Shown: positions 1 to 40,255 of the stretch, piece after piece | Numbering within the stretch: the first letter of the stretch is position 1 | How the letters are laid out: each line of letters starts with the position of its first letter | From: Spirochaetota bacterium | GTDB lineage: Bacteria; Spirochaetota; Spirochaetia; Treponematales; Rectinemataceae | Assembly (NCBI GenBank): GCA_029265615.1 | Contig: JAJUIB010000008.1 | Location: 1 to 40,255 of the forward strand | DNA: 40,255 nt | Reading direction: 5' to 3' | The notes under the pieces: model-generated | Database searches by the model: none | What the model saw: the letters and a program-made list of their open reading frames with translations, nothing else | What the model was told of the DNA's origin: nothing | Translations under genes and position numbers: made by a program

Positions 1-378
1 CTCGGCGAGGGCGCCGGCGAAAAGTCCGTAGCCGATGAGGGGGCCGCGTGGCTTCCGTGCGGCTTCCGCGGCGAGAATTTCCCGCACGCCTTCGAATCGA
101 TCGGGGAGGAGGCGGTTGTCTTCCAGACGGGCAAGGGGCACGGCGAGCGCGCCGAGTGCGGCCTTGGGCATGAGGTGAACGTGCGCGTCGGAAAAGGCGG
201 GCACGCAGGCCGCCGTGCCGGAGGGAAGGCTCCGCTCAGGGAGCGGCGGAAGCGGTTGTCCTTCGGCATAGGTTTCGAGAATGCGACCGTTTCCGCCGAT
301 CCGGATCGCGGAAAAGCGCTCCTTCTCGCGCCTGAGACTGTAAAACCGTCCCCGGATGATGTGCTCGCGTCCTTCCAT
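1..378 (-). CDS. Amidohydrolase (YtcJ-like), 5' end only
   Basis: This is the first 126 codons of a minus-strand gene that leaves the window at position 1. It starts at the ATG on 378-376. A short beta-rich leader (residues 1-40) is followed by PAFSDAHVHL around residues 50-60. That is the HxH metal-binding signature which opens the TIM barrel of amidohydrolases such as YtcJ and the imidazolonepropionase or hydantoinase relatives. These enzymes hydrolyse C-N bonds using one or two metal ions. The remaining metal ligands lie outside the window, so the substrate cannot be named. No good ribosome-binding site is seen before the ATG. The gene is divergent from the GH2 gene at 465. The family call is fairly firm; the subfamily is inference. 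Confidence 0.62.
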   Translation of the reverse strand, partial: MEGREHIIRGRFYSLRREKERFSAIRIGGNGRILETYAEGQPLPPLPERSLPSGTAACVPAFSDAHVHLMPKAALGALAVPLARLEDNRLLPDRFEGVREILAAEAARKPRGPLIGYGLFAGALAE

Positions 379-401
379 GGGGCGAGTATGACCTGGCCCG
401 T

Positions 402-440
402 CTAAGGGCGCAAGGCTTTTGAAGTCTTGCGCTCCCTAAG
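402..440. promoter_or_regulatory. Inverted repeat between divergent genes (candidate operator)
   Basis: GCGCAAG (408-414) and CTTGCGC (426-432) form a perfect 7-bp inverted repeat with an 11-nt spacer. The similarity continues outward with a one-base bulge (CTAAGGG against CCCTAAG). It lies between the amidohydrolase and GH2 starts, so it may be an operator or an RNA hairpin. No cognate regulator can be assigned. Confidence 0.35.
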
Positions 441-456
441 GCGGCGGCGCTAGAGT
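427..456 (+). promoter_or_regulatory. Candidate sigma70-type promoter for GH2 gene
   Basis: TTGCGC (427-432), an 18-nt spacer and TAGAGT (451-456) predict a transcription start near 463, two bases before the ATG at 465. This would give an almost leaderless mRNA, which fits the lack of a Shine-Dalgarno sequence. The hexamers are imperfect. Confidence 0.3.
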
Positions 457-464
457 CTTGAGCC

Positions 465-2348
465 ATGGCGACGACACATGATGGAGCCTTTCGCGCCGCG
501 CCCTGCCCGCTTGCGACGCGTTGGGCGACGGAGCTTGATCCCGCATCTCCCCTCCCGGAGCATCCGCGTCCGCGGCTCATGCGCGAGCAGTGGCGCTCAC
601 TCAACGGATTGTGGGACTACGCGATAAGGCCCGCGCGCGCAGGGCGCCCCGAATCCTGGGACGGCAAGATTCTTGTCCCCTTCGCGGTCGAGTCCGCCCT
701 CTCTGGCGTGGGGCGGGCGCTTGAGCCAGGGGAGCGCCTCTGGTACCGGCGGATGGTCGAGCTACCCGAGGAATGGATGGGGTGGCGCGTCTTTCTCCAC
801 TTCGAAGCGGTCGACTTCGAGGCGGAGGTCTTCGTGAATGGAAGACTCGCCATGCGCCACGCAGGCGGCTACGAACCCTTCTCTGTGGAACTTACCCGAA
901 CCGAGTGTGCCACGGCATTCGGAGGGGAGGCCTTTGAAATCGCCGTTGCCGTTCGCGACCCAAACGACAGGGGTGCCCAGCCGCGAGGCAAGCAGTCGCT
1001 TAAGCCGGGCGGGATTATGTATACCGCGGTGTCGGGTATATGGCAGACCGTCTGGCTTGAGGCGGTCCCTTTGCAGGGCATAGCCGACCTCATCGCGATC
1101 CCCCTTCCAGGCGGCCGGCTCAGGATCGAGCTTGCCGCGGATGATGGTGTCGCCTATCGCGTCCGTGTGCGCGGGGGCGGAAGTGTCGTTGCGGAGGGGT
1201 GCGGCGTCGCTTCCCGGGCCCTTGAGCTCGAGCTTCCGGACTGCCGCCCCTGGTCGCCCGAAGACCCGTTTCTCTACAGCCTCGAAGTCGAGACCGAGGG
1301 TCGCGACGGCGCCGACTGCGATCGTGTCGACTCCTATGTCGGGCATCGCCTGTTCGAAATCCGCGCCGACGCTTCGGGCCGCCGCCGTTTTTTCTTGAAC
1401 GGCGAACCCTTGTTCTTGAACGCGGTGCTCGATCAGGGCTACTTCCCCGACGGTCTTTACACGGCGCCGACGGAAGAGGCGCTCGCATTCGATCTTAAGG
1501 CGGCCAAGCGTCTCGGCTTCAACGCGGTGCGGAAGCACGCGAAGATCGAGGGCGGTCGCTGGTTCTGGCACGCGGCCCGACTCGGTCTTCTTGTTTGGCA
1601 GGACATGCCCTCGGGCGGCGTGCGCCGCGATCCGTTTATCCTCGGCGCCGCTAACCTTCTCGGACTCAGGCTCGATGACCGCACGCCGCTTTCACGCGCC
1701 CTACTCGGGCGGCGCGATTCTCAGGAGTGCACGCGCTACCTCGGCGAGCTGTCTCGTGCTGTGGCGCGGCTTCGGGGTGAAACGGCGCTTGCCGCCTGGA
1801 CAATCTTCAACGAGGGCTGGGGGCAGTTCGAATCTGCCAGGGCGGTCGAGGCCGTAAGGCGGGCCGATCCGGCACGGCCGATCGACGCCGCTTCGGGCTG
1901 GTTCGATGAGGGGGCGGGCGACATCGATTCGCGGCATGTTTATTTCGGCCCCTTCCCAAGCCCGGCCCGCGAAATCGCCCGCGGTGGGCGCGCCCGGAGG
2001 AGGGGCGGCGCCTCCGGTTCGGTTTCCGGCGCGCTACGGGTCTTTGCCGTGAGTGAATACGGCGGCCTCACCATGAGCCTGCCGGGGCACCGATGGCCCT
2101 CGCGGCGGGAGTTTGGTTACCGCCGCTTCAAGAACGCATCCGCCTTGACGGCCGCCTACGAGGAACTTGTTGGGGAGCGGCTTGCGCCTCTCGTGCCCGA
2201 GGGCTTGGCAGCAGCGGTGTACACCCAGCTCACCGACGTGGAACAGGAGACCAACGGCCTTGTGAGCTACGACCGCGCTGTCTTTAAAATCGCGCCCGAA
2301 CGCGTGGCAGAGGTGAATGGTCGACTTTCCGCGGCGATGCGTCGGTGA
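465..2348 (+). CDS. Glycoside hydrolase family 2 protein (beta-galactosidase/glucuronidase-like)
   Basis: A 627-residue GH2 enzyme that hydrolyses non-reducing beta-glycosides with retention of configuration. The N-terminal sugar-binding jelly roll covers roughly residues 30-180 and includes SLNGLWDYAI and the end motif QTVWLE. An immunoglobulin-like domain follows (about 190-285), then the TIM barrel. The acid/base glutamate is E450 in IFNEGWG and the nucleophile is E531 in VSEYGG. There is no signal peptide, so it is probably cytoplasmic and acts on imported oligosaccharides. At 627 residues it is a compact form without the C-terminal domains of LacZ. Substrate (galactoside, glucuronide or other) cannot be told from the motifs. 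The MFS and GntR genes follow 55 bp downstream and may belong to the same sugar response. Confidence 0.85.
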   Translation: MATTHDGAFRAAPCPLATRWATELDPASPLPEHPRPRLMREQWRSLNGLWDYAIRPARAGRPESWDGKILVPFAVESALSGVGRALEPGERLWYRRMVELPEEWMGWRVFLHFEAVDFEAEVFVNGRLAMRHAGGYEPFSVELTRTECATAFGGEAFEIAVAVRDPNDRGAQPRGKQSLKPGGIMYTAVSGIWQTVWLEAVPLQGIADLIAIPLPGGRLRIELAADDGVAYRVRVRGGGSVVAEGCGVASRALELELPDCRPWSPEDPFLYSLEVETEGRDGADCDRVDSYVGHRLFEIRADASGRRRFFLNGEPLFLNAVLDQGYFPDGLYTAPTEEALAFDLKAAKRLGFNAVRKHAKIEGGRWFWHAARLGLLVWQDMPSGGVRRDPFILGAANLLGLRLDDRTPLSRALLGRRDSQECTRYLGELSRAVARLRGETALAAWTIFNEGWGQFESARAVEAVRRADPARPIDAASGWFDEGAGDIDSRHVYFGPFPSPAREIARGGRARRRGGASGSVSGALRVFAVSEYGGLTMSLPGHRWPSRREFGYRRFKNASALTAAYEELVGERLAPLVPEGLAAAVYTQLTDVEQETNGLVSYDRAVFKIAPERVAEVNGRLSAAMRR

Positions 2349-2367
2349 AGATACTGCGTGGCGCCGC

Positions 2368-2396
2368 TTGACGAGGGGAAAAAGAGCTCATATCAT
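2368..2396 (+). promoter_or_regulatory. Sigma70-type promoter of the MFS-GntR pair
   Basis: TTGACG (2368-2373), an ideal 17-nt spacer and TATCAT (2391-2396). The predicted start point is about 2403, directly at the MFS ATG (2404), so the message would be essentially leaderless. Confidence 0.65.
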
Positions 2397-2417
2397 ATGA
2401 CGTATGATGTCATATGA
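2393..2417. promoter_or_regulatory. Perfect inverted repeat operator over promoter -10 and start codon
   Basis: TCATATGAC (2393-2401) and GTCATATGA (2409-2417) are perfect 9-bp arms with a 7-nt spacer. Each arm also contains the self-complementary TCATATGA. The repeat covers the -10 hexamer, the predicted +1 and the MFS start codon, an ideal place for a repressor. The GntR/FadR-type protein encoded by the second gene of the pair is the obvious candidate ligand; this is inference. Confidence 0.6.
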
Positions 2418-3705
2418 CCGTTGTCGGCGCACGACGGTGTGCAGGATCACTACACTTTTCATTCTGAATCAGTCCCTGCATTGGTTCACGATCGGCCTCG
2501 TCATTCCTGTGCTCTCTCTTTTCGTGCTCGCAAAAGGCATGGGGTATTTCGAGCTTGGCCTCCTCATGGCGGCCTATTCCGGCGTGACCGTTATCCTCGA
2601 GCTACCGACCGGCGGTCTGGCCGACAGCCTTGGGCGAAAGCGTGTCTACCTTGCCGCCCTTGGGGCGAGCGCGCTTGGCGCATTGGTCCTCCTTTGTGCC
2701 GGGAGTTTTGTCGCGCTTGCCTGTGGCTTTGGTCTTCTTGGCCTCGGGCGAGCGCTCTCCTCAGGAACGATGGAAGCGCACTTCATTGATGCCCTGCTCT
2801 TAGCCGATCCACGCGCCGATCTGCAGAAGGCTTCCGCGCGGCTCGGCGTTGCCACACCGCTCGCCCTCGGCATCGCCTCCCTCGTGGGAGGCTTTCTGCC
2901 CTTCCTTGGTGCCCGATTTCTACCAAAAACCGGACCTCTTAACGCCTATAGCCTCAACTACCTAGCCTATCTTCTTGCGCTCACGGCGCAGGGCGCACTC
3001 ACTTATTTCCTCGTGCACGAGGAGCGCGGTGCACAAAGCCATGCCGTTGGGCTACTCCGTGAGCTTCGTGAAGGCTTCGCGGCTTTTCCGCGCGTCCTCA
3101 AAGAGAGTATCGCCCTCGGGCTCCGCAACCGTGTCATACTTCTCATTCTCGTAGGCGGTTTTGTCTGGGGCTTCGCCGTTGTGAGCCTCGAGCAACTCTG
3201 GCAGCCGCGTGTTATCGAGCTCGGTGGCGAGGCCGGTAAGGCGCTCCTTGGTCCGCTTTCCGCCGGCTACTTCGCCGCGGCTGCGATCGGGAGCCTTCTC
3301 TCGACGGGGTTCTGCGGTCTGTTCCAGAGGCGCTATGATCTGGCTCTGGGCGGCGCTCGCCTTCTTATGGGCGGGATATTTCTCCTCCTTGCGGGTGCAT
3401 CGGGGCTTCCCGCTTTCGCCTCGTTTTATTTTCTCGGCTTTGCCGCGAACGGCCTTTCCTCTTCTCCCGAGAGCGCTGTACTCAACGCTGCGACGCCCAC
3501 CGCGCGACGTTCGACCACGTTGTCGCTTGCTTCGCTGTTCTCCCAGGCGGGAGGCCTCGCCGGTTCCGTTGTTTTTGGCGCGCTCGCGCAGGCCCGATCG
3601 ATCGGTTTCAGCTGGTCTCTTGCTGCGCTCGCCCTTGCGGCGTCCTCTGGACTGTACTTCGCCTTGCCACGCGGGGCAAACCTCGGCAGGGGATGTGCGA
3701 CATGA
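2404..3705 (+). CDS. Major facilitator superfamily (MFS) transporter
   Basis: A 433-residue polytopic membrane protein, about 12 transmembrane helices, the usual MFS length. The signature loop between helices 2 and 3 (GGLADSLGRKR, residues 70-80) is intact, and helix 1 begins near residue 18. MFS proteins move small solutes by proton-coupled symport or antiport. The substrate is unknown; the neighbouring GH2 gene suggests a sugar, but drug efflux is equally possible. The ATG at 2404 lies at the predicted transcription start with no Shine-Dalgarno sequence. A GTG at 2437, just before the first helix, is an alternative start. The stop overlaps the GntR start as ATGA. Confidence 0.85.
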   Translation: MMSYDRCRRTTVCRITTLFILNQSLHWFTIGLVIPVLSLFVLAKGMGYFELGLLMAAYSGVTVILELPTGGLADSLGRKRVYLAALGASALGALVLLCAGSFVALACGFGLLGLGRALSSGTMEAHFIDALLLADPRADLQKASARLGVATPLALGIASLVGGFLPFLGARFLPKTGPLNAYSLNYLAYLLALTAQGALTYFLVHEERGAQSHAVGLLRELREGFAAFPRVLKESIALGLRNRVILLILVGGFVWGFAVVSLEQLWQPRVIELGGEAGKALLGPLSAGYFAAAAIGSLLSTGFCGLFQRRYDLALGGARLLMGGIFLLLAGASGLPAFASFYFLGFAANGLSSSPESAVLNAATPTARRSTTLSLASLFSQAGGLAGSVVFGALAQARSIGFSWSLAALALAASSGLYFALPRGANLGRGCAT

Positions 3706-4502
3706 ATTTCACGGGGATCGGGGACAAGCGAAGTCTGCCTGCGCGGGTGGTCGAGACGGTAACGGCTGCAATTCTCGCAGGCGACTGGCGAGAAGGAGAT
3801 GCTCTTCCGACCGAACCGGAACTTGCCACCCAGTTCGGCGTTTCGCGCTCGGTGATCCGCGATGCGGTGAGGATGCTCGTCGCGAAGGGGCTTGTTGAGA
3901 TTCGTCGCGGTAAAGGGACTTTCGTTGCCTCAGCCCAGGGGGCGGCTTTCGCCGAGGCCATGGTCCTTACGCTCGGTAGGCGCGGCGCGACGGCCTGGGA
4001 CATCGAGGAGGCATTTGGCGTACTTCTGCCTGAGTTTATCGCCCTTGCCGCGGAGCGGGCGGAGGATGCGGATCTGCAGGCGGTTCGTGCGGCGGGAGAA
4101 GCCTATCTTTCCGCTTTTGGCGAAGAGCTCGCAACGGGGGGAGATGGTGGGGACGCTCGGCTCAAGGCCCTCTTCGCCGCCATGATGCGGCGGATATTCG
4201 AGGCGACGCGCAACCATGCGCTGATTCTTCTCGGCGAGACCCTCGTAGGGCTCAAGGAATTCCGGCACTTCGAGGATGCTGAACTTGACGCCGCGGGACG
4301 TGCGAGGCTGGCCGAGGCGGAGGCGAGGGCGATCCGTGGCCTCATCGAGGCCGTGTGCGAGCGGAATCCGGACCGCGCGCGAGAGAAGGTGCGGTCGTTC
4401 CGCTTAAGCCCTTCCGCGCTTAAGCGGCGACTCGAGGAGACACCTGTCGGTGTCAGGCCGGAGGTTTCGCTGGAAATGTTTGGCTTTGGGGCGCAACGCT
4501 GA
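3702..4502 (+). CDS. GntR-family transcriptional regulator, FadR-like
   Basis: A 266-residue regulator. Residues 14-76 form the GntR winged helix-turn-helix, with the typical stretch LPTEPELATQFGVSRSVIRDA and the wing RRGKGTFV. The rest is all-helical, as in the FCD/FadR effector domain. The ATG at 3702 overlaps the MFS stop (ATGA) and has AGGGGA (3688-3693) eight bases upstream, so it is preferred over an ATG nine bases earlier. Overlap implies translational coupling with the transporter. By context it probably represses the pair through the inverted repeat at 2393-2417 and is released by a ligand related to the transported compound. The ligand is not predictable from sequence. Confidence 0.85.
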   Translation: MNFTGIGDKRSLPARVVETVTAAILAGDWREGDALPTEPELATQFGVSRSVIRDAVRMLVAKGLVEIRRGKGTFVASAQGAAFAEAMVLTLGRRGATAWDIEEAFGVLLPEFIALAAERAEDADLQAVRAAGEAYLSAFGEELATGGDGGDARLKALFAAMMRRIFEATRNHALILLGETLVGLKEFRHFEDAELDAAGRARLAEAEARAIRGLIEAVCERNPDRAREKVRSFRLSPSALKRRLEETPVGVRPEVSLEMFGFGAQR

Positions 4503-4529
4503 GTCCGGAATGGCCCATGTGGAAAGGGG

Positions 4530-4542
4530 CAGGAAGCTCCTG
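4530..4542. terminator. Weak stem-loop between convergent genes
   Basis: CAGGA (4530-4534) pairs with TCCTG (4538-4542) across a 3-nt loop, between the ends of the GntR gene and the DUF493-like gene. It could help both transcripts end, but it is short and has no T-tract. Confidence 0.2.
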
Positions 4543-4549
4543 GCTGGCG

Positions 4550-4864
4550 CTAAATCGCGGCCTTGACGTAGGGGAGCTTGCCGATGGCCTCGTAGGTGGC
4601 GTACATCTGCTCGCGGTTTTGGAAGGTGAGCCTGCTCCCCATGCGGCCGTATTTGGCACCGGGCGCCGCGATACCCTGGATGAGGGCGCACTGTACACCG
4701 AGCGCCGCATAGATCCTTTCGAGCTCTGCGATGATGTCGCCGCCGTCCGCGAGGGTGTAGATGATCTTAAGGTCGAAGGTTACCGGAAATTCGAGCTCTG
4801 CGGCGCTTGTAGCCGCCGCGCCAGCCTCGTGCGCCGCTCCCTCTTTCTTCTCGCGCTCGTCCAT
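4550..4864 (-). CDS. Small DUF493/YbeD-like protein
   Basis: A 104-residue cytoplasmic protein. After a charged, low-complexity N-terminus (MDEREKKEG, then Ala-rich) residues 25-104 read as an alpha/beta domain beginning FPVTFDLKIIY. Layout and size resemble the ferredoxin-like ACT-type fold of the DUF493/YbeD family, whose role is not well defined. Start chosen at the ATG on 4864-4862; codons further upstream would overlap the divergent oxidoreductase leader and look non-coding. No clear ribosome-binding site is visible. It converges with the GntR gene, 47 bp apart. The family link is tentative. Confidence 0.5.
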   Translation of the reverse strand: MDEREKKEGAAHEAGAAATSAAELEFPVTFDLKIIYTLADGGDIIAELERIYAALGVQCALIQGIAAPGAKYGRMGSRLTFQNREQMYATYEAIGKLPYVKAAI

Positions 4865-4911
4865 GATTGTATACTGCCATGGCGTGAGAGCGTCTGTCGA
4901 GGAGGCATGCA

Positions 4912-6022
4912 GTGCGTGAAGTGCTACCATCAATTGCGGTGGTGGGCGCCGGTGATCGCGGCACAGGCTACGCGGCCTATGTCGAGTACGCGGCCAGGCA
5001 AGGCCTCCCCGGCCTCCGAATCGCTGCGATCGCAGAATCCGATCCAGGACGAAGGACGGGCTTTGCCGAGCGGTTTGGCGTTCCTGAGGCCGCGCGCTTT
5101 AGCGATTGGCGGGAACTTTTCGCCGCTCCGCGCTGCGCCGAGGGCGTCATTATCGCAACCCGAGATGATGAGCACGTGGAGCCCGCCCTTGCCGCCCTTC
5201 GAGCAGGATACACCGTTCTCCTCGAGAAGCCCATGGCGCTTTCCGAGGCCGATTGCGTGCGCCTCACCGAGGCCGCGGAACGCGCACAGCTGCCCCTCCT
5301 TGTCTGCCATGTTCTTCGCTATCATCCCTTCTGGAAGACGCTCCGCGGCCTTGTCGCCGAGGGTGCGATCGGCGAGCCGGTGTCGATTCGGCACGCGGAA
5401 AACGTCTCCTACTGGCACATGGCCCATTCGTATGTGCGCGGCAATTGGCGGGACGCTGCGGTCTCGCCCATGATCCTTGCAAAGTGCTGCCACGAGCTTG
5501 ACCTTATCGTGTGGCTCGCTCGTGCCTACGCGGATGGACCGCTGGGGCGCGGCTCCGGCCTTTTGCCCCGCCGGGTTGCATCCTTCGGCTCAAACCTCGA
5601 GTTCCGTCCCGAGCGCGCCCCCGAAGGCGCGCCGGCGCGCTGCATCGAGGGCTGTCCCGCCGCTTCCCGGTGTCCCTACGACGCGGTCGCGCTCTATCTT
5701 ACGGCCAAGCCGGTCTTTCTCGACGCCGCGGCGGGGGATTCGCGCGCGGCCGCACTCGCGGCGCGGCTCCTTCGGCGGCGGCGGAGGTCTCGAAATTCGC
5801 GAGCACAAGACGGGCCGATGCCGTCGCGTGCCGGTCCGAAGTGACCTTGTCGGGCATCGAAGCGCGGACATGGCGCTGATGGAGGCCTTCGCCCGTGTCT
5901 TACGCGGCGAAACTTCGCCGAGAACGGCGTCGCCGACGACGGCGGCGGAATCGCTTGCAAGTCACCGCCTCGCCTTCGCCGCCGACATTGCGCGGCGCGA
6001 GGGGCGCGTGGTCTTGCTCTAA
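4912..6022 (+). pseudogene. Gfo/Idh/MocA-family oxidoreductase, frameshifted with internal deletion
   Basis: The reading frame opens at GTG 4912 with GAGGAGG (4899-4905) well placed. It encodes an NAD(P)-binding fold (VVGAGDRG at residues 10-17), the LLEKPMALS catalytic-lysine region, and a substrate domain through CHELDLIVWL and a cysteine-bearing stretch (CIEGCPAASRCPYDA), typical of this family. After about position 5760 this frame turns arginine-rich and ends at 5844. The family's C-terminal end instead continues in the next frame: GLEIREHKTG (about 5785 on) through GHRSADMALMEAFARVL and AFAADIARREGRVV to a stop at 6022. Besides the shift, the central segment that normally carries the DVVDHQVV-type dimer sheet (roughly 70-90 residues) is missing. 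The gene is therefore broken, or the assembly has collapsed here. Confidence 0.75.
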
Positions 6023-6061
6023 AGTAAAGGCGCTAGGCGCGACAATGTGCATTAATAGCTC

Positions 6062-6090
6062 TTCACGGCCTGCAAATCCCGGGATAAAAT
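6062..6090 (+). promoter_or_regulatory. Candidate promoter of the aminopeptidase gene
   Basis: TTCACG (6062-6067), a 17-nt spacer and TAAAAT (6085-6090), in a locally AT-richer gap. The predicted start is near 6097, and AAGGAG (about 6103-6108) sits correctly before the ATG at 6115. Confidence 0.5.
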
Positions 6091-6114
6091 CCTGTCCTTG
6101 AAAAGGAGAGATTC

Positions 6115-7230
6115 ATGATCGACCAGAGACTCGTCAAGCTTGCGCGTATACTCGTCAACTACTCGGTTAAGGTGAAACCGGGCGAGAAAGTGCTTATCCA
6201 GGACAACAATGTCGAAGCGGAATTCGTTGCGGCCCTCGTGGATGCGGTGCATGATGCAGGCGGCCTTCCCTTTGTCACGCTCCGCGACAAGCGGGTCGAA
6301 CGGGCGCTCTTCCGCCGTGCCTCCGAGGCGCAGATGGAGCTTCAGGCGAAGTTTGAGCGCGACCGTATGGCGGAAATGGATTGCTACATCGGCTTTACCT
6401 CGATCCGCAACCTTTCGGCCTGGCAGGATATGCCGGGCGATAAGCTCGAGCTCTACAACAAGCATGTGTGGAAGAAGGTGCACATTGAGACGCGCCTCCC
6501 GCGAACCCGTTGGGTCGTCCTCCGCTATCCCACGCCGGCTTTTGCCCAGATGGCCGGGATGAGCGAAGAGGCCTTCGAGGACTGGTACTTCGACGTCTGC
6601 ACCCTTGATTACGAGCGCATGTCGCGCGCGATGGACGCCCTTGTCGACAGCCTCAAGCGCGCCGACCGTGTCCGGATCGTCGGGCCGGGCACGGACCTTT
6701 CCTTCTCGGTGAAGGGGCTTTCCCCCGTGAAGTGCGACGGCGGCCTCAACATCCCCGACGGCGAGGTCTATACCGCGCCCGTCCGCGATTCGGTAGAGGG
6801 CCGCATAACCTACAACACGCCGAGCGAGAAGGACGGCTTCTGTTACGAGAACATCGCCTTCGAGTTCAAGGGTGGCAAGATCGTAAAGGCGACCGCAAAC
6901 GACACGGCACGCATCAACAAGGTGCTCGACATCGACGAAGGCGCGCGCTACATCGGTGAATTCGCAATCGGCGTTAACCCCTTTATCACGAAGCCAATGA
7001 AGGAGACGCTTTTCGACGAGAAGATCGCAGGTTCGATTCACTTTACCCCGGGCAATTCCTACGACGACTGCTTCAATGGGAACCGCTCCGCCCTCCACTG
7101 GGATCTCGTACTTATCCAGACGCCCGAATGGGGAGGCGGAGAGATCTGGTTCGACGGAAGGCTCGTCCGCAAGGACGGCCGCTTTGTTGTGCCCGAGCTC
7201 GAGGGCCTCAATCCCGAGAACTTGAAGTAA
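6115..7230 (+). CDS. M29-family metalloaminopeptidase (AmpS/PepS/thermophilic type)
   Basis: A 371-residue cytoplasmic exopeptidase that removes N-terminal residues from peptides using two metal ions. All five M29 metal ligands can be placed: E217 (PDGEV), E282 (IGEFAIG), H309 (SIHFTPG), H328 and D330 (ALHWD). The start is decided by AAGGAG six bases before ATG 6115. The N-terminal motif LVNYSVKVKPGEKVLI is typical of the family. It is somewhat shorter than the usual 400-410 residues. It seems to be a single-gene unit with its own promoter and is followed by a stem-loop. Role: turnover of peptides, probably including those imported as nutrients. Confidence 0.93.
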   Translation: MIDQRLVKLARILVNYSVKVKPGEKVLIQDNNVEAEFVAALVDAVHDAGGLPFVTLRDKRVERALFRRASEAQMELQAKFERDRMAEMDCYIGFTSIRNLSAWQDMPGDKLELYNKHVWKKVHIETRLPRTRWVVLRYPTPAFAQMAGMSEEAFEDWYFDVCTLDYERMSRAMDALVDSLKRADRVRIVGPGTDLSFSVKGLSPVKCDGGLNIPDGEVYTAPVRDSVEGRITYNTPSEKDGFCYENIAFEFKGGKIVKATANDTARINKVLDIDEGARYIGEFAIGVNPFITKPMKETLFDEKIAGSIHFTPGNSYDDCFNGNRSALHWDLVLIQTPEWGGGEIWFDGRLVRKDGRFVVPELEGLNPENLK

Positions 7231-7265
7231 GGCGCCCAGGGCGTCCTTATCGAGACGGGGAAGGG

Positions 7266-7288
7266 CAGGGCCGCGTTCCGTGGCCCTG
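7266..7288. terminator. Stem-loop between convergent genes
   Basis: CAGGGCC (7266-7272) pairs with GGCCCTG (7282-7288), and the stem can be extended inward by a G-T and a C-G pair. It lies between the stops of the aminopeptidase and the ferredoxin-like gene. There is no T-tract on either strand, so intrinsic termination is uncertain. Confidence 0.4.
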
Positions 7289-7364
7289 AGCCCGGCGCGG
7301 CCATCCCTCCTCTATCCGTCCTGCCATATCTCCGCAGCCTCAGGCGTAGGGTGGTAGTTTTCTG

Positions 7365-8282
7365 TCAGTGCTTCGACTGCCTCACAACCCCGCCTTCGAT
7401 GCCGACGACGAGGGTTTCGATAGTGAGCTTACTCCTCGTGCGCTCGCGGGCCTCGAGGACGAGTTTTACGAGGCCCGAGCAGCAGGGCACTTCCATGACC
7501 GCGACCGTAACGCTTCGCGCGCTGTCGAGTAGAGCCGCGAGCTTCTCGATGTATATCTCGCGGCCCTGATCGAGTTTGGGGCAGGCGATGACGAGGCTTT
7601 TTCCTGCGAGGAGCTTTGCGTGGAAGGAGCCAAGCGCGAAGGCCGTGCAGTCGGCCGCCACGAGAAGTTCCGCGGAGGCATACTGGGGCGCGCGCGGATT
7701 CACGAGGTGGAGCTGGATAGGCCAGTGCGTCAGGGCCGAGGGGCTGGCCGACGGACTATTCGCAGCGCCCTCCTTTGCGGCCTCTCGATGTGCTCCCCCT
7801 TCGGCTGTGCGCGCCGCGCCCGCGAGCGCGCGCGCGGCGTCCATGCGCATGCCTCCCGTGTGAAACCGCCGCGAGCGTGTGCCCGGGCAGCCGCCGCAGG
7901 CGCCACCTGCGTCCTCGTGGGCCGCGGTTGTCGGCGCTTGTATGCCGCGTGCTGCGAGCCAGGCGAGCGCCTCGCGGGCGTAGCCCTCCTGACCGTGGCT
8001 TCTGAGGTGCTCAAGGTGTGCGGCGATCACCTTGGGGCCTCCTTTGGCGATGCCCTCCATCACCTTCGTCTCGTCGTAGACCTCGGCCTCGCGCCGGGTC
8101 ACGGTGATCGCGCCGCGCGGGCAGGTGCCGATGCAGGCACCAAGCCCGTCGCATAAACTTTCACCGACAAGTCGCGCCTTGCCGTCGATGACGCGGAGCG
8201 CGCCTTCGGGACAGCCCGATTCGCAGGCTCCACATCCATCGCACTTTGTTTCGTCGATTTCGATGATTTCACGCGTTGCCAT
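7365..8282 (-). CDS. Ferredoxin-like 4Fe-4S protein with large C-terminal domain
   Basis: A 305-residue protein with two ferredoxin half-motifs at the N-terminus. The first is complete (C14, C17, C20, C24 in CDGCGACESGCP). The second lacks one cysteine (C44, C50, C54 with L47 in CDGLGACIGTCP). From memory a similar 'GLGAC' variant recurs in stand-alone anaerobe proteins of this type, so loss of one cluster ligand seems to be a family trait. Residues 130-190 are Ala/Ser/His-rich and variable, with an ACGGCPG cysteine cluster at their start. Residues 200-300 hold a conserved domain with ACPKLDQGREIY and MEVPCCSG, suggesting extra metal binding. Start: ATG at 8282, with AGGAGG six bases upstream. 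Cytoplasmic electron carrier or sensor; partner unknown. Confidence 0.8.
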   Translation of the reverse strand: MATREIIEIDETKCDGCGACESGCPEGALRVIDGKARLVGESLCDGLGACIGTCPRGAITVTRREAEVYDETKVMEGIAKGGPKVIAAHLEHLRSHGQEGYAREALAWLAARGIQAPTTAAHEDAGGACGGCPGTRSRRFHTGGMRMDAARALAGAARTAEGGAHREAAKEGAANSPSASPSALTHWPIQLHLVNPRAPQYASAELLVAADCTAFALGSFHAKLLAGKSLVIACPKLDQGREIYIEKLAALLDSARSVTVAVMEVPCCSGLVKLVLEARERTRSKLTIETLVVGIEGGVVRQSKH

Positions 8283-8389
8283 ATCTTTCCTCCTCTGCCC
8301 GCGCTGCAAACGGGGGTGCGTGTGCTGTATGGCTCGACTATCACAAGGGGGCCTGAGGGCGGTCTGTAATCAGTGTAACGAAGCTTGTG

Positions 8390-8422
8390 AAAAAAGGACA
8401 CCCCGCGCTGGGCGGGGCGTCC
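8390..8422 (-). terminator. Rho-independent terminator of hsp20
   Basis: On the minus strand an 11-bp GC-rich stem (arms 8422-8412 and 8406-8396, one G-T pair) with a 5-nt loop is followed directly by six T residues (8395-8390). It lies 28 bp after the hsp20 stop, so transcription ends before the ferredoxin-like gene. Confidence 0.92.
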
Positions 8423-8449
8423 GGGCCATTTATGCCTTAAGTTTTAACC

Positions 8450-8884
8450 TTAGGCGACGCGCACCGGGATGCTCCGCGGCGCGGCCTCGGGTTTTTTCGG
8501 CAGGTCGATTGTGAGGAGGCCGTCCTTGAAGCGTGCTTCGATTTTCTCGCCGTCCGCGTCCTCAGGCAGGGTGAAGGCGCGACGGAAGGCGAATTCGCGG
8601 CGCTCGCGGCGGAGCCAGCGCTTGGTCTTCTCTTCGTGCTCGTCTTTTTTCACGGTGGAAAGCTCAAGAACGCCGTCCTTGAGCTCGAGCTTCACATCCT
8701 TTTCCGAGAGGCCGGGAAGTTCGGCCTCGATCACATAGCGATGATCCTCTTCGCGCACGTCGACGGCGGGCGTCCTGAGAGAAGCGGTAAAGAAGGGCTC
8801 GCTCTCAAAAACGTGCGTAAGCATCTCGAAGGGGTCGACGCGGAGCGTGGGGAGCATGGCATCGTAGAGGGCAAGGGTCTTCAT
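8450..8884 (-). CDS. Small heat shock protein, Hsp20/alpha-crystallin family
   Basis: A 144-residue ATP-independent holdase chaperone of the cytoplasm. The alpha-crystallin domain covers about residues 40-132, opening with PAVDVREEDHRYVIEAELPG and closing with the conserved FKDGLLTIDLPK. The C-terminal I-x-V anchor that docks neighbouring subunits is IPV at 139-141, so oligomer assembly is expected. Start: ATG at 8884 with GGAGGT (8896-8891) six bases upstream. An in-frame extension to about 9025 is rejected because it lacks a ribosome-binding site and family similarity. It is a single-gene transcript ended by a strong terminator. A sigma54-like promoter and a hairpin touching the ribosome-binding site are noted separately. 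Confidence 0.95.
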   Translation of the reverse strand: MKTLALYDAMLPTLRVDPFEMLTHVFESEPFFTASLRTPAVDVREEDHRYVIEAELPGLSEKDVKLELKDGVLELSTVKKDEHEEKTKRWLRRERREFAFRRAFTLPEDADGEKIEARFKDGLLTIDLPKKPEAAPRSIPVRVA

Positions 8885-8887
8885 GGT

Positions 8888-8908
8888 ACTACCTCCATAG
8901 ATGGTAAT
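8888..8908 (-). promoter_or_regulatory. Hairpin touching the hsp20 ribosome-binding site
   Basis: In the mRNA, ATTACC (8908-8903) can pair with GGTAGT (8893-8888) over a 9-nt loop, hiding the GGT half of the Shine-Dalgarno GGAGGT. Such weak pairing is the layout of RNA thermometers in hsp20 leaders, but this stem is short. Confidence 0.25.
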
Positions 8909-8998
8909 GTTGCCGCCATAGCTGCACGAAGGGAAACCGCGACGCGGCCCAGTCCTTCGCGCTCTGGCGGAGCCCGTTTCGGCGCTCGCAAAACTAAA

Positions 8999-9014
8999 AG
9001 CATGGATCGTGCCA
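8999..9014 (-). promoter_or_regulatory. Sigma54-like (-24/-12) promoter upstream of hsp20
   Basis: The minus strand reads TGGCACG-N4-ATGCT from 9014 to 8999. This matches the RpoN consensus TGGCACG-N4-TTGCW at all but one defined position and has correct GG-to-GC spacing. It would start transcription near 8988, leaving a leader of about 100 nt. No activator gene is adjacent, so the match may be chance. Confidence 0.4.
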
Positions 9015-9067
9015 ACCATTGGCAAGTGACGTAAAAAATGACGAACATATGCCGTTACTTATGTTAA

Positions 9068-9085
9068 TTATTTTCATGAAAATAA
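9068..9085. promoter_or_regulatory. 18-bp perfect AT-rich palindrome
   Basis: TTATTTTCA (9068-9076) is followed without a gap by its exact reverse complement TGAAAATAA (9077-9085). The TGAAAAT/ATTTTCA core resembles Fur-type metal-regulator boxes, and an iron-type importer starts 350 bp further on. The distance makes direct control of that operon uncertain. Confidence 0.4.
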
Positions 9086-9229
9086 ATAAAGTAAGATGCG
9101 GCACCGTCGTGTACGGCGCAGGTGCGCGGAGCCCTTACATGATGGGCTCAGGATATCTGCCTACCCCGAGCTGAAGAATCTGTGACACTGTAGCGAAATG
9201 ACAGGTTTTGAATCGAAAGTAAACAGACA

Positions 9230-9250
9230 TATGTTTCAAAAATAAACATA
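9230..9250. promoter_or_regulatory. 7-7-7 inverted repeat, candidate operator
   Basis: TATGTTT (9230-9236) and AAACATA (9244-9250) flank a 7-nt spacer. It is about 110 bp upstream of the -35 of the iron-importer promoter. The binding protein is unknown. Confidence 0.35.
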
Positions 9251-9357
9251 GTGGCCCATCTCGTGCGGAAGATGGTGTATCGCGACGCATCACGTAGGCA
9301 GAGCGCTTTGCACTGCCCTGCAAATGGCCGACTGGTCAACCGGTTTTGCGTCCCTGC

Positions 9358-9385
9358 TTGCATATTGTTAGAAGGCTGTTAAAAT
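9358..9385 (+). promoter_or_regulatory. Promoter of the iron(III)-type ABC operon
   Basis: TTGCAT (9358-9363), a 16-nt spacer and TAAAAT (9380-9385). The predicted start near 9392 leaves a leader of about 42 nt with AAAGGAG (9422-9428) before the ATG at 9434. Confidence 0.5.
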
Positions 9386-9433
9386 AGCAGATGTTCGGGC
9401 GTGCCTACGGTGCGCGCCCTGAAAGGAGTGTCT

Positions 9434-10432
9434 ATGAAGCGATACATAGGAGCGCTCATGCTTTGCGCCGCGGCGACCGGCCTTGTTGCTGCTCAGGGAA
9501 AGACCATCGCCGCCTATACCACCTTTGAAGAGCCGCTTGCCAAGCTCGTCTTCGACCAGTACGAAAAAGAGACGGGTGTAAAGGTCTTGTGGCAACGCCT
9601 GTCCGGTGGCGAAGTAGAGACCCGTCTCGAAGCGGAGAAGGCCAACCCACAGGCATCCATCTGGGTCGGCGGCGTCGGCCTCAATCACATGGGCGCCAAG
9701 GCCAAGGGTCTGACGGTTCCCTATAAGTCAAAGCTCGCCGGCAACACGCCCGAGCAGTTTCGCGATCCGGACAACTACTGGATCGGCCTCTATGTCGGAC
9801 CGCTTGCCTTTATCACGAACAATAAGGTGGCCAAAGAGCAGGGCCTTACGCCGCCTACGTCCTGGGCCGACCTGCTCAAGCCCGAATACAAGGGCAAGAT
9901 CCGCGTGGCGAATCCGACGACCTCTGGCACTGCGTACAACATGATTACGACGCTTCGCTACGTCTTCAATGGCGATGAAGAGAAGACCTTCGACTATCTT
10001 AAGAAGCTCGATACCAACATCGACCAGTATACGAAGTCCGGATCCGCAGGCGGCAAGAGTGTAGCGATCGGCGAGATTCCCGTGGCCATCGGTTATGCCC
10101 ATGATATGGTGAAGCTCAAGGTCGAAGGCGCCGACGTCACCATCACCGTCCCCTCGGAAGGCACGGGGTACGAGGTCGCCTCCATGTCGCTCATCAAGGG
10201 CGGACCCAACCCCGTTGAGGCAAAAAAGCTTTACGACTGGATCCTTGGCAAAACCGCTCAGAACATCATCGGGAGCTTCTACGTTATCCCGCTTTCCAAG
10301 CTTGCGACCAAGAATCCGGTCGCTTTTAGCATCGATGAGGTGAAGACGGTCAAGCAGGACCTTCAGTGGGACGCGGATAACAAAACGCGCCTCCTTGAGC
10401 GCTGGACCAAGGAAATCGGCTCAAAGCGCTGA
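9434..10432 (+). CDS. Iron(III)-type ABC transporter substrate-binding protein (FbpA/AfuA class)
   Basis: A 332-residue periplasmic binding protein with a type I signal peptide (KRYIGALMLCAAATGLVAAQ, cleavage near residue 21). There is no lipobox cysteine. The body has the cluster-D fold of ferric-ion binders: IAAYTTFEEPLAKL at the mature start, then SIWVGG, TSWADLLKPEYKGKI, NPTTSGTAYN and VAIGYAHDM. The double-tyrosine iron ligand of classical FbpA is not evident (the equivalent region reads SFYVIPLS), so iron specificity is uncertain; phosphonate or polyamine relatives are possible. The ATG at 9434 is chosen over 9401 because AAAGGAG precedes it and it begins the signal peptide. First gene of a three-gene importer operon. 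Confidence 0.82.
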   Translation: MKRYIGALMLCAAATGLVAAQGKTIAAYTTFEEPLAKLVFDQYEKETGVKVLWQRLSGGEVETRLEAEKANPQASIWVGGVGLNHMGAKAKGLTVPYKSKLAGNTPEQFRDPDNYWIGLYVGPLAFITNNKVAKEQGLTPPTSWADLLKPEYKGKIRVANPTTSGTAYNMITTLRYVFNGDEEKTFDYLKKLDTNIDQYTKSGSAGGKSVAIGEIPVAIGYAHDMVKLKVEGADVTITVPSEGTGYEVASMSLIKGGPNPVEAKKLYDWILGKTAQNIIGSFYVIPLSKLATKNPVAFSIDEVKTVKQDLQWDADNKTRLLERWTKEIGSKR

Positions 10433-10453
10433 GCTTTTATGTAGTGGTTCAAT

Positions 10454-10497
10454 GCGGCGGAAGGGAGTGTGCGCTGGTTTAGCCCGTCCTCCGCCGC
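10454..10497 (+). other. GC-rich intergenic stem-loop after the binding-protein gene
   Basis: GCGGCGGA (10454-10461) is the exact complement of TCCGCCGC (10490-10497), enclosing 28 nt. It lies between the binding-protein stop and the permease start. A stem here can protect the upstream mRNA from 3' decay and give the binding protein a higher yield than the permease. Confidence 0.5.
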
Positions 10498-10526
10498 CGT
10501 GTATTTCCCCTCAAAAGTAGGTAGCC

Positions 10527-12734
10527 GTGTTTACGAAGAAGAAGATCATCGCCTTCATTGCGGCCTGTGCGGTGTTTCTCGCGCTCGATGTATGGATGTT
10601 TGGCGCGATGACGACAAGTTTCGCCAAGGCGGTCGGCGAGGGGCAGGTCCAGCTCGCCGCGGCGATTGCCCGCTCGGCGCCGGCGGAGAGCGAGGCGGTG
10701 GATGCCTGGCTTGCAAGCGCGAGCGAAAGCTATCCGGGCATCGGCTTGCTCTACAGCCGCGGGATTCCCGATCTGGACGATGTGGTCGATGCCTCTGCCA
10801 ACGACGAGGGGCTCTTCGATCTGTACCGTGCGCAGAGCAATTCGCCCGCCTTTGCAAAAGGCATCGAGGCGGCTTCCTACCTCGAAACTCAGGCAATCGC
10901 CGGAAGCTATCGGCTCGGGGAGCGCCGTGTGTCGCTCCTGTTCGCACCCGTTCCCAGCAAGGAGGGCGACAGCGCCATCGGCTTCGTTCTTGTTGCGCTC
11001 GATGACGCGCGTGTGCGTGCGTTCGCGGGGCTTGCCAATGCGCTTGCCACTATAGCCTTCCTGGTTTTCGCTCTGGGCTTTGGCATCGCGACTTTTTCCC
11101 GCGATCCGCTTACAGGATATGCGATTCTTGCGCTCTTCGCGGTCGCCGCGGTGTTTGTCGCCTATCCGCTCTTCGAGGCGCTCAAGCTTACCTTTCTCAA
11201 AAACGGGCGCTTTTCCTTTGCGGTCTGGTGCGAGGTGCTGGGGAATCGCCAGTATCTCCAGGCGCTTTGGGGTTCGGTGAAGCTCGGCTGTCTTACCGCG
11301 ACCCTTTCTACCGCGCTGGGCTTTCTTTTCGCTTTTTCAGTCGCGCGTACGACGATCCGCGGCAAAAAGCTCCTCACCGCGCTTGCGACAATGCCGGTCA
11401 TCTCGCCGCCGTTTTCGCTCACGCTTTCGATCATACTGCTATTCGGCAACAACGGTCTTGTTACGAGGCGGCTCCTCGGGCTCGAGGGTTTTTCCATCTA
11501 CGGCCTCGGGGGGCTTGCCCTTGTGCAGACAATTTCTATGTTCCCCATCGCCTTTCTCACGCTTTCGGGGGTGCTCCAGGCTATCGATTCGACACTCGAG
11601 GAGGCATCGCTCGATCTCAACGCCTCGCGGTGGGCCACCTTCCGGAGGGTGACTCTGCCGCTTGCGGCTCCCGGCATTCTCTCATCCTGGCTCCTTGTGT
11701 TCACGAACTCCCTCGCCGACTTCGCGAACCCTCTCCTCCTTGCGGGTTCCTACCGCGTGCTCTCCGTGGAGTCCTACATTGAGGTGACGGGGATGAATCG
11801 GCTTTCAAACGGCGCGGCGCTCTCCATCCTTCTCCTCCTTCCGACGCTTACGGCGTTTTTCGCGCAACGTTCCTGGGTCGCGAAAAAATCCTTCGTCGTC
11901 GTCACGGGCAAGCCTTCGGGGCGGCTTTCCGACCTCGCGTCGCCGGGGCTCAGGCGGGGCCTTGCCGCAGCGGTCTATCTCGTGTCCGCCTTTATCGTCG
12001 CGCTCTACGGAACCATCGTCGCGGGCTGCTTTGTGAAAAACTGGGGTATCGACTACAGTTTCACCCTCGCGAACATTGGCGAGGCGCTCACGCGGGGCAA
12101 GGACGCCCTCCTTTCGACACTCCTTCTTGCGGGCATCGCGACGCCGATCGCCGGCATACTGTCGATGGTTGCTGCCGTGCTCGTTGTGCGTAAGCGCTTC
12201 CCCGGCAAGCGCCTCCTTGAGGCGCTTGTTATGACGCCCTTCGCGATCCCGGGAACGCTGATCGGTATCTCCTATGTGCTCGCATTCAACAAGCAGCCGA
12301 TTCTGCTTGTCGGAACTGCCGCCATTCTCGTGATCAACTATGTCGTTCGCGAGCTTCCTGTCGGCCTCGAAGGCGGCGTCGCGACGCTCCGCCAGATCGA
12401 TCCCGCCATCGAGGAAGCGGCTGCCGACCTTGGCGCCGACCAGGCGACGATCTTCCGGACGGTCGTGTTACCGCTCATACGCCCTGCCTTCATCTCGAGC
12501 ATGTCATACACCTTTGTGCGCTCGATGACCGCGGTTTCCGCGATCATCTTCCTTATCAGCGCGCGCTGGTACCACATCACGATCCAGATCTACAACTTCT
12601 CGGAGAACATCCGCTTTGGACTTGCAAGCGTCCTTTCGACGGCGCTCATCATCATCGTCCTCGCGGTCTTTGGTCTTATGCGGCTTCTCGTCAGGCAGAG
12701 CGAGAATCTTGAAAAGACCGTCTCCGTCCAATAG
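10527..12734 (+). CDS. Double-domain ABC permease with N-terminal extracytoplasmic domain
   Basis: A 735-residue inner-membrane protein. Two permease domains are fused in tandem, each with its ATPase-coupling (EAA) loop: EEASLDLNASRWATFRRVTLP near residues 358-378 and EEAAADLGADQATIFRTVVLP near 630-650. This is the FbpB/AfuB layout. Unusually, the domains are preceded by a signal-anchor helix (8-28), a soluble segment of about 140 residues outside the membrane, and a further helix near 172-190. FbpB proteins are normally 500-560 residues, so the extra 150-180 are an added domain. Start: GTG 10527, the first codon before a proper membrane anchor, with only a weak AGTAGGT upstream. Second gene of the importer operon. 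Confidence 0.85.
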   Translation: MFTKKKIIAFIAACAVFLALDVWMFGAMTTSFAKAVGEGQVQLAAAIARSAPAESEAVDAWLASASESYPGIGLLYSRGIPDLDDVVDASANDEGLFDLYRAQSNSPAFAKGIEAASYLETQAIAGSYRLGERRVSLLFAPVPSKEGDSAIGFVLVALDDARVRAFAGLANALATIAFLVFALGFGIATFSRDPLTGYAILALFAVAAVFVAYPLFEALKLTFLKNGRFSFAVWCEVLGNRQYLQALWGSVKLGCLTATLSTALGFLFAFSVARTTIRGKKLLTALATMPVISPPFSLTLSIILLFGNNGLVTRRLLGLEGFSIYGLGGLALVQTISMFPIAFLTLSGVLQAIDSTLEEASLDLNASRWATFRRVTLPLAAPGILSSWLLVFTNSLADFANPLLLAGSYRVLSVESYIEVTGMNRLSNGAALSILLLLPTLTAFFAQRSWVAKKSFVVVTGKPSGRLSDLASPGLRRGLAAAVYLVSAFIVALYGTIVAGCFVKNWGIDYSFTLANIGEALTRGKDALLSTLLLAGIATPIAGILSMVAAVLVVRKRFPGKRLLEALVMTPFAIPGTLIGISYVLAFNKQPILLVGTAAILVINYVVRELPVGLEGGVATLRQIDPAIEEAAADLGADQATIFRTVVLPLIRPAFISSMSYTFVRSMTAVSAIIFLISARWYHITIQIYNFSENIRFGLASVLSTALIIIVLAVFGLMRLLVRQSENLEKTVSVQ

Positions 12735-12747
12735 CGAGGAGAAGCGA

Positions 12748-13848
12748 ATGAACAAACGATCCGTGCCTGTGCGGCTTGAGAAGGTCACGAAGATCTTCAA
12801 AGATCAGAAAACGAAGGCCGACGTCATCGCGGTGAATGAGGCGGATTTCGAGCTTGCCCCCGGCGAACTGGTTACGCTGCTTGGTCCCTCAGGCTGCGGC
12901 AAGACGACGACGCTTCGCATGATTGGTGGCTTCGAACTTCCGACCCGCGGTCGCATCATGATCGGGGGCGAGGATGTCACCTTTCTGCCGCCGAATGGCC
13001 GCGCCACGGCGACGGTCTTTCAGTCCTATGGCCTTTTTCCCCATTTGTCGGTGTTTGACAATGTCGCCTACGGCCTGCGCATCCGCAAAGTGGCGCGCGA
13101 GGACCTTAGGCGCCGTGTCGAGGAGGCTCTCGCCCTAGTCGGTCTTGCCGACCTCGCACAACGCGCTCCCTCGCGCCTGTCGGGTGGACAGCAGCAGCGC
13201 GTCGCCCTTGCGCGGAGCCTCGTTGTCGAGCCCGAAGTCCTTCTCCTCGACGAGCCGCTTTCGAACCTCGATGCGCTGCTCCGCGAGCAGATGCGCGTGG
13301 AGATACGCCGCATCCAGAAGGCGCTCGGCATTACGGCGGTCTATGTCACCCATGATCGCGTGGAGGCGATGAGCCTTTCCGATCGTGTCATCGTAATGAA
13401 GGATGGGGTGGTCCGCCAAATCGGGACGCCGAACGCGATTTACGAAGACCCGAACTCGAAATTCGTCGCAGGATTCGTCGGCAAGGTGGCGTTTTTTCCG
13501 GTGAGCATCGAAGGCGAGGAGGGCGGCGCCATGCTGTGCGGCATCGCGGGCAAGCGCGTGCGTGCCCGAAAATGGGCGGCCGGCCTGCGTGCGGGTGATC
13601 GCGCCGTTCTTATGGCGCGGCCTGAGTCGCTCCGTCTGGGCGAAGCGGGTGCGGGCATCGCGGACGGAACGGTGTCTGCCAACGTGTACCTTGGCTCGAG
13701 CGTCGAGTCCTTTGTGAAAACCGAGTACGGCGAGCTCCTTGTCCAGATCGACGATCCAGCGGAAAAACGGGTCTGGCCGGAAGGGGCCCGCGTGTCGGTT
13801 TCGCTCAACGAGGCGCTTGTCCGCGTCCTTCCCGAGGGGGATGACTGA
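12748..13848 (+). CDS. ABC transporter ATP-binding protein, FbpC/PotA type
   Basis: A 366-residue cytoplasmic ATPase that drives the importer encoded just upstream. Walker A is GPSGCGKT (46-53), the Q-loop lies in VFQSYG (90-95), the signature is LSGGQQQ (144-150), and Walker B is VLLLDEP (164-170). The switch histidine is in YVTHD. Residues 250-366 form the TOBE regulatory domain of iron, spermidine and sugar ATPases. The residue after the H-loop is Arg (THDRVEA) where the family usually has Gln, a small oddity unlikely to abolish function. Start: ATG 12748 preceded by AGGAGAAG. The gene follows the permease by 13 bp, so co-transcription is near certain. Confidence 0.92.
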   Translation: MNKRSVPVRLEKVTKIFKDQKTKADVIAVNEADFELAPGELVTLLGPSGCGKTTTLRMIGGFELPTRGRIMIGGEDVTFLPPNGRATATVFQSYGLFPHLSVFDNVAYGLRIRKVAREDLRRRVEEALALVGLADLAQRAPSRLSGGQQQRVALARSLVVEPEVLLLDEPLSNLDALLREQMRVEIRRIQKALGITAVYVTHDRVEAMSLSDRVIVMKDGVVRQIGTPNAIYEDPNSKFVAGFVGKVAFFPVSIEGEEGGAMLCGIAGKRVRARKWAAGLRAGDRAVLMARPESLRLGEAGAGIADGTVSANVYLGSSVESFVKTEYGELLVQIDDPAEKRVWPEGARVSVSLNEALVRVLPEGDD

Positions 13849-13869
13849 CAGGGGCTCTCTGCCGCCGTG

Positions 13870-13893
13870 CCGGGGTCCTTGCGTGGATCCCGG
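13870..13893 (+). terminator. Stem-loop after the iron-importer operon
   Basis: CCGGGGTCC (13870-13878) pairs fully with GGATCCCGG (13885-13893), including one G-T pair, around a 6-nt loop. It lies 21 bp after the ATPase stop. It lacks a T-tract and overlaps the proposed promoter of the next gene, so it might act as terminator, processing site or both. Confidence 0.35.
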
Positions 13894-13908
13894 ACGCGGC
13901 GTTATCAT
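13879..13908 (+). promoter_or_regulatory. Candidate promoter of the diguanylate cyclase gene
   Basis: TTGCGT (13879-13884), an 18-nt spacer and TATCAT (13903-13908) predict a start near 13915, three bases before the ATG at 13918. This would be a near-leaderless message, consistent with the absent ribosome-binding site. Confidence 0.35.
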
Positions 13909-13917
13909 GAAAGAACA

Positions 13918-14883
13918 ATGGAAAACGTGGCCGCTGTCCCCGAGCCGCACGGCCGTGTGCCCGGCGGCGGAACCGCGGCGCCCAGCAAGGCTGCTCCGCC
14001 GCGCGGGGGCAGGGAGCCGTATGTCACCAATCCCGGCTTAAAGCGCCTTATGCCGGTTCGGCCCCTCTGTGCTCTCGCTTTGCTTTCAGCCGCTGCCGCC
14101 GCTTCAGCCCTGGGCTTTCCCGCCGCCGCCGACCTAGGGCCCTTCGCCCTCGGTGCGGGCGGGGCCGCCATACTCCTTCGGAACCGACCGCTCCTTTTGA
14201 TGCTCATGCTCATCCCTGCGGCGGCGGTTGCGGTGTTTAAGCGGTTTTCAGGCGGCCTTGCTCCCGGCCTCGCCGCGGTTGCGGAAGCCTCGGCGATCAT
14301 CCTCTTTGTTGGGATATTCGCCTGGCGCTTCAAGCTCGCGCGCGCAAAGGAAGAGGCGTCGATGAATGCCCTCGAGGCGACAATCGATGAGCTGCGGGCG
14401 ATCTCGGTGCGCGACCCGCTTACCAATCTCTACAACCGCCGTTTTGTAATGGAGTCGGGCCGCGGATTCGCCGCGATGAACCGCCGCTACGGCAATGAGC
14501 TTCACCTCATCATGCTCGACCTTGATCACTTCAAGCGCATCAACGACAGTTACGGCCACGCTGCGGGCGACGAGGTGCTCAAGGGACTTGCCGAGGTGCT
14601 CCGCGGCATCGTCCGCCAGAGCGATGTCGCGGCGAGGATCGGCGGCGAGGAATTTCTCATCCTTCTACCCCAGACGGGCGCGGAGGCGGCCTACAATATT
14701 GCGAACCGGATTCGCGATGCGGTGGCCGCCGCTTCGTTTTCGGGTGTGCCGCGGAAGGTGACGGTCAGCCTCGGTGTCGTCGGGCTCAAGGCCGACGAGA
14801 GCTTTGAGGCGGCGCTCGAACGCGCAGACGCCTGCCTCTACCAATCAAAGCACTCGGGCCGTAACCGCGTCACAGTCGGCTAA
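13918..14883 (+). CDS. Membrane-anchored GGDEF diguanylate cyclase
   Basis: A 321-residue enzyme that makes cyclic di-GMP from two GTP. Residues 1-40 are a Pro/Gly-rich cytoplasmic leader. About four short hydrophobic helices follow (45-140), then a linker helix and the GGDEF domain (about 160-320). The active-site loop is GGEEF at 242-246, a functional variant, and the metal/GTP motif DLDHFKRIND (201-210) is intact. The allosteric inhibition site RxxD is present as R233-D236, five residues before GGEEF, so product feedback is expected. There is no recognisable input domain other than the membrane helices. An in-frame GTG at 13867 is a less likely start because it lies in the preceding stem-loop region. 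Confidence 0.9.
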   Translation: MENVAAVPEPHGRVPGGGTAAPSKAAPPRGGREPYVTNPGLKRLMPVRPLCALALLSAAAAASALGFPAAADLGPFALGAGGAAILLRNRPLLLMLMLIPAAAVAVFKRFSGGLAPGLAAVAEASAIILFVGIFAWRFKLARAKEEASMNALEATIDELRAISVRDPLTNLYNRRFVMESGRGFAAMNRRYGNELHLIMLDLDHFKRINDSYGHAAGDEVLKGLAEVLRGIVRQSDVAARIGGEEFLILLPQTGAEAAYNIANRIRDAVAAASFSGVPRKVTVSLGVVGLKADESFEAALERADACLYQSKHSGRNRVTVG

Positions 14884-14945
14884 GGCCGCTCCGCCTTGCA
14901 CGCGCCGCTCCGGTCCGGATCGCCGTCTGACGCGGCGGGTCGCCG

Positions 14946-17477
14946 CTATTCGAAACTTGCGTGGAGGTGCAGGAGGCGGAGCGCCGCTTCCAGATCCCTG
15001 CGCGTGGGCGCCGCCGCGCCCTGAGCGGGGATAAAGCGCAAGGTGCGTGTTTCTCCTGCAAGCAGGCAAAAGCCTGCGTCTTCAAAGCGGCCGGGAAGCC
15101 CTTCGACACTCGGTGCGACAAAAAAGGCGGGCGCGGCGGCGCGCAGTGCGAGTAAGAGGCCGCCGCCTTCCTCGAGCACCTCGGCATCAAGCTGCGGATC
15201 GGCAAGGGCGCAGCGCTTCGGCTCAGTGAGAAAGAGCTCGGTGCGGACCTCGTGGGCTGTGCTGTCTCCTTCGGGGGCTGAGGCAGGCGCATAGGCGAGC
15301 CTTCCTGAGAGAAAGGCTTCGTCGGGTCTGCAGGGAAGCTCTCGCACAGGAAGGTCCCAGAGGAGGGTCGCCGAATCGGGGGGGAGCTCGGCCTCCGCGC
15401 CATACGCCCCGGCGCAGCTTCCGTCGAAGTGCCGGAGCTCCAGTGCGAGATGGGCGCTGAGCACGGCGGCGCTGTCATTAAGGCCGAATGCGCGGACGCG
15501 CCCCTCCTTCTGGAAGAGTGCGAGCGCGACGGGTGCGTAAAATCTCCGCGCCTCGTAGTGGAGGAGCTTCCAGCTACCATTGTACTCGAGGCTTGACCAG
15601 CTTGCGACCGGCCAGACGTCGTTGAGCTGCCAGTAGAGCGTCCCCATGCAGCGGGGGCGGAGGCTCCGCCAATACTCCACGGCGGTCTTGATGGCGAGTG
15701 CCTGCTGAACCTGCGAGAGGTAGAGTGTTTCGCGGAATCCGCGCGGCATGCGGAAGTAGCGGAGCATTGTCTCCACGATGAGCGCGTTGCCGCGCTCGTG
15801 GCGCTGGTGGTGTTCCATAGCGGGGCTTGTCACATTGCGCTCGTCTTCGGGCGCGAAGGTCGCGATCGTCCCGTAGGAAGGGAAGGATTGAAAGCCGAAT
15901 TCTGAACAGAAGCGCGGCTCGACCTCGAGGTAGGCGGAAAAGGGCTTTCCCTCGTGCCAGACCGACCAGTAGTGCATGTCGCCGCGGTTGTCCGCGTGCC
16001 AGTTGTCCGAGAAGTCGTTTGGTCCGGCTGAGGGGGATGAGGGCCACCAGGCGCGGTCCGGATCAAGCTCACGCACAACGCGTCCCAGCACGCCTTCTGT
16101 GAGTCGATCATAGTCGACAATGTAACGCGCGGGGTTTTTCCGCGACTCCTCGTACCAGGTGATGGCGCCGAGCGCTTCGTTGTTGCCGCACCAGAGGGCG
16201 AGCGCGGGGTGATCCTTGAGCCGCAGCACCTGGTGCCGGATCTCCGCCTCGACGTTTGCGAGAAAGTCCGGTTCCGAGGGGTAGAGGGCGCAGGAGAACA
16301 TGCAGTCCTGCCACACGAGGATGCCGAGCTCGTCGCAGAGCTCGTAAAAGCGGTCGCTTTCATAGCGGCCACCGCCCCAGACGCGGAGCATATTCATATG
16401 CGCCGCGGTTGCGGCGCGGAGTAACGTTTCAATGCGCAGAGGTGTAGCGCGCGCAGGTAGGGCGTCTGCGGGTATCCAGTTTGCGCCTTTTGCGAAAATT
16501 TCGCGTCCGTTGACGACGAATTTCATTGATCGGCCCCATCCATCCTCCTCGGAGACAAGGCGGAGTTCCCGAAAACCGATGCGTTTTGTAAGCGTGTGGG
16601 CGTCCTGTGCCTTCCGCGGGTCGGAAACGGTGACGTAGAGTTCGTAGAGGGGCTGCTCGCCATAGCCCTGAGGCCACCAGAGTTCGGGACGCTCGACGCG
16701 AAGGCCGAGAGTCTTTCGGGCGCGGCCACGGGGCAGTTCGACCTCGCAGGCTTGGGCGGCAAGCGGCGGCATGCCGGGACGCCGCGCCGCAAGTTCTGCG
16801 CGCACGCAGGCGGTACAAGGCTCTGCCGAATCAAGGTCGATGTCGATATCCAGCTGCCAGCAATCTCCTTCACGGCGTGCCCGCGTGGTCGCATAGTCGA
16901 TCCGCGGGCCGTCAATGCCGATGAGGGCCGCATCGTCATAGATGCCGCCCGTCATGAGGCAGGGGCCCCAGTCCCAGCCCGCCATGCACTGTGCCTTTCG
17001 AATGAGGTTCCTGTGGGGCGAATGCACGGGATAGAGCGAGGCGGGGATGGGGTAGGGGATCTCCGCCGCACGCGCTATGGCGGCCCGCTCCGGCGAACGT
17101 ATGAGCACGGAAAGGCGGTTGCGCCCCGGTGCAAGCATGGACTTTGCCTCTCTGCGGAAGCGGCGGAACATGTTGTCGCTTATGCCAAGGAGTTCGTCGT
17201 TGAGACGAACTTCGGCGACGGTGTCGACGACCTCAAGGTCGAGGAATATCCGCTCATGGGCGAGAAACTCAGGCGTAAGCTCGAACTCGCGCGTAAGAAG
17301 CCAATCTTCGAGACCGACCCATTGCACGAGGAGTTCGTTGCGATCCACATACGGATCCGGTAGCTCGCCTGAGGCGATAAGGGTGCTCATGATATCCCCG
17401 GGGATACGCATGGGCCGCGAACTCCCATCGGCGATCCGCGTGAGCATCCACGATCCTTCAAGTCCCACCCGCTCCAT
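14946..17477 (-). CDS. GH2 beta-mannosidase
   Basis: An 843-residue exo-enzyme that releases beta-linked mannose from the non-reducing end of oligosaccharides. The N-terminal domain has the IPGDIMSTLIASGELPDPY and WVGLEDW signatures typical of GH2 mannosidases. The Ig-like part ends with ELWWPQGYGEQPLY. In the barrel, the acid/base is E434 (WCGNNEA) and the nucleophile E526 (CSEFGFQSFPS). The KGANWIPAD and NMLRVWGGG motifs are also intact. No signal peptide, so cytoplasmic. Tandem ATGs at 17480 and 17477 follow AAGGGGG; the second has the better spacing. It is transcribed divergently from the ROK regulator and importer operon and shares its control region, so it almost surely digests what that importer brings in. 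Confidence 0.93.
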   Translation of the reverse strand: MERVGLEGSWMLTRIADGSSRPMRIPGDIMSTLIASGELPDPYVDRNELLVQWVGLEDWLLTREFELTPEFLAHERIFLDLEVVDTVAEVRLNDELLGISDNMFRRFRREAKSMLAPGRNRLSVLIRSPERAAIARAAEIPYPIPASLYPVHSPHRNLIRKAQCMAGWDWGPCLMTGGIYDDAALIGIDGPRIDYATTRARREGDCWQLDIDIDLDSAEPCTACVRAELAARRPGMPPLAAQACEVELPRGRARKTLGLRVERPELWWPQGYGEQPLYELYVTVSDPRKAQDAHTLTKRIGFRELRLVSEEDGWGRSMKFVVNGREIFAKGANWIPADALPARATPLRIETLLRAATAAHMNMLRVWGGGRYESDRFYELCDELGILVWQDCMFSCALYPSEPDFLANVEAEIRHQVLRLKDHPALALWCGNNEALGAITWYEESRKNPARYIVDYDRLTEGVLGRVVRELDPDRAWWPSSPSAGPNDFSDNWHADNRGDMHYWSVWHEGKPFSAYLEVEPRFCSEFGFQSFPSYGTIATFAPEDERNVTSPAMEHHQRHERGNALIVETMLRYFRMPRGFRETLYLSQVQQALAIKTAVEYWRSLRPRCMGTLYWQLNDVWPVASWSSLEYNGSWKLLHYEARRFYAPVALALFQKEGRVRAFGLNDSAAVLSAHLALELRHFDGSCAGAYGAEAELPPDSATLLWDLPVRELPCRPDEAFLSGRLAYAPASAPEGDSTAHEVRTELFLTEPKRCALADPQLDAEVLEEGGGLLLALRAAAPAFFVAPSVEGLPGRFEDAGFCLLAGETRTLRFIPAQGAAAPTRRDLEAALRLLHLHASFE

Positions 17478-17508
17478 CATTCCCCCTTTTCGCATCGCCG
17501 ATTTTTGG

Positions 17509-17537
17509 TTGACGGTTCGGTCGACCCATGGTATACC
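17509..17537 (+). promoter_or_regulatory. Promoter of the ROK-importer operon
   Basis: TTGACG (17509-17514), a 17-nt spacer and TATACC (17532-17537). The predicted start near 17544 leaves a leader of about 55 nt with AAGGGGTGG (17584-17592) before ATG 17599. Confidence 0.65.
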
Positions 17538-17540
17538 ATG
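17527..17540. promoter_or_regulatory. 14-bp palindrome covering both -10 boxes
   Basis: CATGGTATACCATG is perfectly self-complementary and contains the TATACC hexamers of both divergent promoters. It couples the two promoters physically and is a possible binding site for a dimeric regulator. Confidence 0.5.
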
Positions 17541-17558
17541 ATTGGTTGAAAAAATCAA
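17530..17558 (-). promoter_or_regulatory. Opposing promoter of the beta-mannosidase gene, sharing the -10
   Basis: On the minus strand TTGATT (17558-17553), a 17-nt spacer and TATACC (17535-17530). Its -10 overlaps the plus-strand -10 within one palindrome. The predicted start is near 17523, about 46 nt before the ATG. Confidence 0.55.
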
Positions 17559-17568
17559 CCAACCAATC
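17540..17568. promoter_or_regulatory. Inverted repeat, probable ROK operator
   Basis: TTGGTTGA (17542-17549) and TCAACCAA (17555-17562) form 8-bp arms around five A residues. A second register pairs GATTGGTTG (17540-17548) with CAACCAATC (17560-17568). It covers the mannosidase -35 and the ROK start region, so a bound repressor would shut both. TTGGTT/AACCAA arms recall XylR-type ROK operators. Confidence 0.55.
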
Positions 17569-17598
17569 TTGAGGAATGCCAGCAAGGGGTGGCTCTGC

Positions 17599-18726
17599 AT
17601 GAAGACTTCCGCCCAGAGCGCTTCGACCGCATCCCGTGTCTTTAGGACGATCTGGCGCAGTCCGCGCATCAGCCGTGTCGGCATTGCGGAGCGCCTTGGC
17701 CTCGACAAGTCCACGGTGACAAACCAGGTGAGCCGGCTCATCGAGATGGGGCTCATCGAAGAGATGGAGGAGGGTGCGGCTTCGGAAAAGGGGGGGCGAA
17801 AGCCCATACATCTAGGCATCCGCAAGAGCTTTGGCCGCGTCATCGGCATCGAGGTGCAGGTCGAATCGTACCTCGCGGTCGTCGTTGACCTTGCCGGGGA
17901 AATCCTCGCCGTGCGAAGCGGTGCCCGCCACTTTGATTCCGCGATGTTCGCTGACGAGCTCGTGCGGACCATTGGCGAGGTTGCCGGGGAGTTCGGGCGC
18001 GGACCAAGTCCTCTCCTCGGTATCGGGGTGGGAATGGGCGGGCTCATCGACCATCGGCGGAGCCTGATCCGTTACTCTGTGCCGCTTAACCTTACCGAGA
18101 GCCTCGATTTCGGCAAATACGTTGCGCCCCGGCTCCCCGTTCCGAGCTACATCGAAAACGACGCGAACTGCTGCGCATGGGGCGAGCTTGCGTTTAACCG
18201 TCACGAGGAGCTCCGCGATTTTCTTTTCGCCCTTGCGGAGTTCCGGCGCGACCCCACATCGATAAGCGGGTACGGCGGCCTAGGCGTCGGCTTCGGGATC
18301 GTGCTTGGCGGCAGGGTCTACACGGGTGCCCACGGCAATGCAGGCGAATTCCGGAGCGCTTTTTGTGAGGGATCTGGCGAGCGGCAGTTCGCCTTTTCCC
18401 GCGAGGAGCTCGCCCGTTTCGCGACCGATTCTGAGGTTGCGGCGCGCGTTGCCGACGAGCTTGCGCGCAACATGGCGATGCTTGTCAACACGATGGACTT
18501 TGACCGGGTGTACATAGGTGGCGACATAGAGGGGATTGCGGTGGATCTGCCCGCCCTCTTACGGCGGCGGCTCGAAGAGAACTGGATGTACCCGTTCCCG
18601 AAGGGGGTTGAGATCCGCTACTCGAGCCTCGGCGAAAAGGCCGTCGCCTTTGGCGCCGCGGGCATGGTGCTTGACCGGCTTGTCGTGGAAGGCCGCCTGC
18701 CTGGGCTGGGCGAGGCGGCTTCCTGA
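17599..18726 (+). CDS. ROK-family transcriptional repressor (NagC/XylR type)
   Basis: A 375-residue sugar-responsive DNA-binding protein. Residues 13-60 hold the helix-turn-helix (RVGIAERLGLDKSTVTNQVSRL). The rest is the ROK actin-like fold: VIGIEVQVES, GIGVGMGGLID, the ENDAN loop, and GIVLGGRVYTGAHGNAGEF. The CxCGxxGC zinc motif of many ROK proteins is reduced to AFCEGSG, so zinc binding is doubtful. Start: ATG 17599 with AAGGGGTGG upstream; a TTG-initiated extension to 17542 would lie inside the promoter. By position it most likely binds the repeats at 17527-17568 and is released by a sugar derived from the imported glycan. The regulator leads the importer operon. Confidence 0.88.
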   Translation: MKTSAQSASTASRVFRTIWRSPRISRVGIAERLGLDKSTVTNQVSRLIEMGLIEEMEEGAASEKGGRKPIHLGIRKSFGRVIGIEVQVESYLAVVVDLAGEILAVRSGARHFDSAMFADELVRTIGEVAGEFGRGPSPLLGIGVGMGGLIDHRRSLIRYSVPLNLTESLDFGKYVAPRLPVPSYIENDANCCAWGELAFNRHEELRDFLFALAEFRRDPTSISGYGGLGVGFGIVLGGRVYTGAHGNAGEFRSAFCEGSGERQFAFSREELARFATDSEVAARVADELARNMAMLVNTMDFDRVYIGGDIEGIAVDLPALLRRRLEENWMYPFPKGVEIRYSSLGEKAVAFGAAGMVLDRLVVEGRLPGLGEAAS

Positions 18727-18755
18727 ACGGATGGCAGCGTTTGCATGGCGTTAGC

Positions 18756-18771
18756 CCTTCCACGGGGAAGG
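18756..18771 (+). other. Small stem-loop between regulator and binding-protein genes
   Basis: CCTTCC (18756-18761) pairs with GGAAGG (18766-18771) over 4 nt in the 102-bp gap between the ROK and binding-protein genes. It may attenuate or process read-through. A -10-like TATACG at 18789-18794 has no good -35, so a separate promoter is unproven. Confidence 0.3.
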
Positions 18772-18828
18772 ATCCGATAGCGCGATTTTATACGCGGCCC
18801 CGAGGGGCATGCGCTCAAGGAGGTTTCG

Positions 18829-20133
18829 ATGAAGCGTGCGGTTCTGTGTCTCATGATGGCGCTCGCTGCCTTTAGCCTGTTCGCTCAGGAAAAGGTGACG
18901 CTCAACGTCTTCAATTATCAGCAAGCCGATCAGGCCGGATACCAGGAGGACGTGGCGATCTGGGAGAAGTTCCAAAAGGACAATCCCGACATCACGCTCA
19001 ACATGGAGGTGCTCTTTAACGAGCCCTATCACCAGAAGCTGCAGGCCTATGCTGCCGCTGGGACGCTCCCCGATGTGTTCTATGTCTGGCCGGGAGCTCG
19101 CTCCGCCGTCATTCATGAAAAGAAACTTGCGAAGGACCTTGCGAAGCTCCTTGGCGCCGATTACCTCAAGGATTTTACCGGCGCGGCCACCAATCCGAAC
19201 AACCAGCTCGGCAGGTACCTCGCTATGCTGCCCCAGTCCTTCACCTACACTTCCGTGATGTACGTCAACAAGAAGCTCCTCAAGGACAACGGCTTCGCCG
19301 TGCCCACGACCTATGCCGATCTCAAGAAGATGGTGCCCAAGCTCAAGGCCAAGGGAATTGGTGTCGTGATGCTCCCGAACAAGGATGAGTGGCCGATGCA
19401 GTCCTGCCTCTTCTCCACCGTGGTGGGCCGCATGGCGGGCGATAAGTTCATCGATGAGGTTCTCGCCGGCAAGGCCAAGTTCACCGACAAGCCCTTTGTC
19501 GACGCCCTTAGGGTGATCGATAACCTCTATAAGGACGGCATCATCGCCCGCGAAGAAAATCAGAGCGGCTACGGCGAGGGTCCCGGCCTGTTCGCTCAAG
19601 GCAAGGCCGCGATCTACATCGATGGCGACTGGCGAACCGGTGCCTATATCACCGACAAGGCTTCTGGTAAGGCGCTTATTTCACCGGCCGCCCAGGCGAG
19701 CGACTTCGCCCTTGTGCCCTTTGTCTCTATCCCCGGCGAGAAGAACCCCGGCGTTCTCTCCGCGGTCGCTGGCACCGGATGGGCCGTAAACGGCGCCCTC
19801 CCCGCAGGTTCGGCGAAGGAAAGGGCGGCAGTCCGCCTTATGAAGTACCTCTATTCAGACGAGGTCCAGGCGATCCGATACTCGACGGGCGCCTACGTTC
19901 CCACACGGAAGGGTGTGAAGGCCAACGTCGAGCCCCTTCCCGCCTCGCTCCCCGGGTTCTACGCGGCGAATCCGAAGACCTGCTACGTCCTGGACGGCGT
20001 TCTCGACCCTGCGGTCTATAACGTGATCAACGCCGGCCTTAAGGCGATCGGCCTTGGCACCGCGACGCCTGCCCAGGTCGCCGCCGACACGCAGAAGGCT
20101 TTCGAGGCCTGGAAGGCTGCGCAGAAGAAGTAG
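18829..20133 (+). CDS. Family 1 extracellular solute-binding protein (sugar ABC importer)
   Basis: A 434-residue periplasmic binding protein of the CUT1 carbohydrate importers. The signal peptide (KRAVLCLMMALAAFSLFAQ) is cleaved near residue 20; there is no lipobox. The mature protein opens VTLNVFNYQQAD, and contains LPDVFYVWPGARSA and AIYIDGDWRTGAYI, the family's ligand-cleft segments. AAGGAGG is ideally placed before ATG 18829. Ligand is probably an oligosaccharide, given the glycosidases encoded with it; mannose- or GlcNAc-containing glycans fit best. It follows the ROK gene and precedes two permease genes. A GC-rich stem-loop after the gene likely boosts its yield relative to the permeases. 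Confidence 0.92.
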   Translation: MKRAVLCLMMALAAFSLFAQEKVTLNVFNYQQADQAGYQEDVAIWEKFQKDNPDITLNMEVLFNEPYHQKLQAYAAAGTLPDVFYVWPGARSAVIHEKKLAKDLAKLLGADYLKDFTGAATNPNNQLGRYLAMLPQSFTYTSVMYVNKKLLKDNGFAVPTTYADLKKMVPKLKAKGIGVVMLPNKDEWPMQSCLFSTVVGRMAGDKFIDEVLAGKAKFTDKPFVDALRVIDNLYKDGIIAREENQSGYGEGPGLFAQGKAAIYIDGDWRTGAYITDKASGKALISPAAQASDFALVPFVSIPGEKNPGVLSAVAGTGWAVNGALPAGSAKERAAVRLMKYLYSDEVQAIRYSTGAYVPTRKGVKANVEPLPASLPGFYAANPKTCYVLDGVLDPAVYNVINAGLKAIGLGTATPAQVAADTQKAFEAWKAAQKK

Positions 20134-20143
20134 GCCCTCCTGT

Positions 20144-20178
20144 CCGCGGCGGCACCACCTGCGCGGCCGCCGCCGCGG
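20144..20178 (+). other. GC-rich intergenic stem-loop after the sugar-binding protein gene
   Basis: CCGCGGCGG (20144-20152) is the exact complement of CCGCCGCGG (20170-20178), and one more C-G pair extends the stem inward. The stem is placed 11 nt after the stop. It resembles the malE-malF type of mRNA-protecting structure and parallels the stem at 10454-10497. Confidence 0.55.
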
Positions 20179-20241
20179 GCTTTGCGCACTACGCCGATCG
20201 CCTAAAGGGGCGCAGGCTCCATCCCCACGCTCGAGGTACCC

Positions 20242-21363
20242 ATGGCACGTAGAAAAAAAGCCGACGCCGAAGAACGCCGCGCCTATTGGACGATGGTGCT
20301 TCCTGCTTTTGTCATCTATCTCCTTGTTATGGCATTTCCCATCATTCTGTCGGTCGTCCTTTCGGTTTCGGATTATTCGGGCGGGAAGATGTTCGGTGGG
20401 GAAGCCTGGGGCTTCGCCGGGTTTGGCGCCTACAGGCGCATATTCATCGATCCCTATTTTTGGAACGCCCTCAAAAACAACGGCTACATAGTTCTTGTTT
20501 CCGTCTTTGGCCAGCTGCCGCTCGGCCTCATTTTCGCCTATCTCATCTATCGCCGCTCGGTGAGGTGGCCCGATTTCTGGCAGGGCGTGCTCTATGTACC
20601 GAACATCATCTCGGTTATCGTCGTTGGCCTCCTGTGGCAGACGATTTTTTCGCCGAACGGTCCTATCGCCGAGGTGATGAACCGCCTGTATCGCGCCGAC
20701 TTTATAGCTAAGCTGCAAGGTATTTTTGACGCCGCAGGCGGGTTCCAGATCTCAGACGACCTTGTGCGGAAGATCCTCGACGTTGCAGGTCCTGCGGGCT
20801 CAGGTTATTTTTCCGACCCCGTTCCTGAGCTCAAGGAGCTCATCCTCTCCTATGATCCAAGCCAGTTGTCCGTGGTGCTTAACGACCTTGCGAATCTTTT
20901 TGCGCGGAAGTGGAGTCCAACCTTCCTCACAAAGCCCGACGTGGCCATGCTTCCCGTGTTGTTTGTCATCCTTTGGATGTACACGGGTATGTACCTCATC
21001 CTCTTTCTTGCGAACATGCAGAAGATCGATGCGCAGATCATCGAGGCAGCGCGCATCGACGGCGCCTCGGATGGGCAGATTATGCGCTTTATCATCCTGC
21101 CTGCTCTCTCGGGCACCATTGTCAATTCGGCGATACTTGCCATTTCCGGATCCCTTTCGAGTTTCGCGCTCATCTTCACAATGACGGGCGGCGGCCCGTC
21201 GCGGGTCACGGAGATACTTTCGATATACATGTACAACAACGCCTTCCTCGGGCGGCCCAATTTCCCCCTCGCCAACGCGATCTCGCTCGTTATGGTGCTG
21301 ATCAGCTTTCTCCTCATCGCGCTCACGAAGGCGGTCGAGAAGCGCTTCGGTGGGAAGGAGTAG
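20242..21363 (+). CDS. Sugar ABC permease, MalF/UgpA type
   Basis: A 373-residue inner-membrane subunit of the CUT1 importer with six main transmembrane helices. The EAA coupling loop reads EAARIDGASDGQIMRFIILPAL (about residues 268-289, shown in part by EAARIDGAS). It is longer than the usual 290-310 residues. The extra sequence is a hydrophilic stretch of roughly 70-80 residues (about 150-228) between helices three and four, which would lie outside the membrane near the binding protein. Start: ATG 20242 with CGAGG just upstream. It is followed four bases later by the second permease gene. The pair should form the translocation pore. Confidence 0.9.
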   Translation: MARRKKADAEERRAYWTMVLPAFVIYLLVMAFPIILSVVLSVSDYSGGKMFGGEAWGFAGFGAYRRIFIDPYFWNALKNNGYIVLVSVFGQLPLGLIFAYLIYRRSVRWPDFWQGVLYVPNIISVIVVGLLWQTIFSPNGPIAEVMNRLYRADFIAKLQGIFDAAGGFQISDDLVRKILDVAGPAGSGYFSDPVPELKELILSYDPSQLSVVLNDLANLFARKWSPTFLTKPDVAMLPVLFVILWMYTGMYLILFLANMQKIDAQIIEAARIDGASDGQIMRFIILPALSGTIVNSAILAISGSLSSFALIFTMTGGGPSRVTEILSIYMYNNAFLGRPNFPLANAISLVMVLISFLLIALTKAVEKRFGGKE

Positions 21364-21367
21364 CGAC

Positions 21368-22228
21368 ATGTCCGAAGAGATAAAGACGACCCCTTTGGGG
21401 CGCCTCGCCGCCGCGCTTGGCCGGTTTTTCGCCTATGCGGCGATGGGGATCTTCTCGCTCATGACCATCTACCCGATCTTTTGGCTCGTGATGAACTCAT
21501 TTAAAACAACGAGGGAATTTCAGGTGAGCCAGCTCGGCTGGCCCAAGGAGCCGACGCTTAAGAACTATGCCCAGGCCTGGGAAATGGGCGAGTTTGGCAA
21601 GCTCTTCCCGAATTCCATAATTTACACGGCGGGCGCGACGGCGGGCATTATTCTGCTTGCCCTCCTTGCAGGTTTTGCCTTCGCCAAGCTCAAGTCCCGC
21701 GCGACGCGGCCGATGTATGGCAGTTTTGTCATCGGCATCCTTCTTACAACTAACACGCTTCTTATACCGCTCTTTCTCGAGATGAATCTCCTTGGCATCT
21801 ACAACACGCGCTTTGCGGTGCTCCTCGTGTACATCGGCTCGGGGCTTCCGACGGCTATCTACCTTTGCACTGAGTACATAAAATCGATACCAAGCGCCCT
21901 CGTCGAATCGGCGCGCATCGACGGCGCCGGCTTTCTGCGAATATTCTGGAAAATAATCCTGCCGATGGCCGTTCCTGTCGCGACGACGGTGGCTATTCTC
22001 AACATCACGAGCATCTGGAACGAGTTCGCGCTCATCAACATCCTCGTGTCGAAGACAGAACTTAAGTCCCTGCCGCTCGGCATGTTTAAGTTTTCTGGCT
22101 CGCTTTCGACGGACTACGGGAAGCAGTTCGCGGCCCTCACCATCGGGATGACGCCCATGCTCGTCTTCTATGTGGTCTTCCGCAAACAGATCACGAAGGG
22201 CGTCGCCGCCGGCGCGGTAAAGGGATAG
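21368..22228 (+). CDS. Sugar ABC permease, MalG/UgpE type
   Basis: A 286-residue inner-membrane partner of the upstream permease, of normal family length, with six transmembrane helices. TIYPIFWLVMNSFKT near the start and the coupling loop ESARIDGAGFLRIFWKIILP are characteristic. Start: ATG 21368 with AAGGAG seven bases upstream, in preference to the ATG at 21350 that overlaps the previous gene. No ATPase gene accompanies the two permeases, so a shared MsmK/UgpC-type ATPase from elsewhere in the genome must energise transport (inference). Confidence 0.92.
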   Translation: MSEEIKTTPLGRLAAALGRFFAYAAMGIFSLMTIYPIFWLVMNSFKTTREFQVSQLGWPKEPTLKNYAQAWEMGEFGKLFPNSIIYTAGATAGIILLALLAGFAFAKLKSRATRPMYGSFVIGILLTTNTLLIPLFLEMNLLGIYNTRFAVLLVYIGSGLPTAIYLCTEYIKSIPSALVESARIDGAGFLRIFWKIILPMAVPVATTVAILNITSIWNEFALINILVSKTELKSLPLGMFKFSGSLSTDYGKQFAALTIGMTPMLVFYVVFRKQITKGVAAGAVKG

Positions 22229-22275
22229 AGGCACGCCCGCACGGGGCGAAAGCAGCCTCGGGAAAGAGAAAGGTT

Positions 22276-23631
22276 ATGCGACATACTAGTGAGATGCGGG
22301 GCGACGGATTTCCCGCGGATTTTCTCTGGGGCTGCTCAACGGCAAGCTACCAGATCGAAGGGTCGACGAAGGCCGACGGCCGTGGCCCGTCGATCTGGGA
22401 CGAATTCTGCCGGGAGCCCGGCCGCGTCCTGGGCGGCCAGAACGGGGATCTCGCCTGCGATTCCTACCGGCGCTGGCCCGAAGACATCGCGTTACTCCGC
22501 GCGCTCGGCGTGGGCGCCTATCGCTTTTCCATCGCCTGGCCGCGGATACAGCCTGAGGGCGCGGGGAAGCCCCTCCAGGCCGGAATCGACTGGTACGCGC
22601 GGCTCGCGGACGCCCTCTTAGCGGCGGGAATAGAGCCATGGGCGACGCTCTATCATTGGGATCTTCCGCTTGCGCTCGAGCGGAAGGGGGGCTGGCCTGA
22701 GCGCGACACGGCGCTCCGTTTCGCCGAGTACGCAGACATCATGTTCCGCGCGCTCGGCGGGCGCGTGAAGCGCTGGGTGACGCTCAACGAGCCTTGGTGC
22801 TCAGCCTTTCTCGGCTACGCGACGGGCGAGCATGCGCCCGGCCGCCGCGACGAAGGAGCCGCCTACCGCGCCGCGCATCATCTGCTCCTCGGTCATGGTC
22901 TTGCGGTCGCGGCGTTTCGCGCCTCGGGGGCGCAAGGCGAGATCGGCATCGTTATCAATCCGGAGACGCCACGCCCCGCGACCCTGCGTGACGAGGACAT
23001 CGCCGCGGCCGAGCGCGCCTCGGTGCAACGGACGGGGCTCTGGCTTGATCCGATTCACGGCCGCGGCTATCCCGACGAACACCTTTGCCTTCATGGCGTC
23101 TCGATGCCGGTGCTCGCAGGCGACCTTGCGGCGATCGCCCTCCCGATCGATTTTGTTGGCATCAATTACTACAACGAAGATGCGGTCGAGGCCGCACCGA
23201 TCGGCCCTGCTACCCGGGAGGGGCACGTCCGCGTTCCGACCTGGCAGCCTAAAACCGAGATGGGCTGGGACGTGGAACCGCGCGGGCTTTTCCGTGTGCT
23301 GTCGCGCATCGCGACATCCTGGCCTGTCCGCGCGCTCTATGTCACGGAGAACGGCGCGGCATACCGCGACGAGCCTGACGCCTCAGGCGCGGTGCGCGAC
23401 TTCGATCGCATCGCCTACTACCGCGGGCATATCGCGGCCTGCCGCGATGCGCTCGCGCACAGCGTCCCCCTGCGCGGCTATTTCGCTTGGACCCTCATGG
23501 ACAATTTTGAATGGGCCTGGGGCTATTCGCGAAAATTCGGCCTTGTGCGTGTCGACGAAAGGACGGGCGAGCGGAAGCCCAAGGCGAGCTTCTACTACTA
23601 TCGCGACGTCGTCGCGGGGCAGGGCCTGTGA
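22276..23631 (+). CDS. GH1 beta-glucosidase/beta-glycosidase
   Basis: A 451-residue cytoplasmic retaining glycosidase, typical GH1 length. The N-terminal signature is FLWGCSTASYQIEG. The acid/base is E172 (TLNEPW) and the nucleophile E358 (VTENG). The aglycone-side motif AWTLMDNFEWAWGYSRKFGL is complete. These features fit broad beta-glucosidase, beta-galactosidase or beta-mannosidase activity; it is not a 6-phospho enzyme by obvious motifs and no PTS genes are present. AAAGGT precedes ATG 22276. The gene lies 47 bp after the permease gene and its TGA overlaps the start of the GH20 gene (GTGA), so all are co-expressed. Confidence 0.93.
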   Translation: MRHTSEMRGDGFPADFLWGCSTASYQIEGSTKADGRGPSIWDEFCREPGRVLGGQNGDLACDSYRRWPEDIALLRALGVGAYRFSIAWPRIQPEGAGKPLQAGIDWYARLADALLAAGIEPWATLYHWDLPLALERKGGWPERDTALRFAEYADIMFRALGGRVKRWVTLNEPWCSAFLGYATGEHAPGRRDEGAAYRAAHHLLLGHGLAVAAFRASGAQGEIGIVINPETPRPATLRDEDIAAAERASVQRTGLWLDPIHGRGYPDEHLCLHGVSMPVLAGDLAAIALPIDFVGINYYNEDAVEAAPIGPATREGHVRVPTWQPKTEMGWDVEPRGLFRVLSRIATSWPVRALYVTENGAAYRDEPDASGAVRDFDRIAYYRGHIAACRDALAHSVPLRGYFAWTLMDNFEWAWGYSRKFGLVRVDERTGERKPKASFYYYRDVVAGQGL

Positions 23632-25214
23632 CCTTCGCGGAACGCCTGGGGCTCATCCCTGCCCCCCGGAAGCTCGAGCCACGTGAGGGCTCGCTTGATC
23701 TCCGCCTGTGCTTGTCTGTACTGTACGATCCCGGCTTCGAGGGTGAGGCCGCGCTTGTGGCGCAGTGGATCGACGGCGCCCTGGGCGCCACCGATCAGGC
23801 GCTGCGGATCATCTGCGGCGCTCTACCCCCCGGAGAGGGCGAAGTCTGCGTGGAGCTTCGGCGCGAGGGGGATGCGCCCTTCCGCGACCCGGCCGCCTCC
23901 GAGCCGGGGGGCGACGAGTGCTACCGTCTTGAGATCGCCGCGGGCGGCGTAAGGATCCTCGCTCGCCAAGGCGCAGGCATTGTCCGGGGCGGTGCGACGC
24001 TCCGTTCCCTTGCCCTTGCTGCGGGGCCGGTGCTGCCTGGACTCTTTATCGAGGACGGACCGCGCTTCCCCTGGCGCGGCTTCATGCTCGATACCGCGCG
24101 TAATTTTTTCCGGGTCGAGTTCATCGAACGGCTCATCGACCTTGCCGCCCTCCACAAACTCAATGTCTTTCATTGGCACCTGACCGACGATCAGGCATGG
24201 CGCCTCGAACTCCCTTCGGCGCCCGAACTTGCGCGCTCTGGCGCGCGGCGCCTCGATCCACGGCTTGCCTGGGTGTCTTGGATCGAGGGTTCGTATTCGC
24301 CTGAAGATGTGCGCCGCGTCGTTGCGTATGCCGCGGCGCGCCATATCACCGTTGTGCCCGAAATCGAAACCCCAGGCCATGCGACCGCCCTCCTTGCCTC
24401 GCATCCCGAGCTTTCCTGCGTAGGCAGGGCACAGGATGGTGGTCCCTTCCGCCCCGAGGGGCGGTATGGAATCTTCGAGGACATTCTCTGCGCGGGCAAT
24501 GAGGGAACCTTCGAGCTCCTTGGCCGCGTGTTTGACGACGTGGTGCGTCTTTTCCCGGGGCCCTTTGTCCATGCAGGTGGCGACGAGGCGCCCAAGGCGC
24601 GCTGGCTCTCCTGTCCGAAGTGCCGCGCCCTTATGAAGGCCGCACGACTCCGCGACGAAGACGGTGCGCTCGATCCTGAACGGCTCCAGGGCTGGTTTAT
24701 GACGCGGGTGGCGGGGCTACTTGCGGAACGCAAACGGCGCATGATCGGCTGGGACGAGATACTCGAGGGCGGGGCTCCTCAGGGCGCCGTTGTCGCATCC
24801 TGGCGCGGGTATGAAGGCGGTCTTGCCGCCGCGCGCCAGGGCCACGAGGTCGTCATGTGCCCCCAGACCCGCGCCTGCTACCTCGACCACAAGCACCTCG
24901 ATCTACCCGAAGAGCCGGGCAACCTGTCCGTGTGCACCGTGCGCGACAGCTACGCCTTCGAGCCCATCCCGCCTGGGCTGACAGCCGCCGAGGTTGAGCG
25001 CATACGCGGAGGCCAGGCAAACCTCTGGTCCGAGATGACCTATTTCGGCCGCCAGGTTGAGTACCTGCTCTTCCCGCGTCTTGCGGCGATCGCCGAGGCA
25101 CTGTGGAGCCCCCGCGAAGTGCGCGACTTTGCAGGCTTTTCGCGGAGACTCGAAGTCTACGGGCGGGCGCTCGACGCCCTCGGCGTCAATCGCTATCGCG
25201 GGCCGCTTGAGTAG
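23628..25214 (+). CDS. GH20 beta-N-acetylhexosaminidase
   Basis: A 528-residue enzyme that removes terminal beta-GlcNAc or GalNAc by substrate-assisted catalysis. An N-terminal GH20b domain (about 10-140) precedes the TIM barrel, which begins RFPWRGFMLDTARNFF. HLTDDQAWRLE and VPEIETPGHA follow. The catalytic pair is D319-E320 in HAGGDEAPK. No signal peptide, so it works inside the cell on imported oligosaccharides. Start: GTG 23628 overlapping the GH1 stop (GTGA) with GCAGGG upstream; longer in-frame versions would lie wholly inside GH1. The presence of hexosaminidase beside beta-mannosidase suggests GlcNAc- and mannose-containing substrates. The gene ends 12 bp from the convergent permease gene. 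Confidence 0.93.
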   Translation: MTFAERLGLIPAPRKLEPREGSLDLRLCLSVLYDPGFEGEAALVAQWIDGALGATDQALRIICGALPPGEGEVCVELRREGDAPFRDPAASEPGGDECYRLEIAAGGVRILARQGAGIVRGGATLRSLALAAGPVLPGLFIEDGPRFPWRGFMLDTARNFFRVEFIERLIDLAALHKLNVFHWHLTDDQAWRLELPSAPELARSGARRLDPRLAWVSWIEGSYSPEDVRRVVAYAAARHITVVPEIETPGHATALLASHPELSCVGRAQDGGPFRPEGRYGIFEDILCAGNEGTFELLGRVFDDVVRLFPGPFVHAGGDEAPKARWLSCPKCRALMKAARLRDEDGALDPERLQGWFMTRVAGLLAERKRRMIGWDEILEGGAPQGAVVASWRGYEGGLAAARQGHEVVMCPQTRACYLDHKHLDLPEEPGNLSVCTVRDSYAFEPIPPGLTAAEVERIRGGQANLWSEMTYFGRQVEYLLFPRLAAIAEALWSPREVRDFAGFSRRLEVYGRALDALGVNRYRGPLE

Positions 25215-25226
25215 GTGCAGCCGTTC

Positions 25227-25973
25227 CTAGTCTGTGTTCCGCCAGCGGCAGAGCCGGGATTCGGCAAGGTCAAGGAGCGCAAATGCGCCGAAACCCAGCA
25301 CGGATAACGCCGTGATTGCCGCGTACATGTCGGGGTAGTCGACGCGCGACCATGCGTCGACGATGTACCAGCCGAGCCCCGATTCGGTGGCGAAGGTTTC
25401 AGCGATGAAGAGCACGGCGATCGCGGTGCCGAGGCCCACGCGAAGCGCGGTGAGGAGGGCGGGCAGGGTGGCGGGGACGACGACGTGGCGAAAGAGCGCG
25501 CATCGTCCTGCGCCGAGCGAGCGCACGGACTCAAGCAGGGCTTCGGGCACGGCGCGAGCGGCGTCGCGCGCTGCGACGAGGATTTGGCCGACGATGATGA
25601 GCCCGATAAGAAACACCTTCGCGCCGTCCCCAAGGCCGAAAAACAGCATGATGACGGGGAGAAAGGCAACCTTGGGCAGGGGGTGGAGGAGGTAGACAAA
25701 GGGCGAAACCACGGCGTCGATACGGCGCGAGCGCCCCGCGGCAAGGCCGAGCGCAGCGGCTGTCGGCGTAGCAAAAACAAGGGCAAGGGCGACGCGGCGC
25801 ATCGAGGCGAGGGCGTGGAGGACGAGCGATCCATCGCCGAGCCGCATGGCAAGCCGCCTAAAGACCAGTCCAGGCCCAGGCAGGAAGGGCCGTCTGACGA
25901 GATAGGCGCCCGCCGCCCAAAGCCCCACGAGGAGGGCGAGGGCGGCAAGGGTTCTGAGCGCGCGCCGCCTCAT
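25227..25973 (-). CDS. ABC permease, NitT/TauT (SsuC/ThiX) type
   Basis: A 248-residue inner-membrane permease with about six helices. The coupling loop is ESVRSLGAGRCALFRHVVVPATLPAL (in short, ESVRSLGAG), and LHPLPKVAFLPVIMLFFGLGDGAK is typical of nitrate, taurine, sulfonate and pyrimidine importers. Its ATG overlaps the stop of the ATPase gene (ATGA), so the two are translationally coupled. It is the last gene of the UbiD-led operon and ends 12 bp from the GH20 gene without a visible terminator. The substrate is not determined by the permease sequence. Confidence 0.9.
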   Translation of the reverse strand: MRRRALRTLAALALLVGLWAAGAYLVRRPFLPGPGLVFRRLAMRLGDGSLVLHALASMRRVALALVFATPTAAALGLAAGRSRRIDAVVSPFVYLLHPLPKVAFLPVIMLFFGLGDGAKVFLIGLIIVGQILVAARDAARAVPEALLESVRSLGAGRCALFRHVVVPATLPALLTALRVGLGTAIAVLFIAETFATESGLGWYIVDAWSRVDYPDMYAAITALSVLGFGAFALLDLAESRLCRWRNTD

Positions 25974-26758
25974 CGTGCCGCCCCCTTTGCGTTTTCAAGG
26001 GCGCGCCGTATGGCGACACAGAGCTCAAAGTAGTGGGCACTTCCGCGAAATTCCGCGCCGCGGAATTCTGCCTCCGTTGTGCCTAGGTCCGCGCGCGGAG
26101 CCTCGACAAGCGCTGTAATTCTTCCGGGGGCGCGCCCGCCCATCACATAGGTGCGGCGTGCAAGGAAGGCCGCCTCTTCGATGGAGTGCGTGACGATGAC
26201 GACAGACAGCCGTCTTCCCGCTACGACCGAAAGGAGGCTTTCCTGGAGCCCCTCGCGCGTGAGGGCGTCGAGGCTCGAAAATGGCTCGTCCATGAGGAGG
26301 AGGTCAGGCTCGGCGGCGAGCGCCCGTGCGATGGCGACGCGCTGACGCATGCCGCCTGAGAGGCGCGCCGGATAGTAGCGTGCGAAGCCCGCAAGGCCGA
26401 GCTCCTCGAGGAGGGGCTGGACGCGCGCGCGGCGCTCCTTGCGTCCAAGGCCGCGGAGCTCAAGGGGGAGCGCGACGTTGCCCTCGACCGTTTTCCAGGG
26501 TAGAAGACCGTAATCCTGGAAGATGACCGCAGTGCGCGCGCGCGTCCCGGAAAGCTCGCGGCCCTCGACGAGCACCGAGCCCGCCATGGGCCGCAGAAGG
26601 CCCGCCGCGGCGCGCACGAGGCTCGTCTTGCCGCAACCCGAGGGGCCGACGAGCGCACCTATTTCGCCCTCGCGAAAGAGGGCCGAGGCCCCTTCGACCG
26701 CGACAAGGGGGCCGTTGGGGCCGCGATAGGCGATCGAGACGCCGCGGAACTCGAGCAC
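25970..26758 (-). CDS. ABC ATP-binding protein, NitT/TauT (SsuB) type
   Basis: A cytoplasmic ATPase of about 262 residues that energises the adjacent permease. Walker A is GPSGCGKTS, the Q-loop IFQDYGLLPWKTV is the form typical of the SsuB/TauB/ThiZ group, the signature is LSGGMRQR and Walker B LLLMDEPFSSLD. The switch histidine is in IVTHSIEEA. Start is uncertain: GTG at 26758 begins the conserved LEFRGVSIAYRG strand, but no clear ribosome-binding site is visible. An upstream start overlapping the binding-protein gene is possible, as every other junction in this operon overlaps or nearly so. Confidence 0.88.
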   Translation of the reverse strand: MLEFRGVSIAYRGPNGPLVAVEGASALFREGEIGALVGPSGCGKTSLVRAAAGLLRPMAGSVLVEGRELSGTRARTAVIFQDYGLLPWKTVEGNVALPLELRGLGRKERRARVQPLLEELGLAGFARYYPARLSGGMRQRVAIARALAAEPDLLLMDEPFSSLDALTREGLQESLLSVVAGRRLSVVIVTHSIEEAAFLARRTYVMGGRAPGRITALVEAPRADLGTTEAEFRGAEFRGSAHYFELCVAIRRALENAKGAAR

Positions 26759-26777
26759 GGGCTGCGGACTTAAGGTT

Positions 26778-27773
26778 TCAGAACCCGGAAAGCGCCCTGC
26801 CGTCAAGGATGGCGGCGGGCTGGACCTCGGCCGCAAGAAGGCCACGGCTCCGCATCCATGCGACGACCGCGCGGACATCCGCCTCTGAGGGAAGACGCGG
26901 CTTTTCGTAGCGCACGAAGCGGTAGCTGTCTTTGACCTCGGCGGGGAATCCCGCCTTGTCGACGAGGAAGGGGCGGTACTTCGCCGGGTCCGCGTTGATT
27001 CTGGCGGCCGCGGTGGCATAGGCGCGATAGAAGGCCGTGATGTCGGCAAGGCGCGTATCGAGCGACTTTTTCGTAAAGAGAAGAACGCCGGCGCGAAGCC
27101 CCGCGTCGTCGCTCGCCGCGACCAATCGGGCGCCGCGGGCCTGGGCCGCTGAAAGGAGCGGCTCGGGGAGGCAGGCTGCCTTGAGCTGGCCCGTGAGGAG
27201 GAGCTCCATACGCACCGGAATCTTCGGCACGGGCAGGCCTTTTATCTCGGCGACAGGGACGCCCGCTGCAAAGAGCAGGGAATGCGTTGCATACTCGATG
27301 ATCGTGTTCGAGGAGATGCCCACCTCGACGCCGCGAAGCTGCTCAGGCTTATCGAGGCCCGATCCGGGAGCGGTCACGATGCCGTAGCGGCCGTCGGTGA
27401 GGCTTGTCACGCGCAGCTCGAAGCCACCCTGCACCGCGAGCGCCGCGGCGAGAAGGTCGGAGATGACGCCGTCGACCGCTCCTGACTGGAGCGCCGCGTC
27501 GCGTTCGACCGCCGCCTTAAAGGTCACAAGTTCAACGCGCGCGCCTTCCTTCGCGAAGAGGCCCTCAGCCTCGGCGACGAGGAGGGGCAGGGAGTCCGCA
27601 TCGGGGAGGATGCCGACTCTGAGGATGGCGCTCGAGGGGGCAGCGCTCGAGGGGGCAGCGCTCGAGGGGGCGGCGCCCGAGGGGGCGGCGCCCGAGGGGG
27701 CGGCGCCCGAGGGGGCGGCGGCGACCGCACCGACAAGCAGGCAGAGCGCGGCGGCCTTGGCGTAGAGCTTCAT
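26778..27773 (-). CDS. NMT1/THI5-like ABC substrate-binding protein with repeat linker
   Basis: A 331-residue periplasmic binding protein of the SsuA/NMT1 class (nitrate, sulfonate, thiamine-pyrimidine group). A signal peptide (residues 1-20) is followed by six near-identical five-residue units (APSGA x3, APSSA x3; 21-49), then the folded body beginning LRVGILPDADSLPLLVAEAEGLF. No lipobox is seen; the repeat may be a flexible spacer. Start: ATG 27773, with AAGGAG seven bases upstream, overlapping the UbiX stop (ATGA). Position inside a quinone-synthesis operon suggests that the ligand is an aromatic or naphthoate-like precursor, but a cofactor such as a pyrimidine is also possible. Confidence 0.85.
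   Translation of the reverse strand: MKLYAKAAALCLLVGAVAAAPSGAAPSGAAPSGAAPSSAAPSSAAPSSAILRVGILPDADSLPLLVAEAEGLFAKEGARVELVTFKAAVERDAALQSGAVDGVISDLLAAALAVQGGFELRVTSLTDGRYGIVTAPGSGLDKPEQLRGVEVGISSNTIIEYATHSLLFAAGVPVAEIKGLPVPKIPVRMELLLTGQLKAACLPEPLLSAAQARGARLVAASDDAGLRAGVLLFTKKSLDTRLADITAFYRAYATAAARINADPAKYRPFLVDKAGFPAEVKDSYRFVRYEKPRLPSEADVRAVVAWMRSRGLLAAEVQPAAILDGRALSGF
27631..27720. repeat. 15-bp minisatellite, six units, inside the binding-protein gene
   Basis: Six tandem 15-bp units occupy 27631-27720. Three begin CTCGAGGGGGC and three CCCGAGGGGGC. Because 15 is a multiple of three, gain or loss of units changes only the linker length and keeps the frame. Confidence 0.95.
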
Positions 27774-28384
27774 GGTGAGACTCCTTGGTCGTTCGCAGGC
27801 CCCAGCCAGGGCCGTGCGAGGGGGTTCGCCGCCCCAAGCCGGTCGAGTATGCGCGCGACAAAGCCGTCGACGAGTTCCTCGATGGTCCGAGGGCGGTGGT
27901 AGAAGCCCGGACAGGCGGGCATGATGGCGGCGCCCGCCTCGGCGAGCGTCGCGAGATTCCTTAGGTCGATGAGGGAGAGCGGCGACTCGCGGGGCGCAAG
28001 GACGAGCGGCCAGCCTTCCTTGAGCGCAACTGAGCCTGCGCGGTGGACGAGGTTCGTCGCTGCGCCTGCGGCGAGCGCGCCTATTGTGGCCATCGAGCAG
28101 GGTGCGATCACCGCGCCGTCGAGGCGGAAGGATCCTGAGGCAATCGGTGCGCCAAGGTCGCCCGCCGCATGGCGCGTTATGCGAGTCCCCCTGCGCTCCC
28201 TGAGCTCCTCGATCCATGCCTCGAGGGGGCGCCCCGTTTCTTCGCGGATGACGTGCTCTCCCCATGTAGAGGCGACCAGGTGGAGCTCGCGGCCTTCGGC
28301 CTCTGGCGCGCAGAGCGCTCCGAGGAGCCTTAGACCGTAGATTGCGCCGGATGCGCCCGTGATGCAGACGAGGTAACGCGCCAT
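27770..28384 (-). CDS. ubiX: UbiX-type flavin prenyltransferase
   Basis: A 204-residue flavoprotein that prenylates reduced FMN with dimethylallyl phosphate to make prenylated FMN, the cofactor of UbiD-type decarboxylases. FMN-binding motif TGASGAIYG (9-17), VIAPCSMATIGALAAG in the middle and LVLAPRESPL are diagnostic. Start: ATG 28384, eight bases after the UbiA stop, with AAGG just before it. Its stop overlaps the binding-protein start. Together with the UbiA and UbiD genes it forms a quinone-ring finishing set. Menaquinone by the futalosine branch (MqnM role) is more likely than ubiquinone in an anaerobe-like genome; this is inference. Confidence 0.93.
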   Translation of the reverse strand: MARYLVCITGASGAIYGLRLLGALCAPEAEGRELHLVASTWGEHVIREETGRPLEAWIEELRERRGTRITRHAAGDLGAPIASGSFRLDGAVIAPCSMATIGALAAGAATNLVHRAGSVALKEGWPLVLAPRESPLSLIDLRNLATLAEAGAAIMPACPGFYHRPRTIEELVDGFVARILDRLGAANPLARPWLGPANDQGVSP

Positions 28385-28390
28385 GGCCTT

Positions 28391-28399
28391 ATTATAGCA
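28391..28399 (-). promoter_or_regulatory. Perfect extended -10 before UbiX gene
   Basis: The minus strand reads TGCTATAAT (28399-28391), an exact TGnTATAAT extended -10 that overlaps the UbiA stop codon. The predicted +1 (about 28384) is the A of the UbiX ATG. No good -35 is needed for extended -10 promoters. It may be an internal promoter for the importer half of the operon. Confidence 0.45.
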
Positions 28400-29315
28400 G
28401 ATAGAGGTCGAGTGCGACCCCCGCGAGCAGGACGAGGGGAATAATCTCGTTGATGCCGTAGGCGGCTATGCGGATGTGCCGCTCGGTACACCCCCGCGCG
28501 ATGAGGTGCTCGGCCCCCAGGAGGATCGCTGTGAGGCCGAAGGCCGCCCAGTAGGCGCCCCCGAGGGGCCAGAACGTAGGTAGGAGCGCAAAGCCTGCGA
28601 GCGTGCCGAGGTGCGAGAGTGCGGCGATCCACCGTGCACACGTTTCCCCGAAGCGTGCCGGGATCGATTTAAGCCCCTCGGCGCGATCAACCTCGATGTC
28701 CTGGAGGGCGTAGAGCACGTCGAAGCCCGCCACCCACAGCGCCACCGCGCCCGAAAGGACGAAAAAACGGAGCTCGAACACGCGGCCTGAAATCGCGACA
28801 AGCGCGCCCATGGGCGCGATTGCGCAGGTCGCACCGAGCCAGTAATGGCAGAGCCAGGTGAAGCGCTTGGTATAGGAGTAGCCGAAGACCGCGATGCCGG
28901 CGAGGGGGAGGAGCGCAAGACAGAGCCACCCGAGCAGAGCGGTCGCGGCGACAAGGAGCGCCCCCATCACCGCCGAAAAGATGATAAGGTCGCGGGGGCT
29001 AAGCCGCCCCGAGGGCAGGTGTCGAGCCGCGGTGCGCGGGTTGCGCGCGTCGATGTCGCGGTCGATGAGGCGGTTGAGCGCATTGGCGAGGTTGCGCCCC
29101 GAGGCCGCCGCGATGATGATGAGGGCGAGTTTCCCGAGGGGCGGCCGCCCGGCCGTCTCGAGGAGCACCGCCGCAAGGGCGAAGGGGAGCGAGAACAGTG
29201 TATGGCGGAAGATGACCGCGTCGCCCACGTCGCGGATCCTTTCCGCCGCGCGGCCTAGCCCCCTAGGAGGCTTCTGGCCGGGGGCGGCCCGGCTGCGGAC
29301 GGTCTCAGAGTCCAT
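28392..29315 (-). CDS. UbiA-family aromatic prenyltransferase (MqnP-like)
   Basis: A 307-residue integral membrane enzyme that attaches a polyprenyl chain to an aromatic acid. The first Asp-rich motif is N81xxxD85xxxD89 (NRLIDRDID) and the second D206xxxD210 (DIEVD), which hold the Mg-diphosphate. About eight or nine helices are visible. The sequence LPFALAAVLLETAG near the start and RNPRTAARHLPSG after the first motif match the 4-hydroxybenzoate/1,4-dihydroxy-6-naphthoate branch. Start: ATG 29315, inside the last codons of UbiD (11-bp overlap), so the two are translationally coupled. In futalosine-pathway bacteria this step is MqnP; ubiquinone synthesis (UbiA) is the alternative. Confidence 0.9.
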   Translation of the reverse strand: MDSETVRSRAAPGQKPPRGLGRAAERIRDVGDAVIFRHTLFSLPFALAAVLLETAGRPPLGKLALIIIAAASGRNLANALNRLIDRDIDARNPRTAARHLPSGRLSPRDLIIFSAVMGALLVAATALLGWLCLALLPLAGIAVFGYSYTKRFTWLCHYWLGATCAIAPMGALVAISGRVFELRFFVLSGAVALWVAGFDVLYALQDIEVDRAEGLKSIPARFGETCARWIAALSHLGTLAGFALLPTFWPLGGAYWAAFGLTAILLGAEHLIARGCTERHIRIAAYGINEIIPLVLLAGVALDLYLL

Positions 29316-30759
29316 ATTCCGCCCAGCGCGCGTCGACAAGGTTCCGAATGCGCTCGTCCATGACGAGGGGCTCGGGCCAGGCGCGCATGTGCCCCTCGTC
29401 GGGCCCCTTCCTCGTCGCATCGACGCCGAGGCGCGTTCCGTAGCGCGGGAGGGGCGACGAGTGGTCGAGGGCGTCGAGCGGGCCGTCGGAGAAGACAAGA
29501 TCGCGCCGAGCGTCGATGTTGTTGAACACCCGCCATGCCACCATCGAGAGGTCGCGGAGGTCGACCTCCGCATCGACGACGACGATGAGCTTCGTGTACA
29601 TGAGCTGGCCCATGCCCCAGAGGAAGTTCATCACCTTTCGCGCCTGGCCCGGAAAGCGCTTATGGATGGAGACAATGACGCAGTTGTGAAAGACGCCTTC
29701 GAGCGGCATGCACAGATCGGCGATCTCGGGGCAGAGCCGCTTAAGAAGGGGGAGGAAAAGCCGCTCGGTTGCCTTCGCCATCCAGCAGTCCTCTTTGGGC
29801 GGGATGCCAACAACCGTCGCGGGGTAGACGGGCGTCCTCTTTCGCGTTATGCGCTCGAGGTGGAAGATCGGGTAGTCATCGGGGAGCGAATAAAAGCCCG
29901 TGTGATCCCCAAAGGGCCCCTCGAGGCGGGACTCGCCGGGGTCCACATAGCCCTCGAGGACGAACTCTGCGTCCGCCGGCACCTCGAGCTCGGAGAGGCT
30001 CGCCTTGGCCACGGCGCAGGGCTTTCCCCGCAGAAAGCCCGCGAACATCGCCTCCCACAGTCCCTCAGGCAGGGGCGCCGTCGCTGCGTAGGTGACGGCG
30101 GGGTCCGAGCCAAGCGCGACCGCAACAGGCATTCGCTCGCCGCGGGATTTGTATTTCTGGAAAAAGTGCGCCCCGTCCTTGTGGAGGTGCCAGTGCATGC
30201 CGGCGGTACGGTCGTCGTAGACCTGCATGCGGTACATGCCCCAGTTCTGGGCTCCGGTCTCGGGGTCTCGCGTGCAGACGACGGGCAGGGTGAGGAAGCG
30301 TCCACCGTCCTGGGGCCAGCACTTGAGAACCGGCAGAGAATCGAAGCCCTCATCGTCGGCGACGACCTCGCGGCAGCGCGGCCGGGATGTCCGCCGCGGA
30401 AGGAGTGACAAGGCCCGAGGGATTTTGGGGAGGGCCTCCGGCAAGGCCGTGAGAAGGGAGAAGTCGCGTAACTGACCAAAGGCCCAGGTGATGAGCTCTT
30501 CGATTTCGGCGGCCTTTGCATCGAGGCTGGCCGCTCCGAGGGCGAGCGCCATGCGCGCCTCCGTTCCCATCGCATTGATGAGGAGCGGATAGGCTGAGCC
30601 CTTCACCCGTTCGAAAAGGAGGGCAGGGCCGCCCCGCCGCATCACTCGGTCGGCTATCTCGGTGATTTCGAGCTCAGGATCGACTGAGGCGGCGATCCGC
30701 GTAAGTTCGCCCCGCTCTTCCAGCGTGGCGATAAAGTCCTGGAGGTCGGCGTAGGGCAT
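29305..30759 (-). CDS. UbiD-family prenyl-FMN-dependent decarboxylase (MqnL-like)
   Basis: A 484-residue cytoplasmic decarboxylase that removes the ring carboxylate from a (prenylated) aromatic acid using the cofactor made by UbiX. Recognisable family segments are MPYADLQDFIATLEERGELTRI at the start, NWGMYRMQVYDDRTAGMHWH, EGPFGDHTGFYS and ATVVGIPPKEDCWMAKATERLFLPLL. The length is normal. Start: ATG 30759 begins the conserved N-terminus; an in-frame extension to 30867 is leader sequence containing a hairpin. First gene of a six-gene operon (UbiD, UbiA, UbiX, binding protein, ATPase, permease). Some UbiD proteins act on other aromatic acids, but the neighbours point to quinone synthesis. Confidence 0.93.
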   Translation of the reverse strand: MPYADLQDFIATLEERGELTRIAASVDPELEITEIADRVMRRGGPALLFERVKGSAYPLLINAMGTEARMALALGAASLDAKAAEIEELITWAFGQLRDFSLLTALPEALPKIPRALSLLPRRTSRPRCREVVADDEGFDSLPVLKCWPQDGGRFLTLPVVCTRDPETGAQNWGMYRMQVYDDRTAGMHWHLHKDGAHFFQKYKSRGERMPVAVALGSDPAVTYAATAPLPEGLWEAMFAGFLRGKPCAVAKASLSELEVPADAEFVLEGYVDPGESRLEGPFGDHTGFYSLPDDYPIFHLERITRKRTPVYPATVVGIPPKEDCWMAKATERLFLPLLKRLCPEIADLCMPLEGVFHNCVIVSIHKRFPGQARKVMNFLWGMGQLMYTKLIVVVDAEVDLRDLSMVAWRVFNNIDARRDLVFSDGPLDALDHSSPLPRYGTRLGVDATRKGPDEGHMRAWPEPLVMDERIRNLVDARWAEYGL

Positions 30760-30782
30760 GATCTCTAATAACTCCAGCACCC

Positions 30783-30811
30783 AGTATAGTGCAAAATCTA
30801 TAGAGCGGGAA
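30783..30811 (-). promoter_or_regulatory. Candidate promoter of the UbiD-led operon
   Basis: On the minus strand TTCCCG (30811-30806), a 17-nt spacer and TATACT (30788-30783). The predicted start near 30776 gives a leader of about 17 nt before the ATG. The -35 is weak, the -10 good. Confidence 0.4.
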
Positions 30812-30859
30812 GCGGTGAAGTTAAAGGCGCAGGGCTTTAAGCCCTTTCGCTTCGCCCGC
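30805..30859. repeat. Imperfect long hairpin in the divergent intergenic region
   Basis: An inner palindrome AGGGCTTTAAGCCCT (30831-30845) is enclosed by outer arms GCGGGAAGCG (30805-30814) and CGCTT-cg-CCCGC (30848-30859). The shape recalls dispersed palindromic (REP-like) units; it could also shape the leader of the UbiD operon. Confidence 0.45.
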
Positions 30860-30918
30860 GGCGGCATGTATAGACCTGGAACAAACGTGTTTCTCTATAG
30901 TCATGCATTGAGAAAACG

Positions 30919-30927
30919 TGATATAAT
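30919..30927 (+). promoter_or_regulatory. Extended -10 promoter of the giant lipoprotein gene
   Basis: TGATATAAT is a perfect TGnTATAAT extended -10 in an AT-rich stretch. The predicted start near 30934 leaves a leader of about 93 nt. GGAGGAGGGG (31014-31023) sits before the ATG at 31027. Confidence 0.55.
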
Positions 30928-31026
30928 AAAAACAATAGGCGTTTTTCGATAAGCTCTTCAACCTAAAAATTCGATCCTATAAATGTCGCCGTCTATCTCG
31001 TTGCGTCGTATCCGGAGGAGGGGTCT

Positions 31027-34000
31027 ATGTCGAGGAGTCGGTATACCCAGTGGGCGAAGTCGCAGGCGACCCGTGTGGGGGGGCTTATGGCCGCTTCGCT
31101 CCTCCTTGCAACCTGCGACCTTGCCAAGGTGGGCCTTGGCAGCAAGGTGGACATAACGCCGCCTGCCCTCGCGATCACCTCGCCTGCGAACGGCGCCTTC
31201 ATTTCAGAAAAAAGCCTTACGGTGCGCGGCACCGCCTCGGACGATCTTGCCCTCGATTCGGTGCGTGTCCTTGTCGATGGACAGAGCTATCCCGCCGCGG
31301 TTAAGGAGGGTGAGTGGACGGTATCCATTCCCGTGGGGACGGAGGCGGGAGCGGTGGCCGAGGGCGAAAAGACGCTCACCGTCATTGCCCAGGATGCCTC
31401 AGGAAAAGAAGACCGGCGCTCGGTCCGCTTTACCGTGGACACGAAGCCGCCCTTTGTGCTTGTGTCTGTGCCCCAGGGCTATGGCAGTTCCGCAGGAACC
31501 TATTCGAGCTACATCGACTTCGGCGGTGAGGTCTGGGACCCCTCGCCGCTCGACAAGGTCGAGGTTATCGTCGCCGACAAAGACGGGAAGGAGATAAAGC
31601 GCAAGGAGGCACAAGGGACGACTAGCTGGTCGGTGCGCTTCAATATCGGTCAGGGCGAAGACCTTCCCTGGGGCAAGGACGAGAGCGGAACAAGCTATAC
31701 CTTCACCGTCATGGCGCGCGACCGCGCTGGCAATACGAATAACTATGTTTATCACGCGCAAGACGTCTGGGCCCTCATGGGGACGTACAAGATCGAGCGG
31801 TTCCCGGTGACGAGCGAACTTGGGGCCATGGATCAGGAAGAACGCAATGCCCAACTTCCCGATTTACAGGGGCTTTTGTTTACTGACTTGAAGGACAAGC
31901 GGCTTCCCTGCGACGAGAAAAAACTCGGCTTCACATACGACGTTGACGGGACGCGTCCCCAAATCACGCTCACCAATCTTGATGCTAGTAAGCCGGTTAC
32001 CGCCAACGTGCTTGGCTCCAAGACGCCTATTCTCGGCTTTGTCGCGCCTGGGCCGGCGGGCAACGCGGTCGATGGCGCATCGATCAGGGCCACAGTCACG
32101 CCGCTTGGGTCGCAAGACGCGACGGTCAAGAGCCTCCCTGTCGTCGTCACGTCGATGGGCACGGTTTTTAATTTCACCTTCGCGCTTAAAGCGGGCGACA
32201 CCTTTCTAGGCAACGGCCGGTACCACCTTAGGATGGAGGCGAGTGCAAAGGGCGGCTCCCCGGCTCTTCCGACAGAACTCGACTTTCTCATCGACAACAC
32301 GATTCCGCAGTTTGTGCGTCTTATCCCCGCCGATGAAGGCTACGCATCGCGTATCGATCTTGCAGGCGGCAAGGGGAAGGGCGTGCGGATAGAGCTCGTC
32401 GTAAGCGACGACAACGACACGACCGACGGCATTGAAGGATCAAAGCTTGTCAACGTCACCGCGCGCGGGGCAAAGGATGGCGCGGCAATCGAGGGTGTGA
32501 GCTTTACCCCGGGCGAGGTGCTTTCCGAGGCGGGAAGCCGCATTGGCCGGCGCTGGGTGGTCGAGGTGCCGTATGCGTTCGGGACCGACCTCTATTTTGA
32601 TTACGAAGCCCGCGATGCAAGCGGCGCCACGGCGCGGCGCACACATCATGTCGTCATCGACGAGGAAGCTCCTACCCTCACCATCAGCGAGCCGCCCGCC
32701 GCGCCCCTGCCCGTGGGTGCGTTCCTCTCTGGCGATTCCTTCATTTTCCGCGGCACTGCCCTTGATGCACAGAGCGGCGTGACGGAAGTGCGCTATTGGC
32801 TTGGCGCGCGCGATGGGAGTGATCGCCCCAAGAAATTTGAGTACTGGAAGTCTGCCTCTGGCGCCGCTTCGTGGAGCGCAACGGAGGATTTGAAGGCTCT
32901 TTCCGAGGGGGCAAAACTTTTTTCCGCATGGGCAAAAGACGCGGCAGGCAACCTGAGCGAGATTGCGACACAGGCGTTTACCTATGACCGGACAAGCCCG
33001 GTGGCGAGTATTGCGGCTGGTAGCACGGCGAAGGGGTATGAAGAGTCAGGGGTAACGTACCGCGAGGAGAGTTTTACGCTCTCAGGGGAGTGCGACGACG
33101 ATGCAGTGACGGTAGGGCGGCGAGCGGTGGCGGCGAAGCTCACGGTGAAAAAAGACGGGGGTGGAGCGACCGAGCTTGTGTTTAGTGAAGGCGGGGTTTC
33201 GACGGGGGCGTGGAGCTACACGCAGAGCGTGAATAGGACGACGCACGCGGACGACGGGCTCTATGAGTATGTGCTCACGGTGACGGATGAGGCAGGGCGG
33301 ACGAGCACGGCGACAAAGACGGTGAGGATCGACACGAGTGCGCCGGTTATCGAGGTGCGGGCGCCAGCGCCGAACGAGCCGACGGATCAGGCGAACTATA
33401 CGCTGCGGGGTTCGGCCTACGACACAGGCTCGGGGCTTCTTGTTGGGAGCCTTGTGTATGTGCTCAATGGTGGCGAGGAAAAGCCCCTGTCGCTCATAGG
33501 GCAGACCTGGACGGCTGACGCGACACTTGGGAGTGAAGGGGCGTGCCAGCTTGTGGTGAAGGGGCGGGACCTACTTGGGAACGCGTACACAAGCGATGTG
33601 GTGACGTTCTACTACGACAAGGCGAATCCTGCGCTTACCGAAACAGCGGTGGGAGAGGACACGAAGCTCACGAACGGGGGCTTTGAGCTTCATGGGTCAG
33701 CGAGTGACACGAACGCGCTTTCTAGCCTTGTGGTGAGCGTGACAAAGAACGATGTAGCGGTAAAGAGCTGGGCTCCTGTGGCATTGAGCGGGAAGAGCGC
33801 GAATTGGGCGCATGCGGTTGCGCTTACGGACCTTGTGGGAGACGGGAGCTATGTGTTCACGGTGACGGTGCGTGATATAGCGGGCAGAACGAGCTCGCTA
33901 CAGCGCATAGTCAAGGTGGATACGACGAAGCCTGAGGTTACGGGGATGAACCTTGGGAACAACGAGCTTGTGCGGAGCGCGAGCTACACGGTGCTGGGGA

Positions 34001-37000
34001 GCGCGGCGGACACTGGCTCCGGGGTTGCGCGGATAGAGTACAGCGTTGATGGCACAAGCTGGCACGGAGGTACGGGAGGTGCGGACTGGAGTGTTGCGCT
34101 TTCCGGTCTCACGGATGGGCTTACGAAGAAGTTTTTTGTGCGTGCGATCGACGGTGCGGGAAATGTGGGGGATGCGTATGAGCGGAGCTATCGCGTTGAC
34201 CTTGCGGACCCCGCAGTGAGTGTGACGGGGCTTACGGAAGGCGAGACCGGGTATCGGAACAGTGATGTGGCGCTCGAAGGCAGTGCGACGGATGGGAACG
34301 GTATCAAAGCGCTGAGTGTGAGCTATATAAAGAGCGGTGGGGGTACTGGTGTGCTTTCGACCGCACTTCCCGACGGTACAGGTAAGTGGAGTGCGACGCT
34401 CCCCGTGTCGCTGGGGAACGGGTCGTACACGCTTACGGTGATGGCGACAGATAAAGCGGATCAGACGAGCACGGTGCGGCGAACGGTGGTGATCGACGTG
34501 GCGCCGCCGGTCCTCGAGGTAAAGACGCCGAGTGGGCTTGTGGAAACGCAGAAGGTAAGGCTCTCAGGCACGGTAGAGGACAACCTTGGGGGCAAGGGCG
34601 TATCGAGCCTAGAATACAGCCTGGACAGTAGCGATGGCGAAAACGGCAGCTGGGTGGCGGTGACGCTTACTGGCTACACGTGGGTGGTCGAGGACGTGGA
34701 CACTGGTGCGCAGGAAGGCGAAAAGTCGCTGTGGGTGCGTGCGAGCGACGGGCTTAACGCGGCGACGAAGAAGAAGGTGACGTTCACGTACGACAAGGCT
34801 GACCCGGTTTTGAGCGAGACGGGCTCGGGGCTTACTGCCGATCAGGCGATCAAGAAGGAGGCGGTGAGCTTTGGCGGTTCGGTGAGCGATACGAACGGGA
34901 TTAAAAAGCTCGAAGTGAGCGTAAACGGAGCTTCTCCGCAGGCGATCACGACAAGTGTCGGGGCGTGGAACTGGACGCTCCCTGCGACGCAGGATGGGGA
35001 GTACAAGCTTGTCTTCACCGCCGAAGATGTGGCGGGACGTAAGGCGACGCTGTCGCGGTGGGTGCTCCTTGATACGGAAAAGCCAACGACGCCGGTGATA
35101 AAGTCGAGTCCTGGGGCATTTGTGCAGAAGGACCTTGTGGTAAACGGGGAGACGAGCGACGCGACAAGCGGCGTTGCGACGGTGTACTACCGGATTGATG
35201 ACAAGGACGCCGGGACCCTTGCGGGGACGAGTTCGTGGTTTGGGACGATCGATCTTTCGGTGGAGAAAGACGGGGTAAAGGTCTACGCCGAGGGGATGCA
35301 TACGCTCAAGGTGTGGGCGGAAGACCGCGCAGGCAACCTGAGCGAGGTTGCGACACAGGCGTTTATCATCGACCGCGCCGATCCTAGCCTTTCGGTAGAT
35401 GCGGCTTACGATGGCATTGTGTTCAAAAATAGCCCCTTTTCCATCGACATCGCCGTTTCCGACACCTACGCGCTAGGAGCTGCGCCGCTTACCGTCACAC
35501 TATCGGTTAACGGAAGCGTCAAGACACTCGACCCACCGGTGATCCAATCTGGAGCGGGGAGCGCCTTCCAGGTATGGCGGCAAACGGTGCCCATCGGCTT
35601 TGGCGACGGGCTCTACGTCGTGACGATAGACGCCAAAGACAGCGTCGACCGACCCGCGCAGTCCATACAGCGGAGCATCACCGTCGATACGACACAGCCG
35701 ACCGCGCTCATTTCCGCGCTCTCGCCTATACTTGCGGGCAACGTTGTAAACGGTAAGATTACGCTCAATGCGAATGTAAGCGATGCTAACGGGCTTTGGG
35801 GGGTCAAATACTTTGTCCGCCCCGCCTCGGGCCTACCCGTCTACGACGATGGTGACGGCCAGCCTCTTCTTGCACCCTACGCTGCGACGATCGACACCTC
35901 CGCGATGAGCGGCACGATGTATCTCTACATCGTTGCCCGTGACAAGGCGGGCAACGAAAGCGGCCACCTTGCGACGGTCGAGGTGAACCAGGCTTCCGAT
36001 GTGCCCGTAGCTACGATTGAAAGCCCATCGCCCGGCGACGCGATCGGCGCCGACAAGCGCGCCCGCGGCACCTTTATGGATGACGATGGCGTTGCTTCGG
36101 GCGCCGCCATCCTCTATGTGAAAAAATCAAGCGATGGCAACTATACCGCGTTCCCCATCGCGGCTTCGAGTGCGCCTACCCAGCTTGTGTCCTGGTCGGT
36201 CGATCTTTCGACCTTCCTCTCTGAAAAGGGCGATGGCATCTACAGCATGTACTTCCGCGTGATGGACGATGCGAGTAAAAAGTCGGGACTTGCAGAACGC
36301 TTTATCGAGACCGCGGTGCAGACCTTTACCTGGGACAACAACCCGCCCACGGTCTCGGCGAGCATCGCAAAGGCTCCGGTAAAACCTGCGTACAAGGCGG
36401 GGGACGAGGTGACCTTCTCCTGGACCGCAAGCGACGCCTCGGGCATAAGCTCGCAAACGGTCGAGGTTGACGGCGCGCAGAGCGGCCTCGGCGCAATAGC
36501 TTCCGCGGCTTTGGACTTCAGTGTCGTCTACACGGTTCCGGCTAACGCCATCTCGGGGAACAAGATATTCACGCTCGTCGTCACCGACGCGACGGGCCGT
36601 TCGACGACCCGCACCGCGAGCATCACCGTCGATACTGCCTCGCCGAGCGTCGAGCCAGCCTTTGCGCTCGATCCGGGATTCGTCGGATTCACGCCGAACG
36701 GCGCTTTCTCCATACGAGGCACGGCTTCCGATAACCGCGCGCTTTCCAAGGTGCAGATCAAGCTGACAGGCTCTGGCGGCGGCCAAAATCTCGACTGGAC
36801 CGACGCAAGCCTTTCAAACGGTAGCTGGAGTTATGCGATCGCCGACAGCACGACGTATGTGCCGACTTCGGGAAATCTCGGCATCGAGCTCCGTGCGGTC
36901 GACGAGGCGGGCAATGTGAGCCCCATCCAGAGCTTCAGCCAGTTCGTCGATCAGGCTGCCGACAAGCCGACGGTCACGGTCATAAGCCCGGTCGGAGGCA

Positions 37001-40000
37001 CGACCTACGGCACGACGGTACAGATATCCGGCACTGCCGCCGACGATGACGGCCTTGCCGATTTCGACAACAATGGCGTCATCGATTCCGATGCGATCGT
37101 AATCGAATACTGGAATACCGCGAGCCCGGGCACAACGTACACGCGGTATCCTGTTATAAGCGGCACGGGAAAGAGCGCCACGTGGAACTACAGTCTTACG
37201 AGTCTTTCAGGCGGAGATTACGCGGTCCGCGTGCGCGCGAAGGATGACGCAGGAAAGCTCGGCGATTGGAGCGCCGAGACGACTTTCACCGTGGATGCGG
37301 GAAGCCCCAATCTCATCGTGACAAGCGCCATTCAGGCCTTCATCAATAACGGGAACCTTGTGATTTCGGGGACGGCCGAGGATTCGGGCGGGATTAAGTA
37401 CGTGCACGCCCGTGTGAATGGCGGCGCCTGGGTGCTTGCAAGCGCACTCGGTATGACCGACATGGACGCAAACGGCGTCTGGGACAGCCTTGCGACTGGC
37501 GTGGTGAACTGGTCGATCAGCCTTAATCTCGGCACGGACGGCTTTAAGACCATTGAGATCGAGGCTGCCGACAATAACGATCTTGTCGCCACCGCCCAGC
37601 GGAGCACCACGCTCGACACGACGGCGCCTTCGGGAAGCTTCGATGCGCAGTTCCGCGACCATCCGAGCGGCTCCTTCCTCGCAACGACGCTTCTCAACAA
37701 GACGGTGCGCATAACGGGCACGGTGACGGAGCTCAACCTCCGCGACACGAATCCCGTGGAGATTTCGATCGAGGACGGGGTCAACAACGCGTGGGCGCCC
37801 GTCACCGGAACCTTCGTCTGGAGCCATGTATGGGAGACGAAGGACCTTCCCGACGGGAACTACACGATCAGGCTCAGGATCACGGACAAGGCTGGTAACG
37901 TCACCGACGCCATTATGAAGACGGTGAGCACCAAGCAGTCGGCGGATGTGCCGCTCATCACCCAGGCCTTTGTTGATGCGCCTAACTCCGCCTCGGCGGG
38001 GAATAACGTCCTCGGCGCGGTGCTCAAGATATCGGGCACAATCAGCGATGACGACGGATTCCTTTCGGGCGCGGTGGGCGCCCTTCTCGACGGGACGACG
38101 ACGGTGATGCCGACGAACACGAGCGGTACGACGGGCACCTGGGAATACGTGTGGACGAGCCTTCCTGCGGGCGAACACTATATTTCCATCACCGCGACGG
38201 ACCGGAACGGGGCCACAAGGAGCATCGGACCCACGTATTTTATCGTCGACAACGCGAATCCGCTTTTGTCGCTCTCGACACCGGCTTCAGGTGCACGGCT
38301 TAAGGCGGGTAGCCTCGTCATCGCCGGGACCGCCTCGGACGATGGCGGCTTTGGCGCGACACCCCTTTCCCTGACGTTCAGGCACTCCGACACGAGTTCG
38401 AGCCTGCACAACAAGGTCTATACGCCGGCGGTTTCAGGCGGTGTTTTCACGCTGTCTATTGATATCGACGGCGCGGTGAAGGACGGAACCCTCTACATGG
38501 ATCTTGTCCTCTCAGACCGCGCGGGCAGGCAAAGCTCCGTGACGCGCGCCGTGACTATCGATACGACGGCTCCCTCGCTTTCGCTCAACTACCCGAGCCA
38601 TGCCGCGTACATCAACGGGCTTGTCTCCGTGACGGGCACGGCCGATGACCTCAACGGCCTTGAGGATGTGAGTCTGCAGGTCCTCTCTCCCGTGACGAAG
38701 CTACCGATTGCAAGCCTTACGAGGAGTAGCGCCACGCTCGCGGCTTGGGAGTTCCCCTTCAATGCTGAAACCTACGCGTCGACCACCTACGCAGTCGACG
38801 TAAACGGCGACCAGAAGCTCTGGAAGGTCTTCTTCCGCCTCGCGGCGACCGACAGAGCGGGCAACGTCGCTGAGTACAAGGTTGGCGATCCCCTCGACTG
38901 GCCGTATTTCTTCATCGACACCGACGGCGACAAGCCCACGATCTCCGTGACCCAGCCCAAGAACGGTGACAAGATCGGCGGCTTTGTGAACATGTTCGGC
39001 ACGGCGACCGACGACGACGGTCCGGTCATGCAGGTCGAAGCACGCATCGACTTCAACGGTGACGGAGACTTCCTCGACAGCCGCGATCTTGACGGCGACG
39101 GTACCGTCCAGCTCGGCACCTCCGTCGATATACTCGGTACGACGGTGAAGATCGGTGATGCGGCACACAAGTGGGAGGACGAGTCCGCCTGGTACGTCAT
39201 CCCGGTCAGCAACAATGCCTGGACGCAGGAGCTTAACTCGAACGGCGAGCTCTACGAGTCGAACACCGGCGGCACCGGGACTATCACGATTCAGGTGCGA
39301 AGCCGCGACAAGTTCGGCCTTGCAAGCGAGGTGTCGAGCCGCAGCATCATCCTCGACCAGACATTCCCGCGGATCGAGAACGCCGCGCCGCTTGACCAGA
39401 GTTACCAGAGCGGCACCTTTACGCTCACGGCCGAATTCGGCGACAACATCGACCTCAACCTTTCCTCGATCTCGCAGATCAAGATCAACATCAATAAGAC
39501 GGGTTACCAGACCCTGAGCGCGGGACCAAACACGGGCGCGGGGCATCCCTACGCACTCACTGCCGACCTTGGAAATCCGCAGCACGGGTACGACCTCGCC
39601 TTCCCCATCAATACCAACACGTATTTCAATAACAGTTCGGGCATCCTCTACGTCGATCTCTACGTCAAGGACGAGTCCGGCTACGTGAACCAGAAGACGC
39701 TCACCTACTATGTGGACAACCAGGCGCCGAGCTCCTCCTGGTCGACGAGTACGACGCGCCCGGATGGCGCGAACCTGCGTAACGGCATGATCAGCGTGAA
39801 CGGCGTGCCCAAGACCTATGTCGAAGGTAACTACGGCGATTCGGGTTCCGTGAGCGGCATTTCGCGGATCGAGGCCTACTTCGTTAAGTCGGGAGCGCTA
39901 CGTGCGCTCAAGACGAGCGGGACCTACGGATGGGCCCTTCCGACCGAGTCCGCCGCCATCGAGACCTACAACCTCGCGACGAATACCTGGACTCCGGGCA

Positions 40001-40255
40001 CCGATCCAGCAAGCCCCTTCGCGACGCATGCGGCGCTTGGTGACAACTACGTTATCAAGGTGGACAAGGCCAGCGAGATGAGCGACCTCGGCATCGGTAC
40101 GGACATTGACGGCGACGGATACCACGAGTACCTCGGTATCTATGAGGGCGCGGCGCGCTGGCGGGCTTACTTCGACAGCCTGTATCTCCCTGACGGCCTC
40201 GCCGACCTCCACTATGTGGTCTACGACCTCGCCGGTAACCGTGTCCATCGCGTGC
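31027..40255 (+). CDS. Giant Ig-like-repeat lipoprotein, 3' end outside window
   Basis: An uninterrupted frame of more than 3,070 codons from ATG 31027, still open at the window edge, with a very strong ribosome-binding site. Residues 17-30 form a lipoprotein-type signal (GGLMAASLLLATC), with C30 as probable lipidation site; Thr at -1 is unusual but spirochaetal lipoboxes are relaxed. The rest is about 26 repeats of 85-130 residues, each of bacterial Ig-like layout: a (V/I)DxxxP start, then xGTAxDDxGL, a G-x-W strand, G-x-Y and DxAGN. Examples of repeat starts lie at 31438, 32662, 33328, 35683, 36627, 38557 and 39352. Several Asp-rich calcium loops occur. It is probably exported and surface-exposed, acting as adhesin, glycan binder or structural filament; the function is not established. 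Confidence 0.9.
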   Translation, partial: MSRSRYTQWAKSQATRVGGLMAASLLLATCDLAKVGLGSKVDITPPALAITSPANGAFISEKSLTVRGTASDDLALDSVRVLVDGQSYPAAVKEGEWTVSIPVGTEAGAVAEGEKTLTVIAQDASGKEDRRSVRFTVDTKPPFVLVSVPQGYGSSAGTYSSYIDFGGEVWDPSPLDKVEVIVADKDGKEIKRKEAQGTTSWSVRFNIGQGEDLPWGKDESGTSYTFTVMARDRAGNTNNYVYHAQDVWALMGTYKIERFPVTSELGAMDQEERNAQLPDLQGLLFTDLKDKRLPCDEKKLGFTYDVDGTRPQITLTNLDASKPVTANVLGSKTPILGFVAPGPAGNAVDGASIRATVTPLGSQDATVKSLPVVVTSMGTVFNFTFALKAGDTFLGNGRYHLRMEASAKGGSPALPTELDFLIDNTIPQFVRLIPADEGYASRIDLAGGKGKGVRIELVVSDDNDTTDGIEGSKLVNVTARGAKDGAAIEGVSFTPGEVLSEAGSRIGRRWVVEVPYAFGTDLYFDYEARDASGATARRTHHVVIDEEAPTLTISEPPAAPLPVGAFLSGDSFIFRGTALDAQSGVTEVRYWLGARDGSDRPKKFEYWKSASGAASWSATEDLKALSEGAKLFSAWAKDAAGNLSEIATQAFTYDRTSPVASIAAGSTAKGYEESGVTYREESFTLSGECDDDAVTVGRRAVAAKLTVKKDGGGATELVFSEGGVSTGAWSYTQSVNRTTHADDGLYEYVLTVTDEAGRTSTATKTVRIDTSAPVIEVRAPAPNEPTDQANYTLRGSAYDTGSGLLVGSLVYVLNGGEEKPLSLIGQTWTADATLGSEGACQLVVKGRDLLGNAYTSDVVTFYYDKANPALTETAVGEDTKLTNGGFELHGSASDTNALSSLVVSVTKNDVAVKSWAPVALSGKSANWAHAVALTDLVGDGSYVFTVTVRDIAGRTSSLQRIVKVDTTKPEVTGMNLGNNELVRSASYTVLGSAADTGSGVARIEYSVDGTSWHGGTGGADWSVALSGLTDGLTKKFFVRAIDGAGNVGDAYERSYRVDLADPAVSVTGLTEGETGYRNSDVALEGSATDGNGIKALSVSYIKSGGGTGVLSTALPDGTGKWSATLPVSLGNGSYTLTVMATDKADQTSTVRRTVVIDVAPPVLEVKTPSGLVETQKVRLSGTVEDNLGGKGVSSLEYSLDSSDGENGSWVAVTLTGYTWVVEDVDTGAQEGEKSLWVRASDGLNAATKKKVTFTYDKADPVLSETGSGLTADQAIKKEAVSFGGSVSDTNGIKKLEVSVNGASPQAITTSVGAWNWTLPATQDGEYKLVFTAEDVAGRKATLSRWVLLDTEKPTTPVIKSSPGAFVQKDLVVNGETSDATSGVATVYYRIDDKDAGTLAGTSSWFGTIDLSVEKDGVKVYAEGMHTLKVWAEDRAGNLSEVATQAFIIDRADPSLSVDAAYDGIVFKNSPFSIDIAVSDTYALGAAPLTVTLSVNGSVKTLDPPVIQSGAGSAFQVWRQTVPIGFGDGLYVVTIDAKDSVDRPAQSIQRSITVDTTQPTALISALSPILAGNVVNGKITLNANVSDANGLWGVKYFVRPASGLPVYDDGDGQPLLAPYAATIDTSAMSGTMYLYIVARDKAGNESGHLATVEVNQASDVPVATIESPSPGDAIGADKRARGTFMDDDGVASGAAILYVKKSSDGNYTAFPIAASSAPTQLVSWSVDLSTFLSEKGDGIYSMYFRVMDDASKKSGLAERFIETAVQTFTWDNNPPTVSASIAKAPVKPAYKAGDEVTFSWTASDASGISSQTVEVDGAQSGLGAIASAALDFSVVYTVPANAISGNKIFTLVVTDATGRSTTRTASITVDTASPSVEPAFALDPGFVGFTPNGAFSIRGTASDNRALSKVQIKLTGSGGGQNLDWTDASLSNGSWSYAIADSTTYVPTSGNLGIELRAVDEAGNVSPIQSFSQFVDQAADKPTVTVISPVGGTTYGTTVQISGTAADDDGLADFDNNGVIDSDAIVIEYWNTASPGTTYTRYPVISGTGKSATWNYSLTSLSGGDYAVRVRAKDDAGKLGDWSAETTFTVDAGSPNLIVTSAIQAFINNGNLVISGTAEDSGGIKYVHARVNGGAWVLASALGMTDMDANGVWDSLATGVVNWSISLNLGTDGFKTIEIEAADNNDLVATAQRSTTLDTTAPSGSFDAQFRDHPSGSFLATTLLNKTVRITGTVTELNLRDTNPVEISIEDGVNNAWAPVTGTFVWSHVWETKDLPDGNYTIRLRITDKAGNVTDAIMKTVSTKQSADVPLITQAFVDAPNSASAGNNVLGAVLKISGTISDDDGFLSGAVGALLDGTTTVMPTNTSGTTGTWEYVWTSLPAGEHYISITATDRNGATRSIGPTYFIVDNANPLLSLSTPASGARLKAGSLVIAGTASDDGGFGATPLSLTFRHSDTSSSLHNKVYTPAVSGGVFTLSIDIDGAVKDGTLYMDLVLSDRAGRQSSVTRAVTIDTTAPSLSLNYPSHAAYINGLVSVTGTADDLNGLEDVSLQVLSPVTKLPIASLTRSSATLAAWEFPFNAETYASTTYAVDVNGDQKLWKVFFRLAATDRAGNVAEYKVGDPLDWPYFFIDTDGDKPTISVTQPKNGDKIGGFVNMFGTATDDDGPVMQVEARIDFNGDGDFLDSRDLDGDGTVQLGTSVDILGTTVKIGDAAHKWEDESAWYVIPVSNNAWTQELNSNGELYESNTGGTGTITIQVRSRDKFGLASEVSSRSIILDQTFPRIENAAPLDQSYQSGTFTLTAEFGDNIDLNLSSISQIKININKTGYQTLSAGPNTGAGHPYALTADLGNPQHGYDLAFPINTNTYFNNSSGILYVDLYVKDESGYVNQKTLTYYVDNQAPSSSWSTSTTRPDGANLRNGMISVNGVPKTYVEGNYGDSGSVSGISRIEAYFVKSGALRALKTSGTYGWALPTESAAIETYNLATNTWTPGTDPASPFATHAALGDNYVIKVDKASEMSDLGIGTDIDGDGYHEYLGIYEGAARWRAYFDSLYLPDGLADLHYVVYDLAGNRVHRV
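32944..32980 (+). repeat. 37-bp direct repeat, left copy
   Basis: This copy encodes AGNLSEIATQAF. It matches 35329-35365 at 36 of 37 bases (ATT against GTT is the only difference), and looser similarity extends about 15 bases upstream. It marks the left edge of a block with different codon usage. Confidence 0.9.
33328..35067 (+). repeat. Two-domain higher-order repeat, three copies
   Basis: Two Ig-like domain types alternate. Type A starts at 33328, 33916 and 34492 and carries D(T/N)GSG- or DNLGGKG-like loops. Type B starts at 33613, 34195 and 34789 and carries DTNAL, DGNGI or DTNGI. Like types recur every 576-594 bp, so the unit of duplication was a domain pair of about 193 residues. Confidence 0.7.
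35329..35365 (+). repeat. 37-bp direct repeat, right copy
   Basis: This copy encodes AGNLSEVATQAF. It lies 2,385 bp (exactly 795 codons) after the left copy, so recombination between the two would delete or duplicate the block in frame. It marks the right edge of the atypical block. Confidence 0.9.

What the first reader, a model, noticed from the sequence alone, without database searches (positions are those of the whole stretch)
32944..35365. A 2.4-kb in-frame block with foreign codon usage, flanked by 37-bp direct repeats, inside the giant lipoprotein gene
Between the two nearly identical 37-bp repeats the gene switches from codons ending mainly in C (GGC, GTC, ACC, GCC) to codons ending mainly in G (GGG, GTG, ACG, GCG). 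It switches back right after the second repeat. The block is exactly 795 codons long, so it can be gained or lost without breaking the frame. This looks like a cassette acquired or amplified by homologous recombination, a plausible route to surface-antigen variation.
Basis: partly seen in the sequence, partly recalled or inferred. Interest (0 to 1): 0.78.

Follow-up and report, generated by a model that had tools for sequence, protein, structure and literature searches.

The report
Codon-swapped segment in giant lipoprotein gene
A 2.4-kb stretch of a giant surface-protein gene in an uncultured spirochaete uses G where the rest of the gene uses C at silent sites; the stretch is an ordinary part of this recombination-prone gene, probably not foreign DNA, yet the same silent swap appears in the same gene family in four other spirochaete genera and its cause is unknown.

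Summary
The gene runs 31027-42798 (3,923 aa). At four-fold sites C falls from 0.41 to 0.11 and G rises from 0.37 to 0.66 between 32.99 and 35.28 kb (delta logL 80, permutations at most 15). Both steps lie at a 36/37-bp direct repeat whose DNA identity is not explained by protein conservation (0 of 20,000 simulations). None of about 240 sampled genes of the genome looks like this.

"Foreign" is not supported. The segment is an array of Ig-like domains present at the same place in relatives. Apart from C versus G, codon use stays in the host's dialect. The same swap, each time in the host's own dialect, occurs in this gene family in four other genera; in one species two paralogous arrays of a single gene differ by it.

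The gene is a recombinational mosaic: N-terminus, block and C-terminus have different nearest relatives, and one relative carries a tandem 584-codon duplication of the array. I read the block as one recombining module of a modular surface lipoprotein. Exchange at the repeat is inferred; strain data were not available. mRNA structure, G-quadruplexes, tRNA choice and (in one species) ongoing C-to-G mutation do not account for the swap.

The parts
31027..40255 (+). giant modular lipoprotein gene (continues to contig position 42798; 3923 aa): lipobox-like N-terminus (LLATC), Ig-like (Big) domain arrays, conserved C-terminal tail
   Evidence: ORF; Pfam Big_13 / Big_7, 9 stretches each; lipobox seen directly in the translation
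31027..32943 (+). N-terminal arrays; closest relative G002 (same family, about 38-40%)
32944..32980 (+). left copy of the 37-bp direct repeat, in the tail (AGNLSEIATQAF) of a weak OmpL47-type / Ig-like domain
32981..35328 (+). G-for-C swapped segment: roughly eight Ig-like domains, four-fold sites G .66 C .11
   Evidence: number of domains estimated from length and Pfam stretches
35329..35365 (+). right copy of the 37-bp direct repeat, in the tail of an OmpL47-type domain (44.4 bits, cut-off 40)
35366..40255 (+). C-terminal arrays; from about residue 1550 (35.7 kb) on 50-77% identical to the homologue in G032, a different family

Best explanation
The block is a resident module, an array of roughly eight Ig-like domains, of a giant modular spirochaete surface lipoprotein that evolves by segmental recombination and duplication of domain arrays. 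The array was probably exchanged as a unit by homologous recombination at the shared 37-bp domain-tail sequence. The partner would be an allele or paralogue that already used the same codon dialect (same or nearby lineage) and already carried the G-for-C swap. The swap is a separate property that has appeared repeatedly in arrays of this gene family, in each host's own dialect; what causes it is not known. Shown: the step, the repeat, coincidence of edges and repeats, homologous arrays in relatives, host-like dialect, recurrence in four other genera, mosaic ancestry, array duplication in relatives. Inferred: that a recombination event at the 37-bp repeat made these edges, and who the partner was.
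For: Edges fall at the only DNA-level long repeat of the gene. Relatives carry homologous arrays at the same place, e.g. G008 38% over 755 aa, G003 33% over 739 aa, also G018 and G194. Different segments have different nearest relatives: N-terminus G002; block G194 / G008 / G018; from residue 1550 on G032 at 50-77%, although G002 and G003 are closer by ribosomal protein L13 (80-82% against 76%). Array duplication in relatives: G194 has a tandem 584-codon duplication of the homologous array, 89% DNA identity; G018 has two paralogous arrays 52% identical in one gene, one swapped and one not (36 G/C against 7 C/G at conserved four-fold sites); Brucepastera (G379) has two loci sharing a 93%-identical 5' block and a 92%-identical later part. 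Dialect: leaving out C/G, each swapped segment is nearest to its own flanks in 5 of 5 genes (margin small for G005 and G018). Swap: G:C odds ratio 7.5 here and 3.7-4.1 in G018, G157, G379a, G005, with 4-fold T:A not significantly different from 1.
Against: No pair of strains with and without the block, so exchange at the repeat is not observed. The swapped segments in G018, G157 and G379a are not flanked by such repeats. The two domains that end in the repeat are otherwise only about 22-33% identical, so the repeat could be a short conversion tract unrelated to the codon step. Host-like dialect could also be partial amelioration of older foreign DNA.
Confidence: 0.5

Rival explanations
1. In-situ change: a strand-asymmetric process (mutation, or selection acting on nucleotides rather than on tRNAs) replaces C by G at silent sites within bounded arrays of this gene; no import is needed.
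For: G:C shift in every four-fold box (2.4-11x here) whatever the tRNA set, and for every next base, on top of host baselines, with no T:A or two-fold C:T change here. Recurs in 5 genera in each host's dialect. Homologous codons are G in swapped and C in unswapped arrays: G018 against G008 73:17, this block against G008 52:8, against G032 48:9; control, own C-terminal part against G032, 105:70.
Against: Edges here coincide with a repeat, which mutation or selection does not predict. A 93%-identical paralogue pair in G379 shows only 4 C/G differences among 55 at four-fold sites, so no ongoing excess of C-to-G mutation there. Position of the swapped segment differs between genera. Non-synonymous skew shifts are inconsistent between species.
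Confidence: 0.27
2. Foreign cassette: the block came from a distant donor with G-ending codon preference.
For: Sharp edges at direct repeats; codon use beyond all sampled host genes.
Against: Leu CTT, A/T share and two-fold boxes are host-like; nearest codon profile is its own flank. Homologous arrays are present in relatives. None of about 40 homologous genes examined has such usage outside its swapped segment. Nothing close in phages, plasmids or viral contigs.
Confidence: 0.15
3. Founder relic: the array grew by duplication of one G-rich seed domain and kept its codon bias.
For: Domains inside the block resemble each other (up to 44%).
Against: At identical residues, domains of the block share codons no more often than block codon use predicts (0.447 observed, 0.461 expected), so no memory of a common seed remains.
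Confidence: 0.05
4. Assembly chimera joining two organisms.
For: The genome is a draft in 47 contigs, and array regions coincide with contig ends in some relatives.
Against: Intact 3,923-codon frame; the longest exact match in the repeat is 18 bp, short for a misjoin; the same pattern occurs in a single-contig genome (Brucepastera) and in other assemblies.
Confidence: 0.03

Closest known systems
OmpL47-type domain surface proteins (NCBIfam NF047446 / NF047441, Leptospira OmpL47)
   Same: spirochaete surface protein; the domain ending in the right repeat matches NF047446 above its cut-off
   Different: whole-protein OmpL47 equivalog model far below cut-off (60 against 250 bits); the present gene is a 3,923-aa Ig-like array
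Giant Ig-like repeat adhesins (Ca_tandemer NF033510, Big_13/Big_7 arrays; Leptospira Lig proteins, from general knowledge)
   Same: tandem Ig-like domains on a surface-anchored protein, array duplication
   Different: segment-confined C/G swap at silent sites; no report of such a thing turned up in the titles and abstracts of the searches made
Antigenic-variation cassette systems (silent copies recombined into an expressed locus; from general knowledge)
   Same: in-frame block bounded by short homology
   Different: no silent copies found in the genome by DNA or protein search
Mosaic genes from intragenic recombination (e.g. Campylobacter introgression, PMC3139442, abstract only)
   Same: segments of one gene with different nearest relatives
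   Different: here codon dialect stays host-like while only C/G at four-fold sites differs

Membership tests
Ig-like (Big) repeat surface lipoprotein | multiple Big domains above curated cut-off | tested here: met
   Big_13 188.5 bits (cut-off 27), Big_7 185.1 (24.1); block alone Big_13 103.9
Ig-like (Big) repeat surface lipoprotein | lipoprotein signal and surface location | tested here: inconclusive
   lipobox-like LLATC near the N-terminus in the translation; location not testable
OmpL47 (NF047441 equivalog) | whole-protein score over cut-off 250 | tested here: not met
   60.3 bits
OmpL47-type domain (NF047446) | domain score over cut-off 40 | tested here: met
   right-hand domain 44.4 bits; left-hand domain only 26.5, below cut-off
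Ca2+-stabilised repeat adhesin (NF033510 Ca_tandemer) | score over cut-off 50 | tested here: met
   101.4 bits on the window part of the protein
Antigenic-variation cassette system | silent donor copies in the genome | tested here: not met
   DNA search finds only the block itself; protein matches lie only in this gene and its neighbour
Antigenic-variation cassette system | variation between strains or cells | not testable with these tools
   one genome per species held
Horizontally acquired foreign cassette | codon profile unlike the host in general | tested here: not met
   only C/G at four-fold sites differs clearly

The most novel reading that the evidence does not exclude
An unrecognised, strand-asymmetric process acts on bounded arrays of giant Ig-like surface genes in several spirochaete lineages, exchanging C for G at silent sites (and little else) independently in each host, so that one gene can carry swapped and unswapped copies of the same array.
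Probability: 0.27. Interest if true: 0.7.

Novelty: new variant of a known kind. Interest (0 to 1): 0.45.

Why it matters
Sharp codon-use steps are routinely read as foreign DNA. Here the step keeps the host dialect in almost everything except C versus G, and it recurs in other genera and even between paralogous arrays of one gene. That warns against the usual inference and points to a silent-site process without a known cause. It also documents how very large spirochaete surface proteins are assembled from exchangeable, duplicable domain arrays.

Tried and rejected
tRNA-driven codon choice: not the sole cause, because NNT does not fall with NNC and NNA does not rise with NNG, and all boxes shift. 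Lower mRNA structure: block -51.1 kcal/mol per 150 nt against -50.9 and -47.5 in flanks. G-quadruplexes: none of the G3 type, and the G2 type is rarer than in codon-shuffled versions (16.6 against 27.0 per kb). Overlapping gene: other frames have stops; longest antisense open stretch 255 codons, over part of the block only. Founder effect. Ongoing excess of C-to-G mutation, tested in the G379 paralogue pair: not seen. Flanking repeats as a general feature of swapped segments: not seen. Donor in phages, plasmids, viral contigs: only 24-28% matches to Ig-domain proteins. First genome-contig scan found nothing. A self-BLAST script returned nothing and was replaced by pairwise alignment. The L13 comparison failed at first and was redone.

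Full report
The gene. The window ends inside an open frame that starts at 31027 and stops at contig position 42798, 3,923 codons. It begins with a lipobox-like signal and consists of Ig-like domain arrays (Big_13, Big_7, nine stretches each in the window part), with a conserved C-terminal tail of about 230 residues that no Pfam model matches. A second giant Ig-like gene lies just downstream, in the frame 43876-50973. Named homologues are Spirochaetales MAGs, Treponema and Brucepastera parasyntrophica; contig lengths identify G032 with JAFGNN010000050.1, G003 with JANYKC010000054.1 and G379 with Brucepastera.

The observation. Both repeats and the codon step are real. The two 37-mers match at 36 positions and are 795 codons apart; they occur nowhere else in the genome. 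The DNA identity exceeds what the shared peptide requires: resampling synonymous codons gave a mean of 27.9 and never 36 in 20,000 trials. A two-breakpoint likelihood model finds the step at 32989 and 35279, with intervals that contain the left repeat and overlap the right one. The block is far outside sampled genes of the genome.

What changes and what does not. At four-fold sites C and G trade places and A and T stay constant. In two-fold boxes C:T (odds ratio 0.76, interval 0.54-1.06) and G:A (0.98, 0.55-1.76) do not change significantly. Leu stays CTT-rich (0.53 in the block, 0.54 and 0.38 in flanks). The G:C shift is 2.4 to 11-fold in each four-fold box and is seen whatever the next base. 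This is not the profile of a different genome; it is close to the host's profile with one exchange. Two small departures remain: more ATA among Ile codons and more AGT among Ser codons.

Recurrence. In about 40 homologous giant genes, four others have the same kind of segment: G018 (codons 911-1826, same family), G157 (1563-2018), G379a (90-772, Brucepastera) and G005 (from about codon 760 to its contig end); G002 has a weak one. In G018 and G005 the place is roughly homologous to the present block; in G157 and G379a it is elsewhere in the gene. In three of the four, G also gains on A, so the swap is purest in the present gene. Leaving out C/G, each segment's codon profile is nearest to its own flanks (clear for own, G157 and G379a, small margin for G018 and G005). 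Background genes in G018, G157 and G379 (182 genes) have no comparable whole-gene value, and only one ORF, of unchecked reality, reaches 0.5 in a 100-codon window.

Codon-by-codon comparison. At conserved residues with four-fold codons the swapped array has G where the unswapped homologue has C: G018 against G008 73 against 17 the other way, own block against G008 52:8, against G032 48:9, against G194 36:8. The control, the unswapped C-terminal part of own against G032, gives 105:70. Within the single G018 gene, swapped and unswapped paralogous arrays (52% aa identity) give 36:7. Hence paralogous arrays in one gene and one genome can differ in this one property.

Mosaic history. Residues 1-650 are closest to G002 (about 38-40%), the block to G194 / G008 / G018, and residues from about 1550 on are 50-77% identical to G032, a member of another family, although ribosomal protein L13 places G002 and G003 closer. 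Between the block's right edge (1441) and residue 1550 the G032 identity is still low, so the third segment starts about 100 residues after the repeat, not at it. Within the genus, G001 keeps 86% in the tail but only 37% in the N-terminal part. G194 has a tandem 584-codon duplication of the array homologous to the block. In Brucepastera two loci share a 5' block at 93% DNA identity and a later part at 92%, with a different middle. Exchange and duplication of arrays is therefore normal in this family, and the block's homologues show that it is not an insertion into a gene that lacked it.

Mechanism. The edge-repeat coincidence is best explained by recombination at a conserved domain tail, i.e. 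the block moved or was exchanged as a unit; this is inference. The host-like dialect says the partner was in the same or a nearby lineage, or that the block has been resident long enough to converge in everything but C/G, which is harder to imagine. Why arrays acquire the swap is open. mRNA structure, G-quadruplexes, tRNA choice, founder effect and, in one recent paralogue pair, ongoing C-to-G mutation were tested and do not account for it. In that pair G sites changed less often (19 of 211) than non-G sites (36 of 121), compatible with a composition at equilibrium, but the number of C/G changes (4) is too small to exclude slow decay.

Limits. Background genes come from simple ORF calls in about 340 kb of the 2.7-Mb genome. 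Breakpoints in the other genera were found by the same model but with fewer controls. The statement that no report of such a swap was found rests on a handful of full-text searches in an open-access library, read at the level of titles and abstracts.

Noticed in passing
L091 (G194:C1:1429657-1433778, minus): Tandem 584-codon duplication of the array homologous to the block, 89% DNA identity, inside an open 4,995-aa frame.
   Followed up: partly
L185 (G379:C1:2072161-2074205) and L095: Brucepastera carries a second, 95%-identical (aa) copy of the swapped 5' block whose frame is interrupted after about 443 codons; the two loci share ends and differ in the middle.
   Followed up: partly
G000:C31:43876-50973: Second giant gene (2,365-aa frame) downstream, with Ig-like domains; giant frames of about 2,350-2,470 aa lie near the homologue in several relatives.
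   Followed up: partly
L107 (G157), codons about 2100-2400: A segment with the opposite bias (G-C down to -0.75) follows the G-rich segment.
   Followed up: no
L130 (JAFGPQ010000180.1): A 55%-identical homologue whose contig ends at own residue 1463, about 20 residues after the right repeat; G005 also ends inside its swapped array.
   Followed up: no
window 27627-27720: 6.3 copies of a 15-bp unit (GGCGCCCGAGGGGGC), 96% matches.
   Followed up: no
L041 (G018), gene codons 684 and 1352: Best DNA repeat of that gene (34/36) has one copy at an internal step from G-rich to neutral codon use; its offset of 668 codons is about the offset of the two paralogous arrays.
   Followed up: partly
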